Source: an uncultured Balneola sp. (GTDB lineage Bacteria; Bacteroidota; Rhodothermia; Balneolales; Balneolaceae). Taken from it: 64,000 nucleotides of DNA. The DNA is taken from contig CAJXQC010000002.1 in NCBI GenBank assembly GCA_913058495.1, forward strand, positions 124,001 through 188,000, read 5' to 3'. The notes below the pieces were generated by a model. The model was not told the origin of the DNA. It did no database searches and was given only the letters and a program-made list of their open reading frames with translations. Shown one piece after another: positions 1 through 64,000 of the stretch. The first letter of the stretch is position 1, and each line of letters begins with the position of its first letter. The translations under genes were made by a program, and so were the position numbers.

Positions 1-1242
1 GGGCATTCCGGAACTAACGGAATGGTTGACATATTAATTAATGCAGAAGTAGAGGCTAATTTTAAAGCAGGTGCTTATTTAGCAAAAGACAATAAATTTG
101 CTGTTGATGCTTCTCAAATTGAGACGCTACTTAACAGAGGTTACTATGTAAACATACATACTACTACGTTTGGAGCCGGCGAACTTCGTGGGCAAGTATT
201 AGGTGATGCCTCAGCTTATTTCAAAACGAATTTAAGCGGTTTACACGAACAACCTACTCCTGTAATTACCGAAGCTTTTGGTGCAGTAAATGTAGAGATA
301 ACAGGTGACAGAGCTATTGTTACCGGTGGTTTTGAAGCGCTTTCAAGTGCTTACACGGCATCCCATCTACACTCAGAAAGTGTAACCGGAAGCGGTGGAG
401 TTGAAGTAACATTAAATGCTACAGTGTCTAGTGACACAAGTGGTGTATATAATGTTTCAGATAACACATATGAGTTAACAGAAGCGCAACTTGAAGCCAT
501 GAATAGCCAAGGTTTGTATGTAAATGTACATTCCCAAGCTGAAGCGGCAGGCGAATTAAGAGGACAGCTTCTTTTTGGTGATAATTTATTTCCTTCAAAA
601 AGTACGTTGCTAACCCCTGCTGATGATGCAATGATTAGTGTTTCCGGAGATGTTTCTACCAGCTTCCAAGCTACATGGACAACGAGTTCAGATGTTGAAG
701 GTGACAGTCTTACGTATACTTGGCAAGCAGCTACTGACTCACTATTTACCAATACCGTCATTAACGCTAATGTTGGTTCAAACCTGAACTATAACATAGC
801 CTTTGGTGATCTGGATACAATTTTAGTGGATCTTGGAGTTGAATCAGGTGCCAGTGCAACAATTTACCACAGAGTAATAGCTTCTGATGGTAGCGATGAA
901 GCATCAAGTGATACAAGATCAGCAACTTTTGAAAGAGGTACATTAACATCTAATGAAAACGATGGAATAGATACTCCAAACAGGTTCGCATTAGATCAAA
1001 ATTACCCAAATCCTTTTAACCCAAGTACAAAAATAAGCTTTTCTTTAGAAGAAGCAGCGCCAACTCAATTGGTTGTTTACAACATGCTTGGACAAAAAGT
1101 TGCTACTTTGGTTAATGAAAGATTAAGTGCAGGTAACCACACCTTCAATTTTAAAGCTGACAACTTATCTTCAGGTATTTATATCTATAGATTGCAATCA
1201 GCGAATCAAAGCTTAACTAAGAGAATGACACTGATTAAATAG
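1..1242 (+). CDS. CHRD-domain secreted protein with T9SS sorting domain (5' end cut off by window)
   Basis: The reading frame is open from base 1 and the first codons (encoding GHSGTNG) already lie inside a CHRD domain, so the gene starts upstream of the window. Visible are the last half of one CHRD domain, ending in GELRGQVLG, and a complete second CHRD domain with the HLHSES and GELRGQLLF signatures. From about base 595 to 945 a beta-sandwich resembling SusE/fibronectin-type modules begins LLTPADDA. A type IX secretion C-terminal sorting domain (bases about 984-1239) contains QNYPNPFNPS and ends KRMTLIK. CHRD domains are known from chordin and many bacterial surface proteins, but their ligand here is unknown. 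The protein is inferred to be exported by T9SS and retained at the surface or released. The 1245-residue protein at 45568 shares the same tail architecture. Confidence 0.88.
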   Translation, partial: GHSGTNGMVDILINAEVEANFKAGAYLAKDNKFAVDASQIETLLNRGYYVNIHTTTFGAGELRGQVLGDASAYFKTNLSGLHEQPTPVITEAFGAVNVEITGDRAIVTGGFEALSSAYTASHLHSESVTGSGGVEVTLNATVSSDTSGVYNVSDNTYELTEAQLEAMNSQGLYVNVHSQAEAAGELRGQLLFGDNLFPSKSTLLTPADDAMISVSGDVSTSFQATWTTSSDVEGDSLTYTWQAATDSLFTNTVINANVGSNLNYNIAFGDLDTILVDLGVESGASATIYHRVIASDGSDEASSDTRSATFERGTLTSNENDGIDTPNRFALDQNYPNPFNPSTKISFSLEEAAPTQLVVYNMLGQKVATLVNERLSAGNHTFNFKADNLSSGIYIYRLQSANQSLTKRMTLIK

Positions 1243-1262
1243 AATTTTAATTAGTACAAACT

Positions 1263-1297
1263 AAAAGGGAGTTTGGTAATCCAAACTCCCTTTTTTT
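1263..1297 (+). terminator. Rho-independent terminator after the CHRD gene
   Basis: A 10-bp perfect GC-containing stem GGGAGTTTGG/CCAAACTCCC (extended by A-T pairs) with a TAAT loop is followed by seven T residues. It lies about 20 bases after the stop codon. Confidence 0.9.
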
Positions 1298-1325
1298 ATA
1301 TCTCTATTTTCTTAATGTCCTGAAA

Positions 1326-2084
1326 TCAGTTCCCTGACATCATCTTAAACATCAGATCTGTTACGCTGATCAGGTTAACTCCTGTTGGTATTTGAACCAT
1401 CGCTTTTGCTATACTGGACTTATTGATATTGGTAACTTCCATTACGGTTTCAGTCCCTTTTTTCCCGGTTACTTCAACAAGCATTGGAAAGTTTTTCCCT
1501 GCAAAAACCGCATCTCTTGATTGATTAACTGCTCTATCTGCTTCAGCCGGAAGGTTTTTCCATGGCTCAGCCAGCATTCCCCAGTTGATATCAATATTCG
1601 GAGTAAGCCAAACTGACATTTTTGTATCATTTTCTCTACCCGAGATAACCAGTTCGTAAGTTTTATATCCATTTATGGTTCTTTCACGGTCGGTATATTC
1701 AAAATTCATTTCGTCATTACCAGAACTCTTTGGCGAAGAACTATTACCCCATGAAAGAAACATTTTAAATAACCCTTCCACTTCTGATTTAGTGACCTGT
1801 AGTGCATCATTATTTTCCATTAACACCACAAAATCTTTTTTATCATTCCGAATCAACATTCCTCCGGAATTAAATGACTGACCAAAATTCATCTCATCTT
1901 CTCCTTTTAAAAAGATCCGATCTGCAGTTACATACATATTAAGTTGATTAACTGAAGTCTTACCACTTTCATTATCACCATAAAGGTTCATGGATATGTG
2001 ACCTTCAAACTGTGCCTGAAGAGGATTCGAAAAAGCAATGGTACATAAAAAAAACAGTGTACTTAAATATATTTTGGTTCTCAT
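1326..2084 (-). CDS. DUF4412-like exported protein
   Basis: 252 residues. An N-terminal signal peptide (about residues 1-24, ending in PLQAQ) precedes a region starting FEGHISMNLYG. The alternating pattern of MYVTADRIFLKGEDEMN, then a measured-parameter stretch and WLTPNIDINWG, is typical of DUF4412 proteins, which are periplasmic or outer-membrane associated in Bacteroidota and of unknown function. The gene is monocistronic: it converges with the CHRD gene's terminator and sits 55 bases downstream of mnmA on the same strand, with no strong hairpin between. The family call rests on sequence pattern only. Confidence 0.72.
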   Translation of the reverse strand: MRTKIYLSTLFFLCTIAFSNPLQAQFEGHISMNLYGDNESGKTSVNQLNMYVTADRIFLKGEDEMNFGQSFNSGGMLIRNDKKDFVVLMENNDALQVTKSEVEGLFKMFLSWGNSSSPKSSGNDEMNFEYTDRERTINGYKTYELVISGRENDTKMSVWLTPNIDINWGMLAEPWKNLPAEADRAVNQSRDAVFAGKNFPMLVEVTGKKGTETVMEVTNINKSSIAKAMVQIPTGVNLISVTDLMFKMMSGN

Positions 2085-2139
2085 AATTATCTCTGGATGT
2101 TATTAGATTGTGGAGTTTAACGAACTACATAGTTGGATG

Positions 2140-3270
2140 TTACGCAGAAATTAAGTCTTCCATTCCTACATTCACTTTTTTGATCCAACCGCCGGCTACA
2201 ACGTCATCACCTTCATAACAAACTATAGCCTGCCCGGGAGTTATGGCTTCTCTTCCGGTTGGAAAATGAACTTTGATCTCATCTTCACCCAGTTGAGTCA
2301 AATGTCCCATTGCCCCATCATCGTTATATCGAATTGCGCCGGTGATCTCCATTTCGGTTTCCGGAATTTTGTCATACTTCACTAAATTTATTTCTTTAGC
2401 TGTCAGCGTAGAACTGATAAGATCTTCCTTCTCTCCGATAGTGATCGTGTTTGTTATCGCATTTATATTTGTTACGTAAACAGGCTTACCCATGGGCAAG
2501 TTTAACCCACGTCGTTGACCAATTGTATAAAATGGATAGCCTTCATGTTCGCCTAAAATATTTCCGTCTTTATCCACGAACTTGCCTCCTTTCATTTTCT
2601 CTTCCAGACCCGGAACTTTGTCTTTTAGAAATCTACGATAATCATCATCCGGTACAAAGCAGATTTCATAAGAGTCAGGCTTGTTGGCTACGTTTAATAA
2701 TCCGTGATCTTCTGCAATTTGGCGAATTTCAGGTTTTGAGTATCCACCCAAAGGAAAAATAGTCCTCTCAAGATGTTTTTGTGCAACACCCCATAATGCG
2801 TACGATTGATCTTTCTTTGGATCTAATCCTCTGGAAATGATGTGACGTCCGTTTTCCTCTCTTACTCTTGCATAATGCCCTGTTGCAATGAAATCACACC
2901 CAAGGTTATCTGCTCTCTTTAACAAAGCAGCCCATTTAATATGAGTATTGCAAAGCACACACGGGTTTGGAGTTCTCCCATCCATGTAATCGCCCACAAA
3001 CCGGTCAATTACCCAATCACCAAACTCTTCCCTTATATCTACGATGAAGTGCTTAAAACCATGATTTACAGCGATGTGGCGAGCATCATTCATAGACTCT
3101 ACCGTACAACAACCCGTTTCTTTCCCGTTATCACCACCGCTTCGGTGATAATCCCAGGTTTTCATGGTAATTCCGATTACTTCGTATCCTTGTTCTCTAA
3201 GCATTACAGCAGCTACAGATGAATCTACACCGCCACTCATTGCTACAAGAACTCTGCCTTTCTTACTCAT
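2140..3270 (-). CDS. mnmA: tRNA-specific 2-thiouridylase MnmA
   Basis: 376 residues, the normal size for MnmA. It performs the 2-thiolation of U34 in tRNA Lys, Glu and Gln using ATP and sulfur from a persulfide relay. The PP-loop SGGVDSS is at residues 12-18. The two catalytic cysteines are in NPCVLCN (Cys104) and SYEICFVP (Cys204), and the C-terminal beta-barrel carries YTIGQRRGL. All key residues are intact. The start ATG gives MSKKGRVLVAMSGGVDSS, the expected distance to the PP-loop. Confidence 0.97.
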   Translation of the reverse strand: MSKKGRVLVAMSGGVDSSVAAVMLREQGYEVIGITMKTWDYHRSGGDNGKETGCCTVESMNDARHIAVNHGFKHFIVDIREEFGDWVIDRFVGDYMDGRTPNPCVLCNTHIKWAALLKRADNLGCDFIATGHYARVREENGRHIISRGLDPKKDQSYALWGVAQKHLERTIFPLGGYSKPEIRQIAEDHGLLNVANKPDSYEICFVPDDDYRRFLKDKVPGLEEKMKGGKFVDKDGNILGEHEGYPFYTIGQRRGLNLPMGKPVYVTNINAITNTITIGEKEDLISSTLTAKEINLVKYDKIPETEMEITGAIRYNDDGAMGHLTQLGEDEIKVHFPTGREAITPGQAIVCYEGDDVVAGGWIKKVNVGMEDLISA

Positions 3271-3465
3271 TTCAAGATGTGAGTTTCTCTTTGAATTTAA
3301 TTACAGCTAAAGATAAGGCTTTTGTTCACTGATTGCGATATTCGTTTAAATATCTCTGATAGTGTTTATCGATGACTTGGATAAAGTTCTAAAAACAAGT
3401 TTAATTTTATTCTCTAACAACCATTGCTATAGAATTCTGTAACTAATATGAAATAGAGTTTTGCC

Positions 3466-3513
3466 CAATCAATATTGGATATTCCTTATTGAATGTTGAA
3501 TATTCAATATCCC
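3466..3513. repeat. AT-rich imperfect palindromic block
   Basis: The block consists of overlapping variants of an ATATTG/GAATATTC motif. It includes the perfect palindrome TTGAATATTCAA (3496-3507) and related copies GGATATTCC and TTATTGAATGTTG. It directly abuts the stop codon of the HNH gene. It resembles degenerate intergenic repeats of Bacteroidota. The remainder of 3271-3465 shows nothing else recognisable. Confidence 0.5.
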
Positions 3514-4020
3514 CTAAGTCATGTACAAATATGGCTTCCATGGCTCCTGAACCCCACCATTTATATCTCTGAAAAAAGTGATCGGAATCGGGCGATAGGG
3601 TTTATTTTTGAGCTCCATATTTGCCTCTTTTGGAGTTCTGTTCCCTTTCTTTACGTTACATTTATCGCAAGCAGTAGTCAGGTTTTCCCAGGTGTCTTTA
3701 CCGCCCCTGCTTTTGGGATGAATGTGATCAATGGTCAATTTAGATTTCTGCCCGCAATACTGACATCTAAAGCCGTCTCTGCGCATAACATTTCTTCTTG
3801 TCAGAACCACTTTTGTATAAGGTAAGCGTATGTATCTGCGTAATCTGATTACAGAAGGGAAATCAAATTGGTCACTGGGTGTTCTCAGTTTCTTTTCAGG
3901 ATCATCATGCAGCAACTCTGCTTTTTCCAAAAAAATAAGCTTCATAGAACGTTGCAAAGAGCAAACACTCAAAGGCTGGTAATCTTGATTAAGTACTAAA
4001 ACATTTGCATTCATTTGCAT
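3514..4020 (-). CDS. HNH endonuclease family protein
   Basis: 168 residues. The N-terminal half (VLVLNQDYQPLSVCSLQRSM) is the conserved lead of the chromosomal HNH proteins widespread in Bacteroidota and Cyanobacteria. The HNH module has CQYC (Cys86/Cys89), the DHIHP core (Asp98-His99) and CDKC (Cys118/Cys121), so the zinc-binding and catalytic residues are present. These HNH proteins are not tied to a restriction system here, since no methylase or toxin lies nearby, and their cellular role is not established. The start could be six bases later (MNANVL), because a short GCATTCATTT direct repeat overlaps the 5' end. Confidence 0.88.
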   Translation of the reverse strand: MQMNANVLVLNQDYQPLSVCSLQRSMKLIFLEKAELLHDDPEKKLRTPSDQFDFPSVIRLRRYIRLPYTKVVLTRRNVMRRDGFRCQYCGQKSKLTIDHIHPKSRGGKDTWENLTTACDKCNVKKGNRTPKEANMELKNKPYRPIPITFFRDINGGVQEPWKPYLYMT

Positions 4021-4198
4021 TCAATTTGGGGTTTGGATCTTTTTTCTTTCATGAAGAATGCAGATATGAATTTAATTTAACCGTCTAACGATGGAATGCC
4101 CTAGTATGATATATTTATCTCATAAAAACAAATACACAGGTATTACCTTTTTTTTAACAATGTGATGATTTTAATGAATAATTATCTGACTTAGTTTT

Positions 4199-4206
4199 TA
4201 TATTTG
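4199..4206 (+). promoter_or_regulatory. Candidate Bacteroidota-type -7 box for gdhA
   Basis: TATATTTG matches the TAnnTTTG -7 consensus of Bacteroidota primary sigma factor promoters and lies 39 bases before the gdhA start. No convincing TTTG -33 element is at the expected spacing, so this is only a candidate. Confidence 0.3.
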
Positions 4207-4245
4207 GAAGCGCTTTTTTAACAGAATTGAAATTAAACCAACATA

Positions 4246-5553
4246 ATGTCCGAGATTAAAGACGCCCTCACAAAAGAGTACTACAAAGAACCTGCTCCAC
4301 TAACTCAAGACGACTCCCCTTTTTCTTCCATGATGGAAAGATTCAGATTTGCCGCTGATATTTTAGATCTGGATGAAGGTATGTTTAAATACCTGTCTAC
4401 TCCTGAAAAGGTAGTAATGGTTGCAATACCTGTAATTATGGATGATGACAGGATCGAAGTTTTTGAAGGTTATCGTGTAATTCATAATAGTATTCTGGGG
4501 CCTTCTAAAGGTGGAATCCGTTATGCTGAAGATGTACATCTCGATGAAGTTAAAGCTCTTGCTGCGTGGATGACCTGGAAATGTGCGTGCGTTAATGTTC
4601 CTTTTGGTGGAGCTAAGGGTGGTGTTCGTGTTAATCCCAAGCTTCTTTCAAAAAATGAATTAGAAAGATTGACCAGACGTTACACTTCTAATATGAGTGA
4701 TGTCTTTGGTCCTGAAAGAGACATCCCGGCTCCTGACATGAATACGAATGAGCAGACGATGGCCTGGATCATGGATACGTACAGCATGAAGAGCAAAAGA
4801 AATGAAACTGCAGTTGTAACGGGTAAGCCAATAATTTTGGGAGGTTCAAAAGGGAGACGTGAAGCAACTGGACGAGGTGTAATCACAACGGCATTAGCTG
4901 CCATGAATAAATTTAAAATTTTTCCAAGCGATGCCACTATTGTAGTTCAGGGTTTTGGTAATGTTGGATCTGTTTCTGCTCAGCTGATATATGAACAAGG
5001 CGCAAAAGTAATCGCTATAAGTGATGTAAGTGGCGGATACTATAATAAGGAAGGAATAGATATTCCTGCTGCAATCCACTATTCCCAAACTAATAATTAT
5101 TCACTGGAAGGTTTTGACGGAGCAGAATCTATTAGTAATGCGGATCTGCTTGAACTTGAATGTGATGTTTTAATTCCGGCGGCCAAAGAAGATCAAATAA
5201 ATAAAGACAACGCTTCAAATATAAAAGCAAAAATTATAGCCGAAGGTGCCAACGGTCCTGTAACTGCAAATGCAGATTCAATTCTGGATGAAAACGGCGT
5301 AATGGTCGTTCCTGATATTCTTGCAAACGCAGGTGGTGTAACTGTTTCTTACTTTGAGTGGGTACAGGACAGACATGGATATTTCTGGACCGAAGAACGC
5401 GTTAATCGACGCTTGAACAGAATGATGAGAGAAGCTTTTGACAACTTGTTTATGGTGAGTGAAAAGTATAGTATTACACTAAGACAAGCAGCGTATGTAT
5501 ATGCAATTGATCGTGTAGCAACAACGCTGAAACTACGTGGTATTTATGCTTAA
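4246..5553 (+). CDS. gdhA: Glutamate dehydrogenase (Glu/Leu/Phe/Val dehydrogenase family)
   Basis: 435 residues. Catalyses the reversible oxidative deamination of glutamate to 2-oxoglutarate and ammonia with NAD(P). The substrate domain has KGGIRY (88-93) and the catalytic-lysine motif PFGGAKGGV (Lys124). The Rossmann domain has GFGNVGS (236-242), followed by the acidic or neutral residue region that sets cofactor choice, which I cannot assign safely. The length fits the hexameric small GDH class. The next gene starts seven bases after the stop codon, so the two are probably co-transcribed. Confidence 0.93.
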   Translation: MSEIKDALTKEYYKEPAPLTQDDSPFSSMMERFRFAADILDLDEGMFKYLSTPEKVVMVAIPVIMDDDRIEVFEGYRVIHNSILGPSKGGIRYAEDVHLDEVKALAAWMTWKCACVNVPFGGAKGGVRVNPKLLSKNELERLTRRYTSNMSDVFGPERDIPAPDMNTNEQTMAWIMDTYSMKSKRNETAVVTGKPIILGGSKGRREATGRGVITTALAAMNKFKIFPSDATIVVQGFGNVGSVSAQLIYEQGAKVIAISDVSGGYYNKEGIDIPAAIHYSQTNNYSLEGFDGAESISNADLLELECDVLIPAAKEDQINKDNASNIKAKIIAEGANGPVTANADSILDENGVMVVPDILANAGGVTVSYFEWVQDRHGYFWTEERVNRRLNRMMREAFDNLFMVSEKYSITLRQAAYVYAIDRVATTLKLRGIYA

Positions 5554-5559
5554 TAATTG

Positions 5560-5967
5560 ATGAGTTATAGAAAAGAACTTGTTCTGAAATCTACTTACGA
5601 AGAGCTGGATAAACTGGAAGGTTTTCTGAACAACTTACAGACAGATTTAAACTTTGATGATGAGTTTTATGCTCGATTAATGCTCACCGTAAGTGAAGCT
5701 GCTACCAATGGAGTTGTTCATGGAAATGAATTGGATGAATCCAAAAAAGTAACCCTCATCGCAGAACATGATGGTTCCAATCTTATAATTACTACTCAGG
5801 ATGAAGGGGCAGGATTTGATCCGAATGAAGTTCCTGATCCGCTTGCAAAAGAAAATATTCTGAATACAAGCGGTCGTGGCGTTTTCCTGATGGGAGAATA
5901 TGCCGACGGAGTTGAATATCAGGATAACGGAAGAAGACTGGTATTAAGTTTTGACCTGAAATCTTAG
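5560..5967 (+). CDS. RsbW-type ATP-binding anti-sigma/serine kinase-like protein
   Basis: About 135 residues from the ATG at 5560 (a TTG three bases earlier is in frame but less likely). It has the HATPase_c_2 fold of RsbW/SpoIIAB-like proteins: the N box MLTVSEAATNGVVHGNE with the Mg-binding Asn, the G1 box DEGAGFDPNEVPDP, and the G2-like GRGVFLMGEYADGVEY. Such proteins bind ATP and act as anti-sigma factors or anti-anti-sigma kinases. No partner STAS-domain or sigma gene is visible in the window. It lies right behind gdhA and ends 13 bases from the convergent tolC-type gene. The target is unknown. Confidence 0.82.
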   Translation: MSYRKELVLKSTYEELDKLEGFLNNLQTDLNFDDEFYARLMLTVSEAATNGVVHGNELDESKKVTLIAEHDGSNLIITTQDEGAGFDPNEVPDPLAKENILNTSGRGVFLMGEYADGVEYQDNGRRLVLSFDLKS

Positions 5968-5980
5968 TTCTGAATTCATT

Positions 5981-7321
5981 TTAATTTACTCTTCTCAACA
6001 AATCTCCGCTCAACCTTAACAACTCGGTTTCTGCATTTTTTGCTTCAATTTGTGCTATTATCAATCGATTTTCGGCATTTAGCAAACTAAGTTGTGCTTC
6101 CCGAAGCTCTACAGAATTAATGGTACCTAACCTGAATCTTTCCAAAGCAATATCCAGACTTTGTTTTGTAAACTGTAGATTCTCCTGTTCCAGTTCGATC
6201 AAAGAAAGAGCATCAATATACTGCTCATACACTTGCTGAATTTCAGACCGTAGTCTTAGTTTTAACTCTTCCAGCTGCAGCTGTTGATTCTTTAAACGTA
6301 TTTGAGCGTTTTGGGATCTTCTGTTTTTATTAAAACCGTCGAATAAATTAATTCTTGCAGTAATACCATAATTAAAACCGGACGTATTAGAGAAAACCGC
6401 AAAGCCTACACTTGTCTCGGTTTTACTGTATCCATATCCCCCGCTTACATCAACTTGAGGAAACCAGTCCCCTTTTAATTCATTGATTTCTTCACTTGCT
6501 GCCATTTCATTCATCCGCGCAACCGATAATGATTTATTTTCCACCAATGCCTGTTCAGTAAGAACTTCCAGATCCATCATTTCTCCCATTTCGATCGCAG
6601 GCTCTACATCAAAGTTTTCAAAAGTTGAATTGGATAGTATCTGATTTACGATGATCTTTGCCTGTTTTAATGTGGTTCCTGATCGGATCAAAGCAGCCCT
6701 GTCAGCATTAAAATCTGCTCGTGCCTGTAATAGATCATATTCAGAACCTGAACCTAAATCCTTTTTCGTTTCTGCAATTCTTATGCGTTCTTCTGATACC
6801 TGTACAGTATTCTCGAGTATTTTATGTGCTTTTTGCCTTGCAACTATTTTATAGTAACTATTAATTAGTTCAGCAAGTAAATTTTCAATCTCCAAACGAG
6901 TTTGCTCTTCCCCTATTTCTACTTCCAGGTTCAACCGGTCTTTAGTTGCAAACATTGTCAATCCATCAAAAATGGTCCAGGTTGCATCTATACCATAATT
7001 ATAATTAGTGGTTTCAACACCTTTATCATTGCGGTCAGGTATTGAATTAGCCGAATATTGAGTCTCATTATCTTCAATTCTTTTGGAGATGGTTCCGTCA
7101 GCTGTCACTACCGGAAGAAGCCCTGCATTACCTAATGAATTGTTATTCTTAGCTATTTGGGCTTCATTTGTTGCTATTCGGATGGCAAAATTCTTTTCCA
7201 GTCCCATTTGAATGGCTTCCTCTATCCGCAGAGTATCTTGTGCCATGACGTTTGAAAACCCAAATGAAAACAACAATCCAAATAGTACTAAATACGATCT
7301 CTTATATACCAATTTCATCAT
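5981..7321 (-). CDS. TolC-family outer-membrane efflux protein
   Basis: 446 residues with a signal peptide (about residues 1-27, ending VMAQ) and two OEP repeats rich in heptad-like alpha-helix. The segments AELINSYYKIVARQKA and ELREAQLSLLNAENRLIIAQ are characteristic of TolC channels. It forms the outer-membrane exit duct of a tripartite pump. Its ATG overlaps the stop of the RND gene by four bases (ATGA-type overlap), which indicates translational coupling in the order adaptor, pump, channel. The C-terminus is normal. Confidence 0.92.
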   Translation of the reverse strand: MMKLVYKRSYLVLFGLLFSFGFSNVMAQDTLRIEEAIQMGLEKNFAIRIATNEAQIAKNNNSLGNAGLLPVVTADGTISKRIEDNETQYSANSIPDRNDKGVETTNYNYGIDATWTIFDGLTMFATKDRLNLEVEIGEEQTRLEIENLLAELINSYYKIVARQKAHKILENTVQVSEERIRIAETKKDLGSGSEYDLLQARADFNADRAALIRSGTTLKQAKIIVNQILSNSTFENFDVEPAIEMGEMMDLEVLTEQALVENKSLSVARMNEMAASEEINELKGDWFPQVDVSGGYGYSKTETSVGFAVFSNTSGFNYGITARINLFDGFNKNRRSQNAQIRLKNQQLQLEELKLRLRSEIQQVYEQYIDALSLIELEQENLQFTKQSLDIALERFRLGTINSVELREAQLSLLNAENRLIIAQIEAKNAETELLRLSGDLLRRVN

Positions 7322-10300
7322 GCTATTTGAGTTTCAAGTTCGTTTTCTGCTTTTTTTATCATTTCATCGCTGATCATATCATCCTTCGATTTTTCAGGTG
7401 ACAAATAAGAGTACATTGCAGGAATCACATAAAGTGTTAAAAAGCTACCGATGATCAGTCCCCCGATCACCGCAATTCCCATTGAAGTTCTACTTTCCGC
7501 ACCTGCACCAAGAGCTAAAGCAATAGGCAAGATTCCCAATACTGTTGAAATACTAGTCATTAGAATCGGACGGAAGCGAGCGGCTGAAGCATCCATAATT
7601 GCATCCATTATAGAAAGTCCCTGTATCTGTCTTTGGTTTGCAAATTCTACAATAAGGATTCCGTTTTTAGTAACTAACCCGATAAGCATTATCATCCCGA
7701 TCTGACTGAAAATATTCAGGGTTTGACCAAAGTACCACATACTTACCAGGGCTCCGGATAAAGCCAGAGGAACTGTAAGCATAATTGTAAACGGATCTCT
7801 GAAACTTTCGAACTGTGCAGAAAGCACTAAGTACACCAACAGTAGTGCCAGAAAGAAAATAAATAATAAGCTGGAAGAACTTTCCACAAAGTCTCTGGAA
7901 GGACCTGATAAACTGGTCGAAAAGGTATCGTCCAGTACATTTTCAGCAATAATCTCCATTGCGTCTATTCCATCCTGTATAGTTTTGCCGGGAGCAAGCG
8001 CCGCTGATACTGTTGCTGAAGCATATCTGTTATATCTGTACAGTTGTGGCGGGCTGCTTTGCTCAGCTACTTTCACAAGATTGTCCAGTTGGATCAAACT
8101 TCCGGAACTGTTTCTCACATACAGGCTTTTTAAATCAACCGGCTCGTTTCTGTTTTTTCTTTCTACCTGTCCAATTACCTGATATTGCTTTCCATTCATT
8201 ATGAAAAAATCAAAACGCTGTCCACTTAACGAAAACTGTAATGTTTGAGCAATATCACGAACAGAAACTCCTAAATCCTGAGCACGCTCTCGGTCAATTT
8301 CTACCTGAAGCTCGGGTTTGTTGAATTTAAGATCCACATCCTGATACGTAAAAGCAGGGTCATTTCTCACTGCTTCCAGAAAATCCGGAATTACACTTTT
8401 TAGACGCTCAAAGTCCTGGTTCTGAAGTACAAACTGAACCGGTAATCCTCCTCTGCTGCTCCCGATAGTTTGCTCCTGAGATACAAAAGTCTGAGCCCCG
8501 CTCAACAGCTTTACTTTTTCTGTAAGATCATCGGCTACTTCATTTTGTGAGCGATCTCTCAGTTCCGGATCTTTTAGAATAGAAAAAGCAAAACCTGAGT
8601 TTACAGAACTTGAAGCTCCGAATCCCGGTGAGGTTACTGAAATAACAGATTTTGTTTCCGGAATACTATCCTGGACTAAGCTTACCAAACGGTCCATGTA
8701 ATTATCCATGTATTCGTAAGATGCTCCTTCGGGAGCCTGAGCAAACATTCTAACACGACTTCGATCTTCTAAAGGAGCTGTTTCCTGAGGAAGCGTACTC
8801 ATCAACAAATAGATCAGCCCACCACTTGCTAAAATGGTTAATGGAGCCAGCCATCTTCTTTTCATAAAAGATTGTAGAGAGCTTTTATAAGCTTTATTTA
8901 TTTTAATAAAGAACGGCTCAGTTGCAGCGTAGAATCTGTTCTGCTTTTCCCTCTTTTTTAACAACTTGGTTGAAAGCATAGGAGTTAACGAAAGTGCTAC
9001 AAAAGAAGAAATCATAACAGCTCCGGCAATCACTACACCGAATTCCCTGAACAAACGACCGGTAATACCGCCTAAAAACAGAATCGGCATAAATACTGAT
9101 ACCAAGGCCGCAGTGGTAGCAATTACGGCAAAAAATATCTCTTTGGAACCCAGTATTCCGGCCATCATGGGTTGCTGCCCACTTTCTATTTTTGAATAAA
9201 TATTTTCAAGCACAACAATTGCATCATCTACCACTAAACCAATGGCTAATACAATTGCTAACAATGTTAATACATTGATCGAAAACCCGGCTAAATACAT
9301 AATGAAGAATGAACCGATAAGAGCGATCGGAATTACCAATACAGGAATTATCGTAGTACGCCAGTCTCTCAGAAACAGAAAAATAACCGCTATCACCAAA
9401 AAGAAAGCAACGAAAATGGTTTGTTTTACTTCATCAATAGAAGCCCGTACGTAGGTTGTAGAATCAAACCCGATTGCTGTTTCAATATCAGCGGGAAGGT
9501 CTTTTTCAATATTTTCAGCTCTTCTGTAAAACTCGTCTGCAATATCGATCTGATTGGCACCGGGCTGAGGAATTAAAACCACACCAACCATCGGAACGCC
9601 ATCTCTTTTCAAGATAGTACGTTCATTCTGGGGACCTAGCTCTGCATACCCAATGTCTCGCAATTTTATCGTACTTCCCGCTGTCTTCTTGACAATCAGA
9701 TCATTGAATTCGTCGACATTTGTAATCCGCCCCATAGTCCGGACAGTTAGCTCGGTGAGATTTCCTTCAATTCTTCCGGAGGGCAATTCCACATTCTCAC
9801 TCGTTAATGCATTTCTGACATCGATAGGAGTTAAGTTATATGCTGCCAGTTTCATTGGATCCAACCATAATCTCATCGAATAGGTTTTATCTCCCCAAAT
9901 CTGAACATTACTTACTCCCGGAATGGTTTGTACACGTTCTTTAAAATAATTCTCAGCTACTTCAGAAAGCTGCAACAAATTTCTGGAATCACTTTTTATA
10001 TTGAAGAACAGAATAGGTCTGGCATCTGCATCAGCTTTAGAAACGATCGGGGGATCTGCATCAGGAGGGATATTCCCAACCGCTCTGGATACCCTGGACC
10101 GAACATCGTTAGTTGCTGTTTCCAGATCCACATCCAGATCGAATTCTACAGTTACAGTACTTCTTCCTTCTCTGCTAACTGAAGTCAGGTTCTTAATCCC
10201 TGCAATTCCGTTAATTTGATCTTCAAGAGGTTCTGTAATTTGAGATTCTATAACCTCTGCATTTGCGCCGATATAACTGGTACTGACTGTAACAATAGGT

Positions 10301-10425
10301 GGGTCAACCGCAGGATATTCTCTGATCGGCAAATAATTGAACCCGATTATTCCGAACAAGACAATTACAATTGAGAAAACGGTTGCTAAAACAGGTCTTC
10401 TTATACTCAGTGAAGATAAACTCAT
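7318..10425 (-). CDS. RND efflux pump permease (HAE1/AcrB-like)
   Basis: 1035 residues, full length for an HAE1-family transporter. It has the usual N-terminal TM1 (SIRRPVLATVFSIVIVLFGIIG), a large periplasmic loop, then TM2-TM6 containing the proton-relay pair in VLAIGLVVDDAIVVLEN (two Asp). The second half repeats the topology, with GLVTKNGILIVEFANQ in TM10. It exports hydrophobic drugs or metabolites by proton antiport together with the adaptor at 10427 and the TolC channel at 5981. The gap to the adaptor gene is one base. No TetR or two-component regulator is adjacent. The substrate cannot be read from sequence. Confidence 0.96.
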   Translation of the reverse strand: MSLSSLSIRRPVLATVFSIVIVLFGIIGFNYLPIREYPAVDPPIVTVSTSYIGANAEVIESQITEPLEDQINGIAGIKNLTSVSREGRSTVTVEFDLDVDLETATNDVRSRVSRAVGNIPPDADPPIVSKADADARPILFFNIKSDSRNLLQLSEVAENYFKERVQTIPGVSNVQIWGDKTYSMRLWLDPMKLAAYNLTPIDVRNALTSENVELPSGRIEGNLTELTVRTMGRITNVDEFNDLIVKKTAGSTIKLRDIGYAELGPQNERTILKRDGVPMVGVVLIPQPGANQIDIADEFYRRAENIEKDLPADIETAIGFDSTTYVRASIDEVKQTIFVAFFLVIAVIFLFLRDWRTTIIPVLVIPIALIGSFFIMYLAGFSINVLTLLAIVLAIGLVVDDAIVVLENIYSKIESGQQPMMAGILGSKEIFFAVIATTAALVSVFMPILFLGGITGRLFREFGVVIAGAVMISSFVALSLTPMLSTKLLKKREKQNRFYAATEPFFIKINKAYKSSLQSFMKRRWLAPLTILASGGLIYLLMSTLPQETAPLEDRSRVRMFAQAPEGASYEYMDNYMDRLVSLVQDSIPETKSVISVTSPGFGASSSVNSGFAFSILKDPELRDRSQNEVADDLTEKVKLLSGAQTFVSQEQTIGSSRGGLPVQFVLQNQDFERLKSVIPDFLEAVRNDPAFTYQDVDLKFNKPELQVEIDRERAQDLGVSVRDIAQTLQFSLSGQRFDFFIMNGKQYQVIGQVERKNRNEPVDLKSLYVRNSSGSLIQLDNLVKVAEQSSPPQLYRYNRYASATVSAALAPGKTIQDGIDAMEIIAENVLDDTFSTSLSGPSRDFVESSSSLLFIFFLALLLVYLVLSAQFESFRDPFTIMLTVPLALSGALVSMWYFGQTLNIFSQIGMIMLIGLVTKNGILIVEFANQRQIQGLSIMDAIMDASAARFRPILMTSISTVLGILPIALALGAGAESRTSMGIAVIGGLIIGSFLTLYVIPAMYSYLSPEKSKDDMISDEMIKKAENELETQIA

Positions 10426-10426
10426 A

Positions 10427-11494
10427 TTATTCTCCGTTTACTTGCTTAACTATGACCTGCATTTCCGGTCTTACCTGAAGCAGTCCTGTTGTTAAAACAG
10501 TATCTCCTATCTCAACACCTTCTGTGATTTGGATTTTAGACTCATTTCTTAAACCCGTTACCACACTTTGTGGATGTACTACCCCATCCTTCAACAAAAA
10601 TACTTTTTGACCTTGCAGTTCAGGTACCAGTGAAATTGTAGGGATCATTTTGGCATTTTCAATAGTCTGGAGAGTCAACTCCAAATCAGCAAAAGCTCCC
10701 GGAAGTAGCTTACCGTCAGGATTAGAACTTCTGGCTCTAACTTGTAAGGTTCTGGTTTCTGAATCAATTCTTGGTTCTTTGGCATACACTTGAGCAACTA
10801 AAGGCTCTTCAATTCCCTGAACTGTAAATCTTACCTTGTTACCCACTTCGATTTGTGCGGCATATCGCTCAGGAATAGAAAAATCAATTTTTATAGGATC
10901 GATATCCTGTAGAGTAGCAATTCTGGTATTTGGGGTTATGTAACTTCCATCACTTACATATTTAAGTCCTAATTTTCCTGTAAATGGAGCTCTGATCTCT
11001 GTTTTTTCAATCTGAGCATTAATCAGCGACACTTCAGATCTTAGCACATTTACTTCATTTAAGGTAGCATCATACTCCTCCTGACTGATCCCTCCTTTCT
11101 CCAGCAACTGCTTTTGACGCTTTTCCCTGTCTTCAGCCAAATTCAATCTGAAATCAGCACGTTTAAGCTGAGCTTTTAGTTCACTGTCATTTATTTTTAC
11201 AAGCAACTCCCCTTTTTTAACATCTTCTCCTTCACGCAAATGTATTTCCTGAATCAGTCCGGAGCTTTCACTTGCCAATTCCACTTCTTCGTTTGAAGTT
11301 AGTGTTCCTGTAGTAAATATCTTGTTCTCAACGATATCAGGTTTTACTATATAAACTTCCACATTCAGAGGGGCGCTACTACCGGAATTATTTTGAGAAG
11401 CTGTCTCAGATGCTTCTAAATAGTCCTTAACTTTTGGAAAAGCTAAAAGTCCCAACACTATAATTATTCCTACTATACTTGCTACTCTTTTCAT
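10427..11494 (-). CDS. RND efflux periplasmic adaptor (membrane fusion protein)
   Basis: 355 residues and first gene of the efflux operon. It has an N-terminal membrane anchor (about residues 5-19) and a biotinyl/lipoyl-like domain (VELASESSGLIQEIHLREGEDVKKGELLVKIND is split around the hairpin). A coiled-coil hairpin (residues about 110-165), a beta-barrel (DPIKIDFSIPERYAAQIEVG) and a C-terminal membrane-proximal domain follow. It bridges the RND pump and the TolC channel in the periplasm. No lipobox cysteine is seen, so it is probably anchored by the N-terminal helix. Confidence 0.94.
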   Translation of the reverse strand: MKRVASIVGIIIVLGLLAFPKVKDYLEASETASQNNSGSSAPLNVEVYIVKPDIVENKIFTTGTLTSNEEVELASESSGLIQEIHLREGEDVKKGELLVKINDSELKAQLKRADFRLNLAEDREKRQKQLLEKGGISQEEYDATLNEVNVLRSEVSLINAQIEKTEIRAPFTGKLGLKYVSDGSYITPNTRIATLQDIDPIKIDFSIPERYAAQIEVGNKVRFTVQGIEEPLVAQVYAKEPRIDSETRTLQVRARSSNPDGKLLPGAFADLELTLQTIENAKMIPTISLVPELQGQKVFLLKDGVVHPQSVVTGLRNESKIQITEGVEIGDTVLTTGLLQVRPEMQVIVKQVNGE

Positions 11495-11590
11495 TAAGTC
11501 ATCAATTTATTGTTAGTCAAATAAAGATAACTCTATTATTCGGAGAAGCACTCTTAAGCAATGCAAAGCCTTGTAAAACCCTGAATCTAT

Positions 11591-12859
11591 TTACAGGTGG
11601 TCACGACCGATAAAACCTTTGAGAACTTCCGGAACTCTCACTTTTCCATTCTCTTCCTGATACGCTTCCAATATTGCCGAAACCACTCTTGGAAGTGCTA
11701 AAGCTGAACCATTAAGTGTATGGGTCATCTCAATCTTTTTCTCTCCTTTTCTGTAACGAAGCTGCATTCTTCTGGCCTGAAAGCTCTCGAAATTTGAACA
11801 AGAACTTACTTCCAGCCATCGTTGCTGTCCCGGACTCCAAACCTCAAGATCATATTTCTTACTTTGTGTAAAGCCCATATCTCCTGTACACATCAATAAA
11901 GTTCTGTAAGGAAGTTCCAAAGCTTGAAGTAGTTTCTCAGAATGCTCTCTTAAACTCTCCAGTTCTTCGTAAGAAGTTTCGGGTTTTACGATCTTCACCA
12001 GTTCAACTTTATCGAATTGGTGAAGACGATTCAATCCACGAACATCCTTCCCGTAAGAACCTGCTTCTCTTCTCCAGCAAGGAGTATAGCAAACGTATTT
12101 GACGGGCAATTCACTTTCAGATAGTATCTCGTCTCTATGAAAATTAGTAACCGGAACTTCAGCAGTAGGAATGGCGAAGAACTCATCTCTCGGAATCACA
12201 TACATCATGTCTTCCTTATCAGGAATTTGTCCTGTGCCGCGAGCGGAATCTTCATTTACAAAATATGGAGCCTGCATTTCAGTATAGCCTGCATTTCCTG
12301 CTTCATTTATGAAATAGTTAATCAAAGCACGTTGAAGCTGAGCAACCGGACCAACATAAAACGGAAATCCTGCGCCTGTTACTTTTACTCCTCTTTCGAA
12401 ATCTACCCATCCGTAGCGTTCTGTAATTTCCCAATGAGGTTTTCGCCACTCCTCTTTATTAGGCTCTCCCCAAGTATCAAATGTTTCATTATGCTCTTCA
12501 TTAGAACCAACAGGAACTGAAGAGTGTGCCACATTCGGAATTTTCAGAAGCATATTTTCTCTTTCTTCCGCCAAAATTTTCAACTCTTCTTCAAGTTCTT
12601 TTACATCTTCTTTAAGCTGTGATGTCTCAGCAATGATAGCCTGCGCATCTTCTTTCTTTCCCTGTCCCATCAAGGCTCCGATTTGCTTAGCCTTGGTATT
12701 GCTTTCTGTTCTTATCGCATCAACTTTTTGGACAAGGGTTCTCCACTGCTCATCTTTTTCAATTACCTCATCAACAAGAGCATTGGATTTCTCTCCCTTA
12801 TTAAGCATTCCTTCTTTTACAGCTTCTTTATTTTCTTTAATGAAATTGATGTCTAACAT
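11591..12859 (-). CDS. serS: Seryl-tRNA synthetase
   Basis: 422 residues, typical of bacterial SerRS. It charges tRNA-Ser (and tRNA-Sec where present) with serine. The N-terminal antiparallel coiled coil (about residues 27-100) binds the tRNA long variable arm. The class II catalytic core shows motif 2 in CYTPCWRREAGSYGKDVRGL and motif 3 in LNGSALALPRVVSAILEAYQ, plus the serine-binding TAEVP. It starts at MLDINFIKENKEAV, the canonical start. It is divergent from the Lrp-family gene. Confidence 0.97.
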   Translation of the reverse strand: MLDINFIKENKEAVKEGMLNKGEKSNALVDEVIEKDEQWRTLVQKVDAIRTESNTKAKQIGALMGQGKKEDAQAIIAETSQLKEDVKELEEELKILAEERENMLLKIPNVAHSSVPVGSNEEHNETFDTWGEPNKEEWRKPHWEITERYGWVDFERGVKVTGAGFPFYVGPVAQLQRALINYFINEAGNAGYTEMQAPYFVNEDSARGTGQIPDKEDMMYVIPRDEFFAIPTAEVPVTNFHRDEILSESELPVKYVCYTPCWRREAGSYGKDVRGLNRLHQFDKVELVKIVKPETSYEELESLREHSEKLLQALELPYRTLLMCTGDMGFTQSKKYDLEVWSPGQQRWLEVSSCSNFESFQARRMQLRYRKGEKKIEMTHTLNGSALALPRVVSAILEAYQEENGKVRVPEVLKGFIGRDHL

Positions 12860-12984
12860 TCGATTCGTGCTTTTAAATTTAAGCCCTAAGATAAGACCTA
12901 TTCTATTCTTCTTGAACCCTTTTTTAAAATTTCATTGTACTTACTTAAAGTTCTTTGTGGCTATTGCTTACCTTATTTTTTAAG

Positions 12985-12999
12985 GATATTATCAATATC
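12985..12999. promoter_or_regulatory. Small palindrome upstream of the Lrp-family gene
   Basis: GATATT-ATC-AATATC is a 15-base AT-rich inverted repeat 30 bases before the Lrp-type start, in the serS/Lrp divergent gap. Lrp/AsnC proteins often bind AT-rich 15-base palindromes and autoregulate, so this is a candidate operator. The match is weak and not independently supported. Confidence 0.25.
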
Positions 13000-13028
13000 A
13001 CAAATAATTATTAGGACAATACATCATT

Positions 13029-13508
13029 ATGAGCCATCTATTAGACGATATCGATATTTCCATACTTAACCATCTTCAGGAAAATGGTCGTGCTCAGCGA
13101 AATCAAATTGCAGAGTTAGTCGGGTTATCTGTTCCATCTGTGTCTGAAAGAATGCGGAAGCTGGAAGAACGTGGGTTAATTACTGATTATAATGCCATTC
13201 TGAGTTCTAAAGATTTTCATTTTGATATAACTGCTTTCATGTTTGTGGAAGTTGATGGTTCAGAATATTATCCTGTTTTTGTGGAAAAAGCCCAACAGGA
13301 AAAGGAAATTCTGGAGTGTCATTCCATTACCGGAGATGGCTCTCATTTTCTGAAAGTAAGAACAAAAAATACAACTTCATTTGAGCGCCTTTTATCCCGG
13401 ATACAATCCTGGAACGGGGTTAAAAAAACCAGATCAAATCTTGTGCTCTCAAGTTTTAAGGAAACCAGAGCGCTGCCTATTGAACAAGCTACAGAACTTA
13501 TAAAATAA
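13029..13508 (+). CDS. Lrp/AsnC-family transcriptional regulator
   Basis: 159 residues. The N-terminal winged HTH (DDIDISILNHLQENGRAQRNQIAELVGLSVPSVSERMRKLEERGLI across residues 5-50) is followed by the alpha-beta RAM/AsnC ligand domain. The ligand-pocket loop shows as CHSITGDGSHFLKVR. Proteins of this type sense amino acids as octamers and control amino acid metabolism. The target is unknown, and the neighbours (serS, sigma-54 activator) do not single one out. Confidence 0.93.
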   Translation: MSHLLDDIDISILNHLQENGRAQRNQIAELVGLSVPSVSERMRKLEERGLITDYNAILSSKDFHFDITAFMFVEVDGSEYYPVFVEKAQQEKEILECHSITGDGSHFLKVRTKNTTSFERLLSRIQSWNGVKKTRSNLVLSSFKETRALPIEQATELIK

Positions 13509-13693
13509 TTCGAGTCTGAAGAATTTGTTTGAGTTTTTTCATTGATGGGAAAAGCAAAAACAGAGTTCATACCATTAGATAAATGAGGAGAGTTTGCTTA
13601 AAAAAACTCTCGTAAACTTTCTTAAGATTAAGCTTACTTACCAACTCATTAATCATTAAATTTACGTCAAAATGACAGACGAATAATTTATAA

Positions 13694-14995
13694 ATGGATC
13701 GCGAAGTATTTCAGGAACAATTTGGGCTATTAGGAACTTCTCAGGAAATGCGCCATGTGATCGATAAGATCATGCAGGTTGCAAAAACTGACATCAGTGT
13801 ATTATTACAAGGTGAAAGTGGTGTAGGGAAAGATGTTACCGCCCGTGCTATACACTCTTTAAGTGAACGCAAAAGAAATAATCTGATTATTGTTAATTGT
13901 GGAGCAATTCCTGAAGGTATTATTGAAAGTGAGCTTTTTGGACATGAAAAAGGTGCATTTACAGGAGCCAATGAAAGTCGCGAAGGCTACTTTGAGAAAG
14001 CCAATGGCGGTACCATTTTTTTAGATGAAATTGGTGATACTCCAAAAAATGTTCAGGTTAAACTTTTACGTGTACTTGAAAATGGAGAATTCTTCCGGGT
14101 TGGATCAAGCAAAGTTCAAACTACTGATGTACGCGTGATCGCTGCTACCAATCTAAATCTCTGGAAGCTTGTTCAGGATGGTTCATTCAGAGAAGACCTT
14201 TACTACCGTTTGGATACTGTTCAAATCCATCTACCCGCACTCCGGGAAAGACAAGAAGATGTAGTTCCCATATTCAGAAAGTTTGTTCAGGAATTTTCAG
14301 CAAAATACGATTCTGTTTTCAAAGGTTTTTCTGATGAAGCGAGGGAGTTATTGATATCCTATCGTTGGCCCGGAAATATCAGAGAGCTTAAAAATGTAGC
14401 TGAGCAACTAGTGGTTTTAGAAAAATCTCAATTTATTGATGTAGAACGACTTCAAAAATATTTGAAAGGAAGGCAAAGGCAGGGCTCTGCTGACAACCTT
14501 CCAATGGTTCCGAATAATGAAGAAAAAAAATCAGACTCCGGAAATGATTTTGAACGCAGAGACCGCGAATTGGTTTACAGAGCTTTAGTTGAACTGAGAA
14601 CAGATATATCTGATGTTAAAAAAATGCTGGCTAATTTTATGTATTCAGCTATGTCCAGCAAAGATATCAAAGCACTTCCACCCGCTTTGCAAAGCAATAT
14701 GGATGAGTCTGATGTTTCAGAAATGAAAATCAATTTGAACGAGCATGCTACCTTAGGTATGCAGGAAATGCCCGGAGATGATACAGAAGACGAAAACGAA
14801 GTTCAGGAAAGCGAACAATCAGTATTGGTAAACTTCTTTGGTGGTGATGAAATTCCCTCTATTGAAGCTACTGAACAATTTTTGATCAAACAGGCGTTAG
14901 ATAAATACGATGGAAATCGTAGAAAAGCTTCTGAAACGTTAGGGATTAGTGAGCGAACACTCTACAGAAAACTAGATCAATACGGGCTTGCGTAA
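13694..14995 (+). CDS. Sigma-54-dependent AAA+ transcription activator without receiver domain
   Basis: 433 residues. The AAA+ domain starts almost at residue 10. It has Walker A GESGVGKD (40-47), the sigma-54 contact loop GAFTGA (87-92) and Walker B GGTIFLDEIG (105-114). After about residue 260 comes a long acidic linker and then a Fis-type HTH at the C-terminus (about 393-433, containing ASETLGISERTLYRKL). It activates RNA polymerase-sigma-54 open-complex formation. There is no N-terminal receiver, PAS or GAF domain, so it may be constitutively active or controlled by partner proteins. lptE starts inside its last codons. This arrangement with lptE recurs in Bacteroidota. Confidence 0.92.
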   Translation: MDREVFQEQFGLLGTSQEMRHVIDKIMQVAKTDISVLLQGESGVGKDVTARAIHSLSERKRNNLIIVNCGAIPEGIIESELFGHEKGAFTGANESREGYFEKANGGTIFLDEIGDTPKNVQVKLLRVLENGEFFRVGSSKVQTTDVRVIAATNLNLWKLVQDGSFREDLYYRLDTVQIHLPALRERQEDVVPIFRKFVQEFSAKYDSVFKGFSDEARELLISYRWPGNIRELKNVAEQLVVLEKSQFIDVERLQKYLKGRQRQGSADNLPMVPNNEEKKSDSGNDFERRDRELVYRALVELRTDISDVKKMLANFMYSAMSSKDIKALPPALQSNMDESDVSEMKINLNEHATLGMQEMPGDDTEDENEVQESEQSVLVNFFGGDEIPSIEATEQFLIKQALDKYDGNRRKASETLGISERTLYRKLDQYGLA

Positions 14996-15494
14996 ATTAA
15001 TTTTTATATCATTACTAGCTTTTATTTCCTTCTCCGGTTGTTTGAAATATAGTTTTACGGGCGCTTCTATACCTCCCGGTGTTAACTCCGTTTATATCCC
15101 GTTTTTTGCAGACCGGTCACGAAGCGGACTTGGTGACTTGAGCGATCGTTTAAACCGCATTTTAATAGATCGGTTTATTAATCAAAGCAAGTTACAACTA
15201 GCTAGTTCAGAAGAAGATGCTGATGCGATATTGGATGGCTTTATTTCTACTTACAGTAACCGTCCATTTAGTATAGGAGGAAATGAGCAAACCAATCAAA
15301 ATCAGGTTCAGATCTCTGTAAACGCAAGTTTTATTTACACAAATAATGAAGACCCTGAATGGGATAAATCTTTCAGTGGTTCCTTTACCTTTGATCCAAC
15401 CGAAGATCCTATCACCGGTGAACAAAATGCTGCAGATGAAGCGCTGGAACAAATCGCTAACAGTATGTTTAACGATGCGGTAAGTAATTGGTAA
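14988..15494 (+). CDS. lptE: LptE-like LPS-assembly lipoprotein
   Basis: 168 residues from a TTG start that overlaps the 3' end of the sigma-54 activator gene by eight bases. This start is chosen because it gives a complete lipoprotein signal (MRKLIFISLLAFISFSGC, with the lipobox Cys at 18). The Bacteroidota LptE pattern is visible: YSFTGASIPPGVNSVYIPFF, the ADAILDGFISTYSNRPFSI strand region, then QVQISVNASFIYTNN. LptE plugs the LptD translocon that inserts LPS into the outer membrane. No lptD is in the window. Translation is probably coupled to the upstream activator. Confidence 0.85.
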   Translation: MRKLIFISLLAFISFSGCLKYSFTGASIPPGVNSVYIPFFADRSRSGLGDLSDRLNRILIDRFINQSKLQLASSEEDADAILDGFISTYSNRPFSIGGNEQTNQNQVQISVNASFIYTNNEDPEWDKSFSGSFTFDPTEDPITGEQNAADEALEQIANSMFNDAVSNW

Positions 15495-15542
15495 TACTTT
15501 TGAATCTAATACCATGTTAGCGTATTATTGCATTCCAAAATA

Positions 15543-16148
15543 ATGGCAAAACTACCTTTTAACATACCACAATCTCTTCGTTCTTTTAATGAACGCTATG
15601 CAAAAAATCCTAAGACGGGGATCACCAAGCTAAGCAGACATCTAAAGAAGAGAGGCCCTGATGCTGTTGGTCATTTTTTATTGGCTTGGTTTTATCATCT
15701 GGATGATCAAAATTCATTAGCTATAAAAGAAGCTTTAAAAGCCAAAACCTATGCGCCTGGCAGCCCGCTAATGGAACACCTTCATTATTTTCTTGTCCAC
15801 CCGGAAAAATTTGAAGCCGCAGTTCCGGTTAAAAGCTACACTTCCTCAAAAAAGCTGAATCAATCTAACAGAAAATCACCAATTCTGGATTTGGATAGCC
15901 TGATCGCTATGCTTGAAGCAGTAGAATCTAAAAGAATTCAAATTCCTGCCGAGGGTGAACCATTTGATGATACTGACCTCGCCGAACAAGCTGAAGCCGT
16001 AGATGATATTATATCAGAAACGCTGGCAAAAATTCATGTGGTTCAGGGAAAGAAACAGCAAGCTATTGAAATGTATAATCAGCTTAAAGAAATTCACCCC
16101 GATAAAGCTGAACATTATCAGACTGAGATCGAGAAAATAGACAAATAA
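15543..16148 (+). CDS. Small TPR-like protein of unknown function
   Basis: 201 residues from the ATG at 15543 (an upstream in-frame TTG at 15528 is less likely). There is no signal peptide or membrane segment. The first part has helix pairs like degenerate TPRs (GPDAVGHFLLAWFYHLDDQNSLAIKEALKAK). The C-terminal segment (LAKIHVVQGKKQQAIEMYNQLKEIHPDKAEHY) is a clear single TPR. A lysine/serine-rich linker joins them. It is likely a cytoplasmic scaffold. It follows lptE by about 50 bases and is probably co-transcribed. I do not recognise a specific family. Confidence 0.75.
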   Translation: MAKLPFNIPQSLRSFNERYAKNPKTGITKLSRHLKKRGPDAVGHFLLAWFYHLDDQNSLAIKEALKAKTYAPGSPLMEHLHYFLVHPEKFEAAVPVKSYTSSKKLNQSNRKSPILDLDSLIAMLEAVESKRIQIPAEGEPFDDTDLAEQAEAVDDIISETLAKIHVVQGKKQQAIEMYNQLKEIHPDKAEHYQTEIEKIDK

Positions 16149-16149
16149 G

Positions 16150-16779
16150 TTAGCCCTTCACAAACGGATTATTCGCTTTCTCAGCTTCAATCGTGGTAGC
16201 AGGGCCATGACCCGGGTATACCTTGGTATTTCCAGGCAAAGTATACAGTTTTTCTTTGATCGATTGTTCCAGCACTTCAAAACTTCCCTGATATAAGTCA
16301 GTACGACCAATACTTCCGTTAAATAACGCATCGCCTGCTATTACTATATCTTCATCTTTGAAGTAAAGCGAGGTGTGATCAGGTGAATGGCCTGGAGTGT
16401 ATAAACATTCAAATTTAAATCCTCCGACTTCAAATTCTTCATCTTTCGGTAGGCTTTCAGGGGTGAAGGAAAAAGCGACCTGATTAAGTCCAAACATAGT
16501 AGCCTGGCTTCCGAAGTTGTTCCACAGAAAAAGATCGTCATTGTTTACATACACCTTAACATCAAAATCTTTAAGCACTCTTTGTAATCCAAGCACATGA
16601 TCTACATGAGCATGAGTTAATACTATTGCCTCCAGAGTTGCTTCTTTGAGTGTGTTTTTGAATGATTGATATTCCGTTTCATTTGAGAAACCAGGATCGA
16701 TAAGAATTGCGGATTCTCCATCCATGAGCAGATATGTGTTCTCAGCGAATGGTCCAACTTCAAAAATTTTAATATCCAT
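16150..16779 (-). CDS. MBL-fold metallo-hydrolase (glyoxalase II-like)
   Basis: 209 residues. The metallo-beta-lactamase signature THAHVDH (residues 55-61) supplies the two metal sites, with further ligands in the CLYTPGHSPDHTSLY, IVIAGDALFNGSIGRTDL and VYPGHGPATTIE segments. This is the short glyoxalase II-like subgroup (YcbL type), which hydrolyses thioesters in vitro. The physiological substrate is uncertain. It is convergent with the TPR-like gene, one base apart, and begins just after the rpmE2 terminator. Confidence 0.92.
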   Translation of the reverse strand: MDIKIFEVGPFAENTYLLMDGESAILIDPGFSNETEYQSFKNTLKEATLEAIVLTHAHVDHVLGLQRVLKDFDVKVYVNNDDLFLWNNFGSQATMFGLNQVAFSFTPESLPKDEEFEVGGFKFECLYTPGHSPDHTSLYFKDEDIVIAGDALFNGSIGRTDLYQGSFEVLEQSIKEKLYTLPGNTKVYPGHGPATTIEAEKANNPFVKG

Positions 16780-16788
16780 AAATGTATA

Positions 16789-16824
16789 TAAAAAAAGGAT
16801 GCTACCAGTTACGGTGCATCCTTT
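16789..16824 (-). terminator. Rho-independent terminator of rpmE2
   Basis: On the minus strand the stem AAAGGATGC/GCATCCTTT, with an inner ACC/GGT extension, is followed by a run of T residues. It lies 18 bases beyond the rpmE2 stop codon and just before the MBL gene start. Confidence 0.85.
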
Positions 16825-16841
16825 AATTCAAAAAAATAAAC

Positions 16842-17057
16842 TTACTTTTTCTTGTCGTACATGCGCTTAAAGCGATCCACACGACCTGCTTTAGCAGAAA
16901 AGTTGTTGTTTTTAGTATAAAATGGGTGATTCTTAGAATCTACCTCACTTTTGTAAATACCGTCTTTAGTGTTCATAGTACTTCTGGTTGTAACCTCAGT
17001 ACCGTCACTCATGACAACTGTAATTTCTTTGTAATCTGGATGAATACCGTTTTTCAT
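16842..17057 (-). CDS. rpmE2: 50S ribosomal protein L31, type B
   Basis: 71 residues: MKNGIHPDYKEI at the start, then the L31 core with SKNHPFYTKNN and the basic tail AGRVDRFKRMYDKK. The CxxC zinc pair of type A L31 is absent, so this is the zinc-independent form that is standard in Bacteroidota. In other phyla this form replaces the zinc form under zinc limitation. No Zur-like palindrome is seen upstream. Confidence 0.95.
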   Translation of the reverse strand: MKNGIHPDYKEITVVMSDGTEVTTRSTMNTKDGIYKSEVDSKNHPFYTKNNNFSAKAGRVDRFKRMYDKKK

Positions 17058-17125
17058 AATACTGGCTGTTTCGAATTTTTCAAAGGCTTTAAATATAAGA
17101 TTATATCTGAGCTAATTCAATCATT

Positions 17126-18625
17126 TTATATATCAAAATCATCATCGTTATTTATGCCGCTAATTGATGAAAACATAGAACCTAACATATCAGTATATAA
17201 AGCTTCATCATCAAGGTCCTGCTTACTCAGAAGCGAATTTTGGTGCATTGCCTCCAATACCAGATCCATATATGTATAGAATTCATCTTTTCCGATGTCC
17301 TTAACATGCTTGCTTACCAGTTCTTTGAGTCCATCTACTCCATCCAAAGCTTTCTTATACTCTTTAGTGGATAATATATCCGGCAGATTAACTTCATTTC
17401 CCTGAGCGAACCAATCGGTAACGGATTTATACATCTCTTTTACATCCTCAGCTTTGCTCTGCGGATCAGGAAATACTTTTTTGAATGTTTTATTTATTGC
17501 TTTACCAATAATGTGCTTAGCCACACTTATGGCTCCCTCCTGCTCACCTTCATAAACCAATTCAAGCTTACCTGTGAGAGCGGGAATCATATGAAAAATA
17601 TCTGCAATTCTAACCTGAACATTCTTTTCATCATTGATCACAGCTCGTCGTTCAGCAGATGAAAAAACCTGTTCCATCGCTGTGATGGTCATTCTGGTTG
17701 AAACACCACTTTTCTGGTCAATGTATTCTGAGTCACGGGCTACAAAAGCCGTTTGTTCTATAATTTCCCTGTAAATATCAGATATGGAAACTTTGATAGC
17801 ATCATTGCGATTTTGCCATGCTTCTTGTTCAGTGATTTTTACACCAGTCTCAATTTCTCTTGGATAGTGAGTAATGATCTGAGCATCAATGCGATCTTTT
17901 AACGGGGTTATAATATTTCCACGGTTGGTATAATCTTCAGGATTAGCAGAAAAAGCCATGGATACATCGATCGGCATTCGAATATTAAATCCTCTGATCT
18001 GAATATCTCTTTCCTGCATAATATTCAGTAAAGCGACCTGAATTCTGGGTTGCAGATCAGGTAGCTCATTGATGACAAAGATCCCACGGTTTGTTCTGGG
18101 TATTAATCCGTAATTGATCACATTCTCATCGGCCAGATCTAATTTTTTTGTTGCAGCTTTGATGGGATCGATATCACCAATAAGATCAGCTACTGTTGTA
18201 TCAGGAGTGGCTAATTTTTCGCCATAGCGATATGATCTGTGAAGCCAGGAAATTTCAGTATCATCGCCATGCTCTTCAATAACATTTCTTGCAAATTTCG
18301 AAATCGGATTAAAAGGATCGTCAGTGATTACAGAACCTTTTACAAATGGTATATATTCGTCCAGAAAGTTGACCATAGATCTCAGTATACGAGTTTTTGC
18401 CTGGCCTCTAAGTCCCAACAAGATCATATCATGCTTCGACATTATTGCATGCTGAATTTGAGGAAGAACCGTTTTTTCATAACCCAAAATGCCAGGGAAA
18501 AGCTCACCGCCTTTTTTAACTCCGGCAATCATGTTTTTTCTCAGCTCATCTTTTACTGAAAGAGACTCCCATCCACTGTCTTTGAGCTCCTTTAGCGTGG
18601 AAATTTTGTTGTGTAAATCATTCAT
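17126..18625 (-). CDS. ChlI-like AAA+ ATPase (magnesium chelatase subunit I family)
   Basis: 499 residues. The AAA+ core has a variant Walker A GLRGQAKTR and Walker B-like IFVINELPDL, in which Asn replaces the usual Asp before Glu. It also has the AFSANPEDYTNRGNIITPLKDRI sensor 1 to arginine-finger stretch. This matches the Bacteroidota proteins named magnesium chelatase or sigma-54-interacting ATPase. There is no photosynthesis context. Relatives usually work with a VWA-domain partner as a MoxR/CoxD-type chaperone or chelatase, but none lies next to it here. The C-terminal 200 residues are helical and not assignable. The function is unproven. Confidence 0.85.
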   Translation of the reverse strand: MNDLHNKISTLKELKDSGWESLSVKDELRKNMIAGVKKGGELFPGILGYEKTVLPQIQHAIMSKHDMILLGLRGQAKTRILRSMVNFLDEYIPFVKGSVITDDPFNPISKFARNVIEEHGDDTEISWLHRSYRYGEKLATPDTTVADLIGDIDPIKAATKKLDLADENVINYGLIPRTNRGIFVINELPDLQPRIQVALLNIMQERDIQIRGFNIRMPIDVSMAFSANPEDYTNRGNIITPLKDRIDAQIITHYPREIETGVKITEQEAWQNRNDAIKVSISDIYREIIEQTAFVARDSEYIDQKSGVSTRMTITAMEQVFSSAERRAVINDEKNVQVRIADIFHMIPALTGKLELVYEGEQEGAISVAKHIIGKAINKTFKKVFPDPQSKAEDVKEMYKSVTDWFAQGNEVNLPDILSTKEYKKALDGVDGLKELVSKHVKDIGKDEFYTYMDLVLEAMHQNSLLSKQDLDDEALYTDMLGSMFSSISGINNDDDFDI

Positions 18626-18684
18626 AAATATCCTGTTTACTCAATTAACCGTGATCACAAAGTCTTCATTCACCTTAATCTAAA

Positions 18685-19947
18685 TTAATCTGATATATTA
18701 GTGAGTGCTCTTGCTTTAACTATGGTTTCTTCCCACTCCTTATCCGGATCAGAATCTGAAGTAATTGCTCCACCTACAGGAAAAACGAGTCTCTTCCCTT
18801 TAACGATTGCCGTTCTTATAACTACACTGAAATCAAAATCATCTTCAGGGGTAAAATACCCTATAGCCCCGGAGTAGATTCCTCGTTTGTAATCTTCAAG
18901 TTCTTCAATGGCTTTCATTGCTGCAATCTTGGGAGCTCCCGTCATAGACCCCATTGGAAAGCACGCTTTAATAATATCAATGGAACTCGTGCCGTCTTCT
19001 GCTTCAGCTTCTATTGTTGAAACCATTTGATGCACAGTTTCAAAGCTTTGAATTTCAAAAAGCTTAGTAACTTTAACAGAGCCCTTCTTGGCAAATTTAC
19101 TGAGGTCATGACGCACAAGATCCACAATCATCAAATTCTCAGCTTTCTCTTTTTCTGAGTTACTTAATTCCTCAACTTTTAAACTGTCTTCCTTTTCAGA
19201 TCTGGAAACCGTTCCTTTAATTGGTTGAGATGTTATTTTATTCCCTTTCTTAGATAAAAACCTCTCCGGTGAAGACGAACAAATTTCGAGATTAGAATGC
19301 TTTATATAACTTCCGAACGGAACCGGTCCTACCAATTTCATTTTTTGGTAGAGGTCCCAGGCTCTGCCTTCCAGCGCAAATTCTATTGGATGGGATATAT
19401 TTATTTCGTAAAAATCACCTTCACGAATTGATCTTTGAGCAGTTATTATCTTTTCAGAATACCTTTCTTTAGTGATCTGATGAACTGGGCTAATTATAAC
19501 ATCTCTCTGTATTTCAGTAATCGGAAGATCCTGACTCAGCTCTCCTTTGAGTACTTCTATCTCATTATCTTTTCCTATTCGGATCAATAATTCCGGAACA
19601 AAAAAGTAAAGATCCGGGCTTTCCGTTAAAGATTTGTTCCGGGAGTTGAGGTCTTCAACGAAGTTCTTCAGATCATAGCTTAAGAACCCAAAAACCCATT
19701 CATCTTTATAGCGGTTTTTGAATTCCTGCAATGCAATCCACGGGTTTTTCTTGATAATTATTTCTTTATCATTTTCATTAAGATGTATTCTGTCACCAAA
19801 TGCTTTTACAGAAGCTAGTGAACCAACAGCTATAAAAGAATTGGAGCTTGCCGGATGCTCATTCATTTGAGATTCCAACAGAAAGAAATCTTCTTTCTTA
19901 GAATAATGTCGATGAATTGATGCTATTAATTGATCTGTATTTTTCAT
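18685..19947 (-). CDS. pabB: Aminodeoxychorismate synthase component I-like (chorismate-binding enzyme)
   Basis: 420 residues from the ATG at 19947 (a TTG 18 bases earlier is possible but less likely). The chorismate-binding domain shows SPERFLSKKGNKITSQPIKGT, where the PIKGT motif carries the lysine typical of PabB rather than TrpE (PIAGT). It also shows LMIVDLVRHDLSKFA and the GSMTGAPKIAAM motif. It would convert chorismate with ammonia to 4-amino-4-deoxychorismate for folate synthesis. No glutaminase (pabA) or lyase (pabC) gene is adjacent. It is divergent from pyrD. Confidence 0.88.
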   Translation of the reverse strand: MKNTDQLIASIHRHYSKKEDFFLLESQMNEHPASSNSFIAVGSLASVKAFGDRIHLNENDKEIIIKKNPWIALQEFKNRYKDEWVFGFLSYDLKNFVEDLNSRNKSLTESPDLYFFVPELLIRIGKDNEIEVLKGELSQDLPITEIQRDVIISPVHQITKERYSEKIITAQRSIREGDFYEINISHPIEFALEGRAWDLYQKMKLVGPVPFGSYIKHSNLEICSSSPERFLSKKGNKITSQPIKGTVSRSEKEDSLKVEELSNSEKEKAENLMIVDLVRHDLSKFAKKGSVKVTKLFEIQSFETVHQMVSTIEAEAEDGTSSIDIIKACFPMGSMTGAPKIAAMKAIEELEDYKRGIYSGAIGYFTPEDDFDFSVVIRTAIVKGKRLVFPVGGAITSDSDPDKEWEETIVKARALTNISD

Positions 19948-20026
19948 AAATATTATTGCGATCAATTATAAGAGTAATCCATCATTTATTTCAGTGTTTT
20001 CTTATCATAGGGCACACAAAAAATAT

Positions 20027-21052
20027 ATGCTCTATAAAAGCCTTTTAAAACCTGTTATTTTCAAAAAAGATGCGGAAGAAGCTCACGATCTTGCCTTAAG
20101 AATATCCTCTGAGGCAAATCATTCTGCTTTCCTTCAAACTCTAGCCTCAATTATATATGGGGGAGGCAAAAACCAGGAAAAAGAATACTGGGGATTAAAG
20201 TTCAAAAATCCGGTTGGTTTGGCTGCCGGGTTTGATAAAAATGGAACAACTCCTAAGGCAATGGAGGCTTTAGGTTTTGGCTTTATTGAGATTGGTAGTG
20301 TTACAGCTAAATCTTCTCAAGGAAACCCAAAACCAAGAGCTTTCCGTTTACCGGATGACAATTCCCTGATAAACCGAATGGGATTAAATAATGATGGTTC
20401 TGATGTAATTACTGATCGCCTTAAAAACCATAATCTGTCGATTCCGCTTGGAGTTAATATTGCAAAAACTAATGATGCTTCTATACATGGAAAAGATGCT
20501 ATTTCTGACTATGCATATAGTTATGAAAAAGCTGTTTCAGTGGCCGATTACATTACGGTAAACATATCATGTCCAAATACAGGTGAGGGAAAAACTTTTG
20601 AAGATCCGGAAGCCTTGACTTCCTTGCTTAAAGGCCTGAACCCTTCCACCAACGAAATACCTACCTTAGTTAAGTTCTCCGTTGATACTGAAAAAGAAAT
20701 TCTGCGAAAGCTTGTAGAGATCTGTGAAAGGTACAGTATCGATGGATACGTGGCTACAAACACATCTTCAAACCGGGATAATCTTAATACCAAAAAGTCT
20801 GCATTGAGAGCCATTGGTAACGGTGGTTTAAGTGGAGCAGCGATCGCTAATAAAAGTGATACTGTTATCTCAACTCTTTACGAAATACTTCAGGGATCAA
20901 AACCAATTATTGGTGTGGGAGGAATAGACAGCGTGGAATCAGCACAACGAAAAGTTGATGCCGGTGCAAATTTACTTCAAATTTACACGGGTCTGGTTTA
21001 TGAAGGTCCCGGATTGATCAAAAAAATAAAAAATGAGACGGATTTCAGATAA
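20027..21052 (+). CDS. pyrD: Quinone-dependent dihydroorotate dehydrogenase (class 2)
   Basis: 341 residues from the ATG encoding MLYKSLLKPVIFKKDAEEAHD, which is where family N-termini start. A GTG reading-frame extension exists upstream but is not needed. The enzyme oxidises dihydroorotate to orotate in pyrimidine synthesis and passes electrons to the membrane quinone. Visible are the N-terminal membrane-associating helices, GLAAGFDKNG, the FMN/substrate segment GVNIAKT, VNISCPNTG with the class 2 catalytic serine region, and GVGGIDS and LLQIYTGLVYEGP near the end. It converges with the PorW-like gene, two bases apart. Confidence 0.95.
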   Translation: MLYKSLLKPVIFKKDAEEAHDLALRISSEANHSAFLQTLASIIYGGGKNQEKEYWGLKFKNPVGLAAGFDKNGTTPKAMEALGFGFIEIGSVTAKSSQGNPKPRAFRLPDDNSLINRMGLNNDGSDVITDRLKNHNLSIPLGVNIAKTNDASIHGKDAISDYAYSYEKAVSVADYITVNISCPNTGEGKTFEDPEALTSLLKGLNPSTNEIPTLVKFSVDTEKEILRKLVEICERYSIDGYVATNTSSNRDNLNTKKSALRAIGNGGLSGAAIANKSDTVISTLYEILQGSKPIIGVGGIDSVESAQRKVDAGANLLQIYTGLVYEGPGLIKKIKNETDFR

Positions 21053-21054
21053 CT

Positions 21055-23769
21055 CTACCTGACCGGAAATTTAAATGTACACTGTATTCTAACAGCCTCT
21101 CCTTCTACTAATACCGGATCAAAGATAAGTTCACTTTCGATTGCATTAGCATAATCCTCTCTGATATCTCTTTCAATTTCAACTTGTGATACCATTTCAA
21201 ATTCTTCAACAATTCCTCTTTGATTGATGGAAAGTGAATATGCAATTTCTTTCGTATCAGAATTATAAGTTCCAACATTTTCTAAAAAGACATCTAAACC
21301 ACCTCTTATTTGAGGAGGAGACTCTAACTCGCTACATAAAAGCGATGACCTTTGCCCTCTTTCCTCCACTTCGGGATTTCCGGATGTTTCTGATTTCTCA
21401 ATAACAGGCTTTTCAAGTTCTTTTTTCAGCACCCTCACTGAAGGAAGTAATTTCGAATTTTTAAAACTTGATATAAACAGGTCTATGTTGATTCTGGCTT
21501 TATCCCAATATACTCCGTGGTATGGAAAAGAATCAGTGAAATCAGGTTTAGAGAGTGTCGAATCTATAATCTGTTGTAGATTTGTTCTTTCTAAATTTGT
21601 CAACGAAGTATCTTTGACAGCAATTTTAGCAGAATCCTGTTCTTTTTGAAAATCCTTCAGGTTTTGATTCCATTCGTTGTGTTTATTTATCCAACTCTCA
21701 TAGTTATTGACAAATACTTCCTGTTGCTTTGCAAGCTTAACATACATCTGAATTGCTTCAAATAATATCCCCGCAGATTCAATATTCTTCGGATTTTCTA
21801 AAGCCAGTTTAGTGCTTTTGTCTGCCAGTTCTGATTTCGAAAGTGAAGTATCAGCTTTTAAATTTTGAAACTGATCGTGTAAACTGAACTCGTCATCAAC
21901 TAATTCATTCTGCGTCTCCAGTCCATATTTCTCTGCCAACCTTTTCGCGTATCGCGACCCAGGATATTTCTCAACCAAAGTATTGGCACTTTCAAAAGCT
22001 TCGTTTTCAAATCCCAATGAACTTTGAATTTCAGAAAGAGAGTAATACGAAACAGGAACTTCATCACTAGAGGGATGGCTTTGGATCACGTCCTCAAAGT
22101 AAACAGCTGCACTGTCAGGCATCTCTAACGAAATGAAAAATAAATTTCCCAACTGATACTTAAGACGTGCGATCTCTTTTTTCGCCTCTGCTTTTTCAGA
22201 CGGTTGAAAAGGGACTTCAGATAGATCAACTGTTGTTTGAATCGAAGATAGTGTTCTGGATCGTCGGGTTATCTGGTTTGCACTATCCGGATTAGATTGA
22301 GCTGTACTCGAAGCAGTAATCAGCTCCCGAGCTCTCCAATTATCGACTAGTGGTCTATCTCCCCAAATGGCAATAAACTGTGTTCTTGCATTTTCCTGAA
22401 GTGTGGCGCTATTTACATTTAAGAAACCATTTCCTCCGGCAGTAGAAGTTGCTTCCTGAGTACTTGAAACATTGACAAGTGTATTTTGCTGCTTTTCCTG
22501 ATTTTTTCTGGCTTGCTCGAGTTCATTTAATTTTTTCTTTTTAATCTCGGCAACCAAAGAGTCCAGTCTTGGTTGAGACAGATTGGAAACCCAAAGTAAA
22601 CTATCTCGGTATCTCAATTCATTTTTGATCCGGGAGTATTCTCCAAATGAAGCTGCTAACTCTCCTGCATTGTAGCTTTCCGGAAGTTTTTGAAGAGCCG
22701 CGTTCTGCCTAGCAGATGTATCATAATACGCAGCGGCCATTTCAAAATCATTATATCCGTATTGATAGATCTCGGCCAGACCATAGTAGGTAAGTGCTTT
22801 CGTTTCAGGACTTGGTCTGTCTAAGGTATTTTTCAGTAAGTTTTTATATATAAATTCTGCATCCTCGAACTCTCCTTGTTCCTGATAGGTTTTTGCTATT
22901 TCATAATCTATTTCTGTTTTAAACTCTGTGTTTTTATCATCTTTGACCATTCTGTTAAAGGTATTCAGAGCCGATCTGTTATCACCTAAAACCCGAGCTG
23001 TTTCTGCTCTTTTTCGGAGAGCCAGATACTGAAGATCATAATCAAAGTAAAAATTTTCAACGGTCTTATAGGCATTGTAAGCTTCTCTGTAGTTTCCGGT
23101 TCTTTCATACAACTGCCCCAGTAAAAAATATCCTCTCTCTTTATACTTTTTATCATTCATATTCTCAAGAGATGAATTAAGTTCAGAAATCGCATCAGTC
23201 CAGTTTTCCTGTGCTACAAAATATTGAGCCAGAATTGATTTAAGCTCTGCTCTCTTATTAGTATTCCATTTTCTGTCTTTGAGATTGAGTTGCTCATTTA
23301 TGTATTGTATTCCCTGACCGTACAACTCCATTTCCAGAAGTACTCTAGCTCTCCACAAAACAGACTCCTGAATAAGGGCTTGATCATCAGCGGTAAGGGC
23401 TATTTCCTGAAATTTTTGATCTGCAGAAAAATATTCTTTCTTGAAATAATACGATTTTCCAATAAGGTTTAAAGAATTATCAACCCATTTTGAATCCTCA
23501 TGTTTTCTTAAAATCTCTGCACCCTTTTCTATTGCCTTATCAAAATCCTGAACTCCTGCATTAATAGGAGCTTCATGAATGCGAATTGGCTGCTGAGCGT
23601 TATACACTACTTTAGAATCCAGAACTTTTTGCAATCCGGCATTGTAACTCTTCTTGGCATTATAGTATGTATTGTAGTAAGCGGTAAAGTTCCCCCAACT
23701 TGACTTCAACCCTGAATTACATCCAAGAAAAACTGTCCCTATCAATAAAAGTAATACCTTTTTTTGCAT
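21055..23769 (-). CDS. PorW/SprE-like TPR lipoprotein of the type IX secretion system
   Basis: 904 residues. The lipoprotein signal MQKKVLLLLIGTVFLGC (Cys17) precedes the segment WGNFTAYYNTYYNAKKSY, which resembles the signature N-terminus of PorW/SprE. TPR arrays (about residues 55-400 and again about 540-640) flank a coiled, Gln/Lys-rich linker. The last 85 residues look like a TonB C-terminal-type alpha-beta domain (PPQIRGGL onward to CTFKFPVR). PorW/SprE is an outer-membrane lipoprotein linking T9SS modules. The two sorting-domain proteins in this window are plausible cargo of the same pathway. Family assignment is from pattern, not alignment. A palindrome-rich stretch at 21302-21345 encodes an odd in-frame segment before the last domain. 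Confidence 0.72.
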   Translation of the reverse strand: MQKKVLLLLIGTVFLGCNSGLKSSWGNFTAYYNTYYNAKKSYNAGLQKVLDSKVVYNAQQPIRIHEAPINAGVQDFDKAIEKGAEILRKHEDSKWVDNSLNLIGKSYYFKKEYFSADQKFQEIALTADDQALIQESVLWRARVLLEMELYGQGIQYINEQLNLKDRKWNTNKRAELKSILAQYFVAQENWTDAISELNSSLENMNDKKYKERGYFLLGQLYERTGNYREAYNAYKTVENFYFDYDLQYLALRKRAETARVLGDNRSALNTFNRMVKDDKNTEFKTEIDYEIAKTYQEQGEFEDAEFIYKNLLKNTLDRPSPETKALTYYGLAEIYQYGYNDFEMAAAYYDTSARQNAALQKLPESYNAGELAASFGEYSRIKNELRYRDSLLWVSNLSQPRLDSLVAEIKKKKLNELEQARKNQEKQQNTLVNVSSTQEATSTAGGNGFLNVNSATLQENARTQFIAIWGDRPLVDNWRARELITASSTAQSNPDSANQITRRSRTLSSIQTTVDLSEVPFQPSEKAEAKKEIARLKYQLGNLFFISLEMPDSAAVYFEDVIQSHPSSDEVPVSYYSLSEIQSSLGFENEAFESANTLVEKYPGSRYAKRLAEKYGLETQNELVDDEFSLHDQFQNLKADTSLSKSELADKSTKLALENPKNIESAGILFEAIQMYVKLAKQQEVFVNNYESWINKHNEWNQNLKDFQKEQDSAKIAVKDTSLTNLERTNLQQIIDSTLSKPDFTDSFPYHGVYWDKARINIDLFISSFKNSKLLPSVRVLKKELEKPVIEKSETSGNPEVEERGQRSSLLCSELESPPQIRGGLDVFLENVGTYNSDTKEIAYSLSINQRGIVEEFEMVSQVEIERDIREDYANAIESELIFDPVLVEGEAVRIQCTFKFPVR

Positions 23770-23806
23770 GTCAGAATTTATACAATCAAACTCAAAATTA
23801 TGGTTT

Positions 23807-25240
23807 TTATTCTATTGTGCTAACCTTAATCATATTAGTACTTCCTCTTTTTGCAATTGGAATTCCTGTAGTGAGAATTGCCCGGTCTCCTTTTTTGACA
23901 AAACCATTTTCTTCTAAAAACTCTTCCATTAACTTTACTCCCATATCAGTGTCAAATATCTTTTCAACTCTAACTGAATACACACCCCAAACCAGATTCA
24001 ACTGACGTCTGACCTTTTGACTTTCTGTAAAGGCTATAATAGGGGCGTTGGGTCGGAACTTTGCAATTCTTCTTGCTGTACTTCCTGAGTTTGTAAGAGT
24101 ACCTATTACTTTTGCTTCTACATTTTCTGCTATACTCACACATGAGTATGAAAGACTTTCCACAACTTGCTTTTCTTTCCATTCTGGTTTATCGAAAGCC
24201 AGACTGTTATATAATTTTGTACGATGTTCTTCAACCCTTCTGCAAATTTTATCCATCACATTTACAGCTTCCATCGGATACTTTCCAGCAGCGGTTTCTC
24301 CAGAAAGCATTACAGCATCGGTTCCGTCAATCACTGCATTTGCGACATCTGAACTTTCCGCTCTGGTTGGTCTGGGGTTGTTTATCATAGAATCCAGCAT
24401 TTGTGTTGCTGTAATCACGGGTTTTCCGGCCATTCTACACTTTTCGATGAGAGTTTTTTGAACCATAGGCACTTCCTCAGTAGGAATCTCAATTCCAAGA
24501 TCACCCCTTGCAACCATAATTCCATCACATTCTTCAATAATTTCATCTATAACTTCCAGCGCTTCCGGTTTTTCAATTTTTGCGATAATAGAAGCATGGC
24601 TTCCCGCTGCCCTTACTCTGGAAACTATATCTCTGATATCCTTAGCAGACCTGACAAACGAAAGTGCAATTATATCTACATCTTGTTTGATGCCGAATTC
24701 CAGATCCTTTAAGTCTTTTTCAGTTAACGCCGGAATTGAAATTTTCACATTAGGAAGATTCACACCTTTTCTGGATTTGAGTAATCCTCCTACAACAACT
24801 TCTGCTTTTAATTCCTTTTCTGATTTTGCGGTAATTTTAAATTCTAACAACCCATCATCTAAAAGTATTTTATTTCCAACTTCAGCTTCCTTAACCAGGT
24901 TTGAATAGTCTATCGGTATTATCTTTGAAGTACCTTCTAATGACTCACCGGTAATGGTAATAATACTGCCGGTTTTTAGCACCTGTCCTCCATTCTTCAT
25001 GGTGCCAACTCTGATTTTGGGACCTTGCAAATCCATTAAAACAGGAATGCTGTATTTATTTGCCTTCGCAACTTTTCTGATATGTTTAATAACTTGTGCG
25101 TGATCTTCATGGGTTCCGTGGGAAAAATTAAGGCGAGCAACATTCATTCCGTGTAATAACAAATTCTCGATTCCCTTTTCGGTATCGCAACTAGGTCCAA
25201 TTGTGCACACAATCTTAGTTCTGCGTCTTGTAGATATCAT
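23807..25240 (-). CDS. pyk: Pyruvate kinase
   Basis: 477 residues. Converts phosphoenolpyruvate and ADP to pyruvate and ATP. Seen are RRTKIVCTIGPS at the start, MNVARLNFSHG, the catalytic-site motif IIAKIEKPEALEVIDEIIEECDGIMVARGDLGIEIP, and PVITATQMLDSMINNPRPTRAESSDVANAVIDGTDAVMLSGETAAG. The C-terminal allosteric domain is complete (GTLTNSGSTARRIAKFRP). Length and motifs are normal. It is on the same strand as the PorW-like gene but separated by 37 bases. No terminator is recognised between them. Confidence 0.98.
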   Translation of the reverse strand: MISTRRRTKIVCTIGPSCDTEKGIENLLLHGMNVARLNFSHGTHEDHAQVIKHIRKVAKANKYSIPVLMDLQGPKIRVGTMKNGGQVLKTGSIITITGESLEGTSKIIPIDYSNLVKEAEVGNKILLDDGLLEFKITAKSEKELKAEVVVGGLLKSRKGVNLPNVKISIPALTEKDLKDLEFGIKQDVDIIALSFVRSAKDIRDIVSRVRAAGSHASIIAKIEKPEALEVIDEIIEECDGIMVARGDLGIEIPTEEVPMVQKTLIEKCRMAGKPVITATQMLDSMINNPRPTRAESSDVANAVIDGTDAVMLSGETAAGKYPMEAVNVMDKICRRVEEHRTKLYNSLAFDKPEWKEKQVVESLSYSCVSIAENVEAKVIGTLTNSGSTARRIAKFRPNAPIIAFTESQKVRRQLNLVWGVYSVRVEKIFDTDMGVKLMEEFLEENGFVKKGDRAILTTGIPIAKRGSTNMIKVSTIE

Positions 25241-25304
25241 TCTGAATTCAAATTGGTAGATTCTTTCGATTTATAGAACCCTTAATTTACCAATTAAATA
25301 CCAA

Positions 25305-26741
25305 CTAAATATTACTTTTCAAGATTGTTCCGTTAAGCCATAATTGAATTCGCTCATACTGAATATTGTAATAGAAATTTGATCTCATCAACACATAATT
25401 ATCGAATGGAAAATAGTCATTCTTAATTTTTGTACGCGTGAAGTAAAAGTTTTTCTCTTGATCGTTTGAATTGTATGAATACCCCCATCTAACCTCATCA
25501 AGATAATATTCTACATTCCATGGGCTTCCAAAGAATATATATATCATACCGTAGTCTGTTTTCCATCCCTCTTTAAAGTTAGAAAACTGTTTATTCGCTT
25601 CTTCAACTCTGGAATAGTAAAGTTCTAATGTACTTCTTGCTAAATTTTTATTTTTAACATTTGTCAACCAGAACCGATCAATTTCTTTTTTCATAGAATC
25701 TTCATCCTGAATATTCATAAGCGCTTCATGGTCTTTCTTTCTCATTAAATAAACCAGGGGTGCGGCTAATTCTCTTGGTGTTTTTAGAGTAGGATAATTT
25801 GGACTTTTTATACCAAAGTCATGAGCTTTATAAAAACCGTCTTCTTCTTCAGAGTAAATTTCTATGCGATAATTACCTCTATTTAGCTGTCCGAAAACAA
25901 ACTCAATTAAAACTGTACCCGTATTAGTCAATGCTCTTCTTGACGATGAAATAATTTCCCTTTCGCCATAATCTATTCCTTTATAAGACAGGCTTCCTGT
26001 ACTATAGTCATTATAGTGCATCAGTCTAGCTTCAGTGGTATCAGATTCAAACTTTACTAATCTCGATCTTACTATAAGTGGTTTATTTAGATTTGTACTG
26101 GTAACCTGAAATACAAATTTTACAGAATCTATATTATTGGGAATGTCGTATGTAGTTACCGGCTTGAACTCACTTTGTCTGCTTTCTTTAACTAATACCC
26201 TTATGTCAGGAACATTTGTGTTTGAAGTTTTTACCTGTGGATCCGGTACATTAATTTCATCAACCCTGGAGGTAGATTTCAAGGTTTCCTGATCAGTATA
26301 GGTTACTGTAACAAGGTATTTGCCCGGCTCAATATTGAATCGCGATTGAAAAAAATAACTTTCCTGACTCCGAACTAAATCAAAGTCTTGATCTTTTATC
26401 TCTACAGGAAATTGATAAACTTTTCTTCGATCATATTCATCTTCAATATCTTCTATTTCGATATCAATACTACCTTTCGCAACAAAAACGTTCTCTCTTT
26501 TTTTAAAGCTCAAGCTTCTGTAAATAACCTCACTTGCAATATTTAGAAAAGTACTATCACTTTGATCTATAAAACTAGAGGTTACGACCCTTAATTCCGG
26601 GTGCCCAGGCTGATATTTGTAGCTGTTGTTTCTATCAACATTCTCAACTAAAGTATTCGAACAAGATAATAAAAACAGGAACATAATCAGTCCACAAAAA
26701 ACTCCTTGATAAAATTTAGGCATGTAAAAATCTTTAATCAT
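25305..26741 (-). CDS. GWxTD-domain lipoprotein
   Basis: 478 residues. The lipoprotein signal (LIMFLFLLSCSN, Cys at about residue 27) is followed by beta-rich repeats (about residues 45-330). The C-terminal GWxTD domain has the diagnostic FKEGWKTDYGMIYIFFGSPWNVEYY. GWxTD proteins are found in Bacteroidota, Acidobacteriota and relatives and are of unknown function; some are linked to outer-membrane or secretion loci. An alternative in-frame start, MPKFYQG, six codons downstream would also keep the lipobox. The 129-base gap to the divergent VCBS gene holds no clear hairpin. Confidence 0.87.
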   Translation of the reverse strand: MIKDFYMPKFYQGVFCGLIMFLFLLSCSNTLVENVDRNNSYKYQPGHPELRVVTSSFIDQSDSTFLNIASEVIYRSLSFKKRENVFVAKGSIDIEIEDIEDEYDRRKVYQFPVEIKDQDFDLVRSQESYFFQSRFNIEPGKYLVTVTYTDQETLKSTSRVDEINVPDPQVKTSNTNVPDIRVLVKESRQSEFKPVTTYDIPNNIDSVKFVFQVTSTNLNKPLIVRSRLVKFESDTTEARLMHYNDYSTGSLSYKGIDYGEREIISSSRRALTNTGTVLIEFVFGQLNRGNYRIEIYSEEEDGFYKAHDFGIKSPNYPTLKTPRELAAPLVYLMRKKDHEALMNIQDEDSMKKEIDRFWLTNVKNKNLARSTLELYYSRVEEANKQFSNFKEGWKTDYGMIYIFFGSPWNVEYYLDEVRWGYSYNSNDQEKNFYFTRTKIKNDYFPFDNYVLMRSNFYYNIQYERIQLWLNGTILKSNI

Positions 26742-26870
26742 TATAATATTAACTTTTTGAACGCTTTATTATTACTTTTACTGTTAAATAACCATTAATT
26801 GTGCTTAGTTTTTGCATTTTTTATAGATTAAAAGTCTTAACGCCTTTTTAAAATAATTCTACTTTATTTA

Positions 26871-29800
26871 ATGAAACATTACCTATTACTATTTTTTGTA
26901 TTCATTCTTTCATGTACAGAAAGACAAAACCATACCTGGATAAATAACGCTGATTACTCATATCAAGAATTGAGTCCGAAATCTTCCTGGTTTCAAGATA
27001 ACATAGGTTTTCAAAAACTCAATTCAGAAAAAACCGGAATTACTTTTTCAAATTTCATCTCTGAAGAAGCGATAAAAAGAAATCGAATTTTAACTAACGG
27101 CTCAGGTGTAGCTTCTGGTGATTATAATAATGATGGCCTTATCGATATTTATTTTTCAAAGCTGGAAGGTCCTAATGAGCTTTATGTAAATCTAGGTGAT
27201 TTAAAGTTCAAAAATGTTACTGAGCAAGCCGGCGTTTCCTTATCCGATCAATATTCTACAGGCGTGGTATTCGAAGATATCAACGGAGATGATTTTCTTG
27301 ATTTAATAGTTGGTTCATTAGACTCGGGAACTAAATTATTGATAAATAATGGCGATGGCACTTTTAATATTGATAGTACCTCTCTAAAAGTAGATAATAA
27401 AATATATGGGACATCATCAATAGCTATCGCAGATATAGAAAATGATGGAGATCTTGATATTTACTTAACAAACTATAAGAAGAGATCTGCAAAGGATATT
27501 TTTCCGTTTGAAAGAGCTTTCAGGCACATTGTAGGACAAGAGGGTGATAACTACTTCATTAATGAGAAGTTTTCTGAACATTATAAATTAATTGAGCGTG
27601 ATAGTGTAATTTTATGGTATGAATACGGAGAAGAAGATGTCCTTTTTCTCAATAATGGTAACGGTACATTTAGTAATACCACTACAACAGACCAATCTAT
27701 CTTTAAAACTAATTCCGAAGAAGATGAAGTACTTGATTGGGGACTTCATGCGAGGTTCTTTGACTACAACAACGACATGTATCCGGACCTTTATGTTTGC
27801 AACGATTTTGAGAGTCCCGATAGAATCTGGATCAATCAAAAAGACGGTACTTTTAAAGAAATTGACGAACTCTCGATTAGAAATACAAGCTTGTCTTCTA
27901 TGTCAGTTGCTTTTACTGACATTAACGCTGATAATAAATCAGATATTTTTGTAGCAGAGATGCTTAGCCGGGATCTGTCACTAAGAAATCAACAAATAGG
28001 TACAATGATCCCGTTACCGCTTCCAATAGGAGTTGTTGATAACAGACCTCAGTATTTAGGTAATACATTTTTAGTTTCTCAGGATAACGGCGAATTCGTA
28101 AATATTAGTGATTATAGCACCTTGAGAGCCTCAGAATGGAGTTGGGCATCTGAGTTTTTGGATGTCGATCTAGATGGCAATGAAGATTTAGTTATTTCAA
28201 CTGGGAATTATTTTGACACTCAAAATGCTGATGCGAATCAACAATTACAGCTTAAGTTGTCTTCAGGTAGGTTACCTGCCAGAGATGTGATGTTTGAATA
28301 CAAACCTTTAAAGAGACCGAACAAGATCTTCAGGAATATCAATGGAGAATATAATTTTGAAGACGTAAGCGAAGAATGGGGCTTTCTAACTGAAGATATT
28401 TCACATGGTATGTCTACAGCAGATTTAGATAATGACGGTGATTTAGATGTTATAACCAATAATTTAGAATCTACAGCTGGTGTTTATGAAAATATAAGTT
28501 CCAACAACAGGATCTCAGTTCATCTTTCCGGATACAAAGGCAATAAAGAAGCAGTTGGAAGTACCATCCGTGTAACCTCATCTTACAAGGATAACACCAA
28601 GGTGCAAAATCGAAATATTTTAGCAGGGGGAAGTTATGGTTCCGGCTCCCAAAAAATTGCTTCTTTTGGAATACCTAATGCTGAAAAAGTTAATATTGAA
28701 ATATTTTGGTATAACGGATCGTATTCTATCTTTGAAGATATGGGTATCAATAAGTCTTATAAATTTACTATATCTGAGGATTCAGTAAATCCGAAACCTG
28801 AAACAGAATCAATCAAGCCGGTATTTGCAAATGAAAAAGAAGCGCTGTCTCACACGCATCAGGAAAAATTTTATAACGACCTGATAAAAAAACAACCCTT
28901 GCTTCCTTACAGGCTAAGTCAAGAAGGACCATGGGCTGATAGTATTGATTTTAACTCTGACTCATTTACGGATGTTTTAATTGGAAATGGAAAAGGATAT
29001 CCATTAAAATTATACAAGAATATTGAAGGAACAAGCTTCGAAGAAATTTCACTTAATCATCCTTCTTTTAAAGAGGGTGAGATCACTGGTATAAAGTCCT
29101 TTTCGGATAATAACACTCCTCAGGCAATTATAGCTGTAAGTTATTATGAAGGAGAATCTTCCAAGCCAGGAACTATTCTGCATCTTGAATTTAATAACGG
29201 AGAACCTGTTTTTAATGATTTAGGACTTGATGACGTTACCAATCCGGGAAGCATAACAATTGCTGATTATGATTTTGATGGAGACTCTGACTTCTTTGTT
29301 TCAGGAAGATCAGTTCCTAATAAATACCCCATAGCGGCAAATTCAGCACTTTATGAAAATAATAATGGAGAATTTGCACTTAGTGAAACACATCGCTCTG
29401 TTTTTGAGAATTTGGGATTAGTAACAGGAGCCCGATTCAAGGATCTTGATAATGATGACTACCCTGAATTAGTAATTTCACGGGAGTTAAACTCAAATAA
29501 AGTGTACAAGAATCAAAAAGGGACCCTTACAGATATAAGTAATGATCTACCAATCTCAGATAAGCCGGGTTTTTGGCAAAACGTGACTATCGGAGATTTT
29601 AACAATGATGGTATTCAAGACTTATTCTTTTCAAATATAGGTGAAAACACACTTTATCAGGATTTCAGATTAACAAGTGATGAATTACGTTTTTATTATC
29701 CGATAGCTGATATCAACAGTGATCTGCCAATGAGAATAATAGAGTCTTATTATGATGAGAATAAACAATGCTGGTCCCCAATCCGTAAGTATTCAGTGTT

Positions 29801-30296
29801 GAGAAATGCCTTCCCAAGATTGTCGTTAGCATTTAGAAGCTATAGTCAATTTTCAAAAGCTTGCGTTGAAAGTGATTTTGGAGTCGAAGTTGAGCATTTA
29901 GCTGTCAATTACTTTAAAAATATGCTATTAATTAGCACAGGGAATGAACTCGAGTATAAATTAATGCCGTTACCTTCTGAACTTAACTTTACACAAAACA
30001 ATAGTGCGAATGTTATAGATTATAACAATGATGGTTTATCGGATATTTTTATAAGCCAAAATGATTTTTCTTTTCGCCTTGAAATACCACGACTGGATGG
30101 TGGAAGAGGTGTTCTTCTTAAAAATACCGGAGGCGGAAACTTTGAATTAGTTTCAGCATCAAAAAGTGGTATTAATTTATATGGAGATCAAAAAGCAACA
30201 CTCGTATTTGACTATAACAAAGACGGGTTAGATGATCTTATCGTTACACAAAACTCTTTTGAAACTGTTCTATACAAGAACCAAAATCAGAATTAA
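26871..30296 (+). CDS. VCBS/FG-GAP repeat lipoprotein with ASPIC/UnbV domain
   Basis: 1141 residues. Lipoprotein signal MKHYLLLFFVFILSC (Cys15). Many FG-GAP/VCBS calcium-loop repeats follow, for example GDYNNDGLIDIYFS, EDINGDDFLDLIVGS, ADIENDGDLDIYLTN, ADLDNDGDLDVITNN, GDFNNDGIQDLFFS and DYNNDGLSDIFIS. They form one beta-propeller-like block before and another after an ASPIC/UnbV domain at about residues 545-635 (ISVHLSGYKGNKEAVGSTIRV). Such surface lipoproteins (CRTAC1-like) bind calcium and probably partners or substrates. The vanadium haloperoxidase gene begins 15 bases after its stop, so the two form an operon. This pairing, often near SusC/SusD, recurs in Bacteroidota genomes. Confidence 0.93.
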   Translation: MKHYLLLFFVFILSCTERQNHTWINNADYSYQELSPKSSWFQDNIGFQKLNSEKTGITFSNFISEEAIKRNRILTNGSGVASGDYNNDGLIDIYFSKLEGPNELYVNLGDLKFKNVTEQAGVSLSDQYSTGVVFEDINGDDFLDLIVGSLDSGTKLLINNGDGTFNIDSTSLKVDNKIYGTSSIAIADIENDGDLDIYLTNYKKRSAKDIFPFERAFRHIVGQEGDNYFINEKFSEHYKLIERDSVILWYEYGEEDVLFLNNGNGTFSNTTTTDQSIFKTNSEEDEVLDWGLHARFFDYNNDMYPDLYVCNDFESPDRIWINQKDGTFKEIDELSIRNTSLSSMSVAFTDINADNKSDIFVAEMLSRDLSLRNQQIGTMIPLPLPIGVVDNRPQYLGNTFLVSQDNGEFVNISDYSTLRASEWSWASEFLDVDLDGNEDLVISTGNYFDTQNADANQQLQLKLSSGRLPARDVMFEYKPLKRPNKIFRNINGEYNFEDVSEEWGFLTEDISHGMSTADLDNDGDLDVITNNLESTAGVYENISSNNRISVHLSGYKGNKEAVGSTIRVTSSYKDNTKVQNRNILAGGSYGSGSQKIASFGIPNAEKVNIEIFWYNGSYSIFEDMGINKSYKFTISEDSVNPKPETESIKPVFANEKEALSHTHQEKFYNDLIKKQPLLPYRLSQEGPWADSIDFNSDSFTDVLIGNGKGYPLKLYKNIEGTSFEEISLNHPSFKEGEITGIKSFSDNNTPQAIIAVSYYEGESSKPGTILHLEFNNGEPVFNDLGLDDVTNPGSITIADYDFDGDSDFFVSGRSVPNKYPIAANSALYENNNGEFALSETHRSVFENLGLVTGARFKDLDNDDYPELVISRELNSNKVYKNQKGTLTDISNDLPISDKPGFWQNVTIGDFNNDGIQDLFFSNIGENTLYQDFRLTSDELRFYYPIADINSDLPMRIIESYYDENKQCWSPIRKYSVLRNAFPRLSLAFRSYSQFSKACVESDFGVEVEHLAVNYFKNMLLISTGNELEYKLMPLPSELNFTQNNSANVIDYNNDGLSDIFISQNDFSFRLEIPRLDGGRGVLLKNTGGGNFELVSASKSGINLYGDQKATLVFDYNKDGLDDLIVTQNSFETVLYKNQNQN

Positions 30297-30311
30297 ATTA
30301 TTAGTGAACTA

Positions 30312-31763
30312 ATGCAAAGCATTAAATATTTAACACAAGTAGTACTAGTCTTATTCATACTATCTTGCTCTAGTCCCAATGATACACGAAATTTGGACAC
30401 GAATGAATACGCAACAAAGATCAGCGATTGGATAGACTTGAATATAGGTCTCATTACTTATGAAAGAATTAGTCCACCTAAAGCTTCAAGAGTACTCGCT
30501 TACAGCTCTGTAGCTTTGTATCAAGGCCTTTATAATGGACTTGACGGTTATGAGTCGCTTTCGAATCAATTAAACGAACTAGACCTTTCGGAAGAATTCG
30601 ATGCTACTAAAAACTATAACTGGTATGTGGTTGGTATTACAAGCCAAAAAGAGATGCTTAATTATCTCTATAAAGATACATCTCCTGCATCTTTGCAACA
30701 GATTGAAGAATTGTATACGCTTCAATTGCAAAGCGAAGAAAATATTTCTAGGTCATCTATTATAGAAAGATCTGTTGAGTATGGGGAAACACTTGGTAAA
30801 GAATTGGTACTTTGGGCACAAACAGACGGTTATGCAGAGACAAGAAACAAAGAGTATCTCTTTGAACCTCAATACTCTCAATGGATACCCACAGCAAATA
30901 TCAGTAGTGCTTCTCTTAGTTTAAATCCTGTTCTGAATATCGTAACTAAGTATGATTCTACCGGTAAGAATAGTGTCTCAAAAGATGCCGGACTTTATAG
31001 TGACAGAATGCTAACTACTAACCGTCCTCAACAAATAACAAATGAAAGAGTTGCAATGGAGCCTTTCTGGGGTGAGTTACGAACTTTTGCTCTGGATTCA
31101 CTTTCAAGTTTTGATCCCGTTAAACCTTTTGAGTACTCAGAAAATAAATCCAGCGACTTCTATAAAGAAGCTCTAGTAGTTTATAACTCTACAAAGGATT
31201 TGACAGATTGGGAGAAAGAGACTGCTCACTTTTGGGCTGATAATCCCGGACAAACCGGTACACCACCGGGTCATTGGTTTAGTATAATGAGCCAATTAAT
31301 TGATCAAAAGGAATTGAAGTTATCTAAGGCTTTAGAAATGTATGTGCTTACAAATATAAGCATGGCAGATGCATTCATATCTTGTTGGAGAGAAAAATAT
31401 GAAAGTATGGTTATAAGACCCGAAACTTACATACAAAGAGTAATTGATGAAAACTGGAGAAATATAATTGTAACTCCTCCCTTTCCCGAATACACATCCG
31501 GACATTCTGTGTGTTCAGGAGCTGCAGCAGAAATCCTTACCTTCGTACTGGGAGATAACGTTTCGTTCACGGACCGCACTCATGAACATCAATACGGCTT
31601 TAAAGCCAGAACATATTCCAGCTTTTACGAAGCGGCGGACGAAGCGGCTATTTCAAGATTGTATGGAGGAATTCATTATCCAATGGCTATATATAATGGC
31701 CTCGATCAAGGTAAAGCAATTGGCCAAAATATTGCCACTAACTTAACTTTGAAAACTAAATAA
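30312..31763 (+). CDS. Vanadium-dependent haloperoxidase-family lipoprotein
   Basis: 483 residues. Lipoprotein signal ending ILSC (Cys19). The C-terminal PAP2/haloperoxidase core retains all residues expected for vanadate binding and catalysis: Kx6RP as KYESMVIRP (Lys362, Arg369), the SGH acid-base motif as FPEYTSGHSV (Ser396-Gly397-His398), and SRx5H as SRLYGGIH (Arg449, His455). The usual PSGH is TSGH here. The family includes bromo-, iodo- and chloroperoxidases using H2O2, and acid phosphatases with the same site. Halide specificity cannot be read. Outer-membrane surface placement is inferred from the lipobox. It ends nine bases from a convergent lipoprotein gene. Confidence 0.92.
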   Translation: MQSIKYLTQVVLVLFILSCSSPNDTRNLDTNEYATKISDWIDLNIGLITYERISPPKASRVLAYSSVALYQGLYNGLDGYESLSNQLNELDLSEEFDATKNYNWYVVGITSQKEMLNYLYKDTSPASLQQIEELYTLQLQSEENISRSSIIERSVEYGETLGKELVLWAQTDGYAETRNKEYLFEPQYSQWIPTANISSASLSLNPVLNIVTKYDSTGKNSVSKDAGLYSDRMLTTNRPQQITNERVAMEPFWGELRTFALDSLSSFDPVKPFEYSENKSSDFYKEALVVYNSTKDLTDWEKETAHFWADNPGQTGTPPGHWFSIMSQLIDQKELKLSKALEMYVLTNISMADAFISCWREKYESMVIRPETYIQRVIDENWRNIIVTPPFPEYTSGHSVCSGAAAEILTFVLGDNVSFTDRTHEHQYGFKARTYSSFYEAADEAAISRLYGGIHYPMAIYNGLDQGKAIGQNIATNLTLKTK

Positions 31764-31771
31764 TGACAGTT

Positions 31772-32281
31772 CTATCTAAGTAGAGTACCTCGAACATAAT
31801 CTCTTAACTCGTAGCTCAGGTTTTTAACATAATCTTTACCTTTATCGGTATAAGTAAAGGGTACGAAATCACTTGATCCTACTTTTAATACCTGTTGAAT
31901 CACTTCCGAGTCAACCTCATAGGAAACGGCAGAAGCGCTAAACTCACCGGTTTTGCCTCTAGCTACTTTGCTTGTTAATATTACTTTAACCTGAACTTTA
32001 CTAATGCCAAGTTCTTTCTCATCATCAAATGGTTCTCTTTCTTTCCAAAAGGTTTCAGCATAAAAACCAGTGGTACTGGAATAATTATCTTTCCTTGAAA
32101 TTTCGAAATTGTAGCGTTGTGTCAGGTAGTTAAATAAGTTTTCAACTTTATCTTCAGCTATATCACCTAACTCCAATGAATAACTATTTTTAACATCACT
32201 GGATGAGTTTTTTGTAGACGAACAACCTACCAGTAAAAAAATTAAAAGTGTTACTTGAGTAATTTTTGTAAAAATTTTCAT
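31772..32281 (-). CDS. Small lipoprotein, paralogue B of a tandem pair
   Basis: 169 residues. Lipoprotein signal with LLVGC (Cys20). It shares with the upstream neighbour (32289-32792) the blocks SYxxELGxIAEDKVxN, TxRYxFEI, GFYxxTxW and PFDDExxLG, the terminal strand PFxxTxxGKxxxxNL, and the closing LRD. Both are about the same length, so this is a recent-to-moderate tandem duplication. It is an outer-membrane or periplasmic alpha-beta lipoprotein. I do not recognise a known family. Its neighbours are the haloperoxidase (convergent) and the susCD operon upstream. Confidence 0.8.
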   Translation of the reverse strand: MKIFTKITQVTLLIFLLVGCSSTKNSSSDVKNSYSLELGDIAEDKVENLFNYLTQRYNFEISRKDNYSSTTGFYAETFWKEREPFDDEKELGISKVQVKVILTSKVARGKTGEFSASAVSYEVDSEVIQQVLKVGSSDFVPFTYTDKGKDYVKNLSYELRDYVRGTLLR

Positions 32282-32288
32282 ATATAAT

Positions 32289-32792
32289 TTATTGAATTAT
32301 TTTAGCTTCAATTATGTCTCTGAGGTTTCTTGCTAAATTTACAGTAAACTCTTTCCCTTCTTCTGTAAAGTCAAAAGGAATAACTTCTCCTGTAAACCTT
32401 CTTTTACCTTCTTGTAAAATTTCTATATCTATTTCATAATAGACTTGATTCAAAGATAAGGTACTTGTACGATTTCTTATCACAGAACCCTTTATGATCA
32501 CCTTGTTATAAATATCTTCAAAACCTAATGATGCTTCATCATCAAACGGCAACCTAGTTCTCCAATAGGTGTCTTTATAGAAGCCACTAATATTAGAAAT
32601 ATTATCATCTCTGGCTATTTCAAAAGAGTATCTATAAGTAAACTCATTTATAAAGTTGTCCACTTTATCTTCAGCAATTATTCCCAATTCCATTTTATAG
32701 GAATTATCAATAGAGCCTTTACCACCTGAAATGGATTTACAGCCTGTGAAAAGAATAAGTGATAGAATCAGTAAAAATTGTGTCTTTTTCAT
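32289..32792 (-). CDS. Small lipoprotein, paralogue A of a tandem pair
   Basis: 167 residues from the ATG giving MKKTQFLLILSLILFTGC (Cys18); a TTG six bases earlier is possible. The shared blocks with the downstream copy are described there. The start lies directly after the susD terminator hairpin, so the pair must have its own promoter or depend on read-through. Seven bases separate the two genes, so they are co-transcribed. The function is unknown. Confidence 0.8.
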   Translation of the reverse strand: MKKTQFLLILSLILFTGCKSISGGKGSIDNSYKMELGIIAEDKVDNFINEFTYRYSFEIARDDNISNISGFYKDTYWRTRLPFDDEASLGFEDIYNKVIIKGSVIRNRTSTLSLNQVYYEIDIEILQEGKRRFTGEVIPFDFTEEGKEFTVNLARNLRDIIEAKIIQ

Positions 32793-32796
32793 AATC

Positions 32797-32830
32797 AAAA
32801 AAAAAGGTGTACAGCAAAACTGTACACCTT
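32797..32830 (-). terminator. Terminator of the susC-susD operon
   Basis: The 11-bp perfect stem AAGGTGTACAG/CTGTACACCTT with a CAAAA loop is followed on the minus strand by at least seven T residues. It is placed 17 bases after the susD stop codon. Confidence 0.9.
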
Positions 32831-32846
32831 TAAAGTTATTCAGCTT

Positions 32847-34400
32847 TTATTGTTGATCAATAATAGATCTGTCAAGTTTAGCTGGTTTTACATTGTAAGG
32901 GCTATCTGGGTTAGATTTTGCCCCACCGAAAGTATATAAGTCTTCAAGAAGAATTAATAACTCGGCAGCAGGTACCGGATAATGCGGTAATGAACCCGGC
33001 TGATAAGTATTATATCTTCTGGCATCTCCCATAGCTGTTATAACAGCTGTATGGAACATTTCAATATTTCTTTCATATTGAATTGCCGCTAAAATAGCAG
33101 CATCACTATCAGCTGCAGTTAAAGGAGTTAAATCTCCTCTACCAACTCTGGTGTTATTGATTGCATCAACAGCAGCAGTTCTGTTAGCTGCATCAGTAGT
33201 TCTTATCACAGCTTCAGCATACATTAGATCATTTTCAGCCTGTAAGATATACGGCATAGGACCTTCAGCTGTAGTAAAGAAACTATGGTAATCATAGCGT
33301 CCACTATAGTAATTAGAGAAGAACCAATACCCTCTTTCCGGTCTGAACGGAGCAGGTGAAGAGAATATAAAATCACTAGCTAGTCGATCATCATCTGAAG
33401 TAGCTTCACCAGGGTTAGTACCGTCTACAGGATAACCTGAAGGTTGGCTAGGATCCATTACTGCGATTAATCTTTGATCAACTCTGATCCAGTTTCCTAA
33501 GTTACCGTAAAGTAAAGGATAAGAGAACCAGAAAGTATCATCTCCTTCCGGTGAAAAGTCATAAGACAATCCAGAAGCAGTTAATGATTTAACCTGATCC
33601 CAATCAGTGTTAGCAACTCCGGCAGGATCTCTTGGCTCAAGTACCATTAGACGTGCTCTCCAAGTGTTGATTAATTCAACAAACTCAGCCATAGTCATAG
33701 CATCGAAACCACTGATATAGCCAGCTCCTAAAGTCACACCATTTAAACCACTAGCTAAAGTTGCAGCTTCTGCTAATTTTTGATCAGCAGCTGCTAGTAC
33801 GTCAGCGTAAGGTTGAAGTTGAATTCCATCAGTATCTGTATTTTCATCTAATACATAACCTTGATCGAAATAAAGGCCAATGTATCCTAATGAAATACCT
33901 TGAAGGAATTTAGCAGAAGCTATTACCATATCAGTATAGTCTTCGTCAGAAACTCCTGCTTGAGAAGACGGTACTTCAGTAAATAATGCATCATCACCGG
34001 TTAAACCGTTAAGTACATCATTCGCCTGGCTAATAGCACCATACATTCCATACCATGGATCTTCTGTTAATCCTCTAGTACCCCCACTTGCTGTAGGAGA
34101 GTTATCATATGAAATTCTTGGCTCTTCGCCACGATTTCTCATATCAGTATTACCCCAAGAACAAGTATAGGTATCAGTACCTACACCAGTACCAAGAAGG
34201 TAAAAACCATTGGTATTTTGCCACCAGAGAACAAACCCTGTCGGTAAAAGCGCCTCAATATCAGTTGGGCTACTTAGAACATCCTCAGTAAGAGGGGAGT
34301 TCTCATTCTCGACAGCTAACTCTGCACAGCCAACGTACAAAAACATCGCCAGGGCAAAGATGCCGAGATATTTAAAAGTGTTTTTATTATAAACTTTCAT
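32847..34400 (-). CDS. SusD/RagB-family nutrient-binding outer-membrane lipoprotein
   Basis: 517 residues. Lipobox FLYVGC (Cys25). The usual SusD features are present: the N-terminal LTEDVLSSPTDIEALLPTGF helix region, TPR-like helices with DYTDMVIASAKFLQGISLGYIGLYFDQGY, and the C-terminal LMYAEAVIRTTDAANRTAAVDAINNTRVGRGDLTPL plus YERNIEMFHTAVITAMGDARRYN. It forms the lid of the SusC transporter and captures ligand at the surface. It follows susC by 33 bases and is in the same operon. No glycosidase or protease gene is adjacent, so the ligand is unknown. Confidence 0.95.
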   Translation of the reverse strand: MKVYNKNTFKYLGIFALAMFLYVGCAELAVENENSPLTEDVLSSPTDIEALLPTGFVLWWQNTNGFYLLGTGVGTDTYTCSWGNTDMRNRGEEPRISYDNSPTASGGTRGLTEDPWYGMYGAISQANDVLNGLTGDDALFTEVPSSQAGVSDEDYTDMVIASAKFLQGISLGYIGLYFDQGYVLDENTDTDGIQLQPYADVLAAADQKLAEAATLASGLNGVTLGAGYISGFDAMTMAEFVELINTWRARLMVLEPRDPAGVANTDWDQVKSLTASGLSYDFSPEGDDTFWFSYPLLYGNLGNWIRVDQRLIAVMDPSQPSGYPVDGTNPGEATSDDDRLASDFIFSSPAPFRPERGYWFFSNYYSGRYDYHSFFTTAEGPMPYILQAENDLMYAEAVIRTTDAANRTAAVDAINNTRVGRGDLTPLTAADSDAAILAAIQYERNIEMFHTAVITAMGDARRYNTYQPGSLPHYPVPAAELLILLEDLYTFGGAKSNPDSPYNVKPAKLDRSIIDQQ

Positions 34401-34433
34401 AGTTATAAAGTATTTAATTATTAAAAATTGCTA

Positions 34434-37400
34434 CTAGAAGCGTAGTTCTAGAGAGCCTGAAATTGATCTGAAGTTAGGATAAGAAAATCCATCAAATGCA
34501 AAGTTAGATTGATCACCATTAATACCACCTACTTCCGGATCGTAACCAGAGTAATCAGTGATAGTTAATAGGTTTCTACCTACTACACTAACGCGTACGC
34601 TTTCAAATAATTCCCCTAAAGAACCTAATTGGTCTTTTGTGAAGTTATATCCAGCAGAGAATTCACGTAATTTTAGATAAGTACCATCTTCAATAAAGTA
34701 GTTTGATACGTTATTCGCGTTATAAAAACCTTGATAGTAATTAACTGGTTTTTTATCTGCATCTGCTTTTCCTGACTGATCAAAATCGCCATGTCTATTT
34801 TCTCTGTATAACCACTGCTTAGTTTGATTATAGATATCTCCACCTATTTTAGCATCCCAAAGCATGTAAAGGTTTAAACCTTTGAACGTAAAGTTAGTAT
34901 TAAAACCAACATTGAAATCAGGATTAATATCACCAATTTTTACGATCTGGTTTCCGTTTTCTTCTTCGAAAATAACAGGAGATTCAGCAGCAGTTCCAAG
35001 TCCGGTTACTACATAACCTTCATTGTTCACTTCATAAGTTGCACCGGAACCAGTTTGTGTAGAGCTTAGTTGATCTAGGCTTGTTACAAACTTACGTCCG
35101 TAAATAACTCCGAAAGTTTCACCAGGAGCTACGAAGAATACATTCGCACCTTGAGTAGATGATCCCTGGAAGAATGGAGGCACATTCAGTTCGGTAACTT
35201 CTTGTCTTGTTCTGTCAAAAGTTAGACCGAAAGTAAGATTCATATCTCTTTCCTGTATTGCTACAGCACTGAAAGATGCTTCAAAAGTATTAGTTTCAAG
35301 TGCACCAGCATTTTGGAACTGAGAGTTGAAACCACCAGCAGCAGCTGATAAAGGCACATCAAGAATCTGATCTTCTACAGTAGTAGTAGAATAGGTTCCT
35401 TCAAAAGAAAATCTATCAAGGAAATCTACGTTAACACCCATTTCTAATTCGCCTGCTTTCGCTGGTTTCAGATTTGGGTTACCAAGTCTACTTTTACTGA
35501 TTGAACCACCACTTATATTGTAAGTCAAATACTGAGCAGAGAAACTTGGTCTAAGACCAGCAGTTCCGTAAGAAGCTCTGATTTTGAATTCATTGATTCC
35601 ATCAATATCAAAGTCCTCACTTATACGGTAAGCACCAGCTACACGGAAGTAAGTTTGATATCTCTCATCTTCACCGAATAGAGAAGAACCATCACGACGA
35701 AGAAGGAAGTCAACAATGTATCTGTCTTTGTAATCGAAAGCGATAATACCAAAAACATTCTCAGAAATCACTTCAGATCTGAAGTTACGTAATGATCTTG
35801 TTCCATCAGGATCAGTAGCATTCCAGTTGCGAACATTTGATACAACAAAAGATTGAGCTGTTGCTCCAAATGACTCATACTGAGAATTCTCATACAAGTA
35901 ACTTGTTTTAGCTCTTAGAGACAGGTCGCCAAATCTTTCATTATAACTAGCAGTAATACTCATGTTCTGAGCAACATCATCAAATGTGTCATAAGCAAGA
36001 GAACCTTCACCCGGGGTAACAACAGTTCCTCTGTTTAGTACGCCTTGTGGAGTAAATCTTGTACGAATCTGATTAGTTCTGTCAATACTGTACTGACCTT
36101 CTAGCAAGAACTGAGAAACCGGACGGTATCTGAAATTCAGGTTACCAAGTGTTCTTGTTCTTTCTCTGTCATCAGTAGAAGTATTTAACTGATATAATGG
36201 GTTGTCTTCTATTACAAACGGATCAGCATCAATATTATACTGAGATCCATCTTCCTCATTAAGTGCAAACAAATCAGTGTTAGGCTGTAGGAAAAGAACG
36301 CCCCAAAACGGAGATCCCGGACCTTGCCCTACTGCATCGTTATTAGACTGAGTATAAGATAAACTACCACCAACAGTAATTTGATCAGAGATATACTGAT
36401 CTAAGTTTACTCTTGCATTTTGACGGTTGTAACCATCTCTTAATTCAACAACACCTGATTCGATGTTATTTGTGAATGATAATGCCAAGTTAGAATTACC
36501 AAAATTTCTAGCAACAGAAACATAGTTATTTAGAGTATAACCAGGATCAAAAACTTGCTCTTGAAGGTCAAAAGTAGTTCCATAGTCATTCTGAACATAG
36601 TTGTCAGCTCTTAATACTCTAGAACCGTCAGTACTATTAACAAAATAACTACCAGTGTCGTCCATTTCGTAATCTGCCGGATTTGCACCTGCATCAGTTA
36701 ATTGCTGAGCAGTGTTAGCAAAAACGTGATTGTCTGATAAGTCAATTTGCTCAGGAAGGAAAGAACGTCCGAACTCATTACGCACAGTAATGATAGTTTT
36801 TCCGGATTCGATATTTTTTCCTCTCTTAGTAAAAATCTGAACTACACCATTTGCAGCTCTTGAACCATATAAAGAAGCTGCAGCAGCACCTTTAACAAGC
36901 TCGATAGATTCGATATCGTTACTTGGTATATCAGCTAGTGAACCACTAAGAATAACACCATCAACAATATAAAGCGGCTCTTGGTCTCCACCATTTCCAC
37001 CACCAATACTTGTAGATCCTCTTAAACGGATTGAAGGAGCAGATCCCGGAGCACCAGTTGCACTAACAACTTTTACACCAGCTACTTTACCTTGCAATGC
37101 AGAACCAGCATCCTGAGCAGGAACTTTTTCTAATTGCTCTCCACTCACGTTGTCTACTGTGAATGCAAGTTTCTTTCTAGGTGTTCCTTCAATTACACCA
37201 GTAACTACTACTTCATCAAGACCGAAAACGTCTGATTTAAGTGCAATATTAAGTTCTACTTCTGAACTACCAACTGTAACAGTTCCACGATAATCGGCGT
37301 AACCGATAAAAGTAGCTCTTACATTGTAAGTTCCAGCGGGTACATTTGAGATAGTATATTCACCATCTGCGTTTGCACTATTTCCTCGATTTAGTTCTAC

Positions 37401-37538
37401 TAGTATTATGTTCACACCTGGAAGTGTTTCACCTGTACCATCGTCGGTGATTACTCCAGTAACAGAACCGCTTTGCGCGAAAGCAGCAGTAGAAGCTAAA
37501 ATGACTAATAGCGCCATTGTTTGTAGCTTTTTAAACAT
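34434..37538 (-). CDS. SusC/RagA-family TonB-dependent outer-membrane transporter
   Basis: About 1034 residues from the ATG at 37538, chosen because GAGG precedes it by six bases and it gives a clean signal peptide (MFKKLQTMALLVILASTAAFAQ). An ATG 12 bases upstream is the alternative. Domains in order: a carboxypeptidase-like regulatory module (GVITDDGTGETLPGVNI), a TonB-box region and plug (DEVVVTGV, then VPAQDAGSALQGKVAGVKV and EPLYIVDGV), and a 22-strand barrel ending in a terminal aromatic-type strand (SISGSLELRF). It imports oligomeric ligands with SusD and TonB/ExbBD. The operon order susC-susD is standard. Confidence 0.95.
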   Translation of the reverse strand: MFKKLQTMALLVILASTAAFAQSGSVTGVITDDGTGETLPGVNIILVELNRGNSANADGEYTISNVPAGTYNVRATFIGYADYRGTVTVGSSEVELNIALKSDVFGLDEVVVTGVIEGTPRKKLAFTVDNVSGEQLEKVPAQDAGSALQGKVAGVKVVSATGAPGSAPSIRLRGSTSIGGGNGGDQEPLYIVDGVILSGSLADIPSNDIESIELVKGAAAASLYGSRAANGVVQIFTKRGKNIESGKTIITVRNEFGRSFLPEQIDLSDNHVFANTAQQLTDAGANPADYEMDDTGSYFVNSTDGSRVLRADNYVQNDYGTTFDLQEQVFDPGYTLNNYVSVARNFGNSNLALSFTNNIESGVVELRDGYNRQNARVNLDQYISDQITVGGSLSYTQSNNDAVGQGPGSPFWGVLFLQPNTDLFALNEEDGSQYNIDADPFVIEDNPLYQLNTSTDDRERTRTLGNLNFRYRPVSQFLLEGQYSIDRTNQIRTRFTPQGVLNRGTVVTPGEGSLAYDTFDDVAQNMSITASYNERFGDLSLRAKTSYLYENSQYESFGATAQSFVVSNVRNWNATDPDGTRSLRNFRSEVISENVFGIIAFDYKDRYIVDFLLRRDGSSLFGEDERYQTYFRVAGAYRISEDFDIDGINEFKIRASYGTAGLRPSFSAQYLTYNISGGSISKSRLGNPNLKPAKAGELEMGVNVDFLDRFSFEGTYSTTTVEDQILDVPLSAAAGGFNSQFQNAGALETNTFEASFSAVAIQERDMNLTFGLTFDRTRQEVTELNVPPFFQGSSTQGANVFFVAPGETFGVIYGRKFVTSLDQLSSTQTGSGATYEVNNEGYVVTGLGTAAESPVIFEEENGNQIVKIGDINPDFNVGFNTNFTFKGLNLYMLWDAKIGGDIYNQTKQWLYRENRHGDFDQSGKADADKKPVNYYQGFYNANNVSNYFIEDGTYLKLREFSAGYNFTKDQLGSLGELFESVRVSVVGRNLLTITDYSGYDPEVGGINGDQSNFAFDGFSYPNFRSISGSLELRF

Positions 37539-37580
37539 AGATAACCTCATTTATTGAGAGTTTTAATTAATTATTTATTC

Positions 37581-37648
37581 ACTCGATAAATACTTTATAG
37601 GGCTGTTTATCGAGTATGACATGTTAATCTAAACATAATCATGTCATA
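37581..37648 (-). repeat. Two adjacent inverted repeats in the susC leader
   Basis: The perfect 10-bp arms ACTCGATAAA (37581-37590) and TTTATCGAGT (37606-37615) are followed immediately by perfect 9-bp arms TATGACATG (37615-37623) and CATGTCATA (37640-37648). Both sit 30-100 bases upstream of susC and would fold as two hairpins in its 5' leader, or serve as dyad operators. Confidence 0.6.
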
Positions 37649-37729
37649 ATAAAAGCAAAAAATCACAATAATTCACTACTCCCGGATCAATTGTTTTTAA
37701 AAAAAATCTTCAAAGTGTAGTTAAAGATG

Positions 37730-37893
37730 ACCTTCCTCTAAATTAATTTCAGATTAAAGTCATGACATTCAAAAGCTTCGTTAATATTTTACCGTCTGTA
37801 GCTGTTAAAGTTAATGATGAACCTGTTTACCATTAACTTTAAATTTTAGTTTTTTACAGGCCGGTAAAAAGTAATGCTGTCGTTGAGGAAGGT
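37730..37893. repeat. Nested three-arm inverted repeat upstream of susC
   Basis: Three nested arm pairs share one centre. The outer pair is ACCTTCCTC (37730-37738) with GAGGAAGGT (37885-37893). The middle pair is TTTTACCG.CTGTA (37787-37800) with TACAGGCCGGTAAAA (37855-37869), with one bulge. The inner pair is the perfect 12-bp TTAAAGTTAATG (37805-37816) with CATTAACTTTAA (37831-37842). No coding frame is convincing. It occupies most of the 37551-37953 gene-free stretch. It could be a structured leader RNA, a small RNA or a MITE-like remnant. Confidence 0.55.
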
Positions 37894-37953
37894 TAGAAAT
37901 TGAGTCTGTTGAATAGTATACATCCTCTGATTCTTATATATAGTGTCTTTAAA

Positions 37954-37994
37954 TAAAAAAAGCCTTATCAAATTAATGATAAGGCTTTAGTTTT
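37954..37994 (-). terminator. Terminator downstream of the initiator tRNA
   Basis: The stem AAAGCCTTATCA/TGATAAGGCTTT with an AATTAA loop is flanked by A-runs on the left and T-runs on the right, so it can work in both directions. On the minus strand it ends the tRNA transcript. Confidence 0.88.
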
Positions 37995-37997
37995 TTG

Positions 37998-38070
<73 letters not shown>

Positions 38071-38186
38071 ATGTTGAGCTTTAAAGATACGATTAATTAC
38101 CGGTTACTATCAACCTTTATTTCGCTTTTTTTATTAAGGTTTGTCTCTCTATTCTTTATCTTTAGTAAAAATTAAATACAGAGTTA

Positions 38187-39413
38187 ATGATATCATCAAA
38201 AGACGCAATACAATTAGAAGATCAATACGGAGCACACAACTATCATCCCCTGCCGGTAGTACTAGAAAAAGGAAAAGGAGTTTATGTTTGGGATCCTGAA
38301 GGAAATAAGTATTTCGATTTCTTATCTGCTTATTCGGCAGTAAACCAGGGACATTGTCATCCTAAAATTACAAAGGCTTTAGTTGATCAGGCTCACACAC
38401 TCACTTTGACTTCACGAGCTTTCTATAATAATGTATTAGGAGAGTATGAAAAGTACATGAGTGAATATTTTGGGTTCGATAAAGTACTCCCTATGAATAC
38501 CGGAGCTGAAGGAGTTGAAACAGCTATCAAAGTGTGCAGGAAATGGGCCTATGAGAAAAAAGGGATTTCCGAGAATGAAGCTCAGATCATAGTTTGTGAA
38601 AATAATTTTCATGGAAGAACCACTACTGTAATCTCCTTTTCCAACGATCCTGATGCAAAAAAGAATTTCGGTCCTTATACACCCGGATTTATAAAAATAC
38701 CTTATAATGATTTAGAAGCTCTTGAAGAAGCTTTAAAGCAACCAAATGTTGCAGGATTTATGGTTGAACCCATTCAGGGAGAAGCCGGCGTTGTAGTTCC
38801 TGATGAAGGATATCTATCTGCTTCTGCCGAGTTATGCAAAAAGGCTAATGCATTATTTATAGCCGATGAAGTTCAAACCGGAATTGCTCGTACAGGCAAA
38901 CTCTTAGCCTGTGATTATGATAATATAAAACCTGACATTCTCATTTTAGGTAAAGCTTTATCCGGTGGAGCATACCCGGTTTCAGCAATCCTCGCTGATG
39001 ATAATGTTATGGAAGTCATAAAACCGGGACAGCACGGATCTACATACGGCGGAAATCCTCTTGGTTGTAAAGTAGCTATGACTGCTCTGCAAGTTGTTGA
39101 AGAAGAAAAGCTAGCTGAAAATGCGCAAACTTTAGGAAATCTGTTCCGATCAGAAATGAAGAAACTCGTGGACTCATCCGATCTTTTTGTAAAAGTACGA
39201 GGAAAAGGCTTGTTGAATGCTGTTATTATAAATGACACTCCTGAAAGCGACACTGCCTGGAGATTCTGTTTAGCATTAAAAGAAAACGGATTGCTAGCAA
39301 AACCTACTCATGGAAATATAATAAGGTTTGCACCGCCATTAGTCATGACTGAATCCCAACTTATGGATTGTGTAGAGATTATTCGCAAAACCCTTGAGAA
39401 TTTTTCCAAATAA
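38187..39413 (+). CDS. rocD: Ornithine--oxo-acid transaminase
   Basis: 408 residues, a class III PLP aminotransferase that moves the delta-amino group of ornithine to 2-oxoglutarate, giving glutamate semialdehyde. Typical stretches are [75 protein letters not shown], and the PLP lysine in [15 protein letters not shown]. The length and start match the family. It is followed by a terminator-like hairpin and then the lysine aminotransferase gene, 91 bases on. Together they handle diamino acids. Confidence 0.95.
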
Positions 39414-39450
39414 AGGTTTAAACCGTTTAAACCTATTGGCGTTTTTTTCC
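39414..39450 (+). terminator. Probable terminator after rocD
   Basis: The perfect 9-bp arms AGGTTTAAA/TTTAAACCT around CCG start at the stop codon, and GTTTTTTT follows after eight bases. The stem is AT-rich and the T-run is not immediately adjacent, so it may be leaky. Confidence 0.45.
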
Positions 39451-39504
39451 TGATTTGATAGCTTATCAGCGAAAATTAAACTGCTTACATCAAAAATACT
39501 TTAA

Positions 39505-40854
39505 ATGGCTAAAATGAAAACTATTCAACCTGCTCAGGTACGAGAGGTTTTGGGGAAACATCTACTCACCGACGGTTTCGATATGGTGCTTGATCTTGAA
39601 GAAAGTAAAGGGGCTTATCTTCATGACTCAAAATCCGGAAAAAAATATCTGGACTTCTTTACTTTTTTCGCATCTAATCCTTTGGGAATGAATCATCCCA
39701 AAATTGCAGGAGATGCCGACTTTGTTTCAATGTTGGGTAAGACTGCAATCAACAAACCATCAAACTCTGATGTATACACAGAAGAACTTGCCGGTTTTAT
39801 GAGTTCGTTCAGCAGAGTTGCTGTGCCGGAACATCTCCCCCACTCTTTCTTTATATCAGGTGGAGCATTAGCAGTTGAAAATGCAATGAAAGTAGCTTTT
39901 GACTGGAAAGTTCAGAAAAATTTCCAAAAAGGTTATCGCCATGAAATTGGGCATAAGGTTCTTCATTTTGAAAAAGCTTTTCATGGTCGTTCGGGTTATA
40001 CCCTTTCTGTTACCAATACCGTACCGAATAAAGTAAAGTACTTTCCTAAGTTTGACTGGCCACGCGTTATCAGTCCCGCTACCAGTTTCCCGGAAACACC
40101 GGAATCTTTGAAATCTGTTATAGCAGAAGAAAAATTAGCTATCGCGCAGGCAGAGAGATTTTTTGAAATTCACAAAGATGACATTGCTTGTATTTTGATA
40201 GAGCCAATTCAGGGTGAAGGTGGTGATCGTCATTTCAGAGTTGAATTCCACCAGGCGCTTAGAGAACTGGCTGACAAGCATGAAGCTCTCCTTATATATG
40301 ATGAAGTTCAAACCGGAGTTGGAATGACCGGAAAATTCTGGGCCCACGAACATTATGTTAAGCCTGATATTCTTTCTTTCGGAAAGAAAGCACAGGTTTG
40401 CGGGATCTTAGCAGGACCTCGTGTTGACGAAGTAGAAACAAATTGCTTTCAGGTTTCTTCCAGAATCAACTCCACTTGGGGTGGAAATCTGGTAGACATG
40501 GTTCGCTTTGGTAGAATTCTGGATATTATCGAAGAAGATAATCTTGTAACAAATGCAGCTAAGGTTGGTGATCACCTACTGACCAAGCTTCAGAAAATGG
40601 CTGATGATCATGAGCACCTTTCCAATCCAAGAGGAAAAGGTTTGTTCGCTGCTATCGACCTTCCTGATTCTCATTCAAGAGATGCTGTTATCAGCCAGTG
40701 TATTGAAAATGGTTTGATGATATTAGCTTGTGGAACGAATACGGTACGTTTTCGCCCACCATTGACAATCACTTCTGAACAAATTGACGAAGGGTTAGAC
40801 ATTTTGGAAAAGGCTTATAAGTCTTCTTTGGATAAGTGTCCGGTAGCTGGCTAG
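39505..40854 (+). CDS. lat: L-lysine 6-transaminase
   Basis: 449 residues, class III PLP aminotransferase. The opening QPAQVREVLGKHLLTDGFDMVLDLEESKGAYLHD and FTFFASNPLGMNHP are the hallmark of lysine epsilon-aminotransferase (LAT). LAT makes 2-aminoadipate-6-semialdehyde from lysine and 2-oxoglutarate. The PLP site has LLIYDEVQTGVGMTGKFWAHEH, and the PLP lysine is in SFGKKAQVCG. Terminal motifs NTVRFRPPLTIT are intact. In Bacteroidota this enzyme serves lysine catabolism. No aminoadipate semialdehyde dehydrogenase is nearby. Confidence 0.93.
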   Translation: MAKMKTIQPAQVREVLGKHLLTDGFDMVLDLEESKGAYLHDSKSGKKYLDFFTFFASNPLGMNHPKIAGDADFVSMLGKTAINKPSNSDVYTEELAGFMSSFSRVAVPEHLPHSFFISGGALAVENAMKVAFDWKVQKNFQKGYRHEIGHKVLHFEKAFHGRSGYTLSVTNTVPNKVKYFPKFDWPRVISPATSFPETPESLKSVIAEEKLAIAQAERFFEIHKDDIACILIEPIQGEGGDRHFRVEFHQALRELADKHEALLIYDEVQTGVGMTGKFWAHEHYVKPDILSFGKKAQVCGILAGPRVDEVETNCFQVSSRINSTWGGNLVDMVRFGRILDIIEEDNLVTNAAKVGDHLLTKLQKMADDHEHLSNPRGKGLFAAIDLPDSHSRDAVISQCIENGLMILACGTNTVRFRPPLTITSEQIDEGLDILEKAYKSSLDKCPVAG

Positions 40855-40863
40855 TTTCTTTAT

Positions 40864-40894
40864 TAGTATGGGCATGGTATTCATGTCCATACTA
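40864..40894 (+). terminator. Hairpin downstream of lat, probable terminator
   Basis: The 12-bp stem AGTATGGGCATG/CATGTCCATACT has one G-T wobble and a five-base loop, and sits ten bases after the stop. A T-run (ATTTTTT) appears about 15 bases later. Confidence 0.5.
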
Positions 40895-40980
40895 TTCATT
40901 TAAATTTTTTCTAGACTAACTGATGACTTTCGGGCTGTATAACTACCTCATTCATAACAGATCCTGAAGGTTGATTTACT

Positions 40981-41142
40981 CCTTTCTAGTTCAAGCGTCG
41001 CGCTTGGACGAATGTTTTGTAAGAAATGCACAAGCGAGACGCTTGCGTTAGTTGGGAGCCTTACCGTAAGATTCTGAAACAAGTTCAGGATGACTCTACC
41101 TCTATCTTAAATCTTACGTCCTAGATCTTAAGTCTTAAATCT
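40981..41142. repeat. REP-like palindromes and heptamer array between lat and purL
   Basis: The gap from lat to purL holds several repeat types and no gene. CAAGCGTCGCGCTTG (40992-41006) and CAAGCGAGACGCTTG (41031-41045) are near-palindromes that also pair with each other. CTGAA/TTCAG at 41074-41088 forms a further dyad. A tandem array of a TCTTAAA-like heptamer runs 41105-41141 (TCTTAAA, TCTTACG, TCCTAGA, TCTTAAG, TCTTAAA). They look like repetitive extragenic elements. Confidence 0.65.
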
Positions 41143-41151
41143 ACACCTCTA

Positions 41152-43389
41152 TTAACCCATAATTCCCGGAAGTACACCTTCAAAGATCTCGGACATTTCT
41201 TCAACATCTAAACTTCCCACTTCTTCAATCACCATTTTCTTGTCACCTGTAACGGTACCAAGTACATGAGTAGGAACTTCATGCTGTCCAAAATGAGAAA
41301 TAACTGTTGGTAAGTCATCGGGTTTCAAAGTTATAAGAACTCCGGATTGTGCTTCACTGAATAGTACTTCATGGTCTGTTCCGGCAAGATCTTTAACCGA
41401 TACCTTCACACCTTTTTTAGAAAAGATCGCTTTCTCGGCAAGTGCAATCGCAAGTCCACCATCAGAAATATCGTGTGCAGATTTGATCCATCCTTTCTTG
41501 ATAGCATCCAGTAATGATTCCTGAAGTTTTACTTCGAAAGGAATATCCAATTCAGGAGCATCACCGGTTGTTAGGCCATGTATCTTTTTGAGATATTCTG
41601 TCCCACCTAATCCTTTTCGTTGTGCACCTATATACATCACCACATCGCCGTCATTTTTAAATCCGGGGGTTGTAGTATGATTTTCAACATCTTCTATCAA
41701 ACCAAGCATCCCGATAATTGGAGATGGGAAAATGGCACTATTCGGATTTTCATTGTAGAAACTAACATTTCCTCCTGTAACCGGAGTGTTGAGCGCTTTG
41801 CAAGCATCGCCCATTCCGCCTAGCGCTTCTTTGAATGTCCAGTACACTTCAGGCTTGTAAGGATTTCCAAAATTCAGACAATTTGTAATAGCCAATGGCT
41901 TTCCTCCTGAACAAACCACATTACGCGCCGATTCAACTACAGCAATTTGTCCACCTCGACGCGGATTCAAATACACATATCTGCCGTTGCAATCAGTTTT
42001 TGCTACCAAGCCTCTGTTTGTTCCTTTTACACGAATCACCCCTGAATCTGATGCTCCGGGAGCTGTAACCGTATTTGTTCTTACAGTTGTATCATATTGT
42101 TCATGAACCCATTTCTTTGAAGCAACATTTACAGAGCTCAATAATGTTTTAATGGTGGTTTCATGATCAGCCGGATGATCTAAACTATCAATGTCAAAAC
42201 TTTGAACTCCTTCCAGATAGGTTGGCTTTTTAGTTTCTCTTATATATTGAGGAGCTCCGCCGCCAAGTACCAAATGCTCAGCAAACATATCGCCTTTTAC
42301 CTCACCACCTTTCATGTAGGTGACTTTATCGGTATCTACTACTTCTCCGATTACCACTCCATGAAGATCCCATTTTTCATATACATCAATAACTTCCTGC
42401 TCACGTCCTTTTTCTGCAACGATCAACATCCTTTCCTGACTTTCAGAAAGCAACAATTCGTAAGCTGTCATCCCTTCTTCTCTTGCAGGAACTTTATCCA
42501 GATCGATCAACATTCCCTGACCACCTTTTGCAGTCATTTCAGAAGTGGAACAAGCAATTCCTGCCGCTCCCATATCCTGCATTCCAACTACTGCGCCGGT
42601 TTTCAAAACTTCAAGGCTGGCTTCCAGTAATAATTTCTCTGTAAACGGATCACCAACCTGAACGCTTGGTCTTTTAGCTTCGCTTTCTTCGCTGATCTCT
42701 TCAGAAGCAAAAGTTGCTCCGTGAATTCCATCACGACCTGTACTTGCTCCAACTATGATCACCGGATTCCCGATTCCCTCAGAAATTGCCGAAACTGTTT
42801 TTCCTGCTTCTACTAATCCAATACTCATAGCATTAACAAGTGGATTTCCTTCGTAACTCTCATCGAAATACACTTCTCCGCCAATCACAGGAATACCAAA
42901 TGAATTTCCGTAATCACCAATTCCGCGAACTACTCCATCCAGCAAATAACGAACTCTTGGGTTTTCCAAACTTCCGAATCGCAATGAATTCAGACTTGCA
43001 ACAGGACGAGCTCCCATTGTGAAAATATCTCTGTGAATGCCTCCAACTCCGGTTGCAGCTCCCTGATATGGCTCAATTGCTGATGGGTGATTATGACTTT
43101 CGATCTTAAAAGCACATCCGAGTCCGTCACCGATGTCAACCAGACCGGCATTTTCTTCTCCGGCTCCAACCAGCATGTGTTCACCTTCACGTGGAAGTTT
43201 TTTAAGTTCAACGATCGAATTCTTATATGAACAATGCTCACTCCACATCACAGAATACACTCCCAATTCTGTAAATGTAGGAACCCGACCTAAGCGGGTT
43301 TTAATCATTTCAAATTCTTCTTCGTTTAATCCGTGTTCGAGGGCAAGTTCAAGATTTACTTCCGGTTCTTTTACAGTAGCGTCAGCCAT
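41152..43389 (-). CDS. purL: Phosphoribosylformylglycinamidine synthase subunit PurL
   Basis: 745 residues from the ATG encoding MADATVKEP; an ATG-type extension of 15 codons exists upstream but lacks homology. This is the small PurL type that needs PurQ and PurS. It uses ATP and ammonia to convert FGAR to FGAM in purine synthesis. Visible are [12 protein letters not shown], the metal/substrate motif [50 protein letters not shown], and the second half NCLNFGNP and [16 protein letters not shown]. purS and purQ are not in the window. Confidence 0.96.
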
Positions 43390-43505
43390 GAATGTAGTTA
43401 GCTTGGGAGTTTGAATTTGAGAAAATTTCTGCAATTCAACAGAAGACTAAAGGTACGACGATTTTAAAAGAATTAGGAATGAAAAATTGGAGATTATGAA
43501 TTTAA

Positions 43506-43690
43506 ACTAGGAGGACCTTCAGGTCCGACGTAGATTGCTTTTACAGCGGACTAAAGTCCTGGCTTGTTTACCTGACTAAATTTGCAACATTATTTAAGAT
43601 CTGGTCATGTTCACCAGAGAAGAATTTATTCCGAACGGTTTTGATGTATACCCTTAGCAAAAAAGACTAAAGTCCCAGACTAAAAATTAA
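43506..43690. repeat. REP-like palindromes between purL and the M1 peptidase gene
   Basis: The 339-base gene-free stretch 43390-43728 holds GGACCTTCAGGTCC (43513-43526), GGACTAAAGTCC (43548-43559) and GACTAAAGTC (43665-43674). The first two are separated by 21 bases that include GATTGCTTTTACAGC, a spacing seen in REP pairs of Bacteroidota. No coding potential is seen. Confidence 0.6.
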
Positions 43691-43728
43691 TCATCTTAAA
43701 TCAGAAATTGAATCACTGACATCAACGA

Positions 43729-45375
43729 TCAATTCTGTACCTTAAATGAACCTACATAATAATCGATATCAACCTGTAGCTCTTTGCCTGAACTTGGAGA
43801 GACTTTCCAATTAGTTGTTGGTTGTAGCATCATCTCTTTTCCATCGATATAAACTTTTACAGGCATATTGAAATTGGAAACGGCATTATTCCATCTGTAA
43901 ACAACATTGTTATCTCTGAAAAAATACTCAAGTATCGGCACTCTGTAATCCCGGAGATACTGATCGAAAACTGATTTAAGGTCTTTACCTGATTTCTCAA
44001 TTATATAATTCTCAATTTCTTCAGTCGTAACAGTTTGATGATAGAATTCTTTGTTCAATCCCCGAAGTATTTCTCTCCACAATTCATCATCACCGATCAC
44101 CTGGCGGATAGTATGAAGCATATTTCCTCCTTTATAATACATATCAGAGGAACCCTCATAATTCACATTATAGATTCCTATTATCGGTCGGTCGTTTTGA
44201 ACGGATAACCGTACACCACGTGCATACTCTCTTGCGGCTTGTTTTCCGAAATGATATTCCAGAAACAGGTATTCTGAATAGTGAGTAAAACTTTCATGGA
44301 TCCACATATCAGCTACATCTTTATAAGTGATGTTATTTGCAAACCACTCGTGACCGGTTTCATGAACAATAATGAAATCGAATTTCAGTCCCCAGCCCGA
44401 GCTACTCAGATCTCTTCCCAGGTAACCATTCTCATAACCATTACCGTAGGTAACCGAGCTTTGATGTTCCATTCCCAGATACGGAGCTTCTACAAGTTTG
44501 TAACTGTCTTCATAGAAAGGATATGGACCAAACCAATGTTCAAAAGCTTCTATGGTTCGGGGTGCATCTGCAAATTGTTTAACAGCCTTTTCAAGATTAT
44601 AGCTGAGTACATAGAAATCCATATCAAGCTCTCCTTTTTCACCATCAAAGATTTGCTCAAAATGAACGTAATCACCTATGTTAATATTCACCCCGTAATT
44701 ATTGATGGGATTACTTACGAACCATTGCCATGTTTTAGTGCCGTCATTATTATCTGTTTCTTTTCGCAGTCTTCCATTAGACACATTCATCAGATCATCC
44801 CTAACAGTGATACTCATCAACATACTATCCGGTTCGTCATAGGCATGATCTTTATTGGGCCACCAGATACTCGCTCCAATTCCCTGATTGGATGAAGCTA
44901 CAAATGGATTTCCATTTTTATCTCTGGTCCATGAAATTCCTCCATCCCATGGCGCTCTGACTGCTTTCTTTGGCTTCCCTGAAAAATGGACAACTACTTC
45001 ATTAACCTCTCCTATCTTTTGGTTTGATGAAGTCTCTGCAAAAAAAACATTCCCTTCTCTTTCAAATGAAAGCGCTTTCCCATCCTGAGTGATTTTAGAA
45101 ATCTCCAATGGTTGCTGCAGATCTATCTGCATCATTGGAGTTGTAAGAGAATCTACTCTGTATTGAATGGTGTTAGTTCCGGTAAAAGTGCTGTCTTCCG
45201 TATCCACTTTCATATCCAAATGATAGTAGGTCACATCCCACCATGAACGTTCAGCAGTAATGGTTCCACGCAAAGTATCCTGACGAGTGAATTCAGGTTG
45301 ACGTCCGAAAAGTTGGGCCGAGACGTAGTCTCCCGCAGATAATATTAATACTAGGAGGACAAATATTTTTTTCAT
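43729..45375 (-). CDS. M1-family zinc metallopeptidase (aminopeptidase)
   Basis: 548 residues. Signal peptide (about residues 1-20, ending YVSA). Aminopeptidase N-like N-terminal beta domain (residues about 45-240), then the catalytic domain with GMEHQSSVTYG (301-311) in place of the classic GAMEN, and the zinc site HETGH (338-342) with the distal Glu361 in WIHESF. The conserved Tyr is probably in YYKGGNMLH. The C-terminal helical domain is shorter than in full-length PepN, which is usual for the exported Bacteroidota form. It trims peptides in the periplasm or outside the cell. Confidence 0.93.
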   Translation of the reverse strand: MKKIFVLLVLILSAGDYVSAQLFGRQPEFTRQDTLRGTITAERSWWDVTYYHLDMKVDTEDSTFTGTNTIQYRVDSLTTPMMQIDLQQPLEISKITQDGKALSFEREGNVFFAETSSNQKIGEVNEVVVHFSGKPKKAVRAPWDGGISWTRDKNGNPFVASSNQGIGASIWWPNKDHAYDEPDSMLMSITVRDDLMNVSNGRLRKETDNNDGTKTWQWFVSNPINNYGVNINIGDYVHFEQIFDGEKGELDMDFYVLSYNLEKAVKQFADAPRTIEAFEHWFGPYPFYEDSYKLVEAPYLGMEHQSSVTYGNGYENGYLGRDLSSSGWGLKFDFIIVHETGHEWFANNITYKDVADMWIHESFTHYSEYLFLEYHFGKQAAREYARGVRLSVQNDRPIIGIYNVNYEGSSDMYYKGGNMLHTIRQVIGDDELWREILRGLNKEFYHQTVTTEEIENYIIEKSGKDLKSVFDQYLRDYRVPILEYFFRDNNVVYRWNNAVSNFNMPVKVYIDGKEMMLQPTTNWKVSPSSGKELQVDIDYYVGSFKVQN

Positions 45376-45567
45376 TTTAAAATCTCTTAAATAATGTCAA
45401 AGAAAATGTAGTCTAACATTATACACTAAAGTTTAACTATGTTTTTTACTCAGTTTGAGTATCAAGTAAAGGCTATTTCAATGTACATAACATGCATAAT
45501 TATCTTATTTCATAATATATACCTTTCTTTCATCGATATCTTTTCTATTAACTAAATATTTAATTGA

Positions 45568-48500
45568 ATGAAAAAACATTTACAAAACTTACTGTTGACA
45601 ACTTCAGCAGTTTTATTACTAATTACGGGGATTACTTTTTCGGTACAAGCACAGGAGCTTAATACCGTCTGGGAACGAACTTCGCGCACCGGTGCACCGG
45701 AACCGCTACCATCATGGTTTACAGTTGGATGGGTAAGAGGCATGGACCTTCACGGAGAAAACCTTTATGCAGCAGACCGTGCCAATAGTCAGATCAGAGT
45801 ATTAAATGCTACTACAGGAGCTGATGTTACTTTAACGACTCCATACGATTTAACAGGCGTAGCCGGCGGAACATATGCAATGAACGATCTTGCTTTCTCA
45901 GACGATGGAGTTGCATTCTTAGGAAACCTGACTACAAATGCTTCAACAAATCCATTCCATTTATATTGGTGGACAGGTGAAGGCGGAACATATAGCGATT
46001 CATTAGTTATAACCACTTCAACTGCTCAAAGATTGGGAGATAAATTTACTGTTGTAGGTTCTGTAACCGATAACACAGTTGAAGTATGGATACCGGCTGC
46101 AAGTAGTGATCCTGGTATTATTTATGTATTAACAACTGCGGATCAGGGAGCAACCTGGAATACAGAAACAATTACCTTATCAGGAACAAATGTGGTAGTT
46201 GGAAGCAATGCTGATGTTGTTCCTTTAGGAGTAGGAAGAACCTCCGATTTCTATATTGGCGGAAACAGTTCTGCACCTGCAAGATACAGTAGTACAGGAG
46301 CTTATGTTGATAATAGCGCACTAGCTTCTGCTTCAAGAAATGGAATGCAAACATTTACTTATGACAGCAAAGATCATATAGCTGTTTATTCCTACAGAGC
46401 CGATGGATCAGGTGGTGGAAACAAAACCGGGAAAGTTTATATCTACGATGTTTCTGATGCTTCCGCTCCTACAATAGTTGCTGAATCTCCTTTAATGGGT
46501 GATGATACAGATACTTTTAGTTCTATTTACGGGGAAGCCAGAGTTTCATTAAACGAGGATGGCACTTATAATGTGTATGCTTTGGAAGGTGTAAATGGTT
46601 TTGCAGCTTTCACAAATGCTATACTACCGGTTGTAGACGACCCTTCTAACTTAATTTTTTCTGAGTATATCGAAGGCTCCAGTAACAATAAAGCTTTGGA
46701 GATCACGAATCTTTCAGATTCAACTGTTAGTCTTCAAAATTACAGAATCGCACAATCTGTAAATGGTGGCGGTTGGGAATTCTATCATACATTTACTGAA
46801 GAAGCAAGTATCGCAGCAGGCGCACAATATGTATTGCTAAACGATGCTGTAGACGCTACTTTCTTTGCTGCAGAAAATGCTGATGAAGTACTTGGATTTC
46901 CAAGCACAGTTCACCACAACGGTGATGATGCTCGAGGAATTATCCATATCGATTCTCAAAGTGGCGACACTACATGGGTTGATGTATTTGGTGATCCGGA
47001 CAACGATCCAGGTTCCGGTTGGGAAGTTGCTGGTGTTGAAAAAGGAACTCAGAACTTTACATTAGTACGTAAGGCAAGTGTTACTACCGGTAATACAACT
47101 GCATTAGGTTCTTTCGGTACTAATTTTGATGACAGTGAGTGGATCGTTAAAAATACGAACATATTCACTAACCTTGGTATAGCTGCAGAAGCTCAAGCAG
47201 CATTAGCCGGAGACTATTTCGTTCCTCAGCGTACTACTGATGCAGAAGGATTTATTTCTCTCCATCAGGCAATTCATTATGTAAATACTGATGGTTTATC
47301 TTCAGCTACCAATCTGTATATCACAGGGGATTTAGATGAAACTTCTAATGAACTTAAAATTGATCGTGATGATCTAACTGAATTCACAGGTCTTACTATT
47401 AAACCTGTTTCGGGAGAAACACCAACTATTGAAGTTTGGGGTGGTTCCGGTGGAGATGGTATCTGGATCAACAATGCAGATTATGTTACCATCGACGGTT
47501 CTAACTCTCCTGGTGGCGATACTCGTGACCTTACTATAACCAGTGCTGATACAACCTTTGCAGCACTTATTTATACTTATGGAACCACAAATACAGTTAT
47601 TGCTAATAGCAATCTGACTTATACAGGTGGTGATGTTACTGCGTCTGGTATCGTTACAAACGAATCCGGCCCTAATGGCACCATTGGTCTCGCTGTTATC
47701 AATAACCTAATTGGTTCAGTAGACGGTGACTTCCAAAATGGTGTAGGTCTTTGGGGAACAAGCTCTGTAATGGCTGATGGTTCAACCGTGACCGGTAACA
47801 GAATTCATGCTACCTACAGAGGTGTTACAACATGGTGGAGTTTAAATAACACCATTATGAATAACACTATCTCTATTGACAGTCCGAGAGCTGACAGATC
47901 CAGATATGCAGGAATTTATCTTGCTTTAAATGGAGGCCAAACCAGTGTAACGGGTAATGAGATCGTAGGGCTACAGATTAACCGTACAACAACACCGGGT
48001 TTTGCAGCTGGTATTTTGTTTAATGCTTCATTAGACACTGTTCTTGTTGCTAACAACATGATTGCTATAGATAACTTCGCAAACATTGGAGCAGCTACCG
48101 GAAATGATGTATATGGTATTTCTTTCGATAATGCCGCCGGTAATTCTATCAATGCTATTTATCATAATTCGGTTCGTATTAGCTCGAGTGATGAAACAGG
48201 TGTCCATGCAGGATTTGGTGCGCATCAAGAAACCAGTACTGCTCAATCATGGACCTTAAGAAATAACATCTTTGTGTCTGATCAGGACGCATCTAATGCA
48301 AATGCAATTTACTGGCCTATCACGAGCAATGCTCAACTAGATGCAGACTTCAACAACTACTATGTGAGTGGAGCTTCAGCTAATTTGGGTTTATTCAATA
48401 CAACAGATGCTGCTACACTAGCTGACTGGCAAACAGCATCGGGTAATGATGCAAACTCAAGCGAAGTTGCTGTAGAGTTTATTTCTACAACTGATCTACG

Positions 48501-49305
48501 CTTGACAGGAAGTTCCGTTGGAGATAATAATCTGGCAGGTGCTCCTACATCAATACTGATTGATATTGACGGAACCACCAGAAGCTCAGTTGCTCCTTAC
48601 AAAGGTGCTTTTGAAGGTGATGTTGAATTAATGGCTGATACAGACATTACAATTGATGCCTTCAGTGTACTTGCTCCTGCAGATGATTCCAGCTTTGACT
48701 TAGGAACAGGTGCAGAAACAGAGGTAACTTTCACCTGGGAAGAAGCAACTTCGAATGCTGAAGTTAGTTATGTATTCATGCTTGATTCAGTTGACGGAGA
48801 TTTCTCAAATCCGTTATTTGTAACCGAATCTGACGATGAAGGTTCAGCGACTTCCTTAATAGGAACATACGCTGCTATCGATTCAACTCTGAAAGATCTG
48901 GGTGCACTTGATGGTGAAAACGTAGATCTGAAATGGACGGTAATGGCAGTAGCTTCTGACTCAATCAGAATGGCAGAAAATGCCTTCAATATCTCGTTCA
49001 CCACAATGATTGGTGTATCTAACGAGCCGGAAGAACTACCGTTAACATTCAAGCTAAACCAAAATTACCCTAACCCTTTTAATCCAACATCAACAATACA
49101 ATTTACACTTCCTCAATCAGGAGATGTAAGACTTGATGTATTTACGATTACGGGCCAATTGGTGACAACTTTGGTTAACAGCAGAATGGGTTCAGGTGAA
49201 CATTCCGTTACATTCGACGGAAGTAATCTGGCCAGTGGTGTTTACATCTACAGAATAATGGCTGGAAATAACGTACAAACGAAACGAATGACATTGATTA
49301 AATAA
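45568..49305 (+). CDS. Large secreted multidomain protein with lamin-tail, beta-helix and T9SS sorting domains
   Basis: 1245 residues. Signal peptide about residues 1-29 (ending VQAQ). Next is a DUF4623-like beta-propeller region (about 30-350; WFTVGWVRGMDLHGENLYAADR). A lamin-tail domain follows (about 360-520; LIFSEYIEGSSNNKALEITNLS). Right-handed beta-helix repeats fill about 548-1010 with N-rich turns. A SusE-like sandwich comes next (about 1024-1150; LAPADDSSFDLGTG). The T9SS sorting domain (about 1160-1245) has QNYPNPFNPTS and ends KRMTLIK. It is presumably exported by T9SS and surface anchored. The ligand or enzyme activity, if any, is not evident. It is monocistronic, with its own terminator. 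Confidence 0.9.
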   Translation: MKKHLQNLLLTTSAVLLLITGITFSVQAQELNTVWERTSRTGAPEPLPSWFTVGWVRGMDLHGENLYAADRANSQIRVLNATTGADVTLTTPYDLTGVAGGTYAMNDLAFSDDGVAFLGNLTTNASTNPFHLYWWTGEGGTYSDSLVITTSTAQRLGDKFTVVGSVTDNTVEVWIPAASSDPGIIYVLTTADQGATWNTETITLSGTNVVVGSNADVVPLGVGRTSDFYIGGNSSAPARYSSTGAYVDNSALASASRNGMQTFTYDSKDHIAVYSYRADGSGGGNKTGKVYIYDVSDASAPTIVAESPLMGDDTDTFSSIYGEARVSLNEDGTYNVYALEGVNGFAAFTNAILPVVDDPSNLIFSEYIEGSSNNKALEITNLSDSTVSLQNYRIAQSVNGGGWEFYHTFTEEASIAAGAQYVLLNDAVDATFFAAENADEVLGFPSTVHHNGDDARGIIHIDSQSGDTTWVDVFGDPDNDPGSGWEVAGVEKGTQNFTLVRKASVTTGNTTALGSFGTNFDDSEWIVKNTNIFTNLGIAAEAQAALAGDYFVPQRTTDAEGFISLHQAIHYVNTDGLSSATNLYITGDLDETSNELKIDRDDLTEFTGLTIKPVSGETPTIEVWGGSGGDGIWINNADYVTIDGSNSPGGDTRDLTITSADTTFAALIYTYGTTNTVIANSNLTYTGGDVTASGIVTNESGPNGTIGLAVINNLIGSVDGDFQNGVGLWGTSSVMADGSTVTGNRIHATYRGVTTWWSLNNTIMNNTISIDSPRADRSRYAGIYLALNGGQTSVTGNEIVGLQINRTTTPGFAAGILFNASLDTVLVANNMIAIDNFANIGAATGNDVYGISFDNAAGNSINAIYHNSVRISSSDETGVHAGFGAHQETSTAQSWTLRNNIFVSDQDASNANAIYWPITSNAQLDADFNNYYVSGASANLGLFNTTDAATLADWQTASGNDANSSEVAVEFISTTDLRLTGSSVGDNNLAGAPTSILIDIDGTTRSSVAPYKGAFEGDVELMADTDITIDAFSVLAPADDSSFDLGTGAETEVTFTWEEATSNAEVSYVFMLDSVDGDFSNPLFVTESDDEGSATSLIGTYAAIDSTLKDLGALDGENVDLKWTVMAVASDSIRMAENAFNISFTTMIGVSNEPEELPLTFKLNQNYPNPFNPTSTIQFTLPQSGDVRLDVFTITGQLVTTLVNSRMGSGEHSVTFDGSNLASGVYIYRIMAGNNVQTKRMTLIK

Positions 49306-49325
49306 ATCACTCTTATTCTGAAGTT

Positions 49326-49357
49326 AAAAGCCCTGCCAAACAGCAGGGCTTTTTTTA
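49326..49357 (+). terminator. Rho-independent terminator after the large secreted protein
   Basis: The 11-bp perfect stem AAAAGCCCTGC/GCAGGGCTTTT with a CAAACA loop is followed by a T-run. It lies 20 bases after the stop codon. Confidence 0.92.
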
Positions 49358-49476
49358 TTGCTTGTAATTCCACTATTAATATTACACAGGGCTTTAAAAT
49401 AAACGCACTTGTTATTGGATTATCTCACCAATATTTAATACCTATCAAAATCAGAAATTCCATTAATAGTTAAGCT

Positions 49477-49680
49477 ATGTCTTCGAATGACAAACAACCT
49501 CCTCTCAATAGTAAAACGGAAGCCGAAATAATCCGCGAAGCCTGTATAAATGCTGCCAAAGAAGGATTTATGGATGCTTCCATAAGTGGTTTATGTAATG
49601 AAGGAGCCGTTGAAGCTGCTATTAGTTCCATTCAGAATCTGGACCTCAGTAAAGTACTTGCAGCTAAAAAAGATAAATGA
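49477..49680 (+). CDS. Small conserved-looking acidic protein, unknown function
   Basis: 67 residues with no signal peptide. The helical segment EAEIIREACINAAKEGFMDASISGLCNEGAVEAAISSIQNLDL resembles a short stand-alone protein seen in many Proteobacteria and Bacteroidota. I cannot name a domain. Its stop overlaps the ATG of the next gene by four bases, which supports real translation and coupling. A start at ATG 49477 is the only option. Confidence 0.6.
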   Translation: MSSNDKQPPLNSKTEAEIIREACINAAKEGFMDASISGLCNEGAVEAAISSIQNLDLSKVLAAKKDK

Positions 49681-49871
49681 AGCGAGCTATTGTCGGTTTT
49701 CATAAAGATGAAAAAGATGATTGGGTAGCAGATCTGGAATGCGGTCATCAGCAGCACGTTCGTCACAACCCGCCCTGGCAAATTCGGGAATGGGTAACTA
49801 CAAAGACAGGCAGAGAAAGTAAAATCGGGCGTTTTCTACAGTGTAAAGTGTGCGACCGAAAACCCTGTTAA
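49677..49871 (+). CDS. DUF3565-domain protein
   Basis: 64 residues. The core GFHKDEKDDWVADLECGHQQHVRHNPPWQIREWV is the DUF3565 signature, with a CGH and a terminal CKVCDRKPC that could hold a metal. The DUF3565 role is unknown. The four-base ATGA overlap with the upstream gene marks a two-gene operon. No terminator is recognised after it. Confidence 0.85.
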   Translation: MKRAIVGFHKDEKDDWVADLECGHQQHVRHNPPWQIREWVTTKTGRESKIGRFLQCKVCDRKPC

Positions 49872-49989
49872 ACAATATTTTGTATCGGTATAGACTTTTT
49901 CATTTTTATTAAACAAATTATCGTCAGTCATTTCTGAGGTATTGGGGATTGCAGAGAGGAAAATACCTCTTAACTAAAATTTGGGGATT

Positions 49990-50973
49990 ATGAAAAAGCT
50001 ACTGAAAGTACTCGGGGGATTATTAGGTGTTGTTGTAATTGGGATATGTGGGCTACTCATTTACGTGAGCACTGCACTACCAAATGTTGATCCTGCTCCT
50101 GACCTGAAAATAGAACTCACAGATGATCGTATACAGCGTGGTGAATATCTAGCTAATACTGTATTTGCATGTATCGATTGCCATTCTGATAAAGATTACA
50201 CCAAATTCGGATTAACCATTGTAGAAGGCACAAAGGGTAAAGGCGGTGGTTTGTTTGGTTCAAAAATGGGTCTCCCTGGTGATTATTATGCAAAGAATCT
50301 GACTCCATATCATTTGGGTAACTGGACTGATGGTGAAATTTTCAGAGCGATTACCGGCGGAGTAGATAAGGAGGGCAATGCGTTGTTTCCAATCATGCCG
50401 TATACCAATTACAGAAGAGTTGATCCGGAAGACATTTATGATATCATTGCATACCTGCGGACTCTGGAACCCATCGAATACGATGTTCCGGAATCTTCAT
50501 CTGATTTCCCGATGAACTTTATCATAAACACTATTCCCGGTGAACCGGATTTTACGGAAAAGCCTGCCCCTTCCGACAAAATAGCTTATGGAAAATATCT
50601 GGTTACCGCTGCAAGTTGTGCCGATTGTCACACACCGATGGAGCAAGGAAATCCTATTGAAGGAATGAATTTCGCTGGCGGAATGGAATTTCCATTACAA
50701 CCGGGAGGAATCGTTACATCAGCTAATATTACCCCTGATATCAATACCGGAATTGGCAGCTGGACGGAAGAAGCCTTTATAGCTCGTTTTAAAAGTTTTC
50801 AGGATACAACCAATGTAATCAACAAAAATGTAGTAAAACCCGGTGAGTTCAACACCGAAATGCCTTGGCGGTTTTACAGCAATATGAGCGAAGAAGAATT
50901 AAGTGCTATTTATGCCTTTCTGAAAACACAAGTTCCGGTTAATCATCAGATCACGAAATTTAGGAGGGAGTAA
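49990..50973 (+). CDS. Diheme c-type cytochrome
   Basis: 327 residues from the ATG at 49990; a TTG nine bases upstream is in frame. It has an N-terminal membrane anchor or signal (LLKVLGGLLGVVVIGICGLLIYV) and two cytochrome c domains with CIDCH and CADCH heme-attachment sites. Each domain has a later distal methionine candidate in FPIMPYTNYRR and NTEMPWRFYSNM. It fits the electron-carrier cytochromes that feed oxidases or dehydrogenases. Its position, upstream of the DUF420 gene and the ACIII-caa3 cluster but ahead of a convergent gene, suggests a respiratory role. The specific partner is unknown. Confidence 0.85.
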   Translation: MKKLLKVLGGLLGVVVIGICGLLIYVSTALPNVDPAPDLKIELTDDRIQRGEYLANTVFACIDCHSDKDYTKFGLTIVEGTKGKGGGLFGSKMGLPGDYYAKNLTPYHLGNWTDGEIFRAITGGVDKEGNALFPIMPYTNYRRVDPEDIYDIIAYLRTLEPIEYDVPESSSDFPMNFIINTIPGEPDFTEKPAPSDKIAYGKYLVTAASCADCHTPMEQGNPIEGMNFAGGMEFPLQPGGIVTSANITPDINTGIGSWTEEAFIARFKSFQDTTNVINKNVVKPGEFNTEMPWRFYSNMSEEELSAIYAFLKTQVPVNHQITKFRRE

Positions 50974-50988
50974 AGTTTGTAATAACTT

Positions 50989-51558
50989 CTATCCAATAAA
51001 CTTCAGCATAAAGAAAATCACTACGCCGGTAACGGATACGTAGAGCCAGATAGGAAACGTCCACTTGGAGACTTTGCGATGTTTTTGAAATTTTCCGGTG
51101 AGTGCCAAATAGAAACTAGAGAGAACCAACGGAACTACGAAAGCAGAAAGGGCTATATGTGTGATCAGAATAGTGAAGTACACATAACTGATAAAACCTT
51201 CGGTCATGAACTTTGTGTCTCCCTGAAAATGATGATAGATCACATAACTGGTTAAGAACATAGCAGACGCAATAAAAGCTGCGGTCATGAATTTCATATG
51301 TCTGTTGAAATTCCGCTTACGGATCTCGTTCAGCCCAAACAACAGGAATACAGTACTCAACGAATTGAATGCTGCATTCAGTGCAGGCAAATATGAAACC
51401 CATGAATAGGAAGTTTCAGCTCCATCTTTCCAATAGATCAGCCACACCAAAAACAGCAGCGCTGCCAAGCTCACTCCCATAATAATTCGGAAAGCAGTTT
51501 TAGCGCTTACTTGTTGCAGGATCTTAGATTGTTCAGGAATATTAATTTCTTCAGACAT
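50989..51558 (-). CDS. DUF420 membrane protein
   Basis: 189 residues with about five hydrophobic helices. DUF420 hallmarks include LPALNAAFNSLSTVFLLFGL, HMKFMTAAFIASAMFLTSYVIYHH with its histidine pair, and the later ILITHIALS. Family members lie near cytochrome oxidase or heme-copper genes and may act in oxidase assembly or heme handling, which is inference here. It is divergent from actA across 290 bases that contain no further gene. Confidence 0.85.
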   Translation of the reverse strand: MSEEINIPEQSKILQQVSAKTAFRIIMGVSLAALLFLVWLIYWKDGAETSYSWVSYLPALNAAFNSLSTVFLLFGLNEIRKRNFNRHMKFMTAAFIASAMFLTSYVIYHHFQGDTKFMTEGFISYVYFTILITHIALSAFVVPLVLSSFYLALTGKFQKHRKVSKWTFPIWLYVSVTGVVIFFMLKFIG

Positions 51559-51782
51559 TAAATAAATAAAATTGGGTACTATTTTTTTTGAATAGCCTAA
51601 GTTACATAAAGCTTAATAAATGTTTGAAGTTTTTCGTTTTTGATTGAGAAACTTTACCAAATCTGTAGTATCTTTTGATGCTTTGATAAAGCTACGGTTT
51701 GAATCGGCGCTCTTTTTATTTAGAACAGTTTTAAATAGAAGGTTCTATCCATTCCTGACTTCATATAGATGGAAAATATCGG

Positions 51783-51790
51783 TAGATTTG
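51783..51790 (+). promoter_or_regulatory. Candidate -7 promoter box upstream of actA
   Basis: TAGATTTG fits the TAnnTTTG Bacteroidota -7 consensus and is 58 bases before the actA ATG. No clear -33 TTTG is found at the canonical spacing. Confidence 0.3.
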
Positions 51791-51848
51791 CCCCGCTTCA
51801 ATTAAAGGTAATTAAGCAATGTTCCGCTAACTAAATTAAGCAATCTTT

Positions 51849-52493
51849 ATGGCGCAGATTTTCCCCAAGTGGACAAATCAAGTTCCTCGAAAAATTTTGA
51901 TCGGTCTTATCGTTGTTGCAAACGCTCTGATCTTTTCAGTATGGTACTTTTTCTCTCCAAGCTACACCGATGTAGGATACGCTCCTGAGCAGCCGGTTCC
52001 TTATAGTCACAAATTGCATGTTGATAAACTTGGATTGGATTGCCAATACTGCCATACCAATGTATTTGATTCCAAACAGGCAAATATTCCGGCAACTCAA
52101 ACTTGTATGAATTGCCACAATCAGGTTAAAACCGACAGCGAAAAACTCGCTCCCATCAGAGAAAGCTGGGAAACCGGTCAGCCTGTTGAATGGGTTCGTG
52201 TTCATAACTTAGCGGATTACGCCTATTTCAATCACGCCGCACACGTAACAGTGGGTGTTGGATGTGAAAACTGCCACGGACGAGTTGATAAAATGGAAGT
52301 TGTATATCAGGCAGAGCCTTTAAGCATGGGATGGTGTTTAGATTGCCACCGTGAACCTGAAAAAGTATTAAGACCTGTAGAAGAAGTAACTACTATGGGT
52401 TACAAAGCTGAGAACCAAGCTGAACTAGGCGCAGAGTTGGTGAAGAAAAATAACGTAAGTCCTCCTCAATATTGTCAGGGCTGCCACTACTAA
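51849..52493 (+). CDS. actA: Alternative complex III subunit ActA, pentaheme cytochrome c
   Basis: 214 residues. An N-terminal membrane helix (residues about 15-35) anchors a periplasmic domain with five CxxCH sites: CQYCH, CMNCH, CENCH, CLDCH and CQGCH. Five hemes is the expected number for ActA. It relays electrons from the quinol site to the ActE cytochrome or the oxidase. First gene of the act operon, 31 bases before actB. Confidence 0.95.
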   Translation: MAQIFPKWTNQVPRKILIGLIVVANALIFSVWYFFSPSYTDVGYAPEQPVPYSHKLHVDKLGLDCQYCHTNVFDSKQANIPATQTCMNCHNQVKTDSEKLAPIRESWETGQPVEWVRVHNLADYAYFNHAAHVTVGVGCENCHGRVDKMEVVYQAEPLSMGWCLDCHREPEKVLRPVEEVTTMGYKAENQAELGAELVKKNNVSPPQYCQGCHY

Positions 52494-52524
52494 TTACGGA
52501 TTTTAGAACTTTATACATCATCTA

Positions 52525-55500
52525 ATGAGCGAAGTTAAACAAAACACTTACTGGAAAAGCTTAAACGAATTAGCTAAGAACCAGGAATATCAAAAATTTG
52601 TTGAACGTGAGTTCCCTGAAAATGCTTCAGAGTTGTCAGATGGATTTTCACGTCGTGGATTCCTTGCAATTATGGGTTCTGCTGTATTACTGGCAAGCTG
52701 TGATTTTGCTCGCCGTCCTGTTCAAAAAATATTACCGTATTCTAAACAACCGGAAGACATTGTACCGGGCGTACCTTTGTTTTATGCTTCCGCAATGCCA
52801 TTTCAGGGAAGTTTAACCGGACTTGTAGTTGAGAACCATGAAGGTCGTCCTACAAAAGTTGAAGGAAATGACATGCATCCCGGCAGCCGTGGAGGAACAA
52901 GTATCTTTCATCAGGCTTCTGTTTTGGGAATGTATGATCCGGACAGATCAAAGAAAGTTTTAAGAAAAGGCACTGATTCTACTGTAAACGATTTTGTTGA
53001 TTTTGCTAAGAAGCACTTCGCAGATTCAAGTAAGAATATCGCCTTTATTTCAGAAGCTAGCTCCTCTCCTACTTTATTGGGATTGAAAGCTCAGGCTTTA
53101 AGTAAATTTAATAACGCTGATTGGGTTACTTATGAACCATTCGGCGAATCAAATGCTCTGGAAGGAACTCAAAAGGCATTTGGCAGAAGACTTCGTGCTC
53201 ATTACGATTTCTCTAAAACAAACGTTTTTGTTTCTCTTGATGATGATGTACTAAATGGTACACATCCAAATAGTGTGGAATACGGAAAACAGATCAGTGC
53301 TGCTCGTAAAGTTACCAGCACTAATGATTCCATGAGTAGAATCTACGCTGTTGAGAATGGATATTCTTTAACCGGTTCTTATGCGGATCACCGCCTGAGA
53401 CTAAAAGCCAGTGAAATTGACGCTTTTGCTCATGCACTTGCAGCAGCGCTTTCAGGCAGAGTATCAGGATTGAATGCTTTTAGTGGTTACTCAAATCAAT
53501 TCAGTGATCATGAGTGGATCTCTGCTCTTGCTGATGAATTGGTTGCTAACCGTGGCGAATCTGTTGTTTCTGTTGGAAACAATTACTCTGCTAATGCACA
53601 TGCAGTTGTAGCTGCAATCAATAAAGCATTAGGTAACGACGGAAATACTGTAAACTACCTTGAAGTTCCTCATTTAGAAGAAGAGTCGACTTCAGCTTTC
53701 AACTCTGCTATTGAGAAAATGAAAAACGGTGGATATGACACTGTTGTGATGCTTGGAACTAATCCGGTATTATCAGCTCAGAGTAATGACTTTGAAAATG
53801 CACTAAGCAACGTTGAGGAAGTGATTCATCTTTCTGATTATGTAGATGAAACTTCGAAAAAGGCTTCGTGGCATATTAACAAGGCTTTTTATCTGGAATC
53901 ATGGAGCGACGGTCATTCTTATGGCGGTGTTCGCTCAGTAATTCAGCCTCAGATCCAGCCTTTATATAATGGACTAAGTGACATTGAGACTTTGAACATC
54001 ATTGTGAACGGAGAAATGACATCCGGATACGATCTTGTTCAAAATACTTGGAAAAATATTTACAGCTCAGGTTTTAAATCTAAATGGGCTCAACTCCTGC
54101 ATGATGGCGTTGATACTAATTCAGGATTTACCAAAGCTAACGTTCGAATTTCAAGCAGCTTCAGACCTGATACCGGCAAAGACACTGCGGTCTCAGGAAT
54201 TGAGATCACTGTAAGAGCTGATTCTACTTTATATGATGGTCGTTTTGCAAACATCGCATGGTTGCAGGAATTACCGGACCCAATGACTAAGATCACTTGG
54301 GATAACGTAGCTGCGATGAGCCCTGCTACAGCTAAGCAATTAGATGTGGAAAATGAAGATGTGGTAGAGATCACATCAAACGGACAGACTATTAAGATCG
54401 CAGCCTGGATCCAACCCGGTCATGCTGATAACAGTATTTCATTAACCGTTGGTTATGGACGTGACGGAATTGGCCGTGTTGCCAATCGTTACATCGACTA
54501 TACAACCGGTGGAGTTGACACTTATCCTTTAGTTGGAAATCATTTTGTATCTGAAGGTTCTGTTAGTAAAACAAGCGATACTTATGAAATTGCTTGTGTT
54601 CAGGATCACCATAGCCTTGAAGGTCGTGATCTTTACAGAATGGCTACTTTAGAAGAATATAAATCGAACCCTGACTACGCTTCTTTCAAAAGCTACCATA
54701 CTTATGAAGTACCCGGTATGAAAGAAGCTGCTGAAAAAGGCGAAGATGTGCCAATTTCACTGTTTGATGAGCAAACATATCCGGATTCTGAACCACAATG
54801 GGGAATGGCCATTGACCTTAACTCCTGTTTTGGTTGTGGTGTTTGTGTGATTGCTTGCCAATCTGAAAACAATATCCCTGTAATCGGGAAAAAAGAAGTG
54901 AATCGCGGTCGCGAGATGCACTGGATTCGTACCGACAGATATTATGTAGGCGAAGATGCTGATGCTCCAATGACAGCTCATCAGCCGGTTCCGTGTATGC
55001 ATTGCGAAATGGCTCCTTGTGAGCAGGTTTGTCCTGTTGCGGCAACCACACACAGTGAAGACGGAATGAATCAGATGACCTACAACCGTTGTATTGGTAC
55101 TCGTTATTGTGCAAATAACTGTCCTTACAAAGTTCGTAGATTCAACTTCTTCAACTTCCCTAAAGAGTTTTTAACAACCGGAGCAGAGCCTGATATTATC
55201 CAAATGGCGATGAATCCGGAAGTAACTGTACGTTTCCGTGGAGTTATGGAGAAATGTACATACTGTGTTCAAAGAGTTAACAGAGCTAAAATAGACGCTA
55301 AGATCGAAACAGGTTCTCCAAAACCTGCTGAAGGTGCTGTTAAAACGGCTTGTCAGCAAGCTTGTCCTGCAGATGCGATCTACTTTGGTGATTTGACCAA
55401 CGAAAATAGTGAAGTCGCTAAAATGAAGAGAAATGAGCGTAATTATCAGATGCTTGAAGAACTGAATACGCGCCCAAGAACTTCGTACATAGCTAAATTA

Positions 55501-55527
55501 AGAAACCCAAACCCAGTTTTGGCATAA
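52525..55527 (+). CDS. actB: Alternative complex III subunit ActB, molybdopterin-type/iron-sulfur protein
   Basis: 1000 residues. A twin-arginine signal SRRGFLAIMGSAVLLASC precedes a long molybdopterin-oxidoreductase-like fold (about residues 60-720). In ACIII this fold carries no cofactor. The C-terminal ferredoxin-like part (from about residue 755) has clusters in CFGCGVCVIACQSENN, CMHCEMAPCEQVCPVA, CIGTRYCANNCPYKVRR and CTYCVQRV with CQQACPADAI. Together these supply the iron-sulfur wire of the complex. Length and order match known ActB. Confidence 0.95.
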   Translation: MSEVKQNTYWKSLNELAKNQEYQKFVEREFPENASELSDGFSRRGFLAIMGSAVLLASCDFARRPVQKILPYSKQPEDIVPGVPLFYASAMPFQGSLTGLVVENHEGRPTKVEGNDMHPGSRGGTSIFHQASVLGMYDPDRSKKVLRKGTDSTVNDFVDFAKKHFADSSKNIAFISEASSSPTLLGLKAQALSKFNNADWVTYEPFGESNALEGTQKAFGRRLRAHYDFSKTNVFVSLDDDVLNGTHPNSVEYGKQISAARKVTSTNDSMSRIYAVENGYSLTGSYADHRLRLKASEIDAFAHALAAALSGRVSGLNAFSGYSNQFSDHEWISALADELVANRGESVVSVGNNYSANAHAVVAAINKALGNDGNTVNYLEVPHLEEESTSAFNSAIEKMKNGGYDTVVMLGTNPVLSAQSNDFENALSNVEEVIHLSDYVDETSKKASWHINKAFYLESWSDGHSYGGVRSVIQPQIQPLYNGLSDIETLNIIVNGEMTSGYDLVQNTWKNIYSSGFKSKWAQLLHDGVDTNSGFTKANVRISSSFRPDTGKDTAVSGIEITVRADSTLYDGRFANIAWLQELPDPMTKITWDNVAAMSPATAKQLDVENEDVVEITSNGQTIKIAAWIQPGHADNSISLTVGYGRDGIGRVANRYIDYTTGGVDTYPLVGNHFVSEGSVSKTSDTYEIACVQDHHSLEGRDLYRMATLEEYKSNPDYASFKSYHTYEVPGMKEAAEKGEDVPISLFDEQTYPDSEPQWGMAIDLNSCFGCGVCVIACQSENNIPVIGKKEVNRGREMHWIRTDRYYVGEDADAPMTAHQPVPCMHCEMAPCEQVCPVAATTHSEDGMNQMTYNRCIGTRYCANNCPYKVRRFNFFNFPKEFLTTGAEPDIIQMAMNPEVTVRFRGVMEKCTYCVQRVNRAKIDAKIETGSPKPAEGAVKTACQQACPADAIYFGDLTNENSEVAKMKRNERNYQMLEELNTRPRTSYIAKLRNPNPVLA

Positions 55528-55553
55528 GAATTTAATCAGGAATAATTCCAAAC

Positions 55554-56978
55554 ATGAGTAAATACGATTACGTACCGGAACCCGCTCTTGTGAAAGGCGA
55601 TCATGATTTTGCCAGCCTCACACGATTGGTTACTGATATAAACTTAAGACCAACTCCAAAAGGTTGGTATCTGGCAATGATTGGAGCAAATGCTTTGCTC
55701 GCCGTACTTGGAATTGCTGTAGGATATCTAATCTGGGAAGGAACCGGAGTCTGGGGACTAAACAATCCTGTAGGTTGGGGTTGGGCAATCATCAACTTTG
55801 TTTGGTGGGTTGGTATCGGTCACGCAGGAACCTTGATTTCTGCTGTATTATTCCTTTTCAGACAGGATTGGCGTACTGCCATTAACCGTTTCTCTGAAGC
55901 AATGACTATTTTCGCCGTAATGTGTGCCGGGGTTTTTCCTGCCATTCACGTTGGGCGTATTTGGGTTATTTACTGGGTATTCCCGGTTCCTAACCAAATG
56001 GCAATGTGGCCAAACTTTAACTCTCCCCTTCTTTGGGATGTGTTTGCTGTTTCTACTTATTTCACAGTTTCCTTTTTATTCTGGTATGTTGGTTTAGTAC
56101 CTGATCTGGCTACGATCAGAGACAGAGCTACTGATAAGATCAGAAAATACGCTTACGGAATCTTTTCTTTGGGTTGGACAGGAAGTAACCGTCACTGGTG
56201 GAATTATGAAAAAGCGTATATGATCCTGGCCGGATTAGCAACGCCTCTTGTACTTTCTGTACACACTATTGTATCCTTTGACTTCGCCGTTTCACTTATT
56301 CCGGGATGGCACACCACTATTTTCCCTCCTTACTTCGTTGCCGGTGCAATTTTCTCCGGTTTCGCAATGGTACTAACACTGATGATCGTTGCCAGAAAGA
56401 TCTACGGCATGAAAGACATCATGACAGACGACCACATGGAGAAGATGAACATTGTAATTATGGTTACAGGTTCGATGGTTGGTTTTGCTTACATGATGGA
56501 GTTCTTTGTCGCATGGTATAGTGGCGTTGAGTACGAAAAAGCAATTTTCTTATTGAGAGCAACCGGTCCTTATGCATGGGCATACTGGGCAATGATGACT
56601 TGTAATGTGTTATCTCCTCAATTCTTCTGGTTCAAAAAACTAAGAAGAAGCGTTGGATTTACATTCTTCATCTCGATTGTAGTAAACATCGGTATGTGGT
56701 TCGAGCGATTTGTAATTACGGTTACTTCACTCGCAAATGATTATCTGCCTTCTTCCTGGGATTATTACTCCCCTACCATTTGGGATATTCTCACTTATGT
56801 AGGAACCTTTGGATTATTCTTTACGATGTTCCTGTTGTTCCTAAGATTTTTACCGATGATCGCACTTGCAGAAGTTAAGATGATAATTCCGCAGGCCGAT
56901 CCGCACAATTATGATGAAAATCATGACTATCAAGCTCCTAAAGTTGAAATTCCAACTCCTAAAGCTGTGGAGGCATAA
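55554..56978 (+). CDS. actC: Alternative complex III subunit ActC, NrfD/PsrC-like quinol-binding membrane protein
   Basis: 474 residues with about ten membrane helices. The NrfD-family signature is visible: [39 protein letters not shown], and [10 protein letters not shown] with conserved His residues for quinol oxidation. In ACIII ActC and ActF together form the proton-linked membrane core. It is followed after three bases by actD. Confidence 0.96.
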
Positions 56979-56981
56979 ATA

Positions 56982-57545
56982 ATGAGTGCACCAGCTAAAA
57001 AGAAAATCGAAGAGCAACCAAAGTTGCATGGCATTCTGGGCGAGTTCCGGAATCCGAAAGCTCTATATGATGTAGCTGCTTTAACAGTGAAATCAGGTTA
57101 CAATAAATTCGATACTTACAGCCCTTTTCCTATTCACGGAATTGATAAGGCAATGAACCTTAAGAAATCTAAACTGGGCTGGATCGTAATTGGTCATGGT
57201 TTACTTGGTTTCTGTGGAGCACTGAGTATGATGTATTTCATGTCAGTAATGGATTACCCGATCAATATCAGTGGAAAGCCATTTTTTAATGCACCTGCTT
57301 GGGTTCCTATTACATTTGAATTAACGGTATTGCTTTCTGCATTTGGAACTGTATTTGGAATGTTCTTCCTAAACGGACTTCCAAAATTGAATAACCCTCT
57401 TTTTAACGTTGACCGATTTAAAAAAGCTACTGACGACGGCTTCTTCATTTGTATTGAAGCTGAAGATTCTCTTTTCGAAACTGAAAAAGTGAAAGCATTG
57501 CTTAAAGAAGCCGGAGCAACACATATAGAGGAAGTATATGACTAA
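56982..57545 (+). CDS. actD: Alternative complex III subunit ActD (DUF3341 membrane protein)
   Basis: 187 residues. DUF3341 pattern with LHGILGEFRNPKALYDVA and DTYSPFPIHGIDKAMN, then two membrane helices (about residues 67-90 and 103-123, PINISGKPFFNAPAWVPITFE between them) and the DGFFICIEAED tail. It is a structural subunit. Its stop overlaps the actE start by eight bases. Confidence 0.95.
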   Translation: MSAPAKKKIEEQPKLHGILGEFRNPKALYDVAALTVKSGYNKFDTYSPFPIHGIDKAMNLKKSKLGWIVIGHGLLGFCGALSMMYFMSVMDYPINISGKPFFNAPAWVPITFELTVLLSAFGTVFGMFFLNGLPKLNNPLFNVDRFKKATDDGFFICIEAEDSLFETEKVKALLKEAGATHIEEVYD

Positions 57546-58572
57546 CAAGAATGAAATAACTTCTTTAATGACCGCTAAGAATATCCTTAAAATGGCTTGT
57601 TTAAGTGGAGCTGCTTTGGTTTTCGCTTCATGCCGGGGACAGATTTCTGAAAAACCTCCGATCCATCCTAACATGAACATGGATCAGCAACCCAGAATGG
57701 AAGCTCAGGAAGTAAACAAGTTTTTTGAAGACAACCGCTCTATGCGTCAACCTGTGGAAGGAACCATAGCTCGTGGATTGTTAAAATCTGATGTTGCCTA
57801 CTACGAAGGTACAGATGCAAACGGAGAATGGATCGCCGACATCCCTGTTGAAGTTACTACAGAATTGCTTTACAGAGGTCAAGAGCGTTACGATGTATAC
57901 TGTTCAGTTTGTCACGGTGGAACCGGTGCAGGTGATGGAATTATCATGACCGGAAATTACGGTTATGTTCCGGCTCCTACTTACCATCAAGATCGTTTAA
58001 GAGAAGCTCCGGATGGAGAAATCTATTCTGCTATCTATAATGGTGTTAGAACGATGCCTTCTTACGCAACTCAAATTAAAGTTGAAGACCGATGGGCAAT
58101 TGTAGCTTACATAAGAGCGCTTCAGGCTAGTCAAAATGTTAGCGAAGACGAGATCAACCAATATGATGTTGATGTAAACGAACTACAAAGCGAATATAAA
58201 GCTGAACAAGAGCGTTTAGCTGCTCTTGCCGAAGCTCGCAAACCTGAAAAAGAAGCTGAAGCTTCTGTTCAAATGGGTGAGCAATTAGTTGGACAATATG
58301 CATGTGGAACCTGCCATAATGAAGATGGTTCTGATGGCGGAATCGGCCCAACCTGGAAAGGATTATTTGGAAGTACAGCTCAGGGTATTGATGCAGATGG
58401 AAATACGATCTCTATTACAAAAGATGAGACGTACATACGTGAGTCCATTGTTGCTCCCGGAGCAAAAAAGACACAAGGATACGAAACAGGCGTTATGCAG
58501 CCTTACGATTACTTGTCCGACACAGAAATTGAGTCACTGGTTCTATACATAAAATCACTGAGTGATAACTAA
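57538..58572 (+). CDS. actE: Alternative complex III subunit ActE, diheme lipoprotein cytochrome with extra C-terminal cytochrome domain
   Basis: 344 residues. Lipobox FASC (Cys32). First heme site CSVCH (122-126) in the standard ActE domain, and a second CGTCH (256-260). The C-terminal domain (about residues 245-344) closely matches the cytochrome domain fused to CoxB in the same operon. Both carry GEQLV...CxTCH, the IGP-KGL stretch, YxRESIxxPGAK and MxPY. Typical ActE is monoheme, so the second module is an extension. Spacing with actF is 22 bases. It passes electrons from ActA or ActB toward the oxidase. Confidence 0.92.
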   Translation: MTNKNEITSLMTAKNILKMACLSGAALVFASCRGQISEKPPIHPNMNMDQQPRMEAQEVNKFFEDNRSMRQPVEGTIARGLLKSDVAYYEGTDANGEWIADIPVEVTTELLYRGQERYDVYCSVCHGGTGAGDGIIMTGNYGYVPAPTYHQDRLREAPDGEIYSAIYNGVRTMPSYATQIKVEDRWAIVAYIRALQASQNVSEDEINQYDVDVNELQSEYKAEQERLAALAEARKPEKEAEASVQMGEQLVGQYACGTCHNEDGSDGGIGPTWKGLFGSTAQGIDADGNTISITKDETYIRESIVAPGAKKTQGYETGVMQPYDYLSDTEIESLVLYIKSLSDN

Positions 58573-58594
58573 GAAAATAGCTTAATACATTACA

Positions 58595-59815
58595 ATGAGT
58601 CATAAGCCAACTATTACAGATTCTCTCGAATTCCCGCAAAACAGCATGATACCTCGTGCTGCTTTTGGACTTGGATTTGCAGGATTGATCGCCAGTTTTA
58701 TCGGTTATTTCTTACAACCCGATCAGTTTTTCTTTTCTTATATCGTAAGCTTTACCTTTTTTGCAGGCATTTCCCTTTCAGCATTGATCACTGTGATGCT
58801 GCATCATATTACAAAAGCCAGTTGGGGAACCGTATTTAAACGCTTTTTTGAAGTATTTTCTTCCAATATCTGGGTTTGGGCTATTTTCTTTATTCCTGTT
58901 CTTTTAGGAATGCAGACTCTTTATCACTGGACAGATCCTGCACTTTTTGACAAAGCAAGTGCGGAGTTCGATAAAATAGTCTACGGTAAATCAGCTTATT
59001 TAAATCAGACTTTCTTCATCGTTCGTCAGGTTATCTACTTTGCGATATGGGGATGGTTAGGTCATAAATTATACAAAGCTTCAGTTGAGATGGATAAAAC
59101 CAGCGATTGGGGCATTACCAGCTTAATGAGAAAGATCAGTGCTCCCGGAATTCCAATATTTGCTCTTTCTGTTGCATTTGCAAGCTTCGATTGGTTGATG
59201 TCGCTTGATCCACACTGGTTCTCAACGATGTTTGGCGTGTATTTCTTTGCGATCAACTTCCAGGCTTTCTGGCCGGTAATGATCTTGTTGGTTTTCTTCC
59301 TTCAGAGACAAGGAATTTTGAAAGACACTATCAAGCAAGTACATATCTACGATCTTGGTGCATGGTTCTTTGCTTTCACTGTATTTTATGCATACATCGC
59401 TTTCAGTCAGTTCCTATTGATCTATTATGCTAACCTTCCGGAAGAAACTCTTTGGTTTTACAACAGACTGGAAGGCGGATTTGAATACATCGCTTACGGA
59501 TTATTGATATTCCGTTTTGCACTACCATTTTTACTTCTCATCAACAGAGAAGCCAAGCGCAGCCGTTTCATGTTAGGATTAGTATCCGTAATTGTTCTGG
59601 TTATGCACTTTTTAGAAATTTACTGGATCTCAATGCCGGCTAACCATGCAGGAGATGCTCATGGTCTTCATTTCAGCTGGATTGATATCGCTACCTTTTT
59701 AGGTTTAGGTGGAATGTTCTTTGGTTTGTTCTTCAACAAGTTCAAAAAAGAGAGCATGATCCCTCAAAACGATCCTAAAATGGACGAATGTTTATCAAAA
59801 TCTTATCATCATTAA
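58595..59815 (+). CDS. actF: Alternative complex III subunit ActF
   Basis: 406 residues with about ten hydrophobic helices and a hydrophilic C-terminus (NKFKKESMIPQNDPKMDE). The family features are an N-terminal AAFGLGFAGLIASFIGYFLQPDQFFFSY, central helices with FASFDWLMSLDPHWFSTMFGVYFFAINFQAF, and late helices ending WIDIATFLGLGGMFFGLFFNKF. It partners ActC as an NrfD-related membrane subunit. It sits ten bases before the next gene, so it is co-transcribed. Confidence 0.95.
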   Translation: MSHKPTITDSLEFPQNSMIPRAAFGLGFAGLIASFIGYFLQPDQFFFSYIVSFTFFAGISLSALITVMLHHITKASWGTVFKRFFEVFSSNIWVWAIFFIPVLLGMQTLYHWTDPALFDKASAEFDKIVYGKSAYLNQTFFIVRQVIYFAIWGWLGHKLYKASVEMDKTSDWGITSLMRKISAPGIPIFALSVAFASFDWLMSLDPHWFSTMFGVYFFAINFQAFWPVMILLVFFLQRQGILKDTIKQVHIYDLGAWFFAFTVFYAYIAFSQFLLIYYANLPEETLWFYNRLEGGFEYIAYGLLIFRFALPFLLLINREAKRSRFMLGLVSVIVLVMHFLEIYWISMPANHAGDAHGLHFSWIDIATFLGLGGMFFGLFFNKFKKESMIPQNDPKMDECLSKSYHH

Positions 59816-59825
59816 TTGCTGATCT

Positions 59826-60365
59826 ATGTCGACTAAGCACAGCGCAGAATTTAAAGCACAAACAGCTCTGGAAGCGATCTCACTTCCTGTAGGCGAACTG
59901 GACGCTTTCGCAAAAAAGAAAGGCGTTTCAAAAGATGAAGTTATTGAATGGGTAGCTGCTCTTAAAAAGAACTCAGCTTCTCTTTTCGCTGAAGGATCAG
60001 AGGCTCACGGTGGTCACCATCACGCATCCGGAGAAAATGTAAATCTTGAAACAGAAGATGAGCTCCTTATTGCTGCGGTTTCTCACGGAGTTAACGATGA
60101 TAACCTGAATTATAATAAGCTTTTCTTCTGGACCACTTTTGGAACCGGTCTGGTAATTGTAATTATTTACGGATTGATACAGTTTGCTCAGGCCAGCTGG
60201 TTTGATGCCCAAAACGAAGCTTCTGTAAATAGTCAGTATTCCGAAATAAAAGAATTGAAAGCTAAGGATGCGGAAACGCTGAATAGCTATGGTGTTGTTG
60301 ATCTGGAAAACGGAACATACAGAATACCAATTGATCAGGCTATTAATAAGATAGCTGAAAATTAA
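59826..60365 (+). CDS. Single-pass membrane protein with IS3 OrfA-like N-terminal helix-turn-helix
   Basis: 179 residues. The first about 57 residues (KHSAEFKAQTALEAI, then GVSKDEVIEWVAALKKNSASLF) closely resemble the transposase_8/IS3-family OrfA DNA-binding HTH. A histidine-rich linker (HGGHHH, residues 61-66) and a polar segment follow. One transmembrane helix (about 98-120) and a C-terminal extracytoplasmic tail (about 124-179) complete it. It lies ten bases after actF and five before the sco-type gene, so it is part of the operon. No transposase catalytic domain is present. It may be a small accessory subunit or assembly factor of the ACIII/oxidase that recruited an HTH. The resemblance could also be chance. 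I do not recognise a named family. Confidence 0.75.
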   Translation: MSTKHSAEFKAQTALEAISLPVGELDAFAKKKGVSKDEVIEWVAALKKNSASLFAEGSEAHGGHHHASGENVNLETEDELLIAAVSHGVNDDNLNYNKLFFWTTFGTGLVIVIIYGLIQFAQASWFDAQNEASVNSQYSEIKELKAKDAETLNSYGVVDLENGTYRIPIDQAINKIAEN

Positions 60366-60369
60366 TTTT

Positions 60370-61206
60370 ATGAGACGCTTTGCACTGTTAGCATTTATTT
60401 TGTTTGCAGTGCTTCAACTTCCATTTCGAAGTTTTGCCCAAAGTAGTAATACGGGTACTTCGCAAGCGCTGCAAGACGTAGGCATCGAGGAAAAACTCGG
60501 AGATATTATTCCTCTTGATGCAAAATTTTCCACCGTTGAAGGTGACAGCATCCGTTTAGGCGATTTACTCGAAGAAGGTAAACCTGTAATTCTGAATCCT
60601 CTTTATTATGAATGCCCGATGCTTTGTGGTTTAGTTGTTGATGGTGTAATTGATGTAGTCGATGAACTGGCCTGGAAGCCCGGAAAAGATTATCTGGTTA
60701 TATCCTTCAGTATTGACCCATTGGAAGATCACAACATGGCGAAAGAATATCGTAGTAAGTATATCAACAAACTTACTAATACAAATGCTGAAGAAGGCTG
60801 GTACTTTTTAACCGGTAAACAACCTCAGATCGACAAAGTAATTGATGCTGTAGGCTTCAAATACAACGAAGTTCAGAGAACAGGAGAATATGCGCATAGT
60901 GCAGCTATTATTATGCTGAGCCCTGATGGAAAGATCACTCGCTATCTTTACGGCATTAAATACAATGAATTTGATACACGAAATGCTTTGTTCGAATCAG
61001 CCGATGGAAAAATCGGTAGTGCTGTTGAAAAAATTCTAATGTACTGCTATCAATACGATCCTGATTCTAACAGCTATGTGCCGGTTGCCATGAATATTAT
61101 GAAGATTGGGGGCTTGGCTACTCTAATAATTCTCGGTATATTTCTCACCCTTTTTTGGGTACGGGAAAGACGTAAAAAACAATCACAAAACTTCGACTAT
61201 AACTAA
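60370..61206 (+). CDS. sco: SCO1/SenC-family copper chaperone
   Basis: 278 residues. Signal peptide (about residues 1-24). The thioredoxin-like fold has the copper motif CPMLC (Cys82, Cys86) in LYYECPMLCGLV, and the distal copper-ligand His in TGEYAHSAAIIML. A C-terminal membrane helix (about 242-265, IGGLATLIILGIFLTLFWV) anchors it. SCO delivers copper or reduces the CuA cysteines of CoxB, which it precedes. The stop TAA overlaps the coxB ATG by one base (TAATG). Confidence 0.93.
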   Translation: MRRFALLAFILFAVLQLPFRSFAQSSNTGTSQALQDVGIEEKLGDIIPLDAKFSTVEGDSIRLGDLLEEGKPVILNPLYYECPMLCGLVVDGVIDVVDELAWKPGKDYLVISFSIDPLEDHNMAKEYRSKYINKLTNTNAEEGWYFLTGKQPQIDKVIDAVGFKYNEVQRTGEYAHSAAIIMLSPDGKITRYLYGIKYNEFDTRNALFESADGKIGSAVEKILMYCYQYDPDSNSYVPVAMNIMKIGGLATLIILGIFLTLFWVRERRKKQSQNFDYN

Positions 61207-62144
61207 TGGACAGACTGTTCGAATTCATGCTTCCTGAGGCGAAATCGCCTACAGCCGACAGCACCGATGCCTTGTTTCATTTTATCAATGAAGTGAGTCT
61301 CATCTTCCTGATCGGGATCACTTTCGCTCTCATTTATTTTGCAATCAAATATCGCAGAAGATCTGAGGATGATGAAACCCCGGTTATCACTCATAACAAT
61401 ACACTCGAAATTACATGGTCCGTAGTTCCGTTACTTATCACTTTTGTGATCTTTGGATGGGGATACACCGGCTGGTTAAACCTAAAATCTGTTCCTGATA
61501 ATGCATATGAAATTCAGGTGAGCGGTTTTAAATGGGGCTGGAATGTAAAATATGACAATGGTGCTCAAACCCTTAATGAAATTCATGTTCCTGAAGGCAG
61601 ACCGGTAAAGATCGTTCTTCAATCTTCAGATGTACTACACTCTTTCTTTGTACCTGATTATCGTGTAAAGCATGATGTTGTTCCCGGACGCTATACCTAC
61701 GTTTGGTTTGAAGCTGAAGAAGTAGGTGAATCACAGGTTTTTTGTACAGAATATTGCGGAACAGGACACTCTGATATGCTTGCAAAAGTAATCGTACATA
61801 CCGAAGAAGATTTCCAAACCTGGCTTGAAAAGAATGGCGGAGGAGTTTCAGGAACGCCAGTTGAACAAGGAGAGCAATTGGTTCAGCTTCAGGGTTGTAC
61901 TACATGCCACTCTGACGACGGTTCAAGGCTGATCGGACCTTCTTTCAAAGGACTTTGGGAAAGCGAGGAAACTCTTTCAGATGGTTCTACAGTAACCGTG
62001 GATGAAAACTATCTGCGCGAATCAATTTTAAATCCCGGTGCTAAGATCGTAGAAAGCTACGATAACGTGATGACTCCTTATGAAGGAAGAATCTCTGACG
62101 AAGAAATCACCAATATCATCGAATATCTAAAAACGCTTAAGTGA
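61206..62144 (+). CDS. coxB: Cytochrome c oxidase subunit II with fused cytochrome c (caa3 type)
   Basis: 312 residues. Two N-terminal membrane helices (about 27-48 and 68-90) precede the CuA cupredoxin domain. Its ligands are His145 (LHSFFVP), Cys180, Glu182, Cys184, His188 and Met191 ([16 protein letters not shown]). The C-terminal cytochrome c module has CTTCH (231-235) and a likely axial Met in VMTPY. This is the caa3 arrangement. The module is nearly the same as the C-terminal domain of ActE in this operon. It passes electrons to CuA and on to CoxA. Confidence 0.96.
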
Positions 62145-62145
62145 T

Positions 62146-63900
62146 ATGGCAACTGCTGAAGTATCAAATAAAAAAACTCTAAAAGTTCAGCGCTTTAAAC
62201 CATCTGATAATCCTTCTAACACCTATCTGACAGATGAAAAAGGTGTTTGGGCATGGATGACAACTGTAGATCATAAGAAGATCGGGATCATGTATTTGGT
62301 TTCCGTTGCTATTTTCTTTGCAGTTGGTGGAGCATTAGCGCTGTTACTCAGAACTGAATTGCTGACGCCTGCTAAAACCTTTATTGAGGCAGACACTTAC
62401 AATCAGTTATTTACCCTGCACGGAGCCATCATGGTATTCTTCGTGTTGGTTCCTTCTATTCCTGCGGCATTAGGTAACTTTATTATGCCAATGCAACTCG
62501 GAGCAAAGGACGTAGCCTTCCCGAAACTGAACCTTGCCAGTTTTTACATCTATGTAGCCGGTGCAATTTTTACTTTTATTGCTTTAGCTCAACATGGTTT
62601 AGACACGGGTTGGACATTCTACACTCCATATAGTACAGAATCTTCCAGTAGTGTGATCTGGGTAACCATGGGGGTGTTTATACTTGGTTTCTCCTCTATC
62701 CTGACGGGAACTAACTTTATTACTACCATCCATAAAATGAGAGCTCCGGGAATTACCTGGGGAAAACTTCCTTTGAATGTTTGGGCACTGTATGCTACTT
62801 CGATCATTCAGGTATTGGCAACTCCGGTACTTGCGATCACCGTTCTTCTTTTAACAATGGAAAGATGGTTAGGTTTTGGAATCTTTGATCCAGCTCTTGG
62901 TGGTGATCCGGTTCTGTTCCAGCATTTCTTCTGGTTCTACTCCCACCCTGCTGTATACATCATGATCGTGCCGGGATTCGGAATTATTTCAGAAGTGATC
63001 TCAACTTTTTCTAAGAAAACAGTATTCGGTTACTGGGCAATTGCACTTTCTTCTTTAGCAATTGCATTCATCGGTTTCCTTGTATGGGGACACCACATGT
63101 TTACTTCAGGGCAATCTGCAGTAGCTACTACAGTTTTCTCATTCCTGACTTTCTTGGTAGGTATTCCAACTGGTATTAAGATCTTTAACTGGATCGCGAC
63201 CTTATATAAAGGCTCCATTAAAATGGATACGCCTATGATCTATGTATTTATATTCCTGTTCTTATTCTCCATTGGTGGATTTACAGGAATTATGCTTGGT
63301 GCTCTTTCAGTAGATATTCACTTGCATGATACATACTACGTAGTTGCTCACTTCCACTATGTTATGATGGGTGGAACACTGATCGCACTGCTTGCAGGAT
63401 TGCATTTCTGGTGGCCAAAAATGACCGGAAAATTGTACAATGAAAAGCTTGCTAAAATCGCTTCAGTATTCATTTTTGTTGGCTTCAACGTGACTTTCCT
63501 TCCTCAGTTTGTGATGGGAGCTCAAGGAATGCCGAGAAGATATTACAACTATGTAGATCAGTTCACCGCTTTCCACCAAACTTCAACAATTGGTTCTTAC
63601 TTGTTGGGCGTTGGATTCCTGATCATCCTTTATTACCTGATGCATTCTTTATTCAAAGGAGCAAAATCTCCGGCAAACCCTTGGGGAAGCCGTGGATTGG
63701 AATGGCAGGCAACATCACCACCTGACTTCCACAACTTTGATCACACTCCGGTAGTAATTCATGGTCCTTACGACTACCACCAACCAATGGAAGAATTCCA
63801 ATTAGGATTAGCGGTAGACACCAATGGTCATGATTCCGGAACAGCTAAAGAAGTTGTTGATAAGGAACGCGATCAATGGAAAAACTACAGTTTAGGCTAA
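62146..63900 (+). CDS. coxA: Cytochrome c oxidase subunit I (A2-type caa3)
   Basis: 584 residues with about 12 helices. Heme and copper ligands are intact: His92 (LHGAIM) and His404 for heme a, His402 for heme a3, and His267, His316 and His317 for CuB. The D-channel glutamate of A1 oxidases is replaced by the FYSHPAVYI motif (Tyr265-Ser266, Ala269), which defines the A2 subtype known from Rhodothermus and Thermus-like caa3 oxidases. The linking Tyr271 is kept. It reduces oxygen and pumps protons. Confidence 0.96.
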
Positions 63901-63937
63901 AAAGAAATTAACTAATAAAACACACACGGAAATCTAA

Positions 63938-64000
63938 ATGTCAAATCATTCACAGGCACATCCTGCTCATCTTCAGCACCACTTTGTGGACTCTGATCAG
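63938..64000 (+). CDS. coxC: Cytochrome c oxidase subunit III, N-terminal fragment (cut by window end)
   Basis: Only 21 codons are inside the window, starting MSNHSQAHPAHLQHHFVDSDQ. The His-rich start followed by HHFVD and the position 37 bases after coxA agree with a subunit III gene. Identification rests on gene order and the short motif. Confidence 0.6.
   Translation, partial: MSNHSQAHPAHLQHHFVDSDQ

Follow-up and report, generated by a model that had tools for sequence, protein, structure and literature searches.

The window (the whole 64,000-nucleotide stretch that was analyzed) contains a run of genes for the respiratory enzyme alternative complex III (ACIII), followed by sco and the genes of a caa3 oxidase. 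The features considered here are as follows.

56982 to 57545, forward strand: actD (Pfam ActD, E 4e-65)
57538 to 58572, forward strand: actE, whose product has a second cytochrome c domain at its C-terminus (Pfam; homologous to PDB ActE chains via R. marinus)
58595 to 59815, forward strand: actF, the upstream neighbor (ORF; conserved neighbor in ActG loci)
59826 to 60365, forward strand: actG, 179 aa, the ActG subunit of ACIII with an N-terminal OrfA-type helix-turn-helix (HTH) (ORF, actF/sco setting, ActG profile)
59835 to 59987, forward strand: residues 4 to 54 of ActG, supported as a domesticated IS3 OrfA/HTH_Tnp_1 domain (family Pfam matches, hhalign, AF2 model, match to 2rn7)
59988 to 60116, forward strand: variable linker, residues 55 to 97 (alignment; dN in the linker usually above that in the HTH)
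60117 to 60179, forward strand: single TM helix, about residues 98 to 118 (hydropathy, charge bias, AF2 helix at 96 to 154)
60279 to 60362, forward strand: C-terminal ActG signature LNSYGVVDLENGTYRIPIDQAI, residues 152 to 179, predicted to be periplasmic (invariant alignment columns; matches 8k9e_G)
60370 to 61206, forward strand: sco (SCO1/SenC), the downstream neighbor (Pfam, E 4.6e-10)
61206 to 63900, forward strand: coxB and coxA of the caa3 oxidase (ORFs; conserved downstream neighbors in ActG loci; assigned by inspection)

In the ORF list, actG starts with an ATG at 59826 and stops at 60365. It lies 10 bases 3′ of actF and 4 bases 5′ of sco, and these measured gaps bear out the tight operon packing described in the initial annotation. 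The gene is a real ORF under purifying selection, and the closest named relatives are Balneola species. A homologue was present in 84 of 92 Balneolaceae genomes; of the eight with no match or a marginal one, actF too was missing from six, and in the other two it extends to the end of the contig. We read the gene order at loci from the Balneolaceae, from further families of its class, and from R. marinus, and found actG between actF and sco in every checked ActG locus at which both flanks were seen. Conservation of this position, which the annotation had proposed as a check, thus extends across the Balneolaceae, R. marinus, and other clades of the phylum. At two loci (L093 and L094) actG lies between actF and coxB, and sco was found at neither; at another (L098) the ActG core is present without any recognized act or cox gene beside it. 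An Acidobacteriia metagenome-assembled genome (L035:2713-3225) also encodes, between its actF and sco genes, a protein resembling ActG that shares the tail motif and carries no HTH.

When the window protein was searched alone against Pfam and NCBIfam, there was no significant match, and a PDB search returned only matches to a designed repeat protein and a tag. (An NCBIfam match to DprE1, at E 0.01 and far below the cut-off of that model, occurred by chance.) The protein has one hydrophobic segment and no cysteines, hence no CXXCH motif, as expected of ActG, a subunit with a single TM helix and no redox cofactor. Its TM helix and tail signature recur in short proteins encoded at this locus across the class. 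The R. marinus locus, which we recognized by the 100% identity of its ActE to PDB 6f0k_E, has the orthologue in the same place, after actF and before sco. R. marinus ActG is an ACIII subunit with one predicted TM helix; it was detected in the purified complex and confirmed by mass fingerprinting, and has no density in the structure (PMC5928083). As a lone query, R. marinus ActG had a single PDB match, 8k9e_G (ActG in the Chloroflexus structure 8K9E). A 15-row ActG profile, from which the Chloroflexus members were left out, matched 8k9e_G at E 9.9e-5 and the window protein at 7.6e-38. Because of the shared tail signature and TM helix, the R. marinus locus, and the matches to 8k9e_G, the identification of the window protein as ActG, the known accessory, single-helix ACIII subunit, plus an extra N-terminal domain is well supported. 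The link to a respiratory complex made in the initial annotation therefore stands with ACIII as the complex, and it can be sharpened, in that the protein is ActG itself, which the annotation had missed. An actG homologue has been reported to be absent from Melioribacter (PMC3534657), and ActG has been called specific to the ACIII of C. aurantiacus (PMC9316378). Contrary to that view, the profile match to 8k9e_G suggests a broader and strongly diverged ActG family.

The predicted layout of the protein agrees with the initial annotation in its one membrane helix, but the His-rich linker described there is typical of the window's genus only, and the wider family does not conserve it; the alignment shows conservation at the end of the linker (HGVNDDNLNYNK). 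The charge bias around the TM helix is modest, with 37 sequences favoring N-in and 11 against, and N-in/C-out is the favored topology.

The extra N-terminal domain matches the HTH of IS3-type OrfA proteins. PF01527 (HTH_Tnp_1) matched 28 of the 37 HTH-bearing homologues (best E, 9.1e-8), several of them above the curated gathering cut-off, and a genome-wide PF01527 search of the Balneolaceae returned actG genes above the cut-off (up to 36.1 bits) beside genuine IS3 OrfAs. Alignment of the ActG N-domain profile to an OrfA profile with hhalign gave 98.6% and E 9e-16 over 58 columns. Against the IS3 OrfA profile the window protein scored 23.5 bits and its homologues reached 46.8 bits, whereas among 1,887 controls made by shuffling or reversal the top score was 12.2 bits. 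One Balneolaceae ActG could be paired directly with the IS3 OrfA of another Balneolaceae genome (34% over 50 residues; E 8e-9 for the pair); the window protein itself gave no useful BLAST alignment with that OrfA. Alone, it also had no reported PF01527 match in Pfam, and its OrfA signal is secure only via the family. The OrfA resemblance noticed in the initial annotation is, then, above chance, and homology of the N-terminal 54 residues of ActG to IS3-type OrfA (HTH_Tnp_1) is well supported. An NCBIfam label in 33 members pointed to IS66 TnpA as the donor; we rejected it, since the model also matches the IS3 OrfAs of the class and its own cut-off was reached in 0 of 245 genomes.

The AlphaFold2 model of the domain has three helices, at residues 7 to 18, 22 to 32, and 36 to 55, with a mean pLDDT of 77 (medium confidence). 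The best VIA-align match of this model was 2rn7, TnpE of Shigella flexneri, with Z 6.8, a value in the range that the tool calls common, and an rmsd of 3.5 over 55 residues. We take TnpE to be an IS3-type OrfA. Foldseek found no significant match for the domain model, and the full-length model was likewise uninformative. The modeled N-terminal domain is a three-helix HTH. Both computational checks named in the initial annotation, a predicted trihelical HTH and a profile match to the transposase HTH, had this outcome, the latter for the family.

We compared signatures between 25 IS3 OrfAs and the 37 HTH-bearing members of the ActG family. Fold positions are common to the two groups (F9, K10, A17, A29, V/I34, I39, W42, and F54), whereas the residues of the OrfA recognition helix are not: H35 is found in 24 of 25 OrfAs and P36 in all 25, and neither occurs in any of the 37 ActGs; N37 is found in 17 OrfAs and at most one ActG; and K43 in 23 OrfAs and no ActG. 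The HPNQ signature and the W-K-K pair are thus gone, and the basic N-terminal arm has been lost. With that arm included, the net charge is +5.3 in OrfA and −2.8 in ActG; for helix 3 alone it is +1.2 and −2.3, and helix 3 of ActG is mostly acidic or hydrophobic. The loop between helices 1 and 2 has an extra residue in at least 34 of the 37 ActGs, where all 25 OrfAs have a gap; this common one-residue insertion fits a single origin.

In 16 informative pairs the dN/dS of the HTH was 0.02 to 0.43, with the top value of 0.43 resting on five substitutions. dN was usually higher in the linker than in the HTH; the reverse held in two pairs from the window's genus. The HTH is under purifying selection, and its fold has been kept while the DNA-contact residues and the positive charge have been lost. 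Profile, profile-profile, structural, and evolutionary evidence together support the initial annotation's proposal that the N-terminal domain of ActG is a domesticated IS3 OrfA HTH. The option, also raised there, that the domain binds DNA is disfavored: with the contact residues lost and the sign of the charge changed, DNA binding is less likely, although the domain may bind DNA with a new specificity.

Among the ActGs examined, the HTH is confined to the Balneolaceae; none of those read from outside the family carries it. When presence of the HTH was placed on a tree of 69 ActF proteins, five changes were needed. This pattern is compatible with acquisition at the root of the Balneolaceae and several subsequent losses, together with, in one clade, either a regain or additional losses, and we infer a single fusion event. 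Species that lost the HTH, in several Balneolaceae lineages, keep the operon, and three ActGs (L020, L021, and L050) retain short stretches at the N-terminus resembling remnants of the domain. Eight ActGs from other clades of the class (L092 to L098 and L106) have a different, unrelated N-domain of about 100 residues. It weakly resembles fibronectin type III (best Pfam fn3 E, 0.043, in two of the eight members; titin Fn3 E, 0.19), and that label is offered as a lead. Clades outside the Balneolaceae have either no N-domain or this other one, and therefore the N-domain of ActG has been exchanged between clades.

Within the window's genus, the operon is at the median 95% identical to that of L033, but identity falls to 67% in the stretch coding for the HTH. 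The synonymous divergence of actG in L033's genome (L004) was 0.90 in the HTH versus 0.06 in the tail. The pattern suggests that recombination brought in a divergent HTH allele. The low-identity island (about 67%) lies at 59826 to 60025 in comparisons with L033 and L034, the operon being otherwise 94 to 95% identical, and coincides with the HTH of ActG. A second island of about 67% identity in an operon otherwise 94 to 95% identical, at 58276 to 58430 in comparisons with L032 and L034, coincides with the second cytochrome domain of ActE. The two islands suggest that alleles have been exchanged at both added domains. ActE of the window (344 aa, 57538 to 58572) has this second C-terminal cytochrome c domain at nt 58246 to 58569. 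Over 99 residues it shares 46% identity with the cytochrome c domain of the operon's own CoxB, and it looks like a copy from the caa3 oxidase placed onto ACIII.

Our reading of the whole, which we hold to be probable but by no means certain, is that actG carries a fused, domesticated OrfA HTH that now serves as a protein-docking module on the cytoplasmic side. The beginning of an IS3-type orfA would have been fused in frame to actG in the ancestor of the Balneolaceae. Selection would then have kept the HTH fold while the residues that contact DNA disappeared together with the positive charge. ActG would be held on ACIII by its TM helix and its conserved periplasmic tail, which has the YRIPID motif, and the HTH, facing the cytoplasm if ActG is N-in, would dock a protein, which may be the cytoplasmic face of ACIII, the neighboring caa3 oxidase, or an assembly partner. 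This reading draws on computed results (the ORF, ActG orthology, OrfA homology, fold, selection, and loss of the DNA signature), to which it adds a presumed topology, single fusion, and docking. Protein binding is the better guess than DNA binding, with docking argued from the features that have been lost. Points against docking are that the HTH is dispensable, having been lost several times in the Balneolaceae, that the N-in charge bias is modest, and that the AF2 model is of medium confidence.

The same repeated losses, sometimes with short N-terminal remnants, would be expected if the HTH were a tolerated passenger, a functionless relic of the fusion. That is unlikely given its dN/dS of 0.02 to 0.43, its conserved fold-forming residues, and an adjacent linker that usually evolves faster. 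The maintenance of the fold by selection also suits a membrane-tethered transcription regulator, in which a cytoplasmic HTH would bind DNA under the control of the periplasmic tail or the state of ACIII. Such a protein would have the same order of parts as ToxR or CadC (cytoplasmic HTH, one TM helix, periplasmic tail), but we think this rather unlikely: the members examined have lost HPNQ, W-K-K, and the basic N-terminal arm, their helix 3 consists mostly of acidic or hydrophobic residues, the remainder of the protein is an ACIII subunit, and species without the HTH keep the operon. We give little credence to the idea that ActG is an assembly factor for caa3 or for SCO copper insertion instead of a stable ACIII subunit, with the HTH binding an assembly partner. 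The adjacency of actG to sco and the missing cryo-EM density of R. marinus ActG (PMC5928083) favor this idea, but mass fingerprinting placed R. marinus ActG in the purified complex (PMC5928083), an ACIII structure includes the Chloroflexus homologue as a built chain, and the searched genomes without an ActG match had no actF or had the match at a contig end. Improbable to a greater degree is that the tethered HTH still recognizes nucleic acid or a nucleoid protein and so ties the respiratory complex to the chromosome, its own mRNA, or its gene; if true, a transposase domain would couple respiration to gene expression. That the three helices resemble the OrfA HTH by convergence only is barely credible, for although the window protein alone lacks a PF01527 match and small helical domains match many folds, the family matches exceed curated cut-offs, the hhalign alignment (E 9e-16) spans the whole domain, including its YSxEFK start and LF end, and the shuffled and reversed controls fall far below.

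Searches of open-access full texts for ACIII with transposase or HTH, and for Balneola with ACIII, found no earlier report of an ActG-HTH_Tnp_1 fusion. ActG and HTH_Tnp_1 were each already known; what is new is a form of ActG that carries a transposase-derived HTH. Part of a jumping gene appears to have become part of the respiratory chain in marine Balneolaceae, and the domain now looks unable to bind DNA. This is a traceable case in which the DNA-binding domain of a bacterial insertion sequence was built into a core energy-converting complex and lost its DNA-binding signature. Species with, without, or with a replaced N-domain offer a comparison, and the domain gives a handle on ActG, the ACIII subunit without density in the R. 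marinus structure.

Like the window protein, the ActGs of R. marinus and Chloroflexus aurantiacus (8K9E chain G) have a single TM helix and a C-terminal YRIPID/IPIDRAM motif, but they are shorter (130 and 112 aa, versus 179 aa) and have no N-terminal HTH. R. marinus ActE (209 aa) likewise lacks the second cytochrome c domain of the window's ActE. ToxR/CadC regulators share the layout of a cytoplasmic HTH, a single TM helix, and a periplasmic tail. However, they use a winged HTH (Trans_reg_C), a family absent from the Pfam matches of the window protein and from the 25 families found most often among its homologues, and the tail of ActG is that of an ACIII subunit instead. With IS3-family OrfA (PF01527) the whole three-helix domain is shared, beginning with YSxEFK and ending with LF. 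Where OrfA has a leucine zipper and a following orfB, the window protein has a linker, a TM helix, and the ActG tail, and the next gene is sco; its N-domain, without the DNA-contact signature, is acidic rather than basic and is fused to a membrane anchor.
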